Source: a virus. From it: a DNA stretch of 35,845 bases. The stretch is from positions 1 through 35,845 of the IMG/VR virus record IMGVR_UViG_3300032289_000379; one strand, given 5' to 3'. A model generated the notes under the pieces. It was not told where the DNA came from, did not search any database, and saw nothing but the letters and a program-made list of their open reading frames with translations. Below are positions 1 to 35,845 of this stretch, piece by piece (the stretch's first letter is position 1; every line of letters starts with the position of its first letter). The position numbers and the translations under genes were made by a program.

Positions 1-123
1 AAAAGCTATTGGTCACAGGTAAACGATATTGAGCAATTAAACTGTAAATTGAACAATTGCCAATCTATTATTGTTTTATGTGCAGAAAGAACGCTTGGTG
101 AGGAATCAGGAGCATTGTGGGCT
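1..123. repeat. Terminal direct repeat (left copy), contig circularises
   Basis: Bases 1-123 are identical to 35723-35845. The open reading frame that begins at 35705 continues without a break through the repeat and stops at 228, so joining the ends restores a gene. The overlap most simply reflects assembly of a circular or circularly permuted genome of 35,722 unique bases. A true short terminal redundancy cannot be excluded from sequence alone. Confidence 0.95.
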
Positions 124-228
124 GCTGCTGATATGCTGACAGAAATAGAAACAAAGTTAGATGAAAGCGTTTACGAATTGCTAAATATTTACAGAAAAAC
201 AAAACCTGTAAAAAGTAGAGTTAAATGA
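1..228 (+). CDS. Small acidic helical protein, 3' part of gene spanning contig join
   Basis: This is the C-terminal 75 codons of an 81-residue protein whose first six codons lie at 35705-35722. The product is predicted mostly alpha-helical and acidic in the middle (AAADMLTEIETKLDES), with a basic tail ending KSRVK. No family was recognised. Its TGA overlaps the ATG of the next gene (ATGA at 225-228), so it sits inside the small-gene operon read from the 34.8-kb promoter. Two cysteines (LNCKLNNCQ) lie near the start, but no zinc-binding set is seen. Confidence 0.8.
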   Translation, partial: KSYWSQVNDIEQLNCKLNNCQSIIVLCAERTLGEESGALWAAADMLTEIETKLDESVYELLNIYRKTKPVKSRVK

Positions 229-434
229 TTAGATGGTCAGGGACTGTACTGTGTTTGATAGGTATAGCCCTGACTAGTCTCAATATATACCCTTTAAACC
301 TCTTATTTGGGCTTGTAGGCAGTTTTCTGTGGACAGTCCAAGGCTACCTATACAGGGACAATGCTTTGCTCTTGGTGGAGCTTGTAGCAGTTATTATTTA
401 TCTAGCAGGAATAGTTAGTCTATTTATATATTGA
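225..434 (+). CDS. Small three-helix membrane protein (DUF6552-like?)
   Basis: The 69-residue protein is almost entirely hydrophobic, with three likely transmembrane segments at about residues 5-20, 25-43 and 48-68. The motif LNIYPLN precedes the second helix, and a short charged turn (YRDN) separates the second and third. The pattern recalls the small phage membrane family DUF6552, but this is from memory of the pattern and not a search. It starts at an ATGA overlap with the preceding gene and is the last gene of the rightward operon, facing the leftward lysis cluster. A role in membrane modification or superinfection exclusion is possible but unproven. Confidence 0.75.
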   Translation: MIRWSGTVLCLIGIALTSLNIYPLNLLFGLVGSFLWTVQGYLYRDNALLLVELVAVIIYLAGIVSLFIY

Positions 435-503
435 CTAAAATTTCATGCACTTTTGTAAAGAATATGAAACATTTTGTAAAGTTATTGGAAGGTGATTGTA
501 AAG
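435..503. other. Convergent intergenic gap with three TTGTAAAG repeats
   Basis: The rightward and leftward transcription units meet here. The octamer TTGTAAAG occurs three times, at 453-460, 474-481 and 496-503, spaced 21 and 22 bases start to start, about two helical turns. A weak inverted repeat TTTCAT/ATGAAA (441-446 with 464-469) could act as a poor terminator. No strong rho-independent terminator is visible for either strand. Confidence 0.6.
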
Positions 504-1508
504 TTAAACAGTCCAAATCTTTCCACGGAAAGTAACTTCACCTTTTTCTTCATTCCAAACTTGCACCAATTCAGGTGGTAATAGCTTGCCATCAACAAAA
601 GTCAATACTGCAAAGCCTGAACGCCAGTCTTTAGGGTTATCTTCGGTATAGTCAGAGAACTGGTCACCCATTGGATTGGCTAAGCAACCTGTTTGAACTC
701 CATAACGAGTGCCTTTGTAGTCTGTGAATGGTTCTACCTTTAACTGGTGAGTGTGGCCTGTAATGATAGAAGTGCCAGCAAAGGTTGTATTGTTTGACCC
801 AGCGTAACGACCACCTTTCCACCTGTGTTTAATCACAGTATCCTCATTTACCCAAAATGACCAACAAGGTTGCCATAGCGGAAAATGGTCTTTAAGGGTA
901 AACCCTTGCACACCTTCATATTGAGGAGCTTGGGCAGCTAAAAAGTTTTCAAAGCGAGCATCGTGATTGCCAAGAGTCCAAATAAGATTAGATTTATGAG
1001 TTGATGCTTCTTCAATAGCAGTTAAATGGTCTTGAACCGCTTTAAGTTCTTCAATGACTGAAGGTTTAGAATCCCATCCAATTCTAGGGTGTCTGCTAAT
1101 TGATGCACCATCAAAAGCATCACCGTTATTAACAATTACTTCAGGTTTGTGAGCTTTAATAAAAGTCAGCAATGCTCTAAAAGCTGTGCTGTAATCATCA
1201 GGATAAAAATGAGCATCAGAAAAAACAACGACTGTTCCATTTTCAATAACTGTTCCTCTGCGGACAGAGTGCCTAGTTTCTTCTAATCTTTCTATTAGTT
1301 TTTGCCTTGCAGATTCTCTATCAAAATGTACAGTTTTTTTACTAGGATTGTTGGTTGCTAAAGTAATGTTGTATTTACCTTCAAGAAAGTTTCTTCTTCT
1401 CATGACATTTCTAACATCAATGCCTAGAGCTTTAGCTACTCCAGTCGGTGACTCTATTTGCTTCCATAGCTCAATAAATTCTTCATCACTACATGGTTTT
1501 TGTCGCAT
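504..1508 (-). CDS. Calcineurin-like metallophosphoesterase with N-terminal HTH-like region
   Basis: The 334-residue protein carries the binuclear metallophosphoesterase motifs in order: SDAH (D98, H100), NNGDAFDG (D130), LGNHD (N181-H182-D183) and GHTH (H252, H254), with an extra histidine in IKHRWKGG (H228). Members hydrolyse phosphomono- or phosphodiesters with two metal ions. The first 60 residues look like a small helix-turn-helix (SPTGVAKALGIDVRNVMRRR), as seen in phage members of this family. It is the last gene of the leftward operon and overlaps the SprT-like gene by one base. Whether the substrate is nucleic acid or a nucleotide cannot be told. The family assignment is firm. Confidence 0.9.
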   Translation of the reverse strand: MRQKPCSDEEFIELWKQIESPTGVAKALGIDVRNVMRRRNFLEGKYNITLATNNPSKKTVHFDRESARQKLIERLEETRHSVRRGTVIENGTVVVFSDAHFYPDDYSTAFRALLTFIKAHKPEVIVNNGDAFDGASISRHPRIGWDSKPSVIEELKAVQDHLTAIEEASTHKSNLIWTLGNHDARFENFLAAQAPQYEGVQGFTLKDHFPLWQPCWSFWVNEDTVIKHRWKGGRYAGSNNTTFAGTSIITGHTHQLKVEPFTDYKGTRYGVQTGCLANPMGDQFSDYTEDNPKDWRSGFAVLTFVDGKLLPPELVQVWNEEKGEVTFRGKIWTV

Positions 1509-1849
1509 TAAAGTTCCTTGGGGTCAAATCCTAAAGTAATAGCAATTTTGTGGGATAGCTCGTTAAAGTTAGCATCGTGTTTATCCCAATTCTTGCAACC
1601 CTTTAGGTATAACCTCATGTGAATAATCTCATGGGCTACGGTTTTAACAACAGTATCTAAATGCCCATTTTTAGCTTCAGAGATTCTAATAACATGGGGT
1701 TCAGGTTCGTACTCACCCAAGCAAGTAGGGTCTTTGTGTACTTCAAACCCCACTTGTTTAGATGGTGGTAAATTCCACCGACTGAATGGTGGCAGACAAA
1801 TCAACATCTCATATACTGCTTGAACAGTTTGTGGAGTGACTAATTTCAT
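1508..1849 (-). CDS. SprT-like zinc metallopeptidase
   Basis: The 113-residue protein contains a zincin motif VAHEIIHMRL (H73, E74, H77), followed by WDKHDANF, whose H91 would be the third zinc ligand as in SprT/Spartan-like proteins. The length matches a minimal SprT domain without the C-terminal zinc ribbon. It lies between the endolysin and a phosphoesterase. Known relatives cut DNA-protein crosslinks or are uncharacterised phage proteins; a cell-wall or host-takeover role is also conceivable. The start ATG has only a distant AGGA upstream, after a 38-base gap that may hold a weak promoter. Confidence 0.8.
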   Translation of the reverse strand: MKLVTPQTVQAVYEMLICLPPFSRWNLPPSKQVGFEVHKDPTCLGEYEPEPHVIRISEAKNGHLDTVVKTVAHEIIHMRLYLKGCKNWDKHDANFNELSHKIAITLGFDPKEL

Positions 1850-1887
1850 CCGCCTAGTATCCTAATGAATTATGACAAAATTATGTT

Positions 1888-2349
1888 TTAAATTTTTTGA
1901 TATTCTTCAGCAGTCAAAATTCCTGATACATATTTATTTTGTGGCTTAAAAATAGTTAAAAATTGATTACGCATTTCAGGTGCAAACGATATATGCACCC
2001 AACGACCAAATTCATGAATTACTTGGTCTACTTGAATCTGTGAATCTTTCAGGGCTTTAGCCACCCTATAGGGGTCACCAAAACTAGGGCAAGTAAAGTC
2101 TACAGCCCAGCCATCCATGTGGCTTGATTTAGCAGAACCACCAACGGCCACATTGACTTCAGGCAAGCGCAGCCATGAGTTGATGCGAATAGGTTTGCCA
2201 CCCAATAAATCCCTGATTCTTTCCATGTTACGCGCAACTGTAATCATGTTTTCAAGCTGTTTATCGTCAGGCTGGTTGTTGATGCCTAAACGAATGGCTG
2301 TTTCAGAGTATGTGGCTTCTTCTAAACTGAAATTAGGACTTAGATTCAT
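1888..2349 (-). CDS. Endolysin, peptidase M15 (D-Ala-D-Ala carboxypeptidase-like)
   Basis: The 153-residue protein is a single-domain M15 peptidase. The SxHxxGxAxD signature is present as SSHMDGWAVDF (H77, D84), and the third zinc ligand is in WVHISF (H119), with the catalytic acid E113 in VIHEFG. The N-terminal LSPNFSLEEATYSETA is typical of the M15A phage endolysin group (start of the Pfam Peptidase_M15_3 domain). It cleaves peptidoglycan stem peptides at the end of infection. No signal peptide is present, so it depends on the holin immediately upstream, with which it overlaps by four bases (ATGA). Confidence 0.92.
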   Translation of the reverse strand: MNLSPNFSLEEATYSETAIRLGINNQPDDKQLENMITVARNMERIRDLLGGKPIRINSWLRLPEVNVAVGGSAKSSHMDGWAVDFTCPSFGDPYRVAKALKDSQIQVDQVIHEFGRWVHISFAPEMRNQFLTIFKPQNKYVSGILTAEEYQKI

Positions 2350-2714
2350 TTTTTAAGATTTGCCATAATGCGAGTGCCAAATAAAAATCCAAAAGCAATA
2401 TTAGCGGCTTCAACACCAATTCTTTGAATTTCAGGTGCTACTGGTAAATATAACGAGCCAATACCAACAACAATTACAAATAACGCCCCTAAATAGCGAC
2501 TGGAAGCCCTTAAATCAATTACCCATTGACTAGGTGTACCGTAAGGGTTATCTAATGATGCAAGAGCCTGTAACCTCTGTATTTCGCTTTGGTTTAATTT
2601 AATCTGTTCGTCAATAGAAATAGGTTTAACGCTACCTACAGCCATACCAATAAGACTTTTAATTCCTTCAATACCAACAGGAACTAAAGCACCAACGATT
2701 GTTTCTAAAATCAT
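2346..2714 (-). CDS. Holin of the three-TM (GTA holin-like) type
   Basis: The 122-residue protein has hydrophobic segments at about 3-27, 73-92 and 97-116, and a central hydrophilic stretch holding NPYGTPSQWVIDLRAS. This arrangement is like the Pfam GTA_holin_3TM group. It would form the inner-membrane lesion that releases the endolysin. It overlaps the endolysin gene downstream and the small membrane protein upstream by four bases each, making a compact lysis cassette. The assignment rests on topology and position. Confidence 0.78.
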   Translation of the reverse strand: MILETIVGALVPVGIEGIKSLIGMAVGSVKPISIDEQIKLNQSEIQRLQALASLDNPYGTPSQWVIDLRASSRYLGALFVIVVGIGSLYLPVAPEIQRIGVEAANIAFGFLFGTRIMANLKK

Positions 2715-2899
2715 TTAAAGTGTCCGTTACCAGCTAACCAAGTAACAAGGGCAAGAACCCCTATACCAATGACATAAAAGGCTTTCTTTACAACGCCTTT
2801 TCCGACAGAGATATATACATTTTCTATAACTCTCTCAGTTACTCGCTCAACAATATGCTCAATTTGCTCATCAGTAAGGGGTAAGTTTTTATCAGACAT
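2711..2899 (-). CDS. Small single-TM protein of lysis cassette
   Basis: The 62-residue protein has a charged amphipathic N-terminus rich in Glu and Val (EHIVERVTERVIENV) and one transmembrane helix near residues 40-57 (FYVIGIGVLALVTWLAG). It overlaps the holin gene by four bases, so a holin accessory, antiholin or spanin-like role is likely by context. No lipobox or periplasmic proline-rich region is seen, which argues against a typical spanin. Confidence 0.72.
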   Translation of the reverse strand: MSDKNLPLTDEQIEHIVERVTERVIENVYISVGKGVVKKAFYVIGIGVLALVTWLAGNGHFK

Positions 2900-2900
2900 A

Positions 2901-3608
2901 TCAGCCTACATTGTTAATCATTGATGCTGTGATGCGTGATGCACTTTCTACATAGTAAACAAGCACATCAACAGCGTTAGCAGTCGTTGTTAAAGTAGGT
3001 GCAGTTGCACCAGCGAATTTCCAATTAGAACCATAAGCCAAGGTGCGTGAACCTGTAGCATCTTGAGTGATAACAATTACGCCTGATTGACCAGCCACAA
3101 TGTTTGTAGGGTTAGCCAAAGTAGCGTTTGTGGCCAATGTCAAGCTAAAGTTGTTTGAATCAGCTAAGTTAGTATTAACAGTTGCACCGCTTGTAAGAGC
3201 AGTTACTTCACCACGCTGACCAGCATTAAATGTCTGTACATTGTTAATACCAGCGTAATCTGTGCCAGCCGTAGCTGCTGAAATAGAGCCAGCACCAGCA
3301 CCTTTAAGAATACCAACAGCAGTAATTTCTGATTGTTTGCCAGCAACACCAGCAGCAATAGCTGTGTCCATCTGACCTTTAGAAACACCGTCAGTTGTTA
3401 TTGTTCCATCAGCCAAACCAGTAATTTTGTTAGTACCCATTTTAAGGTTGCCAGTCATAGTCGTTTGACCATCGGCTGCTACTGAATCAGTTAAGGCGTT
3501 AGCCAAATCTGTCATAGTTGTATTTGCCCATGTAGAAGCAATACTTGTGCCTGTGACTACTGGATTACCAGCTGGTAGGGTATATGTACCTGAACCGTTG
3601 CGTGACAT
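2901..3608 (-). CDS. Short tail fibre / tail appendage protein, paralogue of 19198-19629
   Basis: This 235-residue protein is rich in Thr, Ala and Gly. The N-terminal half (RNGSGTYTLPAGNPVVTGT and the TMTGNLKMGTNKITGLADGT repeat-like stretch) is typical of phage tail fibres. The last 100 residues share many identities with the C-terminus of the short fibre at 19198-19629 (LANPTN, VAGQSGV, RTLAYGSN, TAPTLTTTANA). It sits at the junction of the ejection-protein and lysis genes, far from the main fibre cluster. A GGGAGAG ribosome-binding site precedes the ATG. Confidence 0.8.
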   Translation of the reverse strand: MSRNGSGTYTLPAGNPVVTGTSIASTWANTTMTDLANALTDSVAADGQTTMTGNLKMGTNKITGLADGTITTDGVSKGQMDTAIAAGVAGKQSEITAVGILKGAGAGSISAATAGTDYAGINNVQTFNAGQRGEVTALTSGATVNTNLADSNNFSLTLATNATLANPTNIVAGQSGVIVITQDATGSRTLAYGSNWKFAGATAPTLTTTANAVDVLVYYVESASRITASMINNVG

Positions 3609-3611
3609 TAT

Positions 3612-5099
3612 TTACTCTCCCTGATTAAATCTGCGCAGAATCTCTGCAATACGGTCATTGTTTGATATTGGGTTTGCCGATGGTCTTGAAAAATCCACTT
3701 GTTGCCCAGCATTTGGGTTTGCTCTCATAGCATCAGCCAGCTTTTCAATCTGTGTTTTACGCATATTTGTTGCGCCCATTCTTGCGCCACTTGCAGCAAC
3801 CACTAACGGAATGCCAACTGTTGGTTCAGCGGCCATTGCACCACCACCAAAAATACCAGTTACAGCATTTGTAGGTGCAAACTTGCCAATAAACTTCAGT
3901 GCGTTTTGTATGTTGCCGCCTTTAGCAGCTTCTGTAATTATTTCTTTTTCAGCTTCAGTAAACATGCGCATGCGCTTTGGGTTTTTAGCCAAAGAATCTA
4001 ACTGATTAGATAAAGACTTTTCAATGCCGATGTTTTTAGCATCAATTTCAGCGCGCTTCATCATTTCTGTGAAGATTTGTGATTTGCCAAGGCGCGTGTA
4101 AGCCATTTGGCCTTCTTTCCATGCGCGCAAACCTTCTTTTGAACCACCAGTAAGGTTTTCTTTTGGCATTGTGGCCAAGTATTCGTCAAATCTGTGTTTT
4201 AACTCTGTGCCAAGCATTGATTCTTTTTTATTGTCGCTACTTTGAGCAGCTTTCATAAACTCACGAATAGTTTTTAGCTCTGCCAAATCTTTTGGCATCT
4301 TTGGATTCGTTAAAGTTTCAATAGCAACCGCTACTGTAGGGTGCAACCTTGGGTCGTATCCTAACTCTCGCAAATCAGCGACTAATTCTTGAGTTTCAGT
4401 AACAAATTTATTTGTATCAATCTCAACGCCTTCTTTTTTAGCTCGTTGAAATGCACTGTCAGCAATGTTTGACAATGCTTGCTCAGAAGGTGTGTATTTT
4501 TTTGGTTCAGGGGTGATTTTCTGTCTAAGAATTTCACCACCTCTTTGCACCATTTCAGCACCCTTTTGTACCATTGGGTTTTGAACAATAGGTGCAGCTA
4601 CTTCTTGGCCCATTGCTTTGGCATAAGAAGGTATTACTTGTGAGCTTTGTACAGTTCCTCTGGCCAACTGACCAGTAGAAGGCACATAAGCTGGAATCTT
4701 GGCAGTTTCTAATGCGCCACCCAAATTTTCTACAATATCTTGGCTAACTGGCGATGTAGGTTGATAAGTAAATCGCTGGGCTAACTCTGGGCGGTCTACA
4801 CGCTGATTTGTACCCTGACGGATGTTTTCTGCAATACCAGCACCAACACCAATAAATGGTGCTACAGCTGCTGAACCAATCGTTGCTGGCACTTCCAAGA
4901 ACGCTTTGGCATAGTCACCTACGGTTCTGCGCTGTTGTGGCGGTTGTGGATTAACAGCGTTTGGGCGCGTACCTACCACAGTAGGTACATCAGAATTAAT
5001 AATGTTACCTCTGTTTGTGGCAGAAATCCCTAGATAAGCATCTGGGTTAAAGCCCTCAGCAGTCTGAGTTTGTAGATATTTATCTGGGTCAAATGCCAT
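3612..5099 (-). CDS. Putative internal virion / DNA-ejection protein
   Basis: The 495-residue protein was not recognised as a named family. It begins with two imperfect copies of a FDPDKYL / FNPDAYL motif (residues 3-9 and 17-23). It then has a small-residue hydrophobic stretch (about 70-90), a long helical middle and a hydrophobic segment near 415-440 (IFGGGAMAAEPTVGIPLVVAAS). Large helical proteins with one membrane-like segment between tail hub and lysis genes are usually ejected virion proteins in podoviruses, which is the inferred role. Its start touches the stop of the upstream gene by one base. Confidence 0.6.
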   Translation of the reverse strand: MAFDPDKYLQTQTAEGFNPDAYLGISATNRGNIINSDVPTVVGTRPNAVNPQPPQQRRTVGDYAKAFLEVPATIGSAAVAPFIGVGAGIAENIRQGTNQRVDRPELAQRFTYQPTSPVSQDIVENLGGALETAKIPAYVPSTGQLARGTVQSSQVIPSYAKAMGQEVAAPIVQNPMVQKGAEMVQRGGEILRQKITPEPKKYTPSEQALSNIADSAFQRAKKEGVEIDTNKFVTETQELVADLRELGYDPRLHPTVAVAIETLTNPKMPKDLAELKTIREFMKAAQSSDNKKESMLGTELKHRFDEYLATMPKENLTGGSKEGLRAWKEGQMAYTRLGKSQIFTEMMKRAEIDAKNIGIEKSLSNQLDSLAKNPKRMRMFTEAEKEIITEAAKGGNIQNALKFIGKFAPTNAVTGIFGGGAMAAEPTVGIPLVVAASGARMGATNMRKTQIEKLADAMRANPNAGQQVDFSRPSANPISNNDRIAEILRRFNQGE

Positions 5100-6445
5100 T
5101 ATTTAAGTCCCAATCTTCTCATGATTTGTGATGCTCTTGGGTCGTTAGGGTTTTTTGTTGCCCAGTCGTAAGCTTCACGGTCTGCGCCACTTAATGAATC
5201 AACAACTGATTTTGTAAGTTCAATCTTAGTAACGCCAGTTGGTCCTTTAGCTGATTCAGGAATCTGGTCAAAGCGCGTGTTCCACTTTTGAGCCAATCCT
5301 CTAGCTACGCGTTCTTCAATATCAAGCTGTTGTTTCAAAGCATCTTTGCTGTAAACAATGTTTCCAAGCTTAGATTTCTCCAAGAACTCTCTATCTTTGT
5401 CAGTAAAGCCGTTACCAGCACCCAAGCCAGACTCTTTAACTGAATCCAATGTGGCTTGCGCTCTAGCTGCAAACAATCTTTGTGTGTTTGAAATCTTTTC
5501 AGCTGTATCTTTACCAGTAATACCAAACGCATCGGCAGCACGAGCCAAATCAAGCTTCTGATTAGCGCCAAAGCCAACATAAAGCTTGTCGTTATCAAGC
5601 AATTTTCTTGTTTCTTTGACTGTTTCAAGCATTTGTGGCGCTCTTGATGCAGAGTCATAAAGTTTGACATCGTTACCAGCCAAACCTTGACCAAACGCTT
5701 GGCCGTAAGACTTCTCTGTATTAACAACTGTACTGCTTGCACCTGAACGCTTAAATTCGTTAGCTTTTCTTTCAATGTTTAATAAATCTTGCTGAGTCCA
5801 TTGTTCTCTTGGCTTTTTATCCAACCCCAAGAAAATAACAGCACCTTGAACATCTGGTGGTAACTTGCTAACACCTTGACCAATAACTTCAAGTTTATTA
5901 GTTGTTGGGTTAAACACTTGTAAAGTTTCATCTGGCCCAAATTTTTGTGGTTTGAGCATTTCATAAGCTTGACCACTGACTTGTGGAAACCTAGATTGCA
6001 ATGCAAATCTGTAAGCTTCGGCTGGATTGGCGGCCGTTGCCTTTCTTTGGCCTTGAACCAAAGTTGGGTTGCCTTCATCATCAACCAATGTTTGACCTTG
6101 TGGCAAGTTTTGAGGAGTTGCCAAAATTTGTTCTTGACTTGGAGTGCCATATCTAAGCTCATTAAATCTAAGCAAATCTTCAGTAGTTCCCTTGCGGATT
6201 AACTCTGCTAATTGAGCTTGCTTAGTGTCGGCTTCTTTTGCCAATTGACGGCCTTTGTAGGCTGAATAAACATTAGCAATACCTTCAAGCGGATGTGATG
6301 GCACATAACGGCCACTCACCATTTGACCTTGCAAATTACCTTGCAAGCCTTGTTGCAATAAAAGCTTTGATAACTCTCTTTGGCGAGTAATGTCCTGAAT
6401 TTCTGGTTCAAAACCAGTTGGGGTCATTGGTTGATTGACAGCCAT
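5099..6445 (-). CDS. Putative internal virion / structural protein
   Basis: The 448-residue protein is strongly helical and Gln-rich, with LLQQGLQGNLQGQMV near the start and long charged helices in the second half (about 265-420). No enzymatic motif is visible. Position between tail-hub genes and the next large helical protein suggests an internal core or ejection protein. It overlaps both neighbours by one base, so the three genes 3612-6765 are translated as a coupled set. Confidence 0.58.
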   Translation of the reverse strand: MAVNQPMTPTGFEPEIQDITRQRELSKLLLQQGLQGNLQGQMVSGRYVPSHPLEGIANVYSAYKGRQLAKEADTKQAQLAELIRKGTTEDLLRFNELRYGTPSQEQILATPQNLPQGQTLVDDEGNPTLVQGQRKATAANPAEAYRFALQSRFPQVSGQAYEMLKPQKFGPDETLQVFNPTTNKLEVIGQGVSKLPPDVQGAVIFLGLDKKPREQWTQQDLLNIERKANEFKRSGASSTVVNTEKSYGQAFGQGLAGNDVKLYDSASRAPQMLETVKETRKLLDNDKLYVGFGANQKLDLARAADAFGITGKDTAEKISNTQRLFAARAQATLDSVKESGLGAGNGFTDKDREFLEKSKLGNIVYSKDALKQQLDIEERVARGLAQKWNTRFDQIPESAKGPTGVTKIELTKSVVDSLSGADREAYDWATKNPNDPRASQIMRRLGLK

Positions 6446-6765
6446 TACATACCTCTTTCTTGCATAGCTAACATACGAGATTGCTCAGAATATGGGTCTG
6501 TGCCGTATTGGTCTGCTGTAGAAACTTGCTGCCAAGGTGAATAAGCATTAATTGTTTCACCCATATTTCTTAAGGCGCTAGCCATTTCTTTTGGGTTGTA
6601 CTGTTGGTCAGCTGGCAATAAAGCCTGACCAGCAAGCTGGCTTCCTTGATTTAACAAACCTTGTTGATTTTGCTGTTGAGCAGCAATATTTTGGAATACT
6701 GGAGCAGTATTTTGCTGGTCCATAGCCATTGGGTAATATTTTTGATATTGGTTATATGTATTCAT
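6445..6765 (-). CDS. Small Gln-rich virion-associated protein
   Basis: The 106-residue protein is dominated by Gln, Asn, Tyr and Met (YNQYQKYYPMAMDQQN; AAQQQNQQGLLNQG), suggesting a largely disordered or assembly-linking role. No family was recognised. It is embedded in the ejection-protein cluster with two bases between its start and the upstream gene. By location it is likely a minor virion component. Confidence 0.6.
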   Translation of the reverse strand: MNTYNQYQKYYPMAMDQQNTAPVFQNIAAQQQNQQGLLNQGSQLAGQALLPADQQYNPKEMASALRNMGETINAYSPWQQVSTADQYGTDPYSEQSRMLAMQERGM

Positions 6766-6767
6766 GA

Positions 6768-7625
6768 TTAAGACATCCCAGCGCTACCAAGTTTAAAAAA
6801 GCCACTCATCAAAGCATTTTGATAAGCGTTTTGTGCGTTTGTGTTTGCAATATTAGCGTTACCAGTTGCTTGAGCAGCGCTCATGTAATCAGCGCCAGCA
6901 GTTGTAGCTTGTTGTGGTGCGCTTACATAGAATGAGTTAGGTGTCGTAACTTGTGAACCAGAACGAACAGCGTTAAGCGTGTTAATTGGTTCATTACGCA
7001 TATAAGCTTGTTCTTGAAAGCCTTGGCCGCGAGCTTGCATACCTGTTTGCATGCCGCCAGTAATAGCTCCAACCAATCTATCGTTTTGACGAGCATCAAA
7101 CGACCTTCTAGCGTTTTCGTAAGCTTCTGAGCCTACAGGAATACCTTGGTTAGCCATTTGTGCATCAAAAGACTTTTGTTCTTGAGCCAATGTTGGCTGA
7201 AGTCTGCGCATAATCGCATCTTCGTATTTCTCACCAGCATTGATGCCTGTTTGTGGCAACATTGAAGTGCTGAATGGCTTGTCAATCATGTTGCTGACAT
7301 AACCAAGACCTTTATTTTGCAAAGCGCCTAAACCTTTAGAGCTAGCAATATCGTAGTTGTACAGTTCTTGCTGGTCTGGGCTTAAAGCAGTAGTAGCAGT
7401 CCAAGTAGGATTGCCGTATGGGTCTTTACCTGTAACTGCGTAATTTAATGAGCCGTATGGGGTAACTTGATTTACACGGTTAGCTGCCGTGGCTGCTCTT
7501 GCAGCATCTAAGTTGCCTGAAGCAGTCGCTTGCGCTGCGCCTGTGTAATCAGGTATTGCAGCCTGTGTAGGACTGCCAAATAACATATCTGATACACCAC
7601 CTAATAAACCGCCACCACCGCCCAT
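6768..7625 (-). CDS. Putative ejection protein (glycine-rich N-terminus)
   Basis: The 285-residue protein starts with a Gly-rich segment (GGGGGLLGGVSDMLFG) that could insert in a membrane. It continues with the common phage pattern QVTPYGSLNY followed by DPYGNPTWTATTALSPDQQ (near residues 53-85), and has an extended Ala/Gln-rich tail. Proteins with this pattern recur beside tail-hub genes of podoviruses and are often listed as virion structural or DNA-injection proteins. Role is inferred from that pattern and from context. Confidence 0.7.
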   Translation of the reverse strand: MGGGGGLLGGVSDMLFGSPTQAAIPDYTGAAQATASGNLDAARAATAANRVNQVTPYGSLNYAVTGKDPYGNPTWTATTALSPDQQELYNYDIASSKGLGALQNKGLGYVSNMIDKPFSTSMLPQTGINAGEKYEDAIMRRLQPTLAQEQKSFDAQMANQGIPVGSEAYENARRSFDARQNDRLVGAITGGMQTGMQARGQGFQEQAYMRNEPINTLNAVRSGSQVTTPNSFYVSAPQQATTAGADYMSAAQATGNANIANTNAQNAYQNALMSGFFKLGSAGMS

Positions 7626-7626
7626 A

Positions 7627-8061
7627 TTAATCTCCTAGTTTCTTGCGTAATGAGCAACGAAGATTTAGCCATTTGCAATCTTCTTTTCTCATCGCCATTA
7701 AAAGTAAATCCCCATTTTCGTGAGCATCTTCAATTAACGCTTTATCTTGGAAACCAAGGTGTCGGTTTAGTTTTATGGCTTCTTCATTTGAAGCTTCCAT
7801 AGTCGCTAATATAACCTTTTTTTCCAATTTGTTAAAGGGGTAATCAAAACAAGCCCACAATAAATTTCTGTCCATCCAATACTCACCAACACTTGCTATG
7901 TGCATTGCACAGGCATTGGGTATAAAGTTAGTAAAAGCCACTACTGCTACCAAGTTATCTTCCTTCATTTGCCCTATAAATCTAGCTTCATCGCCAAATT
8001 TTTGACCTAGCATTCGCTCAATCCAAGCTTTTAGATAATCTTGATTATCAGTAGTAATCAA
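7627..8061 (-). CDS. GNAT-like N-acetyltransferase in structural operon
   Basis: The 144-residue product resembles the short phage GNAT proteins often found next to tail-hub genes. It shows a central beta-rich stretch (NLVAVVAFTNF), the acetyl-CoA loop region around ILATMEASNEEAIKLNRHLGF, and a final strand (LLLMAM). A TTG start at 8061 is preferred. It overlaps the tail-hub stop as TTGA, and a GGGGGAG ribosome-binding site lies just before it. Longer readings would begin at another TTG (8103) without such a site. The acceptor is unknown; modification of a virion protein or host target is possible. Confidence 0.75.
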   Translation of the reverse strand: MITTDNQDYLKAWIERMLGQKFGDEARFIGQMKEDNLVAVVAFTNFIPNACAMHIASVGEYWMDRNLLWACFDYPFNKLEKKVILATMEASNEEAIKLNRHLGFQDKALIEDAHENGDLLLMAMRKEDCKWLNLRCSLRKKLGD

Positions 8062-9827
8062 ATAACTCCCCCACGCTCCATTACAAAGTCCGTTGATGCC
8101 CAATGCACTTCAATGCCTTGTGATGCAATACTTAAAACAATACCAGCAGCATAGCCTAAACCAGTAACGCCTTGCCATACCTTGCTGACGGTTAAACCAC
8201 CGCCACCCCAAACGCAATCATCCCAATCGGTTGCATCCCAAATTCCAAAATTGCCTGTAGGATTAAATGTCACCGTACCAAGCTGGTTTTGCACATCAAA
8301 GTCCACATTCACGCCAGCTAGAACAGTCGGAAAACCGTTATTAGTCAAGAATATAGGGCGAACCATTGTAAAACGCTTCTGTTGGCCACGGCTTTCAAAG
8401 TAGTTATAAGCCTGTTGCACATAACCTGTAATGTTTTCACCATCATCAGCAAAAGAGTCGTAATACTTGCCAATATAGCCGTTACCGCCAAAATAAAGCC
8501 TGTCGTTATGGATTTCAAAGCAAGAAGCGTTGATTCCTGTAAATTTAGCCCAAGACTTTGTAATGCTGTGCATAACATACTGCTCCCATCCAGTAGATGT
8601 AGGAATGTTAATTAGCAACATATTAGCTTCAGCCAAATAGTTAATCTGCCAACCAAATAATGCACTGTAATTGCTGGCAGCTTGGCTAATAGCGTAGTAA
8701 ATCTTGTCGGTTAGGTTTACTCTAGGGTCTAAACGGCTAGATTGCAAAGCAGAAGCTAAAGGTGTCAAACCGTCTTTGGTTAAAAGTAATAAATCGCCTG
8801 ACCACTTGAAAAAGCATCGTCTTGTGAATGTTTGACCTAATTGCCAAACGCCACGCAAAGCCCAATTGGTAGGGTCTGCTGGGTCTAAACCAGCGTAAAC
8901 CATGACTTCACCCATGTTGGTCACAAATACAGCGTAATCATCTACGCCTTGACCAGCATCTAATGTCCATGTACCCATTGCTTGCAAGAATCCACCCATG
9001 CGAGCAATACCGCCAAAGTTAATTTCACTAGCAGCACCAGCAATAGAATCAACAGGCAAATACCACACCTTCATCGTGTCTTTTTGCGTAAACCATAGGC
9101 GTTCTTTGTACAAGTTCACATTAATAAATGTTGAACTATCAGCACCTGTAATACCAACTGGTGTGTAAGTGCCTACAACCGTAGCATTAGCAGATGGGGC
9201 TGTAGCCATCGTGTAAGTGAAAACGGTAGGGCTTGTCACGGTTATCTTGTAAGTGCCGTTGTAGTTGCTTTCTGTAGCTCCTGTGATGACAACTTGGTTG
9301 CCTGTTACCAATCCATGAGCAGTAGCAGTCGTTAAGGTTGCTGTAAGGTTACCAGCACCACCCCTAGTAATAGTGCTGATTGTCTGACCAGTGCCAGTAG
9401 TGGCAATAGAGAACCAATATGTACCGTTATAAACCTGAACAGCATCTACACCGTTACAAGCCACTAAAAACTGACCACCAGCCGTTGAAATGTTTACATG
9501 CTGGAATCTGTCACTACCAAGCCCTGTAACTTGGCTTACAGGTGATGCCCCTGTAACATCGTAAATAACAGCATTAACGGCAGCAAATAGCTTTTGGCTT
9601 GTAGGGCCTGAATAGTTCATCAAGCTGTCAGCTTGGGCTGCTGGCAAGCCTGTGCAATGCTTTGTATAGCCTTTTCTAAGCGTTACATCGGATGGTGTTG
9701 GAAACCAGTTTTCTAGGGTAACAGCATCTAAAGGGTTCATCTCTGCCAATGAATCCCTTGCGTTCCAACCGCCTAAAGGGGCTGAAATTGAAGCTGTAAC
9801 CGCACTTCTTCGCTGAGGTACAGTCAT
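8058..9827 (-). CDS. Tail hub / packaged-DNA stabilisation protein (beta-propeller, gp10-like)
   Basis: The 589-residue protein has the hallmark opening of the podovirus head-closure/tail-needle-hub family (SAPLGGWNARDSLAEMNPLDAVTLENWFP), here split as APLGGWNARDS and ALTLENWFP-like elements. Blade-like repeats containing W and DY/YF motifs follow. At about residues 150-225 it carries an extra beta-sandwich with TAHGLVTGNQVVITG and NGTYKITVTSPTVFTY, similar to the E1-FCCH-like/Ig-like modules in other virion proteins. It attaches below the adaptor and holds packaged DNA in place. The assignment is good; the exact T7 gp12 versus P22 gp10 relationship is not resolvable by eye. Confidence 0.85.
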   Translation of the reverse strand: MTVPQRRSAVTASISAPLGGWNARDSLAEMNPLDAVTLENWFPTPSDVTLRKGYTKHCTGLPAAQADSLMNYSGPTSQKLFAAVNAVIYDVTGASPVSQVTGLGSDRFQHVNISTAGGQFLVACNGVDAVQVYNGTYWFSIATTGTGQTISTITRGGAGNLTATLTTATAHGLVTGNQVVITGATESNYNGTYKITVTSPTVFTYTMATAPSANATVVGTYTPVGITGADSSTFINVNLYKERLWFTQKDTMKVWYLPVDSIAGAASEINFGGIARMGGFLQAMGTWTLDAGQGVDDYAVFVTNMGEVMVYAGLDPADPTNWALRGVWQLGQTFTRRCFFKWSGDLLLLTKDGLTPLASALQSSRLDPRVNLTDKIYYAISQAASNYSALFGWQINYLAEANMLLINIPTSTGWEQYVMHSITKSWAKFTGINASCFEIHNDRLYFGGNGYIGKYYDSFADDGENITGYVQQAYNYFESRGQQKRFTMVRPIFLTNNGFPTVLAGVNVDFDVQNQLGTVTFNPTGNFGIWDATDWDDCVWGGGGLTVSKVWQGVTGLGYAAGIVLSIASQGIEVHWASTDFVMERGGVI

Positions 9828-9829
9828 AA

Positions 9830-10735
9830 TTAACTTCCGTAGCCAGTGTCAGGGATGTTTGCGTAACCAATAAGCACCTTGCTTGGGTAAGGAGCAAATG
9901 ATAAGTTAGGAGCACCTTTATCGTTAGATTTAGCAACGCTCAAATAACGCTGATAGTCCTGTGAAATAGCAGTTGTATCAAAGTTCTTGATTTGCAAGAA
10001 TTTAAGTTTTGTAAGCAATACAAGCACACGGTCATCAAGCAGTGATAAGTCTGTATCTGCTGTAAATGAGTTCTTTGGTGTGCCAGTTGAAGATTCAGCC
10101 CATGCTTTTGAGCGATACTCAAAGCCCAAATACTCTTGGGTGTTCATCATAGGCCATATTTGGAAATACTCACCCAAAATACGCCATCTAATGCGTGGGC
10201 CTGTTGAAATATAACCTGATTTAAGCCATTGCCATTGCTGTGCATCTTCAGGGCCTAGCATTTCCCAATGCTTAGTCTTATCCCATTGTGTGCGGTCTGT
10301 AACGACTTCATAATCAGCGGGTAAATCGTACTTTGTTTGACCAAAAGTAAAAGTAATGCCAACGCCTGTTTGCTCTAGGGGTTGATTTAGGGTAACTGTT
10401 GAGCCAACAACCGCTACAACATAGCAATCTTGTGGCACACCTGTGCCTGTAACCATCCATTTATTAGCAACAATACCTGTCGTATTTGCCACATTGGTGA
10501 TGTTGTATGAACCATCAACCGCATCGCCAGTAGTAGTAACCGCTTGGGTATAAAAGCGATATTCTTTTTGGATTATTCGCCAATCGTATTCTTTTATTAG
10601 CTCATATCCAGCAGCGTTCATTAATCCCAATAATTGCACAATCTCTTGCGAGGTATTACCAGCAACAAAAGTGGGTGATGCAAGACCAAGCTCGGTGGTC
10701 GTTTGTTGCATCAATTGAAGCATCGTAGATGACAT
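9830..10735 (-). CDS. Head-tail adaptor (gp4 / tail-tubular-protein-A-like) with inserted beta domain
   Basis: The 301-residue protein has the helical N-terminus typical of podovirus adaptors (MLQLMQQTTTELG, QEIVQLLGLMNAAGYELIKEYDW) and the conserved middle YDLPADYE with a following RTQWDK. It would join the portal to the tail hub. Residues 66-133 form an inserted beta-rich segment (DGSYNITNV, VTGTGVPQDCYVVAV, STVTLNQP) of the kind often found in fibre proteins. It is the first gene after an intergenic terminator and extended -10 promoter, with AAAGGAT as ribosome-binding site. Confidence 0.85.
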   Translation of the reverse strand: MSSTMLQLMQQTTTELGLASPTFVAGNTSQEIVQLLGLMNAAGYELIKEYDWRIIQKEYRFYTQAVTTTGDAVDGSYNITNVANTTGIVANKWMVTGTGVPQDCYVVAVVGSTVTLNQPLEQTGVGITFTFGQTKYDLPADYEVVTDRTQWDKTKHWEMLGPEDAQQWQWLKSGYISTGPRIRWRILGEYFQIWPMMNTQEYLGFEYRSKAWAESSTGTPKNSFTADTDLSLLDDRVLVLLTKLKFLQIKNFDTTAISQDYQRYLSVAKSNDKGAPNLSFAPYPSKVLIGYANIPDTGYGS

Positions 10736-10787
10736 GAGAAATCCTTTACTTTAGTGGTTTTCACCCTAAGTAATTAAGGTTTTCTTC

Positions 10788-10796
10788 ATTATAACA
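10788..10796 (-). promoter_or_regulatory. Extended -10 promoter for adaptor/tail operon
   Basis: On the minus strand the sequence TGTTATAAT is a perfect extended -10 element (TGn plus TATAAT). It lies about 50 bases before the ATG of the adaptor gene and directly after the terminator of the preceding gene. No good -35 is seen at 16-18 bases, which fits an extended -10 promoter. It would restart transcription of the genes from 10735 leftward. Confidence 0.65.
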
Positions 10797-10810
10797 ATTA
10801 CTGCACAAAA

Positions 10811-10833
10811 TAAAAGGGGGCGAACCCCCTTAT
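10811..10833 (-). terminator. Rho-independent terminator after 10834-11457
   Basis: On the minus strand a 7-bp perfect stem AAGGGGG / CCCCCTT closes a UUCG tetraloop (10814-10831) and is followed by UUAUUUU. It begins three bases after the stop codon of the gene ending at 10834. It separates the capsid unit from the adaptor/tail unit. Confidence 0.9.
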
Positions 10834-11457
10834 TTATTCTTCTACTTCTTCTTTTACCTTGCGTTTAGGTTTCTTTTCTGAAGCCATTAACAACAAAGCC
10901 TTCATTTGCTCTTGCATTTCTGCAATTTGTTTAGCAGTTTCAGCTTTGATTTGCTCATTTTGTGCTTTAAGTTCAGCAATTTCAGCTTCACGCTTGGCTT
11001 CTTCGGCAGAATCATTGGCTAGGTTCAAGAACGCTTTTGCCTTGTCACGCAATGAGTTAGGTGACATACCAGCAATCATGCCAATTCTTTGTAATTGACC
11101 ATCATTTGCATTGGCAATTAGTTCAACTGTAAAGAACTTTAATGCTCGCAATTCTTCGGCAGCACTAGCAGTTAATTGTGGCCATTCACCTACAGGTGTA
11201 CCAATAACTTGTTGCTGTCCAGCTTGTTTGTTTTGGAAGTGAGCCCATTGTCTTGGGAATCGTGCTTTATGGTCTTCTCTAGCAATTGTGTCAATTTGGG
11301 TCAATTGGTCGCTAGGAGTCATAATTTTGACATACACAACATCTTGAAATATTGGTCTGCCAGCTTCTTCAGAAGCAAAGTTTTGTTTTACAGGTTTGAT
11401 GTAGAACTCAGCGTACAGGTTCTCATCGCCATTACGGATGTCTGATTCAATAGCCAT
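10834..11457 (-). CDS. Conserved phage head-region protein with C-terminal coiled coil
   Basis: The 207-residue protein has a compact beta-rich N-terminal half (NLYAEFYIKPVKQNF, DVVYVKIM, REDHKARFPRQWAHF) and a long charged helix from about 150 to the end (EEAKREAEIAELKAQ...), finishing in a Lys/Glu tail. Homologous-looking proteins accompany major capsid genes in many podoviruses but have no assigned role. It lies between the capsid accessory gene and a terminator. Its ribosome-binding site AAGGAG overlaps a small inverted repeat. Confidence 0.72.
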   Translation of the reverse strand: MAIESDIRNGDENLYAEFYIKPVKQNFASEEAGRPIFQDVVYVKIMTPSDQLTQIDTIAREDHKARFPRQWAHFQNKQAGQQQVIGTPVGEWPQLTASAAEELRALKFFTVELIANANDGQLQRIGMIAGMSPNSLRDKAKAFLNLANDSAEEAKREAEIAELKAQNEQIKAETAKQIAEMQEQMKALLLMASEKKPKRKVKEEVEE

Positions 11458-11466
11458 TTAATACTC

Positions 11467-11482
11467 CTTAAGGGATTAAGGT
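11467..11482 (-). promoter_or_regulatory. Hairpin overlapping the ribosome-binding site of 10834-11457
   Basis: CCTTAA-TCCC-TTAAGG on the minus strand forms a 6-bp hairpin whose 3' arm contains most of the TTAAGGAG ribosome-binding site. It immediately follows the upstream terminator, so translation of read-through mRNA could be limited by this fold. Confidence 0.5.
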
Positions 11483-11490
11483 TGTTAAAA

Positions 11491-11523
11491 GAAAAAAGGG
11501 CAGTCCGTTAAGACCGCCCCTTT
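11491..11523 (-). terminator. Rho-independent terminator after capsid accessory gene
   Basis: On the minus strand AAAGGGGCGGTC pairs with GACTGCCCTTT around a TTAACG loop (one bulged G, one G-U pair), followed by a run of six T and further T residues. It stands 20 bases after the stop of the gene ending at 11543. No separate promoter fits between it and the next gene, so it is probably leaky and lowers expression of 10834-11457 relative to capsid. Confidence 0.85.
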
Positions 11524-11542
11524 AGTTTACTACTTAAGTTAC

Positions 11543-11839
11543 TTAAACGCTAGTAGCAGCGAACCATGCGTAAGCACCTGAAGCTACTGCAACGGCTGGA
11601 CTTAGATAAGTACCACCTGAAGCTGTAACAACGAATGTTGAAGCATTGATAGAGCAAGTAGCTGTAGAAGCTGTAATAGCTGCACCAGCAACACCTAGCA
11701 CATAGCGTTTGCCATCAGAGCCAAACACTTGTGAACCAGCTGGGCCGTTTACAGGTACATTTGTGCCAGCAGAGTTTGGATTTGTATTAACTACATCATC
11801 CAAGTTAATACCAGCGGTTGGGGTAATGTTATATGACAT
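11543..11839 (-). CDS. Candidate capsid decoration / head-stabilising protein
   Basis: The 98-residue protein is rich in Ala, Thr, Val and Gly with no charged clusters, and includes FGSDGKRYVLGVAGAAI and a final AYAWFAATSV. It directly follows the major capsid gene (35-base gap, AGGAG ribosome-binding site) and precedes a terminator, the usual place for an abundant decoration protein. No family was recognised, so the function is inferred from size, composition and position. Confidence 0.65.
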   Translation of the reverse strand: MSYNITPTAGINLDDVVNTNPNSAGTNVPVNGPAGSQVFGSDGKRYVLGVAGAAITASTATCSINASTFVVTASGGTYLSPAVAVASGAYAWFAATSV

Positions 11840-11874
11840 AATTTTCTCCTAAAAGTTAATGGATGTGACCGCTA

Positions 11875-12870
11875 TTAAGCAATCAACACGCCTTGCAAGA
11901 AGCTGTTAGAACAAGTCAAGTTACCAGCCCAACCGTATAACTTCACGATTGCATCTTGGTTAATCGCTTGGCGTTCACCACCGATAGGTACAAAGTTACG
12001 CTCTTTGTGTGGGCGTAAGAAGATGTAGTTTGTGTTCAAGAAGAACATGTGGTTAGCTGTACAAGCATTACCAACACCACCGTCTAACACCACATCAGCA
12101 GATGTACCACCACCGTAGAACTTCAATGATGCGAAACCACCAGCAGCTGATTCTTCGCTAGTAATACGCTGAATAGCTTGTAGTGACTGAACATACAATG
12201 AATAGTAGTTGTTGTCTGCAACGATAAGGTCAGCTTTGTCGTTACCACGAACCAATTGGATAGCCAATGAAGTCATGTATTTCTGAATGGTTGTGCTAGA
12301 AACTGCTGCACCACCATCGGCTACACCAGCGTACTTCTTAGACTGCCAAAAAGTCCAGTTTGCACGATTGATACCACCGTATGTGCCTGAAGTAGGAGCA
12401 TCAGGTACGGCAGCAGCCAAACCAGTAATGTTCTTACCACCGTTACCAGTACCGTCACCATAGATGTCAGAACCAATACGGTTTAATAGGCGAGCTTCAG
12501 AAACTTGCATACGACCATCTAAAAGGTCAATGATTGCTTCTTTGCTTGAGTTTTGCAACATTTCAAGACCTGACATTGTTACTGAGTCAGCATACTGAGT
12601 GATGCTGAACTGAGCAGCAGAAATAGGGCTGTCAGGAGTAATGTTAAGAACTTCGTAACCTGAGTAAGAGTTAGCGTTGTTCGTGTTAGGGTCGTTATAC
12701 ATGATTTCTTCCAAAATCACATTACCGCCTGAGAATGGGCGTACATTGCCCTTAGACTTCAAACGCTTCAATAACGCATTGTTGTTTGTTAAGTTGTCTG
12801 CCAATTCACCGCTACGGCTTTGGATTGTTGTAGCGATAATATCGGTAATAGCTGAGTTAGCGAATGCCAT
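11875..12870 (-). CDS. Major capsid protein
   Basis: The 331-residue protein matches the general pattern of podovirus major capsid proteins of this length. The helical N-terminus contains TIQSRSGELADNL. GGNVILEEIMYN and QFSITQYADSVTMSGLEM follow, and near the C-terminus come RPHKERNFVPIGG and QDAIVKLYGWAGNLTCSN. It lies directly after the scaffold gene and before a decoration-like gene, the standard head-gene order. A strong AAGGAAA ribosome-binding site precedes the ATG. It would assemble the icosahedral shell with the HK97 fold (family knowledge). Confidence 0.92.
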   Translation of the reverse strand: MAFANSAITDIIATTIQSRSGELADNLTNNNALLKRLKSKGNVRPFSGGNVILEEIMYNDPNTNNANSYSGYEVLNITPDSPISAAQFSITQYADSVTMSGLEMLQNSSKEAIIDLLDGRMQVSEARLLNRIGSDIYGDGTGNGGKNITGLAAAVPDAPTSGTYGGINRANWTFWQSKKYAGVADGGAAVSSTTIQKYMTSLAIQLVRGNDKADLIVADNNYYSLYVQSLQAIQRITSEESAAGGFASLKFYGGGTSADVVLDGGVGNACTANHMFFLNTNYIFLRPHKERNFVPIGGERQAINQDAIVKLYGWAGNLTCSNSFLQGVLIA

Positions 12871-12892
12871 GATATTTCCTTAATTTAGTTTA

Positions 12893-13954
12893 TTAAACAC
12901 GACTGCCTAGTTCGCCCATTTGTTCGGCTAATATAGACCGTCTATCCTTTTTGTCTGCTGAACCAGCCTGAGTGTTAGGTGTAACGCTCTTAGGACTAAC
13001 CGCAGCAGCTTTGGCTTTCGCTACTCGTTGTGCTTGATTTGATTGGTTTGTAGCCTGTTTCAGAAGTTTATTCTGTTCGGTCTGCCAAACTTCATCATTC
13101 AAACGCACAGCTTTTGCATAAGCCGTTTCAAGGTCGTTTGCCAAACCATTCTCAAGTAATTGAGCCATTTGTTCACGCACCACCTCAAAATGCGGATGTT
13201 TGTCCGCATCACTACTAAATCTTTGAATCTCGTTCATAAGAACGGATTGCTCCTGTTGTTCTCTCCAACTAGAAACTTGTTGAACTTGTTGGTTCAAATA
13301 GTCTATTTGTTGTTTTAACGCAACAGATTGTGGGTCTTGATACTGTGTTGTATTTTCGCCACTGTAAGCTGAGTTTAAATCAATTCCGTAATCTTGTGCA
13401 AGTTTGTTGAATAATTCTACTTTTTGATTGTATGGTGCTTGCGACAAAATCATGTGGGCACGACCCAAGTTATTAATCCAAGCTGCTGGGTGAATGCCAT
13501 TCTTCTGCAATTCAGGCACAAACGGACTAATGGCTTCAGTCAAAGCCCTAGCATTGTCAGCTTCAGCTTTGTAAGCAGAAACACCCTTCTTGTACTCGGT
13601 TTCACGCTGAGTTGAGTATTCCAACATCTTGCGAGCTTCATCTTGGGTCAGGTTTTCACCTTTGTCTAGCTTATCCCATAATGGTAGGTATTCTTTTTTC
13701 CATGTGGTAGGTCTGGCCACCTTTGGGGTGTACTCTACCTCGGCAGCTTGCTCAGGTTCAGCTTCAGTTTCTTCTTCAACAGCTGGAGCTTCAGCTTCTG
13801 GTTCTTCTTCTTGTTTAGAAGCGAACTGTCCTTTTTCGTTGCGTATTGGGTCATCATCTACCTCAATCTCTCGTTCTTCAGGTGCTTCCAATGTGCCATC
13901 TTCAGCTTGTTCCATTGCTGCCATTAACATTTCTCTGCGGTCTTGTTCTGCCAT
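12893..13954 (-). CDS. Scaffolding protein
   Basis: The 353-residue protein has an acidic, disordered N-terminal region (EEREIEVDDDP; EEEPEAEAPAVEEETEAEPE) containing the widespread NEKGQFASK motif. A Gln-rich coiled-coil middle follows (LKQQIDYLNQQVQQVSSW), then a basic C-terminus (AQRVAKAKAAAVSPKS) that would bind coat protein. Composition, length and position immediately before the capsid gene fit a podovirus scaffold, which guides procapsid assembly and then exits. The ATG at 13954 is chosen because GGAG lies six bases upstream; the longer reading would use TTG at 13966. Confidence 0.88.
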   Translation of the reverse strand: MAEQDRREMLMAAMEQAEDGTLEAPEEREIEVDDDPIRNEKGQFASKQEEEPEAEAPAVEEETEAEPEQAAEVEYTPKVARPTTWKKEYLPLWDKLDKGENLTQDEARKMLEYSTQRETEYKKGVSAYKAEADNARALTEAISPFVPELQKNGIHPAAWINNLGRAHMILSQAPYNQKVELFNKLAQDYGIDLNSAYSGENTTQYQDPQSVALKQQIDYLNQQVQQVSSWREQQEQSVLMNEIQRFSSDADKHPHFEVVREQMAQLLENGLANDLETAYAKAVRLNDEVWQTEQNKLLKQATNQSNQAQRVAKAKAAAVSPKSVTPNTQAGSADKKDRRSILAEQMGELGSRV

Positions 13955-13975
13955 GTTGCTCTCCAAGTTGTCGGA

Positions 13976-14344
13976 TTATCGGTATCTAAGCTTTTCATAC
14001 GCTATTTCAGCGATGCGTTGCTTTAGTTTAGGGTCTTGCTTTGGTGTTGCGTTGCTCATCTTTTCGTTGCCAACCTCAATACAACCGTGTTGTTTAAGGT
14101 GTGACCTATGTTTGCTACGGCTTTCAATGTATGTGCCATCAATTTGGCTGATATAGCCCTGAATGTCTGACTGAATCATGGGTGCTTCACGCTTTGTCAT
14201 TTCTTGCTTAAGTTTCCATGCTTCTTCGGCTTCAGGTGTGCCTAAAGTGTAGTTCCAATGCAACAAATACTTATCTTTTTCAGATAATTTGCTGTCATCT
14301 CTTGGTTCGTATTCGCTTTTGCATAGTGGGCAAATATGTTTCAT
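13976..14344 (-). CDS. Conserved phage protein with N-terminal CPxC knuckle
   Basis: The 122-residue protein opens with HICPLCKSEYEPR, a single zinc-knuckle half (C5, C8). Its middle contains MIQSDIQGYISQIDG and SRSKHRSHLKQHGCIEVGNE-like residues (about 56-92), a pattern repeated in many podovirus genomes next to head genes. H85 and C87 could complete a metal site. Function is unknown; DNA binding or head assembly is possible. It starts in a TAATG overlap with the glycosyltransferase stop. Confidence 0.7.
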   Translation of the reverse strand: MKHICPLCKSEYEPRDDSKLSEKDKYLLHWNYTLGTPEAEEAWKLKQEMTKREAPMIQSDIQGYISQIDGTYIESRSKHRSHLKQHGCIEVGNEKMSNATPKQDPKLKQRIAEIAYEKLRYR

Positions 14345-15168
14345 TACATCCTCGCTATTAGTTCAGGTACTTTGTGATATTCGTCAGGTCGTAAGCAAAC
14401 AACGGAGTCATACCATCTAGCATTTTTCCATCGCCAGCATACAAATTCTTCTTTTGGCAACAAAACAATGGTTTTAACGCCCAAAGCACCAGCTAAATGG
14501 GCAGTTCCTGTATCAACTGTGACCACACCCTTCATAGCTTTCATGTGTTTGGCGGTAATTGACCAATCTTTCTTCCAACCATCATTGGGTAGGGGTCTAA
14601 AAAAGCCGTCACTCTCAGGATTTAGTGAATAAACATCGTCACCAACCAAGCTTTCCATGTGTTCTACAGAAATTGACTTAATCCATTGCAGATTTCCCTT
14701 GCTGGCAGCCCAATTCACGCCTACTTTCTTGGGAATATTGCTTGGTTCTGCTTCAAAGTAGCCCTCTGAGCCAACAACCTTGGCGTTACTAACAGGAAAT
14801 AATGCTTTGGCATAAGGCATGGCACAGTCAATGTAGTACGGTAATGACATTGAGCCAATCCATAGGTCACATTCATGGGCTGGGCCTTCTTCAGTCAAGT
14901 TAGTTATTTGGTCAATGCACTCCATCTGACCTAAAACTTGCATCAATGCTGGCACACACAACACTACGACCTTTTCAGCACCCATGACTTTAAGTGCTGG
15001 CAAGAATCTAGCGTATTGGAATATGTCACCAAAACCTTGCTCCATTTGAACCACAATGGATTTGCCAATCAATGACTCACCTTGCCATGTTTTAGGGGCT
15101 ACAGGTAGTCTTGCGTATGGCAGTTGTTGATTTGTCAGAATGGCTGGATGCCATCGGTACTCAAACAA
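14344..15168 (-). CDS. Glycosyltransferase (GT9/TPR-linked type), 5' end unusual
   Basis: The 274-residue reading starts at a TTG with no ribosome-binding site. It shows the features of the TPR-linked glycosyltransferases related to family 9: VQMEQGFGDIFQYARFLP (about 40-57) and the nucleotide-sugar motif VTVDTGTAHLAGALG (about 216-230). The frame stays open for 31 further codons upstream. These encode a TPR-like helix pair (AEYKKAYDHLHAGRYAAGF, then RLFEYRW) that normally belongs to this family, but there is no ATG, GTG or TTG there. An ATT at 15252, six bases after AGGA, is a candidate start. It probably glycosylates a virion or host-surface component. Confidence 0.82.
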   Translation of the reverse strand: MFEYRWHPAILTNQQLPYARLPVAPKTWQGESLIGKSIVVQMEQGFGDIFQYARFLPALKVMGAEKVVVLCVPALMQVLGQMECIDQITNLTEEGPAHECDLWIGSMSLPYYIDCAMPYAKALFPVSNAKVVGSEGYFEAEPSNIPKKVGVNWAASKGNLQWIKSISVEHMESLVGDDVYSLNPESDGFFRPLPNDGWKKDWSITAKHMKAMKGVVTVDTGTAHLAGALGVKTIVLLPKEEFVCWRWKNARWYDSVVCLRPDEYHKVPELIARM

Positions 15169-15236
15169 CCTAAAGCCAGCAGCATATCTGCCAGCGTGTA
15201 GGTGGTCATAAGCCTTTTTGTACTCTGCGTGGGGAT

Positions 15237-15767
15237 TTAAATTAGTAGTAATAATGCTTCCTCATCATCTCGTTCAGCAGCCATTTGAGCTTCGTGAATC
15301 GCTAACAAGGCTTGTGCCTGTGCTACCTGATTCCGTAACTCAACCGTTTTCAGCAGTTGTTCACGCTGGCGTTGAAGATTGATAATGGTCGCATTGAGTT
15401 TCTTTGTGTCAATTGACGGTTTATCAATCTTAACTTCTGAAACGGATTCTACTTTAGTTACTTTAACTTGTGTAGGGTCTACTAAGTCCCTGATTTGTTG
15501 CTTGCGTAAGTATTGCTTATCTAGTCTTGCTTGAATCTTTGCAGCTTCAGCTTGAGCTAGCTTCTTCTGTAGCTTCTTAAAGCGTTTGTATTCGTCTTTA
15601 GTAAAGCCGTCATGTGTATCTGTTTCAGGTGTTGGCGTTGGGCCACCTGATACCGTACCAATCAAATCGCATAAATCGTTTTGGTCTACAACATAAATAG
15701 CTCCAGTAACAGGGTCTACTTGAAACCCTGAGTTCTGAAACGCATTAGATTGAAACGCTGTGGTCAT
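15237..15767 (-). CDS. Phage structural-region protein with FQ repeats and coiled coil
   Basis: The 176-residue protein begins with the FQ-repeat AFQSNAFQNSGFQV, a signature common in virion-associated proteins. It continues with a GPTPTPETDT linker and two charged coiled-coil stretches (about 55-90 and 123-168). The end is a run of Leu (EEALLLLI). No enzymatic motif is seen. It starts in a TAATG overlap with the upstream gene, and its last 16 bases overlap the extended frame of the glycosyltransferase. Confidence 0.7.
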   Translation of the reverse strand: MTTAFQSNAFQNSGFQVDPVTGAIYVVDQNDLCDLIGTVSGGPTPTPETDTHDGFTKDEYKRFKKLQKKLAQAEAAKIQARLDKQYLRKQQIRDLVDPTQVKVTKVESVSEVKIDKPSIDTKKLNATIINLQRQREQLLKTVELRNQVAQAQALLAIHEAQMAAERDDEEALLLLI

Positions 15768-16300
15768 TACTTACTTGGGAAAGATAAATCCAAGCCAGCC
15801 AATTCCTCAACAGTTGTAACGGCAATGATTGATGCTTCTAATTCATCAGCTTTAGCCACTACTGATGCTCTGTAAGATGCTGTCGCTGTAGGGATAGCAA
15901 CATCTCTTTCAGCTTTGCGAGTTACCATCCAATCAGTTTGAGCTAGGATAGAGCCAGCAGTCTGTTTAACTTGAGCAATGAAGTTAGACTTCAAGCCTTT
16001 AGTTACCAATCGTTCTGTTGTATCTACCATTGATTCTGTAGTTGGGTCGTAAACTTTAACATACATAGGGTTGCCATCTTGGTCTACTTCTTCTTTATCT
16101 TCCAAAGCCTTTGGTAAGTCTTTAGACCAATAGAAACGATTGTCAAAGTTCATATCAATATCAGCTTCCCATACCAAGCCGATAGCAGACTTTTCTTCTT
16201 CAGTTGCTAGGCGAATCCAATTTGCTGGTCGTTGCACACCATCTTCAGTAGTGAATGGTGTATCTAGTGGAATTGTTTTATTTCCGATTTTGTAAGGCAT
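15767..16300 (-). CDS. Tail fibre assembly / chaperone-like protein
   Basis: The 177-residue protein has an N-terminal beta region (IPLDTPFTTEDGVQRPANWIRLAT) and a C-terminal helical part (ILAQTDWMVTRKAERDVAIP, ASYRASVVAKADELEASI). The latter closely resembles the C-terminal domain of phage tail-fibre assembly chaperones (DUF4376/Phage tail assembly chaperone pattern). It follows the fibre genes, interrupted only by a mobile endonuclease gene. It has a strong AGGAG ribosome-binding site. It would help fold or trimerise one of the fibres. Confidence 0.75.
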   Translation of the reverse strand: MPYKIGNKTIPLDTPFTTEDGVQRPANWIRLATEEEKSAIGLVWEADIDMNFDNRFYWSKDLPKALEDKEEVDQDGNPMYVKVYDPTTESMVDTTERLVTKGLKSNFIAQVKQTAGSILAQTDWMVTRKAERDVAIPTATASYRASVVAKADELEASIIAVTTVEELAGLDLSFPSK

Positions 16301-16302
16301 TT

Positions 16303-16815
16303 CTATTTCTCCTGTAAATATTTAATAGCTTTGGCTAAATTATCCTGATTATCTCTAAAATAACCAAGTCCACTATTGCAATGCTGACATAATAAGCCAC
16401 GAACTTCTTTAGTTGTATGGCAATGGTCTACATAAGTATCACCTTGCTTTTGACCAAATTCATAGCTACAAATTACACATTTGTTATCTTGGTCTTTTAG
16501 CATTTGATTATAGGTTTCCATATCAAGCCCATACTTTCTTTTAATATGGGTTTCTCTTGTATAGATAACATAATCTTCTTTGTTATTCTTCTTGTCTGCT
16601 CTACCATGCTTTAGCATCTTTTGTCTTGCAGATTCCTTTTGATAGCATCCACAAGATGTAGTTCCACCATTCCTTAGAAATGCAGTTTTAGCTTTAACCT
16701 GTGAACCACAGTCGCAAACACAATTCCAGTATGTTCTTTTATTGACAGAATCTGACTTAGATACAGCAGTAAGTCTGCCATATCTTTGTCCTGTTATATC
16801 AATCATACTTGGCAT
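16303..16815 (-). CDS. Free-standing homing-type endonuclease (endonuclease VII family)
   Basis: The 170-residue protein has two parts. Residues 6-62 form a small DNA-binding module with cysteines C32, C34, C36, C55 and C57 (NCVCDCG and SCGC) of the type linked to HNH homing enzymes. Residues 95-168 match recombination endonuclease VII: zinc pairs C113/C116 and C143/C146, with the catalytic DHCH (D130, H131, H133) and N147. The gene is wedged between a tail-fibre gene and its chaperone and lacks a good ribosome-binding site, as expected of a mobile gene. It would nick or cut DNA at a cognate site in related phages. Confidence 0.88.
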   Translation of the reverse strand: MPSMIDITGQRYGRLTAVSKSDSVNKRTYWNCVCDCGSQVKAKTAFLRNGGTTSCGCYQKESARQKMLKHGRADKKNNKEDYVIYTRETHIKRKYGLDMETYNQMLKDQDNKCVICSYEFGQKQGDTYVDHCHTTKEVRGLLCQHCNSGLGYFRDNQDNLAKAIKYLQEK

Positions 16816-16816
16816 A

Positions 16817-19201
16817 TTAGCGACCCAAGGAGTATTTAAAAGGATTTTCTGCTATTGCAAATCCAATAAATGATGCACCACTAGCATTAATAGCATTATC
16901 AGTTCCTCTAATTTTAAATCCATTAGACAGCAAATCTATGCCAACTGCGGCTGTGTCTGTAAATTCAGCACCACTTGTGTTAGGCGATAGCTTACTGTTT
17001 GTCACATTGAATGTATTTCTTGCTGAATCCCATACAATCCAATCGCCTGTTCCTGTTGAATTTTTAACCATAATCCAACGAGGGCGAAAGCCACAAAATA
17101 CAAAACTACCATCTGAACTTCCATTGCCTGTATATGAAAATGCTTTGCTAAATCCTAGAATCTCTGAGAAGCAATAGGCTACAAAAGTATTTCCGCTATA
17201 GTTTGTTGAGTTACCATTGCCTACAGTAAATACAGATGATGTGGGTGCAGTATTGTTCCAAGGTGCAGAGTTTGTGGAGAAAGCATCCGTACTATTCAAA
17301 AATATAATTCCATTAGCACCTGTTGAAGCATGGTAAACACTCCAAAATGGATTTGGATTAGCCCCTACTGTTCTAGCTTTAACAATCACCATTTTTGGTG
17401 CTACGCCCAAGCCATGTCCAATAGTACCTGTTGAGCCTGTACCTGTGAATGTTGCAATACTAAAGCCAGCACTTGTATTAGCACTTACTGTTGAAGTAAT
17501 AGTACCAGCAGTATTAGATACAGGGCTTCCATTGGCTTTCCACGACCAACCAACATAGGTTTGTCCGTTTTCGTTAATCGCACCATCAGAACCAACACTA
17601 AATCCATTAGAATTAAATGCTGTTAATAATGTAGAAGATGTATCTTCGGCTGCCGTTGAGTCAGATACAAGTCGTTTTTGAACACCACGAACTGAATCAA
17701 ATAAAGCATGTTGAGATGAGCTACTTCTTTCTTTAATCCATACCCAATCAGGTTGAAAATCTAAACCTGTAACACTTTGAGTTGAACCATTACCTGTGTA
17801 CAAAACAGGGTTAAAGTAATCATTAGCCTGTGTAGATGCTGTTGCACCAATAGTAGGAGTAGGTAGGTTAAAAGTGTTTAATGCTACAAAGCCTGTAGGT
17901 GGTGTGTAGGTAAAGGGTCTTTGACCAAAGTTAATATTTCCACTAGCACTAGCTCCACCTGAGCCATCTGTAAATGATGCAAAACAAGGATTAGGAATTG
18001 TTGATAAAGCACCTTGGCTTGTATTATTTTTGTAAAAAGTAACAGTTCCAGCATCAGCATCTACAGCTACGCCAATTATGTCAGATGTGGTGTAACTAGC
18101 ACCATAAGATGTTTCTGAGCCGTTAATATTTTTAGAGCCGTTATTTCCATAAGTAATACCACTAATGATTCCTGTCCAATCATTTAGGTTTGCATTTGCA
18201 CCAAAAACACCAAATGCCATACCATTACCTAATGCTGTTGCTTGACATTCCCAATAGAATTTACCGCTTGTTATGCCGATTGTTCCTCTAATAGAGGCAG
18301 TTGGAGCTCCTGTTGCAACACTTAAATTACCATTAGAAGTGGTTGCACCTGAACCAGCATCAAGTGGATTAATTACACAATAGTTAGCCGCAGTCGCACT
18401 TGTCAATGTCGGCACATCTGTCATGCTGTCATAAGTAGAGCCAGCAGTTAATGAAATGTTATTAGTAGTCCAGTTATTGCCATTGCCACTAAAGTCATTG
18501 CCTAGTGTTGTGGTCGTGGAATTGTCAGTAAATGGTAAATAGAATCCATTAGTGCCATAAGTGCCAGCATACTTCTTAGGTTGCCATACTCCTGTAGAAG
18601 CATTGGTGGCACCAAAAGATGATGGAGTTAGGGCTTGACCGTCAATAAAGTTAATCTCCGTCATGTAGCCATCAAATTCCATACCTGAACTACGAACTCT
18701 GTTGCCAATTCTATGTTGAAAAGTAGAATCAACATAAGTATCTCTATTTTGAGGTGGATAAGTAGCGGATGATAAAGAAGTTACTTGCACTCCATTAACA
18801 TATATTTTTACTCTATTTGAATCTGTTGCTTGCGTTGTATCTACAGAATAAACAATATGATACCAAGCTGAAGGGTCACGATAAACTGCATTTGAAGCTA
18901 AAATTATAGTTGCTGAACCCCCTTCATCTTGAGTTATTCTTAAAGCACCTGTATCTTGTATCCATAAAAGTGTATATGTATCAAGACCAACCACACCAGC
19001 TTCCATTAAACACTTGTTTACTCCTAATGTGCCTAATTTAACCCAGCCACTCCAAGTCCAAGTCTTGCGATTAGATGCACTAGCTGGGGTTCTATTTAGA
19101 TAAGCACTAGCACTACTGCGGAATCTTAGTGAACGAGTTAAGTTGTAGCCACCAGCAGCAGAAGCTAGTAGTAATGGGCTTGCTGAACCAGCTACAATCA
19201 T
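16817..19201 (-). CDS. Large tail fibre/spike: LamG-like, SPRY-like and three repeat modules
   Basis: The 794-residue protein is modular. Residues about 20-235 form a concanavalin/LamG-like sandwich (KTWTWSGWVKLG, WYHIVYSVDT, KIYVNGVQV, GYMTEINFIDGQAL). Residues about 285-440 look like a SPRY fold (GKFYWECQA, IGVAVDADAGTVTFYKN). From about 460 there are three copies of a DUF7483-type unit beginning YTGNGSTQ, TFTGTGST and YTGNGSSD, each with a P-x-W/M-V-x-I/V-K core and a closing hydrophobic strand. Such proteins bind host-surface glycans. It overlaps the preceding short fibre by four bases. Confidence 0.85.
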   Translation of the reverse strand: MIVAGSASPLLLASAAGGYNLTRSLRFRSSASAYLNRTPASASNRKTWTWSGWVKLGTLGVNKCLMEAGVVGLDTYTLLWIQDTGALRITQDEGGSATIILASNAVYRDPSAWYHIVYSVDTTQATDSNRVKIYVNGVQVTSLSSATYPPQNRDTYVDSTFQHRIGNRVRSSGMEFDGYMTEINFIDGQALTPSSFGATNASTGVWQPKKYAGTYGTNGFYLPFTDNSTTTTLGNDFSGNGNNWTTNNISLTAGSTYDSMTDVPTLTSATAANYCVINPLDAGSGATTSNGNLSVATGAPTASIRGTIGITSGKFYWECQATALGNGMAFGVFGANANLNDWTGIISGITYGNNGSKNINGSETSYGASYTTSDIIGVAVDADAGTVTFYKNNTSQGALSTIPNPCFASFTDGSGGASASGNINFGQRPFTYTPPTGFVALNTFNLPTPTIGATASTQANDYFNPVLYTGNGSTQSVTGLDFQPDWVWIKERSSSSQHALFDSVRGVQKRLVSDSTAAEDTSSTLLTAFNSNGFSVGSDGAINENGQTYVGWSWKANGSPVSNTAGTITSTVSANTSAGFSIATFTGTGSTGTIGHGLGVAPKMVIVKARTVGANPNPFWSVYHASTGANGIIFLNSTDAFSTNSAPWNNTAPTSSVFTVGNGNSTNYSGNTFVAYCFSEILGFSKAFSYTGNGSSDGSFVFCGFRPRWIMVKNSTGTGDWIVWDSARNTFNVTNSKLSPNTSGAEFTDTAAVGIDLLSNGFKIRGTDNAINASGASFIGFAIAENPFKYSLGR

Positions 19202-19629
19202 TTTAAGTCCCCTGTAAATACGCAGTTAATACGGCTTGAAGAAACTACGAAATAAGCAATCATGTCTTGAGCATTAGCTGTGGTTGTCAATGTTGGTGCA
19301 GTACCGCCACCAAAATCATAATTTGAACCGTAAGCCAATGTTCTTCCACCTGTTCCGTCTTGGTTGATTATAAACACTCCTGACTGTCCAGCAACTAAAT
19401 TTGTTGGGTTCGCCAAAGTTCTATTACCGCCCAAAGTTACAGTAAAACTGTTATTGACAGCAAAGTCAGGTGTAATCGTTGCACCGTCTGACAAAGTAGT
19501 GATTGAGCCAATCTGTGCCCCAGTAAATGTGTTGGTCGCACCTGTTTGGGCGTAACCATTTATCGTATCGCCACTCTGTAGCTCTTGTATTGTTGTTCCG
19601 CTAAGAACTAAAGGGTATTTAGCTGCCAT
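19198..19629 (-). CDS. Short tail fibre protein, paralogue of 2901-3608
   Basis: This 143-residue beta-rich protein shares its C-terminal 100 residues with the fibre-like protein at 2901-3608 (VTLGGNRTLANPTN, VAGQSGV, RTLAYGSN, TAPTLTTTANA, SSSRI). The N-terminal VLSGTTIQELQSGDTI is typical of phage fibres. An AAGGAT ribosome-binding site precedes the ATG. Likely a trimeric tip or connector in the fibre complex. Confidence 0.8.
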   Translation of the reverse strand: MAAKYPLVLSGTTIQELQSGDTINGYAQTGATNTFTGAQIGSITTLSDGATITPDFAVNNSFTVTLGGNRTLANPTNLVAGQSGVFIINQDGTGGRTLAYGSNYDFGGGTAPTLTTTANAQDMIAYFVVSSSRINCVFTGDLK

Positions 19630-19638
19630 GATTTATCC

Positions 19639-21201
19639 TTAATTTATTGCCACATTAACTGTTGAACCACCGTATGTCAAAACTGGTAAAACTCCATTGC
19701 CAACTGCCACGCTCACGGTGCTTCCAGCCCTATTTAATACAGGTAAAACAGTCGGTAAAGTAGACCATGATGGGCTTGTTCCGTCAGTTTTTAAGAATTT
19801 GCCTGAATTGCCTGTTTGTGAAGGGTATGTGGCCTTACCGTTAAAAGTATTCCAATCTGTGCTTGATAGATAGCCGTCTGTGCTAGTTGTTGCTTGGCTA
19901 ATGCTAATAGCTGGGGTATTGCCACCTGATGAAGCTATTGGGGCTGTACCGCTTACAGAAGTGACCGTACCACCGCTAGATGGGGCAGTATTTGTAACTG
20001 TAAAGTTAGGGTAAGTGCCTGATACGCTAATTCCTGTGCCTGAACTGATGGCTACTGTTTGGTCAGGTGCTGTGTTTGTAACAGTTACCGCACCAGTTGA
20101 ACCTGAAACGCTAATGCCTGTACTTGCTGCCAAAGAATTAACCACATTGGTCAAACTTGCACCTGAACCTACAAAGCTAGTTGCTGTGATGGTTGTGCCT
20201 GTAATAGCTCTAGCGGTTGTTCCACCAATTGTCATGTTATCAATTGTTCCTACATTGGTAGGTGCAATTTCAAGCGACCCTGTGCCTGTAGGCTTTATAT
20301 GGACATGACCTGTTCCTGTAGGACTAATGTCAATTTGTGCGTTTGCACCATTAATGTTTGTAGGTACAGCAATAGTGACATTATCGCCACCACCGCCACC
20401 CATGCTAATTTGAGTTGTTCCAGCAGAGTTTTTAAGAGATAAACCACTTGAGTTACTAGCTTGAACAATAGGTGTTGTAACGCTAGTAGAAGCGGTTAAT
20501 GTTGTAACACCTGAAACAGCACCTGAATCACCGACTGTTACCACGCTGTTTTGTAATAATTTGCCTGTAGTACTGTCATATCTAGCTACTGCGTTATCTG
20601 TTGCAGAAGCTGGGCCAACAACATCGCCACCCAAAGATGGGCTTGAATTAGTGATTACGCCAGTTGTGTTGTTATAACTAATGCCTGTTCCAGCACTTAA
20701 TGATGTTCTTGCCCTAGCAGTCGTAAAGTATTCGTTTGTGCCTTCAGCAATATTGCTTGTTGTAAGCACCACAGTGCCAACCAAACCGTTTACTGAGGTC
20801 ACGGCATCAGTGTTATCCACTTTTTGCCATACAGAGCCGTTAAATATCGCCCAATCGCCTATTTGCCAATCAGTAATACCGTTAAGGTTGGTAGAACCAG
20901 CCACATCAACAACATAGTAATAACCCTGAGTACCAGTTGAGCTAGTTAAAGTTGGTGTATTGGTGCTTGCGTTCCATGTGCCTTGGTAATTTAGGTCACC
21001 TTGCAATGGAATCTGACTTGTTGGGACTTTACCGCCAGCATCTAGGGTTGCAACGCCATTAGCTACGCCAGCATCTTTCTCGGCAGCCGTACCAAATCCT
21101 GTAAGCGTGTGGTCAGCATTCCAATCAGAAGGTCTAACTAAACTTGTGTCAGCCGTATCAGGTACAGAGCTAACTTTATTGTGTTTGACTAATATTGGCA
21201 T
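19639..21201 (-). CDS. Long tail fibre protein
   Basis: The 520-residue protein is highly enriched in Thr, Ser, Gly and Val with almost no Cys. It contains fibre-type repeats: QIPLQGDLNYQGTWNAS near 65-80, TDNAVARYDSTTGKLLQ near 207, and glycine/serine turns such as TSVSGTAPIASSGGNTPAI. The opening KVSSVPDTADTSLVRPSDWN is the usual N-terminal phrase of such fibres. No S74 chaperone or lyase domain is seen. It probably forms a trimeric stalk of receptor-binding apparatus. Confidence 0.85.
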   Translation of the reverse strand: MPILVKHNKVSSVPDTADTSLVRPSDWNADHTLTGFGTAAEKDAGVANGVATLDAGGKVPTSQIPLQGDLNYQGTWNASTNTPTLTSSTGTQGYYYVVDVAGSTNLNGITDWQIGDWAIFNGSVWQKVDNTDAVTSVNGLVGTVVLTTSNIAEGTNEYFTTARARTSLSAGTGISYNNTTGVITNSSPSLGGDVVGPASATDNAVARYDSTTGKLLQNSVVTVGDSGAVSGVTTLTASTSVTTPIVQASNSSGLSLKNSAGTTQISMGGGGGDNVTIAVPTNINGANAQIDISPTGTGHVHIKPTGTGSLEIAPTNVGTIDNMTIGGTTARAITGTTITATSFVGSGASLTNVVNSLAASTGISVSGSTGAVTVTNTAPDQTVAISSGTGISVSGTYPNFTVTNTAPSSGGTVTSVSGTAPIASSGGNTPAISISQATTSTDGYLSSTDWNTFNGKATYPSQTGNSGKFLKTDGTSPSWSTLPTVLPVLNRAGSTVSVAVGNGVLPVLTYGGSTVNVAIN

Positions 21202-21602
21202 TATTGATTATTCCTAATGATAGTACCACCTGAAATATTGACAGTTTGCGTGATGTTGATGGTAGTCGTATTTAGGTTTAAGTCTGCCCCTGTTGTGCCT
21301 ACTGAACCATCCATTACTACTGTTGTGCCATCAGCTTTAAATATACGGAAGAAGTTAGCTGTTCCTGTAGCTACCGCAATCCCATCATTGACTGTGCCAA
21401 GCGTTAAAGTTCCATTGGTATCCGTTCCAAATGCACCAGCCAACACACATGAAACCAACAAGGTCTGTGTTGTTATGCCAGTATTAGCATTAGCTGGGGC
21501 AGTGCCTTGATAAATGTTAATTTTTGCACCGCTACCAGCATAGGTAATCAAGCCCTCATTTTGGGCGTTACGAGTACCGTTGGAATACTTTAATGCGGTC
21601 AT
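21201..21602 (-). CDS. Small beta-rich virion protein of fibre module
   Basis: The 133-residue protein begins LKYSNGTRNAQNEGLITYAG and includes INIYQGTAPANANT and FRIFKADGTTVVMDGSVG followed by DLNLNTTTINI. This is a recurring pattern in environmental phage genomes next to portal or fibre genes, without assigned function. A jelly-roll-like head or tail component is likely. It overlaps the fibre gene by one base and the portal gene by four. Confidence 0.72.
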   Translation of the reverse strand: MTALKYSNGTRNAQNEGLITYAGSGAKINIYQGTAPANANTGITTQTLLVSCVLAGAFGTDTNGTLTLGTVNDGIAVATGTANFFRIFKADGTTVVMDGSVGTTGADLNLNTTTINITQTVNISGGTIIRNNQ

Positions 21603-23866
21603 TGAACACCTATAATCTTACCGTCTGCTCCACGAATAACTTGTTTAGGTCTGTTGCTATTTTGGTTAATGTTTTCAGCTAACTGTGCAATCATGTCGGC
21701 TGTTTGGGCATTACCCTGTTGAATAGCATTAGCAATCGGTTGTAACGGATGTTCCATAGCCTTGGCCATATCTTCATCTAAGTCGTAAGCTTGCGGTAAG
21801 CCTTCACCACCGTTTACGCCAGCAGAGATTTGAGCTACTTCAACCTTAGCACCGTTGTTCACATAAGCCAATAACAACTGAGTATTACGCTCAGTCATCA
21901 TCTTCATTTGTGCCATCTTCATTTCCATCTCTCGTTCAGCAGCATCTCTTTGCATTTCCATCTGCATACGAACTTGAGTTTCTTGAGATTGGTACTCTTG
22001 TTTAGCTCTTTCCATCTCAATTTGAGCTTGCATCTTCTGAGTTTCCAACTGCATCTGAGCTTGCATCTTCTGTTGCTCAAGCTGGGCTTGCATCTGCATC
22101 TTTTGAACTTCAGGTGTTGGTGGCTTAGGCTGACCTTCTTGTGCTTTTGCTTGTTCACGGAATTTATCAGCAGTTTCGTCAATAATTCCTTCAAGTTGCT
22201 TGCCAGCTTTGAATGCTGTCACGGCAAACTTAAGCATTTCCATCAACATTGGGGTTGATTCAGGAACTGCTGTTGCCATTGGTACGGCTTGTTGGAAGAA
22301 TTGACCCATAGCTTGCAAGAATGCCATTCTGTCGGCTTTTTCTTGTTGCTCATCCTGATAAATCATTGAATCGCTAGTGACTTCAATGCGGAAGTTCTTA
22401 GCAGATTCTTGTTTTAGTAGGGCTAAAGCTTGTGGTACTAATGCTTTATCTTGGTCAGATAGCTGGTCAGCACCTGAAATCTTGATAATAGTATCTTCAG
22501 AGAAGTGATTACAGATAATCTGGGCTTTGATGTTCAACAATGTAGTAGCAAAGTTCACTACTGCGTGTTGCATAGTCTTTAAACGACCAGCAGCGTTGTT
22601 TGACTTGATAATCTGAGCGCCAAGCGTTTCATTAGGGTCTGTTTGACCACGCTGAATGTCGGCAATACCCATCAATTCATAGATTTGACCTTTAACTTGG
22701 TCCATAGCCTGATAGCACTGAGTCAATGCTTGGGCAAATGGGGTAATGTCTACTAGGTCAATCGCGCCTTTCATGCCTTGCTTCTCAGCAAAAGCCATCC
22801 AGTTGTGTACTGGAATCAATGTGTTGTTCTCACCTTCAGAGAATAAGCGCTGTAATTCGCTTGAAGAAGCATCGTAAACGCCACGAACCTTCAATGCGTT
22901 AATTAATCCATCAATACGGTCACATAGAGTGTCCAATTCCCTTGCTTGGTCTTGATACATCACAAAGTCAGGGATTGGTTCTAGGTTTTCAGTTGTTAAG
23001 TTTGCATACAATGGCTTTGGACATGGCCAGAAGTTCTCAAGCTGCAATGGGTCTGGTCGCTCATCAAGAATCTTGCCCAATGATTTGCTAATCCAAAGTG
23101 CTGTGCCTGTTTCTTTATCCCAAATCTCATAGATGGTGGCTTGCATAGCCATATCTTGTTGCTGGGCATAAGTCTTTGAATCATGCGGTGTTGAATCCAA
23201 TGGGATTTCATGGCCAAGTTCTTCACCAAAACGCTCAACTAAAGCATCACGGTTCATGTAGACTTTACGCCATACCGCAGTTACTTCTTCCCATGTGCGA
23301 GCTACTGAGTGGCCAAAGTCACGCCAGTGAACATAATCAATCGGAGCGCACTCGTACTCAATGCGTTCTTGATTCTCGTTCTCTAAGCCTTCAACTGACT
23401 CATCAGCTTCGTCAATATCTTCAGTAATCTGTACGCCATCTTCTGGCATATCTTTTTCACCAGCAACAATGTGCGGTTCATAGCGAATCCAAGCTGTACC
23501 ACGACCACCAATCATGCGGTCAAATACTGCTGAGTCCATAGCCGACTTGTAATCTGTGTAGTGTTCTAGCTCATACTCAAGGGCGCGCTCCAGCATCATA
23601 GAAGCAACACGACCAACTGGGTCGTTATCACGGAATCTACGGCTTACATCAGGTCTTGGTAGTCGTGCAAAGATGGCTGGAATAACCGTCTGCACATTGG
23701 AATACAGGATATTGAATCTAGCGTTAGGATTGTTCTGAGTCCTAGAATCGTCACGGTAGCGTTTGAGAATCTTATCTGCTCGCCCTTCCCATTTCTTGAA
23801 GGTACGCTCATAACTGGCAATCTCGTTGTACCAGTTCTCATAGGTGTGCTTTGACGAATTTTCCAT
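21599..23866 (-). CDS. Portal protein (P22-like) with Gln/Met-rich coiled-coil tail
   Basis: The 755-residue protein fits podovirus portals: N-terminal FKKWEGRADKILKRYRDD, the wing segment FDRMIGGRGTAWIRYEP, the conserved CAPIDYVHWRDFGHSVARTW, and the stem/clip region QIYELMGIADIQRGQTDPNE followed by ETLGAQ. Residues about 580-670 hold degenerate repeats of KMQAQ-x-E units forming a long coiled coil, likely the barrel that extends into the head. It forms the dodecameric DNA gate for TerL. It is three bases after the large terminase. Confidence 0.93.
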   Translation of the reverse strand: MENSSKHTYENWYNEIASYERTFKKWEGRADKILKRYRDDSRTQNNPNARFNILYSNVQTVIPAIFARLPRPDVSRRFRDNDPVGRVASMMLERALEYELEHYTDYKSAMDSAVFDRMIGGRGTAWIRYEPHIVAGEKDMPEDGVQITEDIDEADESVEGLENENQERIEYECAPIDYVHWRDFGHSVARTWEEVTAVWRKVYMNRDALVERFGEELGHEIPLDSTPHDSKTYAQQQDMAMQATIYEIWDKETGTALWISKSLGKILDERPDPLQLENFWPCPKPLYANLTTENLEPIPDFVMYQDQARELDTLCDRIDGLINALKVRGVYDASSSELQRLFSEGENNTLIPVHNWMAFAEKQGMKGAIDLVDITPFAQALTQCYQAMDQVKGQIYELMGIADIQRGQTDPNETLGAQIIKSNNAAGRLKTMQHAVVNFATTLLNIKAQIICNHFSEDTIIKISGADQLSDQDKALVPQALALLKQESAKNFRIEVTSDSMIYQDEQQEKADRMAFLQAMGQFFQQAVPMATAVPESTPMLMEMLKFAVTAFKAGKQLEGIIDETADKFREQAKAQEGQPKPPTPEVQKMQMQAQLEQQKMQAQMQLETQKMQAQIEMERAKQEYQSQETQVRMQMEMQRDAAEREMEMKMAQMKMMTERNTQLLLAYVNNGAKVEVAQISAGVNGGEGLPQAYDLDEDMAKAMEHPLQPIANAIQQGNAQTADMIAQLAENINQNSNRPKQVIRGADGKIIGVQ

Positions 23867-23868
23867 GC

Positions 23869-25218
23869 TTATATTCTTCCGCTAGGTTTTGTGGTTTGAG
23901 TTCGCCACATATCATTCAATGTGGTTGTGTTCTCACCTACTACAATACCCCTGATAGAGTTGTCTTTCGGAGTGGTTTTATCTTCTTCTTTCCATGCTAT
24001 TGCAAGCATACGGAAGGCATCTGCACCGTGAGAAGTCCAATCGTGTTTGGGTTTATCCCTAAAAACCTTCTTGTCCTCATCGTATTCACGCTGATACTGC
24101 CGTAAGCACTCTATACCGTCTTGACATTTCTCTGCATCAAACCAGCTTCGCATAAGTGCAAGTCTAGTGGCTTGAATACCGTCTTGAAGCGATAAGCTTG
24201 GCACTATTTTAAGCGTATTCAGTGGAATTTTGCTAGATATTTGTTCAATAATTGATTTTCCACCACTTGCTAGTGTTTTTGCCCTAGCATCATGCGGTAA
24301 ATAATGGTATCCATACTTGTAACCAAACTCTTGTTGCTTTGAGTTAATCAGGTCAGTGTAATAGCTTACCTGATGACCGTTGCTTGAATGGTAATCTAGT
24401 ATGCGCAGTTCACCATATACGACTTGATACCACCAAATAGCCGTATCGTCTGAGTAACCCAAGTCCCAAGCGGTATGGCATGGAAACATTTTGTCATATT
24501 CCACAGTCGTAATGCGCTTGGCATCAGTAAGGACTCGCATCTCTTTACCGTAAAACGCACCCATAATGGCAGCTTCAAAGCTACATTCAAACTCTTGCTC
24601 GTATTGGTCAGGTGACATTGATGCTTGGGCATCTTCCAACTCAGCCTGTGGCAATAGACCAGTCTGGCTTGCCCTTAGCGTTTTCGTATACCAGCGAGGG
24701 TCTTTCGTAGCGTTTGTGTAAACATCGTAAAAAGCGTTGTGTCCTTTAGGAGTACCAATAAACACAGCCCAGCCCATACGGTCAGCAAGCAAAGGGCGAA
24801 TAATCTCTCCCCACATTCTTGGTCGCATGTCTGCGTACTCATCAAGTACCACTCCATCAAGATACAAACCCCTGAGAGCATCAGGATTATCAGCACCATA
24901 AAGCTTGATTTTCGCTCCATTGACGAGTTCCACCCATAGTTCAGATTGATTGGCTTTTGCCATGACTGGCTTGGCATACCGCTGTAGGTAATCCCATGCA
25001 ATGTTTTTGGCTTGTGAATAGTAAGGCGCTACATAGGCGTATTGACCGTGTTCTTTGTCCTCAATCAATGCCCTGTAAATAAGGTCGTTGATGCACGATA
25101 CGGTCTTACCGCATCTACGGTGTGCGACAACTACCGCCCAGCGTTGTGTTCTGTCATGGAAATCAGCAAAAACATCTCTGGGCGCGTAGTCCAGTTCAAT
25201 GTCTAAGACTTCTTCCAT
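23869..25218 (-). CDS. terL: Terminase large subunit
   Basis: The 449-residue protein contains an ATPase and a nuclease domain. Walker A is AHRRCGKT (residues 32-39), Walker B GVVLDEY (D126, E127), and the coupling motif FIGTPKG (153-159). The RNase H-like nuclease acids are D252 in AWDLGYSDD, D310 in YLPHDA and D400 in HGADAF. It pumps DNA into the procapsid and cuts the concatemer. It overlaps the small subunit gene by 16 bases and precedes the portal gene, a standard packaging order. Confidence 0.96.
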   Translation of the reverse strand: MEEVLDIELDYAPRDVFADFHDRTQRWAVVVAHRRCGKTVSCINDLIYRALIEDKEHGQYAYVAPYYSQAKNIAWDYLQRYAKPVMAKANQSELWVELVNGAKIKLYGADNPDALRGLYLDGVVLDEYADMRPRMWGEIIRPLLADRMGWAVFIGTPKGHNAFYDVYTNATKDPRWYTKTLRASQTGLLPQAELEDAQASMSPDQYEQEFECSFEAAIMGAFYGKEMRVLTDAKRITTVEYDKMFPCHTAWDLGYSDDTAIWWYQVVYGELRILDYHSSNGHQVSYYTDLINSKQQEFGYKYGYHYLPHDARAKTLASGGKSIIEQISSKIPLNTLKIVPSLSLQDGIQATRLALMRSWFDAEKCQDGIECLRQYQREYDEDKKVFRDKPKHDWTSHGADAFRMLAIAWKEEDKTTPKDNSIRGIVVGENTTTLNDMWRTQTTKPSGRI

Positions 25219-25529
25219 GAAACCTGTATCTTTACTGGGGCTTTGTCGTCACCAACAAGTTCTTGGCGCGCTAGTTTGGGTACATGGTATTCAACCACGG
25301 ATTGAAGCATCTGAAATGCTTTCTCTGGATTTGGGAAAACTATGTACTTGCCCTCAGCTTCGTCATAAACGCCATTAGCGACTTGTTCAAGCCACCCTTG
25401 CATCTTGTCTGTGTTGCCATCAACAAATCGCGCTATGGCTTCCCTAGCTATGCTAGTAGACTTGTTAGGGCTGCCTAATGGTCTGCCACCCTTACTTGCA
25501 GTATTTTTGGGTTGTTTACTTACTGACAT
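25203..25529 (-). CDS. Terminase small subunit-like protein
   Basis: The 108-residue protein opens with GGRPLGSPNKST, an AT-hook-like motif typical of DUF5681/TerS-like phage proteins. A helical region follows (AREAIARFVDG; EKAFQMLQSVVEYHVPKLAR), then VQVSWKK-like residues at the end (KIQVSWKKS). It overlaps TerL and is the right size for the DNA-recognition subunit that selects genome ends. Sequence similarity to characterised TerS is not visible, so the call rests on motif and place. Confidence 0.8.
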   Translation of the reverse strand: MSVSKQPKNTASKGGRPLGSPNKSTSIAREAIARFVDGNTDKMQGWLEQVANGVYDEAEGKYIVFPNPEKAFQMLQSVVEYHVPKLARQELVGDDKAPVKIQVSWKKS

Positions 25530-25566
25530 ACTCCGTACCTAAGTGTTTAGATAGATTAAGTATATA

Positions 25567-28095
25567 TTATTTTTGGTTTTCGTTAAATAGTCTTTCAAGC
25601 ATTTCTTTTCTTGATTCTTCATCAGTCATGGCAGCTGCTGGGGGTACTGCAAATAGTGGGCTGCCTTTTTCTAGTAGTGACTTCTTAGCTTCTGGGGTAA
25701 TGTCAAAGTAATGTACGGTATCTGTAACAGGTTTACCGTCATCGTATTTACCTCTACCAATTTCCATTTCAGTCTTACCTACCTTGATGCCGTATTTCTT
25801 ACCGTATTTATTGATGTATTCAGGCAATATCTTGTCGTAAAAGCCTTTCATGCCTTCGCCACCAACATCTAGGTCAAGTCCTGTATAAGATTTTGGCGCG
25901 GTTTTGCCTTTGGTATCTTCAATGATTTTTTTGGCCATTTCTTTGCCAATAAAGCTATCTAAGTCTTTTTCTTCAACAATTTTCAATATTGCTGGGCGAC
26001 CACTTTTATCTAAAGCTTGAATTCTGTATTTGTCGCCACCCATAAATGTTGCGTTTAATTCACTTACTTGTTTTGATAAACTGTAACGGTCTGCCTGTTG
26101 TTTGCCTGTAGTAAATGCTACTCGGTCATAGCCTTCATCAACTGCCATTTGAATAGCTCTGCGTACAGCCATTTCTTGCCAGTTTTTCTTATATGGTGCA
26201 TCAGGCACTTCGCCAATGCCACCCATTTCATAGCGTAATTCTTGTATTTGCTTATCAATTTCTTCTAAACGAGCATTGATTTGAGGTTCTTCTTGAACGC
26301 TAACCACATTTCTTTTAGTTCTTAAACTTGAAAGTTCATTTCGTAACTTGTCAAGCTCAACCCTAATTTCAGCTCTGCGCTCTAAGCCTTCTTTGGTTTC
26401 GTAGCCTTTCTTACGGCCTTGTTGATGCCAGTCAGATTGGATTTCCTCAATAAATAATGACTTCTTGCCGTCAATCATGCGGTCATTTACACGCATGTGG
26501 GCAAGGATGTTTGGTTCGTCAAAATGGCCAGATTGGTACTCTACAGGTTCAACTTGGTTTCTATAACGCTGGAATAATGGCGAAGCCATAGCTTTTTCTT
26601 CAGTGTCAAAAGCAATAGGTTTGCCGTCAGCACCAGATACATAAGGGTCACCACGAACTGGACCTTTTAAGGTGTACTTGCCTTCAAGGGTTGGGTGCTG
26701 TGCAATTGTGTATTGAGGTACGGTATCTTCAAGCTGAATCAATACCTCGCGGTAGTTCTTGCTTGGGCCTTCAGTCTGGTAATCAGTGTATTTAGGGCCA
26801 CCTTCTGGTTCATAGCGCAAGTTTCCTTGTTCTAAATGGTAATCACGCAAAATATCTTCAGCATCATTTAAATCATAAATTCCACGCTGAGGGGTAATGT
26901 CGCGACCATTTTCTGCTTTGATTATGTATCCAGCAGAATCGTTACCCAAAATTTGGCCACCATATTCATCATCGTAGCGCATATATGGGTCAGAATAATA
27001 CTCATCTTTTGACATTGCATAAGCGCGCTCATACAAAGCATCATCAATTTCGCGTTCTAAGCGTTCAGCTGTGGATGGGTTAATGTCGTAATCAGCAAAT
27101 TCGTCAGCGTTTTTAGCAAGAATATCATCCATTACTTCTTGGCGTAACGGCAAATCGTCTTTAAAATCATCTAAATAATCGGTTGCTCTTGCATCAATGT
27201 AGTCGTAATCGTCAATTACTTCACCATCACGAAGTCTGTAGTCATCAACTAAATCAGTTCTTTGTGCGCCATAATAGTTGTCATCAAGCACAGTTTGTTT
27301 GAGTTTGACTGGGTTTGTGTGCAAAAAGTCCTGAATTTCTTGCTTTGTGACCTTTGGATTCTGCTCCAAAAACTTATCCAAACCGCGGTAGGCCATTTCT
27401 TCTTGCTTGACAGCTGGTGTTTTAAGCAGCTGCGCCATGTATTGTTGGCCAGTTCCCTTGGCTTGTGGCAAGTTATTCACTGCTTCGTCAAGTGTAGAGT
27501 AAAAGCCAAGCTCATTTTTCTTAAGTTCTTGAGCCATTTTTGCTGGGCTGAACTTGCTGGCGTAGTCAATGACCTGAGTTGCTGTGGCATTTGGGTTGCC
27601 AGTAATAATTTGTACTGCTTTATCGCTGGCGTTTAAAGCGCCCTTACTTGCAGAAGATACGCCTTTTGCCAAAGCTGGCGCAATCCATGTGCCTAGTTCT
27701 TCGTGCTGCTCGTAACCTTCGTATGGGTCGCTAACGCGTGGTACAAAATCCAATGTTTGCTTAGTAGTAGGCGCCTTTGGCACTACTAATGCTTGTGCAA
27801 GCGGATTACTTAACAACTCCATGCCAGTTTGTACATTTTGTACTGACTGTGGCATATAGCTTTTTATGGTTTGATTTAAATCTCGTAAGTCACCAACTGC
27901 GCCAATGGCTTGTGCAACTCCACCCCTTGCTAATGATTCTGCGGTATTGGGTACAACAGCTGCTGCATTTCTAACGCCTTGGCCTAGGTCTTGCCATTGC
28001 TGTTTGTTTGTAAGGCCGCGCAAAATGTTAGCCATTGCTTGGCGTAGCGATAAATCATCTGGCGCTGCTTCTCCAAAACCTGTGTATTCCATCAT
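25567..28095 (-). CDS. Large polyvalent-type protein, probably ejected with DNA
   Basis: The 842-residue protein is largely acidic and helical, with a disordered tyrosine/aspartate-rich centre (about 285-400). Around 545-555 it carries FIEEIQSDWHQQG, and at about 632-670 PDAPYKKNWQEMAVRRAI and GYDRVAFTTGKQQADRYS. These motifs recur in large polyvalent proteins of phages and mobile elements and are thought to belong to effectors delivered with DNA (family knowledge). Enzymatic activity is not established. The start ATG overlaps the upstream stop (ATGA). Being encoded beside terminase, it may act early in the infected cell. Confidence 0.75.
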   Translation of the reverse strand: MMEYTGFGEAAPDDLSLRQAMANILRGLTNKQQWQDLGQGVRNAAAVVPNTAESLARGGVAQAIGAVGDLRDLNQTIKSYMPQSVQNVQTGMELLSNPLAQALVVPKAPTTKQTLDFVPRVSDPYEGYEQHEELGTWIAPALAKGVSSASKGALNASDKAVQIITGNPNATATQVIDYASKFSPAKMAQELKKNELGFYSTLDEAVNNLPQAKGTGQQYMAQLLKTPAVKQEEMAYRGLDKFLEQNPKVTKQEIQDFLHTNPVKLKQTVLDDNYYGAQRTDLVDDYRLRDGEVIDDYDYIDARATDYLDDFKDDLPLRQEVMDDILAKNADEFADYDINPSTAERLEREIDDALYERAYAMSKDEYYSDPYMRYDDEYGGQILGNDSAGYIIKAENGRDITPQRGIYDLNDAEDILRDYHLEQGNLRYEPEGGPKYTDYQTEGPSKNYREVLIQLEDTVPQYTIAQHPTLEGKYTLKGPVRGDPYVSGADGKPIAFDTEEKAMASPLFQRYRNQVEPVEYQSGHFDEPNILAHMRVNDRMIDGKKSLFIEEIQSDWHQQGRKKGYETKEGLERRAEIRVELDKLRNELSSLRTKRNVVSVQEEPQINARLEEIDKQIQELRYEMGGIGEVPDAPYKKNWQEMAVRRAIQMAVDEGYDRVAFTTGKQQADRYSLSKQVSELNATFMGGDKYRIQALDKSGRPAILKIVEEKDLDSFIGKEMAKKIIEDTKGKTAPKSYTGLDLDVGGEGMKGFYDKILPEYINKYGKKYGIKVGKTEMEIGRGKYDDGKPVTDTVHYFDITPEAKKSLLEKGSPLFAVPPAAAMTDEESRKEMLERLFNENQK

Positions 28096-28640
28096 TTACC
28101 CATTTTTTCTAACTGTTGTCTTAGGATTTCACGCCTAGGAATGGTAATGTTTACATCGCGCCCTTCGTTACCAATGTATGCGTTGCCAAGTTCACTGGCT
28201 AAATTGGTTGGCCATTTTAAAGGATTGTCAGCAAGTGTCTTTCCTACAACCGTCAAAGCTTTAATTACAGGGTTCATTTGTTGGTACTTCTCAACATCTT
28301 TTTGGCGAGCTTCATTAACAAAGTCATATCTATCTTTAACCGATACAGAACCGTCTGGGTTTTGAGCGTAGTTAAAGCGGCCTAGCGTTGTTTTGGTGGC
28401 AATTTGTGGTCCATACTCAGGTCTAGCATTGTCACCCATGTATTTGGCGTAGTCTGAATACTGCACATCGCCTTTGCTGCCACGAATTTTTGATTGGTCA
28501 ATAACATCTTGAATGCCAGCTAATTCTTGTGCAGATAAGTCTTTTTCAGTGATTGGATTACGGTTGCCAAACAATGTTGTGGCATACATTCTCGTATCCA
28601 TCGGCACGAAATTGCGCAATGTTTCAGCTAGGCTGGCCAT
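28092..28640 (-). CDS. Putative virion-associated protein, partner of 25567-28095
   Basis: The 182-residue protein is not from a family I recognise by name. It has VQYSDYAKYMGDN, TLGRFNYAQNPDGSVSVKDRYDF (a stretch repeatedly seen in phage internal or lytic-associated proteins), and a basic C-terminal helix (RREILRQQLEKMGK). It is translationally coupled by a four-base overlap to the large polyvalent-type protein downstream, which suggests that both act together, perhaps in the virion. It has no membrane segment. Confidence 0.6.
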   Translation of the reverse strand: MASLAETLRNFVPMDTRMYATTLFGNRNPITEKDLSAQELAGIQDVIDQSKIRGSKGDVQYSDYAKYMGDNARPEYGPQIATKTTLGRFNYAQNPDGSVSVKDRYDFVNEARQKDVEKYQQMNPVIKALTVVGKTLADNPLKWPTNLASELGNAYIGNEGRDVNITIPRREILRQQLEKMGK

Positions 28641-28642
28641 AG

Positions 28643-28792
28643 TTAGAACTTGTCTTTAACAATCTTGTTAAATTGCTTATTTAACATCTCTCTACGAGCT
28701 ACTCGTTTAGCTTCTTGCTTTTCAAGGGTTGATTCATGCTCTTTGCGTAGCATGGCATCTTCTTTTTTGTATGTTCGGCTGTAGTGTTTCAT
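28643..28792 (-). CDS. Small basic helical protein (49 aa)
   Basis: This short gene reads MKHYSRTYKKEDAMLRKE at its start and ends NKQFNKIVKDKF. It is almost half charged residues and predicted to be one long helix. The ATG shares the last base of the preceding stop (TAATG), and the stop is two bases before the next gene, so it fills an otherwise unexplained 150-base gap. No family was recognised. It could be a scaffold-like or nucleic-acid-binding peptide. Confidence 0.75.
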   Translation of the reverse strand: MKHYSRTYKKEDAMLRKEHESTLEKQEAKRVARREMLNKQFNKIVKDKF

Positions 28793-28974
28793 TACATATC
28801 CTTCATCTTAGATTCAATCAATTCTCTGCGTGTAGGCTTTGCAGTCTTGGCAGATTCTTTAAAATCTTTAGCTGACGGTCTGCCTTCTTCGCCAGCTTTC
28901 TTCATACGCTCACCTGAACCAGCCTTGATTCTAGCTCTTTTGGCGTGAATATTTGCATACAAACCGTCACTCAT
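28792..28974 (-). CDS. Conserved small basic phage protein
   Basis: The 60-residue protein contains GLYANIHAKRARIKAGSGE and a following RMKKAGEEGRPSAKDF, then AKTAKPTRRE, a pattern found over and over in environmental phage genomes with no known role. The ATG at 28974 is chosen over the GTG one codon upstream because AGGAGAG is at the right distance. It overlaps the upstream gene by eight bases. High Lys/Arg content suggests nucleic-acid binding. Confidence 0.75.
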   Translation of the reverse strand: MSDGLYANIHAKRARIKAGSGERMKKAGEEGRPSAKDFKESAKTAKPTRRELIESKMKDM

Positions 28975-29155
28975 CACGCTCTCCTAAAAAACGACCATAA
29001 GCTTCTTCAAGCTTGGCTTTACGGCTGCCTTTAGCGTTGTCACGCTCTACATTTAAAGCGATAGCAACGGCTTGCTTCTTAGGCTTGCCAGCTTTCATCT
29101 CGGTTTTGATGTTTTTGCCAACTGATGCTTCTGAACCTGATTTATCTAAAGGCAT
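28967..29155 (-). CDS. Small basic phage protein (DUF6496-like?)
   Basis: The 62-residue protein begins PLDKSGSEASVGKNIKTEM and continues KAGKPKKQAVAIALN. The KxxQAxAIAL core is shared with small phage proteins such as DUF6496, though this is pattern memory only. It is strongly basic and helical. It has an AGGT ribosome-binding site and follows the DUF5856-like gene by two bases. Confidence 0.75.
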   Translation of the reverse strand: MPLDKSGSEASVGKNIKTEMKAGKPKKQAVAIALNVERDNAKGSRKAKLEEAYGRFLGERDE

Positions 29156-29157
29156 GA

Positions 29158-29526
29158 TTACCTCAAAAATTTAAGTTTATATACGGTTGAATTTAATAAA
29201 TTGGCAATGTTGTCAATTTCGTTTTGTAGTTCTGGGTCTTGTGGCAATGAGCCACGAGCTTCACCAACAAACTTTTGTAGCGACTCCATGTATGCAAGAG
29301 CGCTTTTGTTGCCAGAGTTATGGTAATTGGTAGGGTAAGACTCAATCAAGCCGTACTTGCCTTGGTAGGATTCAACCAAAGTATCTACGGCATCTTCAAT
29401 GTTTTCGTAGTATTTTTGTAAAGCTTTATGCTCTGAGTAAGACTTAGAAGATAAGTGTAGTTGATGGGCGATTGTTGCGCTATGCAATAGCGTTTGAACA
29501 AACATTGCGCAGTCTTGATGTTGCAT
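29158..29526 (-). CDS. Helical DUF5856-like protein
   Basis: The 122-residue protein is all-helical, with MFVQTLLHSATIAHQLHLSS, then KSYSEHKALQKYYENIEDAVD and ESYQGKYGLI. This layout resembles DUF5856 and distantly the Dps/ferritin four-helix pattern, with histidines and acids on helices. No proven ferroxidase set can be claimed. The ATG at 29526 is preferred because GGAG lies five bases before it; a GTG-initiated reading (29577) would add 17 residues without support. Confidence 0.75.
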   Translation of the reverse strand: MQHQDCAMFVQTLLHSATIAHQLHLSSKSYSEHKALQKYYENIEDAVDTLVESYQGKYGLIESYPTNYHNSGNKSALAYMESLQKFVGEARGSLPQDPELQNEIDNIANLLNSTVYKLKFLR

Positions 29527-29591
29527 AGCATCTCCAAAAAGGTGGGTACTTGCTTGTGGCTTTCCCCTAAAAATCACTTCTCACGCCTTGA

Positions 29592-29753
29592 TTATCGCCT
29601 ATTCCTTTTATCATAGCAACCGCCACAAAGCCATTTTTGGTTTAAACCTTTATTAAAAGGTACATATTTACCAAATTCTTTGGGTTTTCTTAATCTACAG
29701 TTGTTACATTCTTGCAAAGTTCTGTCACCAGTTTCTTTATTGTCGTGTCGCAT
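29592..29753 (-). CDS. Small zinc-ribbon protein (53 aa)
   Basis: This short gene starts MRHDNKETGDRTLQECNNC and ends WLCGGCYDKRNRR. The two CxxC pairs (C16/C19 and C43/C46) form a four-cysteine zinc ribbon. The ATG lies inside the last codons of the RusA gene (17-base overlap), and the frame fills the gap to the DUF5856-like gene. It probably binds nucleic acid or a recombination partner. It is too short to be noticed by length filters. Confidence 0.75.
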   Translation of the reverse strand: MRHDNKETGDRTLQECNNCRLRKPKEFGKYVPFNKGLNQKWLCGGCYDKRNRR

Positions 29754-30099
29754 CAATCTCATCAATCATCACTAGGCATCCACCACCTTTGCGGATTTCA
29801 CCCCTTTGTACTATTAAAACATCAATTTGTTCATCATCATCAAATACGCCAGCATCTGTTAAAGCATCCCAAAGAGCTTTGATGCGGTTATCTATGTCTT
29901 GCTTACGCTTATCCCTTGGGTAGAGTGTAACTTCCATTTGTAGGCGTTTTTGACCCATTTTAGGCACACAATTGGCAATTACATAGTCTTGCACCTGAAG
30001 TTTAAATTCTCTGCCAGCTTTACTAATACCCATTCTATTCCTAAAAATAGTGCGGTATGAGTTTACCGATGGGGGTAGGGGTAGGTTAAGCACTAGCAA
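29737..30099 (-). CDS. rusA: RusA-like Holliday junction resolvase
   Basis: The 120-residue protein matches RusA throughout: N-terminal LPLPPSVNSYRT, then the catalytic block KRKQDIDNRIKALWDALTDA with D68, D70 and K74, and the third acid in FDDDEQID (D87-D89). RusA cuts four-way junctions symmetrically as a dimer, here probably resolving replication or recombination intermediates before packaging. The start is TTG at 30099, with GGAG seven bases upstream, overlapping the Ref-like gene by 14 bases. Confidence 0.93.
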   Translation of the reverse strand: MLVLNLPLPPSVNSYRTIFRNRMGISKAGREFKLQVQDYVIANCVPKMGQKRLQMEVTLYPRDKRKQDIDNRIKALWDALTDAGVFDDDEQIDVLIVQRGEIRKGGGCLVMIDEIDATRQ

Positions 30100-30364
30100 G
30101 TAGGTTCTCCGTCATTTCAAGCAAATCTTCTTGTCCAATTTGATAATGTTTTTCAAACCCTTTTGCTCCAAGACCATGAACACCTGTATTTCCTCGGTGG
30201 TGTTCAACACAGAGTCCGATAAATGGTGCATTAGCTCTTTTACCGCCAAATCGTCTAATGTGGTGGATTTCCACTCCGCTGTCGTATCGGTTGCCCAAGT
30301 GACGGCATAGGATACATCCAAGTCTTGCGACTTTGGCGTATTTTTCTTTCTCACTTTTGGTCAT
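30086..30364 (-). CDS. Ref-like (RecA-dependent) HNH nuclease
   Basis: The 92-residue protein carries a compact HNH/beta-beta-alpha-metal module: the zinc pair in GCILCRH (C17, C20), the catalytic histidines in EIHHIRR (H34, H35), and the closing LCVEHHRGN with H55, H56, then GVHGLGAKGFEKHY. This order is that of the phage P1 Ref and Pfam RecA_dep_nuc group, which cuts ssDNA bound by RecA. It sits directly before RusA and overlaps it, arguing for a joint role in recombination. Confidence 0.85.
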   Translation of the reverse strand: MTKSEKEKYAKVARLGCILCRHLGNRYDSGVEIHHIRRFGGKRANAPFIGLCVEHHRGNTGVHGLGAKGFEKHYQIGQEDLLEMTENLLASA

Positions 30365-30572
30365 TTAGCATCTGACGAGCAATATCTTCAAGGTCATGTG
30401 ATAAGTCTACCAAAGTAATGCTTAAATCGTAGGCAGCATCCCATTCTTTTTTTAGGGTAGCATCTTCGTATGCTTTTGTTGTTCGCTTAATTTCTAACAA
30501 TGTTTCAGCAAAGTCTATGTAGGATGGGTTTTTAACGGCAAAGTTAATTGCCTTTTTTAGCATTTTGTTCAT
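30351..30572 (-). CDS. Small helical protein of unknown function
   Basis: The 73-residue protein is helical, with a basic start (KMLKKAINFAVKN) and an acidic end (DLSHDLEDIARQM). No family was recognised. It overlaps the Ref-like gene by 14 bases and starts in a TGATG overlap with the upstream gene, with AAGGA as ribosome-binding site. By context it belongs to the replication/recombination group. Confidence 0.7.
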   Translation of the reverse strand: MNKMLKKAINFAVKNPSYIDFAETLLEIKRTTKAYEDATLKKEWDAAYDLSITLVDLSHDLEDIARQMLNDQK

Positions 30573-30907
30573 CAGTTATTCCTTATCATTTTGTCAAATT
30601 GTCTGTCGTTGGCTTGCTGGGTGCGCCATGTTTCCCAGCGTAATTCAGCACATTTTATGTGCAGCTTCAGCATTTCTACTTCGTGGGTAGCTATGCCTAT
30701 GGCCTTGCAGTGTTGTTTGTACTGTGGGCTTGAGTATGCTTCACGCTCTTGACCAGCAATGGTACTTTCGTTACTGGCTTTCATCAAGTCAGCTTTAACT
30801 GAGCTTTTAGCGTTCTCCAAATCAGCTAAAACCGCTTTGGCCTTAGCAAATTCAGGTGCTTTTTCAAAGATAAAATCTATGCAAGCGTTTGGGTCAATTT
30901 CTTTCAT
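30572..30907 (-). CDS. Conserved phage helical protein (replication region)
   Basis: The 111-residue protein is predicted to be two long helices, containing SSPQYKQHCKAIGIATHEVE and AELRWETWRTQQANDR. The AAELR-x-E-x-WRTQQA ending recurs in many phage replication modules without known role. The ATG at 30907 is preferred: it makes an ATGA overlap with the upstream stop and has GGGAG seven bases before it. A longer reading from 30913 would add two residues. Confidence 0.72.
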   Translation of the reverse strand: MKEIDPNACIDFIFEKAPEFAKAKAVLADLENAKSSVKADLMKASNESTIAGQEREAYSSPQYKQHCKAIGIATHEVEMLKLHIKCAELRWETWRTQQANDRQFDKMIRNN

Positions 30908-31095
30908 CGCCATTCTCCCTTTTTTCCTTTGTTACCTTTTGTCCATTGGTCTGCAACATCTCTAAGTAATTCTGTTTTTCTGCCACCAAATCCATAAGTT
31001 GAAATATATTTCCTGTACCAATCAAGGCCTTTTTCTGCTCTAAATGCAAGGTGTTGGCGTACTTCGCATTGATGTCTGTATTCTTCATCGGTCAT
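30904..31095 (-). CDS. Conserved phage protein (DUF7696-like?)
   Basis: The 63-residue protein runs MTDEEYRHQCEVRQHLAF, then KGLDWYRKY and DVADQWTKGNKGKKGEWR. The HQCEVR opening and DQW-x-KGN-x-G-x-WR ending are a recurring pair in phage replication operons. The ATG at 31095 forms an ATGA overlap with the stop of the YdaU-like gene, so it is preferred to a reading beginning at 31128. Function is unknown. Confidence 0.72.
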   Translation of the reverse strand: MTDEEYRHQCEVRQHLAFRAEKGLDWYRKYISTYGFGGRKTELLRDVADQWTKGNKGKKGEWR

Positions 31096-31856
31096 GCCAT
31101 CGCTTTCTTGGCCATTACTAGCAAGCACTTATCTTTGAGTTCTTTGTAGGTAAGACCGATACTATGTATGCCAAGTTCGGAAGCTTTTGCAACAATACCA
31201 GCATCAGTAAACATCCAAGCTTTGTCACTGTTTGAGTTTGTAGGATGTTGGTCTTTAATCCAATCAGCCTTAAATCCAACCCACCCTCTGGCGCAACAAA
31301 GTTCCATTGCTTCTTGTAGTGAGATTCCAGCCTTTTCAGCTTCTTTGGTTAAGCCTTTAAGAGCAGTATCAGTCCACTTGGCTTTTTTAGTCTTGCGAAC
31401 CTCTAAGTAATCTTTAAAAACAGACTCAGAAACACCGTCAGGTGTATTTATTGGTTTATGGTTATTGGTTAATGGTTTATGGTTAGCATTGCCTTTGGAT
31501 TGCGTTTGCAATGCGTTCGCATCAACACCCTTATCTCTATTGGCCCAGCGAGCTTTTGCAGAAGCCCTAGCCTTTTCTGATTTGCCATGATATTCAGCAA
31601 TTGTTTGGTCACAACGCTTATGAATATATCCTTCTTCTGTTAGCTCAAAGAAGTCATTTAATACATTTGAAAACGATAGCATTTCTTCCGCACTGCGTAT
31701 GCTATGCGTTCGCATTAGCTTTTCCAAATCCTTGGTTAATGGACTTTCGTTTAAGTAGTAAGAATCAATTAGCTGACGATAGATGCCATGCTCTAACAAG
31801 GTTAGATGCGATGTATCCTTTCTGTAATCACCAATGTTATGCTCGTAGTAGTGCAT
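31092..31856 (-). CDS. YdaU-like replication protein (DUF1376)
   Basis: The 254-residue protein opens with the DUF1376 domain (about 1-95): HYYEHNIGDYRKDTSHLTLL, EHGIYRQLIDSYYLNESPL and a winged-helix-like remainder. It is followed by a basic linker (KSEKARASAKARWANRD) and a C-terminal helical domain. Members are phage replication-initiation or helicase-loading proteins, usually first in the replication operon, as here. An AAAGG ribosome-binding site lies five bases before the ATG, just beyond the U-tract of the structured RNA element. Confidence 0.85.
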   Translation of the reverse strand: MHYYEHNIGDYRKDTSHLTLLEHGIYRQLIDSYYLNESPLTKDLEKLMRTHSIRSAEEMLSFSNVLNDFFELTEEGYIHKRCDQTIAEYHGKSEKARASAKARWANRDKGVDANALQTQSKGNANHKPLTNNHKPINTPDGVSESVFKDYLEVRKTKKAKWTDTALKGLTKEAEKAGISLQEAMELCCARGWVGFKADWIKDQHPTNSNSDKAWMFTDAGIVAKASELGIHSIGLTYKELKDKCLLVMAKKAMA

Positions 31857-31868
31857 AAAAGCCTTTAA

Positions 31869-31970
31869 TAAAAAAAGCCCTAGGCGACACTCTCAGCGTT
31901 TTAAGCTGTTGGCGGACTGGGTTAGTACCAGCAGAGTGCCGTCTAAGGCTTACTAACAAATCACCGCCAA
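31869..31970 (-). ncRNA. Structured RNA / attenuator between repressor and replication gene
   Basis: On the minus strand AGCCUUAGACGGCACUCU (31950-31933) pairs with AGAGUGUCGCCUAGGGCU (31893-31876) in an 18-position stem with two mismatches and one G-U, followed by seven U. Inside are two 4-bp hairpins with 7-base loops: CUGG-UACUAAC-CCAG and CAGC-UUAAAAC-GCUG. Upstream, GUUAGUA (31957-31951) is the exact complement of the UACUAAC loop, and UUGGCGG (31970-31964) the exact complement of the junction CCGCCAA (31915-31909). An extended -10 lies just upstream. It could be a small RNA with pseudoknots or a terminator/antiterminator switch controlling the replication operon. Confidence 0.75.
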
Positions 31971-31981
31971 GTGATGTATAA

Positions 31982-31990
31982 ATCATATCA
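31982..31990 (-). promoter_or_regulatory. Extended -10 upstream of structured RNA
   Basis: TGATATGAT on the minus strand fits an extended -10 (TGn plus TATGAT). It begins just after the stop of the repressor gene and would start transcripts near 31975, a few bases before the first paired segment of the structured RNA. No -35 is evident at standard spacing. Confidence 0.5.
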
Positions 31991-31992
31991 AA

Positions 31993-32220
31993 TTATTCCA
32001 ACTCTGGCCAAATAAATTTGTACACTTTTGGAAACATATTTTTTCTGCTCATCAAGCCATAGCTTTTCTTCTCCAACTCAGCGCCTAAAAATACCATTTT
32101 GTCGTATGGTATGCCCTTGGTTTTCCATTGGGCCACAGCTGGTGGGCTTACTTTGCATAGCTTGGCAACAGCAGTTGTGCCACCTAATAAGTCTACGATT
32201 TGCGAGTCAGTTAATTTCAT
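31993..32220 (-). CDS. Cro/YdaS-like HTH transcriptional regulator
   Basis: The 75-residue protein is a small helix-turn-helix repressor: IVDLLGGTTAVAKLCKVSPPA and VAQWKTKGIPYDKMVFLGAEL follow the YdaS/Cro layout (helix 2-turn-helix 3 at about 14-33). A short C-terminal tail (KVYKFIWPELE) could mediate dimerisation. It is transcribed divergently from the early rightward operon, and its own promoter region carries matched operator half-sites. It is the only repressor-type gene seen, and no integrase accompanies it. Confidence 0.88.
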   Translation of the reverse strand: MKLTDSQIVDLLGGTTAVAKLCKVSPPAVAQWKTKGIPYDKMVFLGAELEKKSYGLMSRKNMFPKVYKFIWPELE

Positions 32221-32221
32221 A

Positions 32222-32291
32222 ATTAAGCGTAGTATAGTCTAAAAAATATATTTTGCAAAGGGTATTGACAATCGCTTTTAGTATGCTTAAT
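32222..32291. promoter_or_regulatory. Matched operator half-sites flanking divergent promoters
   Basis: ATTAAGCGTA at 32222-32231 and its inverted near-copy ATTAAGCATA (minus strand of 32282-32291) differ at one base. One touches the -10 of the leftward promoter and the other overlaps the -10 of the rightward promoter. A third partial copy (ATTAAGCC on the minus strand of 34812-34819) overlaps the -10 of the second early promoter. They are good candidates for binding sites of the Cro-like protein. Confidence 0.6.
32231..32258 (-). promoter_or_regulatory. Leftward promoter for repressor gene
   Basis: On the minus strand TTGCAA (32258-32253) and TATACT (32236-32231) are separated by 16 bases, a good sigma70-type promoter about 10 bases before the repressor ATG. 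The short leader implies a nearly leaderless transcript. The -10 abuts the ATTAAGCGTA half-site. Confidence 0.75.
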
Positions 32292-32293
32292 AT
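32265..32293 (+). promoter_or_regulatory. Strong early rightward promoter
   Basis: TTGACA (32265-32270), a 17-base spacer and TAATAT (32288-32293) make a near-consensus sigma70 promoter. Transcription should start near 32300, placing the hairpin at 32300-32315 at the very 5' end of the mRNA. The same design recurs at 34793-34821. Confidence 0.9.
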
Positions 32294-32299
32294 TTAATT

Positions 32300-32315
32300 A
32301 CTGCAATGTCGCAGT
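32300..32315 (+). promoter_or_regulatory. 5'-leader hairpin, copy 1
   Basis: ACTGC-AATGTC-GCAGT forms a 5-bp stem with 6-base loop, starting about 6 bases after the -10. It recurs with two loop changes at 34828-34843 in the same position relative to a promoter and ahead of an AGGAG ribosome-binding site. Likely roles are mRNA 5'-end protection or an operator. Confidence 0.7.
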
Positions 32316-32331
32316 GAGATTAGGAGTAAAT

Positions 32332-32538
32332 ATGAACTACGATGAATTTGTTGCTATGCAACAGCAAGAAGAACGCCTAGAACTAGCTTTGGAGCGCATG
32401 GAAGCTGGTGATTTCTTATCCGATGATGATGTTTCTATTATTCGTTGGGCGTGTGGTAAACCTTCCAAACCAAAGTCAAAACTATCCCCAGTATTTGAGG
32501 ATTGGGCAACTATTTTCCGTAAACAAGGAGTAATTTAA
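32332..32538 (+). CDS. Small acidic early protein
   Basis: The 68-residue protein reads MNYDEFVAMQQQEERLEL at its start. It is helical and acidic in the first half, then Lys/Pro-rich (GKPSKPKSKLSP) before a hydrophobic end. No family was recognised. It is the first gene of the early rightward operon. The ATG at 32332 is fixed by AGGAG upstream; a longer frame from 32314 would run into the leader hairpin. Its stop overlaps the SSB-like start (TAATG). Confidence 0.8.
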   Translation: MNYDEFVAMQQQEERLELALERMEAGDFLSDDDVSIIRWACGKPSKPKSKLSPVFEDWATIFRKQGVI

Positions 32539-33170
32539 TGATAATCAGAGAAAACCGTACAGAATCAACTTTTAAAATACCGCCATCAGGTTCATTCCTA
32601 GGGCGTTTATACAGAATCCTAGACCTTGGCACTCAAAAGGTTGAATGGCAAGGTGCAATCAAGATGCAACGCAAGCTGATGTTTAGCTTTGAGCTACATG
32701 GCGAAGATAACGATGGCCACCCATTAACAACCAATGATGGCAAGCCATTAATGATTTCTAAACGCTACACAATGTCTTTGGGCGAGCAATCAACGCTCCG
32801 TAAAGACTTGGAATCATGGCGCGGCAAAAAGTTTACAGCAGAAGAATTGCTAGGCTTTGACCTAAATGTATTGTTAGGTAAATTTGCTATGTGTAATGTC
32901 ACCCACAATGACCGTGAAGGCAAGACATACGCTAATTTGTCAGGTCTTAGCCAAGTGCCAGCAGCATTAAAAAAGTTGCCTGAACCTAATGGCGTAAACG
33001 AATTGATGATATTTAGCTTAGATGCTTTTGACCAAGCTAAGTTTGACAGCTTGTCTGACGGTCTTAAAGACATCATCAAGAAGTCTGCTGAATGGCGTGG
33101 CACTAACGGTGAAGAAGAAGCAAACAAAGCCGTTGCTATTGCTACGCTTGACGATGACATGCCGTTTTAA
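32538..33170 (+). CDS. Single-stranded DNA-binding-like protein with SSB tail
   Basis: The 210-residue protein is beta-rich over its first 140 residues (GRLYRILDLGTQKVEW, KLMFSFELHGE, ISKRYTMSLGEQSTL). It ends DDDMPF, which matches the acidic SSB tip (DDDIPF) that recruits host replication proteins. Similar proteins occur in phage replication modules beside RecB-like exonucleases. I infer ssDNA binding during recombination or replication; the fold is not a clear E. coli SSB match. It is coupled by one base to the first early gene. Confidence 0.78.
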   Translation: MIIRENRTESTFKIPPSGSFLGRLYRILDLGTQKVEWQGAIKMQRKLMFSFELHGEDNDGHPLTTNDGKPLMISKRYTMSLGEQSTLRKDLESWRGKKFTAEELLGFDLNVLLGKFAMCNVTHNDREGKTYANLSGLSQVPAALKKLPEPNGVNELMIFSLDAFDQAKFDSLSDGLKDIIKKSAEWRGTNGEEEANKAVAIATLDDDMPF

Positions 33171-33217
33171 TTATTTTAGGGGGAAAGTGCTACCGACATC
33201 AGTACCCCATCTTAAAT
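33171..33217 (+). other. Leader with GC-rich hairpin before winged-helix gene
   Basis: After the SSB-like stop the sequence holds AGGGGG (33178-33183), then GTGCT-ACCGACATC-AGTAC (33187-33205) and CCC. The stem GTGCT/AGTAC with GGG/CCC outside it can fold between a possible ribosome-binding site and the ATG at 33218. Nothing closer than this resembles a ribosome-binding site for that gene. Confidence 0.4.
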
Positions 33218-33571
33218 ATGAACAGAAAAGAATTACTACAAAAAAAACTATTGCAACAGTTATCTGTTACGCCTATGACTCGCACAGAAATGGCTGAATT
33301 TTTAGAAGTATCCGTGGTGTTTGTAGCTCGTTACATTACCCAGCTTAGAACATCAAAGCAGATATACATTCACCATTACGAAAGAACGCCAAGGGGTAAA
33401 CCTAAGTCATTCTATGCAGCTGGTGATTTGCCTGATGCACCTGAGTTACCACCAATACCTCAACATGAGTTACAAAAGCGATATAGAGAACAAACTCACG
33501 GCAACTCAAAGCCTAAAAAGTTTGTTCCTCACATGGATGAAGCAGCCAGCTGGATGTTTAACCCAAAATGA
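33218..33571 (+). CDS. Winged-helix DNA-binding protein
   Basis: The 117-residue protein has an N-terminal winged helix (about 1-65): LLQQLSVTPMTRTEMAEFLE, VSVVFVARYITQL and a wing IYIHHYERTPRGKPKSFYAAG. The C-terminal half is Pro- and Lys-rich and probably disordered. It is likely an early transcription or replication regulator. The ATG has no close ribosome-binding site and follows a structured leader. Its stop overlaps the next small gene by four bases. Confidence 0.75.
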   Translation: MNRKELLQKKLLQQLSVTPMTRTEMAEFLEVSVVFVARYITQLRTSKQIYIHHYERTPRGKPKSFYAAGDLPDAPELPPIPQHELQKRYREQTHGNSKPKKFVPHMDEAASWMFNPK

Positions 33572-33666
33572 TGACTATATTGTGGGTGGTATTGGGTGGT
33601 TTTGGAATGCTGGCTTTGGCCATATTGTCTATTTTGCTTGCTTTATGGTGGACTCAAAATGACTAA
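33568..33666 (+). CDS. Very small membrane protein (32 aa)
   Basis: This short gene begins MMTILWVVLGGFGMLALAI and ends LWWTQND. It is a single hydrophobic helix with a short polar tail. Its ATG overlaps the preceding stop as ATGA, and its own end overlaps the next gene by eight bases, which supports it as a real gene. Role unknown; small early membrane peptides can be superinfection or membrane-modifying factors. Confidence 0.6.
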   Translation: MMTILWVVLGGFGMLALAILSILLALWWTQND

Positions 33667-33823
33667 GATAGCCATTAGAACCGCTTGGGTTGCGTTATTT
33701 ATTGTTTTAGTGGTGTTGGCCTATGGTCATGGCTACAAAAGCGGTAAACACGCTCAATTAACGATGGATGCAGTTATGCAAATAGCTAAATCCAATTTCA
33801 AATGCACAATGGAAAACAAATGA
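33659..33823 (+). CDS. Small single-TM protein
   Basis: The 54-residue protein starts MTKIAIRTAWVALFIVLVV and has one transmembrane helix at about 8-25, followed by a basic soluble part (GHGYKSGKHAQ) and a helical end. The ATG at 33659 is preferred to a longer reading from 33596 because the extra 21 residues overlap the previous gene entirely. Its TGA overlaps the exonuclease start (ATGA). No family was recognised. Confidence 0.65.
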   Translation: MTKIAIRTAWVALFIVLVVLAYGHGYKSGKHAQLTMDAVMQIAKSNFKCTMENK

Positions 33824-34566
33824 TAATCAAACAAAAAAATAGCGAATCCTCTCACTGGTATACCAAGACTGGTGAATCAGCGTATCAAGTAGAAGGCAAA
33901 ACAGGTCTAAGAGCCACCACCTTGCGTGATGCTCGTAAGCTAGACCTTGTGCCTAGCGTAACCACTATCTTGGGTGTGGCAGCTAAACCAGCGCTAACCC
34001 ATTGGTTGCAGACTCAGGTGTTGTTATCAGCTTTGACATTACCAAGAGAGCCAAATGAACCTGAAAGCAACTGGCTTGAGCGTGTAATGGCTGACTCAAA
34101 GGTTCAAGGCAAACAAGCAGCTGAACGCGGTACGGCTATTCACGGCATCATTGAAAGCTACTTTGAGCAAGTTTACTTACCTGAGTGGCCAGAATATGTG
34201 CGCAACATTGACAAAGCCCTTGCTGATGCGTTTGGTAATCAATTATGGCTATCAGAAAAGTCATTTGCGCATGAGTTAGGCTATGGTGGCAAGATTGACT
34301 TATCAGCCCAGAACTTAGTCGTGGACTTTAAGACCAAAGAAACCGCTTTGGATAAGGTTGAGCCATACCATGAACATGAGATGCAGCTGGCAGCGTATTG
34401 CGTGGGTCTTGGCTACAAGCTTGAAGAATGCAGAGCAGCAATTGTATTTGTCAATGGCACTACCAATGAGGTAAAGTTATGCGAAATACCCCCTGATTCC
34501 CTGAAGTCGGCATGGGAATGCTTTACTCATCTTTTAGCGTTTTACAAGCTAAAGAACAATATTTAA
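33820..34566 (+). CDS. PD-(D/E)XK exonuclease, RecB/Cas4-like
   Basis: The 248-residue protein shows the nuclease motifs in order: RGTAIHGIIE (H108), GYGGKIDL (D160), VVDFKTKE (D169, K171) and the RecB motif MQLAAYCVG (Q189, Y193). An N-terminal segment with LVPSVTTILGV is typical of phage members. It would resect dsDNA ends for recombination with the SSB-like protein encoded three genes earlier. The ATG at 33820, in an ATGA overlap, is preferred to 33802. No iron-sulphur cysteine set is visible. Confidence 0.88.
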   Translation: MIIKQKNSESSHWYTKTGESAYQVEGKTGLRATTLRDARKLDLVPSVTTILGVAAKPALTHWLQTQVLLSALTLPREPNEPESNWLERVMADSKVQGKQAAERGTAIHGIIESYFEQVYLPEWPEYVRNIDKALADAFGNQLWLSEKSFAHELGYGGKIDLSAQNLVVDFKTKETALDKVEPYHEHEMQLAAYCVGLGYKLEECRAAIVFVNGTTNEVKLCEIPPDSLKSAWECFTHLLAFYKLKNNI

Positions 34567-34661
34567 AGCGTGGTTAAGCCGTCAAACAAGGATGCAACAA
34601 TCCAACGGTTTTACGGCTTTCTCGTTGGTTGCTAGTAGTTGCCAAATTGTCACGCCCCAAA
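34567..34661 (+). other. Spacer between exonuclease gene and tRNA
   Basis: No open reading frame of note lies here. Besides the long hairpin at 34576-34619, CCAACG (34602-34607) and CGTTGG (about 34623-34628) form a second, mutually exclusive inverted repeat, so the spacer can fold in two ways upstream of the tRNA. Confidence 0.5.
34576..34619 (+). terminator. Structured hairpin after exonuclease gene
   Basis: AAGCCGT (34576-34582) pairs with ACGGCTT (34613-34619). Nested pairs AAAC/GTTT and GGAT/ATCC surround a GCAACA loop, giving about 15 pairs. It is followed by only a short TTTCT, so termination may be partial or the hairpin may be a processing site for the downstream tRNA. Confidence 0.55.
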
Positions 34662-34737
34662 TGCCTTGTAGCTCAGTTGGTAGAGCAACGGACTGTTAAT
34701 CCGTGGGTCGCTGGTTCAAGCCCAGCCGAGGCAGCCA
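34662..34737 (+). tRNA. tRNA-Asn (anticodon GUU), CCA encoded
   Basis: All cloverleaf parts are present: acceptor TGCCTTG pairs with CGAGGCA, D arm GCTC/GAGC, anticodon arm ACGGA/TCCGT around CTGTTAA (anticodon GTT at 34695-34697), T arm GCTGG/CCAGC around TTCAAGC, discriminator G and an encoded CCA. It should be functional. It sits between the exonuclease and the second early promoter and may supply Asn codons AAC/AAT. No integrase is present to suggest an attachment site. Confidence 0.96.
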
Positions 34738-34760
34738 CTGTTGTAAAAAAACAACACCAT

Positions 34761-34781
34761 ATTAGGACTTTCCCTAATTTT
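34761..34781 (+). terminator. Weak rho-independent terminator after tRNA
   Basis: ATTAGG-ACTTTC-CCTAAT (34761-34778) is a perfect 6-bp stem followed by TTT G. It lies 24 bases after the tRNA CCA and before the next promoter. A second inverted repeat TGTTGT/ACAACA (34739-34756) flanks an A-run but has no U tract. Confidence 0.6.
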
Positions 34782-34792
34782 GTAAATATTTC

Positions 34793-34821
34793 TTGCATTA
34801 CTGTTTAAGTTGGCTTAATCT
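34793..34821 (+). promoter_or_regulatory. Second early promoter, same design as 32265-32293
   Basis: TTGCAT (34793-34798), a 17-base spacer and TAATCT (34816-34821) give a moderate sigma70 promoter. As in the first promoter the -10 is preceded by GCT, and the leader hairpin starts six bases after it. It drives the small-gene operon running through the contig join. Confidence 0.75.
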
Positions 34822-34827
34822 GTCGTT

Positions 34828-34843
34828 ACTGCAACATCGCAGT
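34828..34843 (+). promoter_or_regulatory. 5'-leader hairpin, copy 2
   Basis: ACTGC-AACATC-GCAGT repeats copy 1 with only two loop bases changed, in the same place relative to promoter and ribosome-binding site (AGGAG at 34852-34856). Confidence 0.7.
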
Positions 34844-34863
34844 GAGTAAATAGGAGAAGCAAA

Positions 34864-35037
34864 ATGAATGTAATTGAAATCTACAAACAAGAAGCAAGAT
34901 ACAACCCTAGAATCCGCGCTACAGTTGGTGGTGCTTGGATGGCCGTTTGCGATAACGGTGATGAGTTCCCAGTTTGCCGTGACTATGAAGCTAAGTCTGA
35001 AGCTGAAGTTCGTGCAATTCTTAACTCAAACAAATAA
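34864..35037 (+). CDS. Small early protein (57 aa)
   Basis: This gene starts MNVIEIYKQEARYNPRIRAT and includes GAWMAVCDNGDEFPVCRDY before a helical end. A strong AGGAG lies eight bases before the ATG, directly after the leader hairpin, so it should be well expressed. No family was recognised; the fold appears to be a small alpha-beta. It heads the operon driven by the 34.8-kb promoter. Confidence 0.82.
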   Translation: MNVIEIYKQEARYNPRIRATVGGAWMAVCDNGDEFPVCRDYEAKSEAEVRAILNSNK

Positions 35038-35047
35038 GGGGTAAATC

Positions 35048-35332
35048 ATGCAAGCACTAGATATTAAATTAACAAATGTAGATAAGTTGGGTTTGTTGAT
35101 GGCCCAGATTGCTGAGTTGCAAGAACAAGCTGAAGCAATCAAAGATGAAATCAAAAACGCTGGCGAAGGCCACATTGAAGGCAATTTGTACAAAGCCTGT
35201 GTTAGCTTGTCACAACGCAAAGTTGTTGATAACAAAGCTGTGTTTGAACAAGCCAATGTTCCACAAAGCTTGATTGATGCCAACACAAAAACTACCGCAG
35301 TTATCACTCTTAAAGTTACAGCGAGGAACTAA
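35048..35332 (+). CDS. Conserved phage coiled-coil protein
   Basis: The 94-residue protein has a coiled-coil start (VDKLGLLMAQIAELQEQAE, IKDEIKNAG) and a beta-rich second part (HIEGNLYKACVSLSQRKVVD; TTAVITLKVTARN). Short proteins of this pattern are widespread in phage early regions with no known role. An AAGGGG ribosome-binding site precedes the ATG. Confidence 0.75.
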   Translation: MQALDIKLTNVDKLGLLMAQIAELQEQAEAIKDEIKNAGEGHIEGNLYKACVSLSQRKVVDNKAVFEQANVPQSLIDANTKTTAVITLKVTARN

Positions 35333-35334
35333 TT

Positions 35335-35532
35335 ATGGACCAAAAAGAAATTGTTTTAAACCACCTTAAAAAAAGTAAATCAATCACTAGCTGGGATGCT
35401 ATTCAAAAGTATGGCATTACACGCTTGGCAGATGTAATTTTTAGATTGAAAAATAGTTATAACATTGTGACTATTATTGAAAAAGCAGAAGGCAAGCGTT
35501 GGGCCAAATACATTTACAGGGGTCAAAAATGA
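35335..35532 (+). CDS. Small helix-turn-helix protein (HTH_39-like)
   Basis: The 65-residue protein fits the phage HTH_39 pattern: VLNHLKKSKSITSWDAIQKY, GITRLADVIFRLKN, then a short wing ending WAKYIYRGQK. Probably a DNA-binding regulator of early genes. Its TGA overlaps the next ATG (ATGA at 35529-35532). Confidence 0.8.
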   Translation: MDQKEIVLNHLKKSKSITSWDAIQKYGITRLADVIFRLKNSYNIVTIIEKAEGKRWAKYIYRGQK

Positions 35533-35705
35533 TGAAATTAGATAACATCAATTGGAAATACACTCCAGCAGCCAAGACCAACATTGCAGAAACATTGCGT
35601 AGACTTGGCTTTGAACCGCCTAGTGAAGATTTACGGTATCAAGAAAAGTGGTCAAGATACCGCAACGCTTCAACAATCAATGAAATCAAACAAGGGGGTT
35701 TCTGA
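35529..35705 (+). CDS. Small basic protein of unknown function
   Basis: The 58-residue protein reads MMKLDNINWKYTPAAKTN near the start, with helical TLRRLGFEPPSEDLRYQEKW following. No family was recognised. The ATG at 35529 is chosen from its ATGA overlap and AGGGG ribosome-binding site; a longer reading from 35499 overlaps the previous gene by 34 bases. It abuts the join-spanning gene. Confidence 0.72.
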   Translation: MMKLDNINWKYTPAAKTNIAETLRRLGFEPPSEDLRYQEKWSRYRNASTINEIKQGGF

Positions 35706-35845
35706 TGAACGAAGAACTATTAAAAAGCTATTGGTCACAGGTAAACGATATTGAGCAATTAAACTGTAAATTGAACAATTGCCAATCTATTATTGTTTTA
35801 TGTGCAGAAAGAACGCTTGGTGAGGAATCAGGAGCATTGTGGGCT
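35705..35845 (+). CDS. Join-spanning small protein, 5' part
   Basis: This is the first 47 codons of the 81-residue protein completed at 1-228. It begins MNEELLKSYWSQVNDIEQLN at a TGATG overlap with the preceding stop. The contig end interrupts it only because of the chosen opening point. Confidence 0.8.
   Translation, partial: MNEELLKSYWSQVNDIEQLNCKLNNCQSIIVLCAERTLGEESGALWA
35723..35845. repeat. Terminal direct repeat (right copy)
   Basis: Identical to bases 1-123; see the left copy. Confidence 0.95.

Follow-up and report, generated by a model that had tools for sequence, protein, structure and literature searches.

An undescribed family of double-pseudoknotted RNAs that carry their own terminator, from aquatic phages infecting at least two bacterial phyla

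We describe an RNA of about 105 nt that folds into two pseudoknots around the stem of its own intrinsic terminator. It was found in a viral record 35,845 bases long (the window, meaning the whole stretch of DNA that was analysed), and the same RNA occurs in at least about 150 viral contigs and in three isolated phages. The family and its fold are previously undescribed, with no counterpart in Rfam and none in the literature searched, which was mostly open-access journal papers; as a type of gene, a phage small RNA (sRNA) with its own terminator is already known. We hold, with somewhat more confidence than doubt, that the element is an autonomous sRNA gene made up of promoter, fold and terminator, whose product acts by its shape and whose terminator also gates the genes that come next.

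In the window the RNA has a Cro-like and a DUF1376 gene as its neighbours and lies between them; on the minus strand it reads 5'-ACAUCACUUGGCGGUGAUUUGUUAGUAAGCCUUAGACGGCACUCUGCUGGUACUAACCCAGUCCGCCAACAGCUUAAAACGCUGAGAGUGUCGCCUAGGGCUUUUUUU. Its first base is predicted from the sequence to lie near 31976 and its last bases within the U tract. The 5' end is preceded by an extended -10 promoter, after which the order on the minus strand is a hairpin (H1), a main stem (P1) that encloses two further hairpins (P2 and P3), and a run of seven U residues (U7). The two pseudoknots are termed PK1 and PK2, and the features are as follows.

31870..31977, minus strand: whole RNA, about 105 nt, from folding and a match of 106.7 bits to covariance model R1
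31960..31975, minus strand: H1, 5' hairpin AUCAC-UUGGCG-GUGAU, 5 bp; two-sided changes in 4 of 5 pairs among 96 members
31964..31970, minus strand: PK1 5' arm UUGGCGG, exact partner of 31909-31915
31909..31915, minus strand: PK1 3' arm CCGCCAA, the P2-P3 junction, complement of UUGGCGG
31951..31957, minus strand: PK2 5' arm GUUAGUA, in the linker, exact partner of 31921-31927; contains the top covarying pair of the alignment
31921..31927, minus strand: PK2 3' arm UACUAAC, the P2 hairpin loop, which covaries with the linker
31933..31950, minus strand: P1 5' arm, 18 nt, central mismatch at A31942
31876..31893, minus strand: P1 3' arm, mismatch partner C31884
31917..31931, minus strand: P2 hairpin CUGG-UACUAAC-CCAG, 4 bp, 100% paired; 4 of 4 pairs covary
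31894..31908, minus strand: P3 hairpin CAGC-UUAAAAC-GCUG, 4 bp; GNRA-type cap in many relatives
31870..31876, minus strand: U7 tract, end of the intrinsic terminator, from the sequence
31982..31990, minus strand: extended -10 promoter TG-A-TATGAT, directly 5' of the RNA
32011-32006, minus strand: -35-like TTGGCC, 18 nt upstream of the extended -10
31993..32220, minus strand: Cro-like regulator gene, upstream neighbour; P22_Cro Pfam match, phrog_409/phrog_35
31092..31856, minus strand: primosomal or O-like replication gene (DUF1376), downstream neighbour; ATG 13 nt past U7

The minus strand folds at -42.1 kcal/mol, compared with -28.5 ± 3.4 kcal/mol in 200 dinucleotide shuffles (z = -3.96), none of which folds as well. 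Much of this outline had been drawn in an earlier note on the same DNA. Its pair of inner hairpins, each of 4 bp with a loop of 7 nt (31931-31917 and 31908-31894), the minus-strand tract of seven U residues (31876-31870) and the extended -10 that precedes the RNA (TGATATGAT at 31990-31982) are all confirmed. The 18-position stem also stands (31950-31933 with 31893-31876), although the two mismatches ascribed to it are in fact one true mismatch, A31942.C31884 at the ninth pair from the base, plus G.U pairs. The two 7-base complementarities, involving UACUAAC and CCGCCAA, are exact in the window and show compensatory changes in relatives. Absent from that account was the 5' hairpin at 31975-31960, whose loop, UUGGCG, takes part in pseudoknot 1. 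The view of the element as a structured RNA with pseudoknots is borne out by covariation for the fold and for both pseudoknots, and by sequence signals for the promoter and the terminator; the competition that it envisaged within the RNA is not (see below), so that the interpretation as a whole is partly supported. The window also holds a tRNA-Asn(GTT) gene at 34662-34737 on the plus strand.

The evidence for the fold comes from its relatives. In an alignment of 30 sequences 94.8% of the cells are paired, with a score of 0.690 as against 0.189 for shuffled alignments, and structures slid along the alignment pair at only 34-42%. Among 96 non-redundant members, 96.5% of the pairs form (score 0.644, shuffled 0.181; slid, 33-44%), and two-sided changes are seen in 38 of the 43 pairs, amounting to 912 such cells; this alignment was fitted to the nested helices and hence favours them, and the pseudoknots are absent from the model. 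The pseudoknots taken alone are 96.8% paired [score 0.396 against 0.134]. When columns were ranked by APC-corrected mutual information, a PK2 pair took the first place, more PK2 pairs and one PK1 pair fell among the top 27, and the ranking yielded no other helix and no covarying alternative or antiterminator pairing. PK2 is retained with at least five contiguous pairs in 93 of the 96 members, compared with an average of 29.3 and a maximum of 40 when partners were swapped, and the P2 loops come in 47 distinct sequences. Because the first search pattern had constrained PK1, this helix was tested separately in a scan that required a third junction base other than G and left the 5' loop free: 18 contigs were found, and all 13 distinct ones carry the matching loop, UUGGAGG/CCUCCAA (in one case CCUCCGA). 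Hence P1 and both 7-bp complementarities are retained with covariation in the compensatory-change test that the earlier note had proposed, and, since relatives keep both complementarities through such changes, these exceed what chance would give. The helices contain 146 G.U pairs as opposed to 13 A.C mismatches, and the RNA strand is therefore the minus strand. Few unpaired bases are conserved outside PK1. In three members (L143:1508-1622 on the minus strand, L106 and L113; loci are given L numbers) the PK2 complementarity is weak or unclear, at 3-4 contiguous pairs; these are possible natural exceptions that bear on the role of PK2.

No named family had been recognised in the element, and a search of Rfam 15 agrees: the RNA is unmatched at the gathering score, and at E ≤ 10 over 4227 families the best hit is SNORD98 (E 1.3) on the opposite strand. 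Three other members (L024, L027, L031) are likewise without an Rfam match at the element; L024 has an Rfam tRNA match elsewhere (159-231, minus strand). A BLAST search of the window copy against phages gave no match. The RNA is present at the same place beside IMG/VR relatives of the cro and primosomal proteins, two further carrier contigs were found through the PK2 arms, and a pattern made of the PK1 arms and the U run matches at least 120 IMG/VR contigs. Among the pattern matches listed and read, all except two (L068 and L117, chance matches from the large scan) are clearly the same element. Two matches to a strict pattern among genome contigs, in Devosia (L153) and Poribacteria (L154), were also rejected as chance, having neither a U-tract terminator nor a match to the model. 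Retrieval by pattern introduces a bias in PK1 and in the U run; members found by protein, PK2 or BLAST are free of it.

A covariance model built on 30 members recovers every member tested, at rough E-values of 1e-7 to 1e-22. Among these is a divergent subgroup made up of L002, L005 and L023, with UGGAAGG/CCUUCCA, UGACAGG/CCUGUCA or UGUCAGG/CCUGACA as PK1. The model also finds the RNA in Pseudomonas phage AH02 (88.4 bits) and Leptolyngbya phage Lbo-JY16 (84.7 bits); Leptolyngbya phage Lbo240-yong2 has a copy identical in sequence to that of Lbo-JY16, and two spring-water assemblies carry the RNA as well. By these three isolates, the hosts of carriers are a gammaproteobacterium, Pseudomonas koreensis for AH02, and a cyanobacterium, Leptolyngbya boryana for the other two phages. 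In all 50 of 50 carriers searched with the model, as in the window, the RNA occurs exactly once. The RNA was not found in 399 Pseudomonadota genomes or in a plasmid collection, and thus is not common on prophages or plasmids. A tyrosine integrase occurs in 2 of 90 carrier contigs and a serine recombinase in none of 50, many of these contigs being fragments; from the rarity of integrases and the 399 genomes without a copy, the carriers are probably for the most part virulent phages. In two deposited records a hypothetical protein is annotated opposite the RNA (L156:817-1059 in MW202462 and L157:3905-4147 in MW202544, both minus strand), which is probably a spurious gene call.

The P1 arms are nearly constant in length, at 18 nt in 95 of 96 members for the 5' arm and 94 of 96 for the other, and 82 of the 96 have a mismatch at pair 9 or 10, with almost no other mismatches in P1. 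The earlier note had the upstream pairings compete with this stem or knot through it. Competition is not supported: P1 and the two pseudoknots use separate bases, the helices can coexist in a coarse 3D model if P1 bends or a few end pairs open, and no alternative pairing covaries. We examined their compatibility in a bead model that treats helices as rigid (P atoms, ideal A-form geometry, chain connectivity and excluded volume), which speaks of metric feasibility only. A straight 18-bp P1 together with a full 7-bp PK2 fails in this model, with a residual of 76.6 in repeated runs and five bonds overlong by more than 3 Å; the model closes if P1 is bent, if 2-4 basal pairs are open, or if PK2 is reduced to 5 bp. 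The mismatch in the middle of P1 could, on this modelling, serve as a hinge. That a hinge is geometrically required at pairs 9-10 was rejected, since a bend at several places also relieves the strain. Among members that lack the central mismatch, 7 of 14 have a P2 loop of at least 8 nt, as against 5 of 82 among those that carry it [Fisher P = 1.6e-4, uncorrected for kinship], and the mismatch and a long P2 loop tend to replace each other as relief; three members without the central mismatch (L035, L075, L121) have an unpaired position higher up P1. Since a bend in P1 makes the helices compatible, and since the mid-stem mismatch is carried by 82 of the 96 members, P1 and both pseudoknots are probably present together, and model and alignment are suggestive of one compact shape instead of an either/or switch. 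A mutually exclusive switch was rejected, as no alternative pairing covaries and the helices are compatible given a bend.

Signals for transcription flank the fold. In 102 non-redundant upstream regions, -10-like elements concentrate 8-17 nt before CTTGG, and a high-scoring extended -10 is found in 31% of the regions, compared with 5% of shuffles; some members have a poor promoter match, which counts against an sRNA gene. From the fixed position of these elements, the transcript would start at or just before H1. At the other end, the 18-position stem is followed immediately by U7, as in an intrinsic terminator, and the U tract is also present in members found without the U-tract pattern (L019, L020, L023, L024, L002-L005, L027, L031 and AH02). 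The element thus has, by sequence signals, the promoter and terminator of its own that mark an autonomous sRNA gene. In virtually every sufficiently long member the next start codon lies close behind U7, mostly at 9-16 nt, and an ORF of at least 60 aa starts within 40 nt of U7 in 139 of 147 members; shorter ORFs occupy this position in L106, L125 and L164. Such proximity is equally expected of a cis-acting leader and counts against the sRNA reading. At many loci (e.g. L035, L046, L037, L047) the base of P1 and the U tract can pair with the downstream ribosome-binding region, as in GCCC-U8-GGGC or GCUUUUU-AAAAAGC, possibly a second layer of control or a by-product of composition.

The genes behind the RNA fall into 22 unrelated clusters, mostly of replication initiation, primosomal and DnaD-like genes, and also ParB-like, HNH and GIY-YIG genes. 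About one third of the upstream genes are Cro-like; the rest are MazG, SSB, resolvase, NinB and others, and no protein gene common to the RNA neighbourhoods was found among the neighbour clusters of carriers. A site between repressor and replication genes, as first noticed in the window, is common but does not define the family: in AH02 the RNA follows ninB and precedes a small gene, and in the Leptolyngbya phages it stands first in an operon that has an Erf-type recombination gene and, in Lbo-JY16, a phrog_1376 gene as well. The unrelated downstream clusters and the differing locations speak more for a self-contained gene than for a leader tied to one particular gene. At nine loci (L040, L072, L082, L092, L119, L128, L138, L142, L169) HNH or GIY-YIG endonuclease-like genes stand directly behind the RNA, as if the position just past the terminator were an endonuclease insertion site.

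Promoter, terminator, sealed 5' end, single copy, conserved shape and independence of neighbours together favour a self-contained sRNA, and the other structured RNAs in the same slot, being Rfam sRNA genes, also count for it. Computation establishes the fold with both its knots, the strand, the signals for promoter and terminator, the single copy and the extent of the family; the transcript, its action in trans, its binding partner and its gating role we infer, along the following lines. The extended -10 promoter would start an RNA of about 105 nt at the 5' hairpin, and P1 would be its intrinsic terminator. During synthesis P2 would fold back and its loop grip the linker at the foot of P1, and H1 would dock its loop into the junction strand, giving a compact double pseudoknot. 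The released RNA would work through its shape and not as an antisense RNA, which accords with the scarcity of conserved unpaired bases outside PK1, an argument against an antisense seed. The likeliest target would be conserved host machinery, with RNA polymerase, the ribosome or an RNase as candidates; hosts as different as a gammaproteobacterium and a cyanobacterium imply that any host partner should be conserved. The terminator may also limit upstream transcription entering the next, usually replication, genes, as the distance from the U tract to the following start codon is about 13 nt. A more elaborate version, which we regard as a tentative and rather doubtful proposal, puts the terminator hairpin at the core of a machine with two pseudoknots: the knot would tune its own termination mechanically, the mid-stem hinge working against the tether of the P2 loop, and the released RNA would then use its shape to act on some component that cyanobacterial and proteobacterial hosts have conserved.

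The main rival is a cis-acting attenuator in which PK2 resists the closure of P1. The nascent pseudoknots would delay closure of the bottom of P1, and polymerase would enter the replication operon unless the knot were loosened, the balance being set by a protein, a ligand or the level of Mg2+. The terminator in every member with a start codon about 13 nt later is what an attenuator would need, in the coarse model P1 as a straight helix of 18 bp cannot close together with a complete PK2 of 7 bp, and the order of pairing in the nascent RNA would favour PK2 first. Yet PK2 and P1 share no bases, no alternative pairing covaries, a mid-stem mismatch or a longer P2 loop reconciles all helices, the genes downstream are unrelated, and attenuation of the cro operon would need no separate promoter. 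We consider this reading unlikely, though it deserves to be taken seriously.

Much the same shape-conserved compactness in an early operon could belong to an RNA-only antiterminator like HK022 put, or EAR, with the fold binding its own polymerase and passing later terminators. The site of the RNA presumably corresponds to the position of lambda nutR/tR1, and a spread across hosts is expected of an element acting on polymerase. The element, however, terminates itself, and it is present once per genome, unlike nut and put, so that we think such a role quite improbable. Less probable still is a gate made of promoter, leader and terminator, like lambda PR'-6S RNA-tR', which a Q- or AlpA-like protein would load onto at the promoter and open. 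The promoter followed by about 100 nt and a terminator, and in the window a long same-strand operon downstream of the RNA, have the right form, but no protein gene shared by carriers was found beside the RNA, and such leaders are not known to require a covarying double pseudoknot. An antisense or immunity RNA of the C4 or P4 CI kind, suggested by a slot shared with int-alpA-like RNAs and by loops that vary among members, can hardly be maintained when both loops are paired within the molecule, C4 gives no match and integrases and recombinases are so rare among carriers; on this rarity a role in lysogeny or immunity was rejected.

The slot between cro and the replication genes is occupied by other RNAs in some contigs. 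An int-alpA-like RNA follows a 99%-identical cro in L021 [3233-3299, plus strand; 27.9 bits, threshold 35.8], another such RNA lies in the slot in L022, and int-alpA scores above the Rfam threshold in L009 (2347-2413, plus strand). L008, L012 and L013 have sequences similar to the L021 type in the corresponding position, short of E 0.1. In L025 the Betaproteobacteria-1 RNA (RF02932; 3270-3389, plus strand, 96.6 bits) comes right after a 64%-identical cro-like gene, a hint that this RNA belongs to phage early regions. Rfam classes both int-alpA and Betaproteobacteria-1 as sRNA genes. Different structured RNAs thus stand beside related cro genes, which makes the slot a site of substitution among several unrelated structured RNAs.

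Structured RNA families that covary to this degree seldom remain unannotated, and this one is widespread: a single pattern finds it in at least 120 IMG/VR contigs, and its carriers infect bacteria from at least two phyla. Over 900 compensatory cells preserve its shape, while few free bases are conserved and the neighbouring genes are unrelated, all of which speaks either for a host partner that is itself conserved or for a mechanical function during termination. Because three isolated phages carry the RNA, direct testing is possible.

Among known systems, the C4 antisense RNA of P4 and P1 (RF01695) is likewise a regulatory RNA from a phage early region. C4 displays antisense loops toward the leader of its own operon, whereas the two loops of the window RNA are paired internally, and the window has no match to the C4 model, which gives 74.9 bits for P4 as a positive control. 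The int-alpA RNA (RF02996) is a phage or mobile-element sRNA of the same slot, but it differs in sequence and fold and has no match in the window at its cut-off of 35.8 bits. Betaproteobacteria-1, similarly without a match in the window (cut-off 49.4 bits), directly follows a cro-like gene in L025 as the window RNA does in its own genome; unlike the window RNA, it consists in the Rfam model of three successive hairpins with no closing P1 stem, and the 3' end of the L025 copy lacks a U7 tract. At lambda PR'-6S RNA-tR', a promoter is followed by a short terminated RNA with an operon behind, the same layout as here; the downstream genes differ, and the lambda element is not known to have a covarying double pseudoknot. 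HK022 put and EAR are structured RNAs within an operon that act by shape. The nut and put sites have a copy in each of both early operons, as opposed to exactly one copy of the present RNA per genome, and, in contrast to put and EAR, its fold is built around its own terminator.
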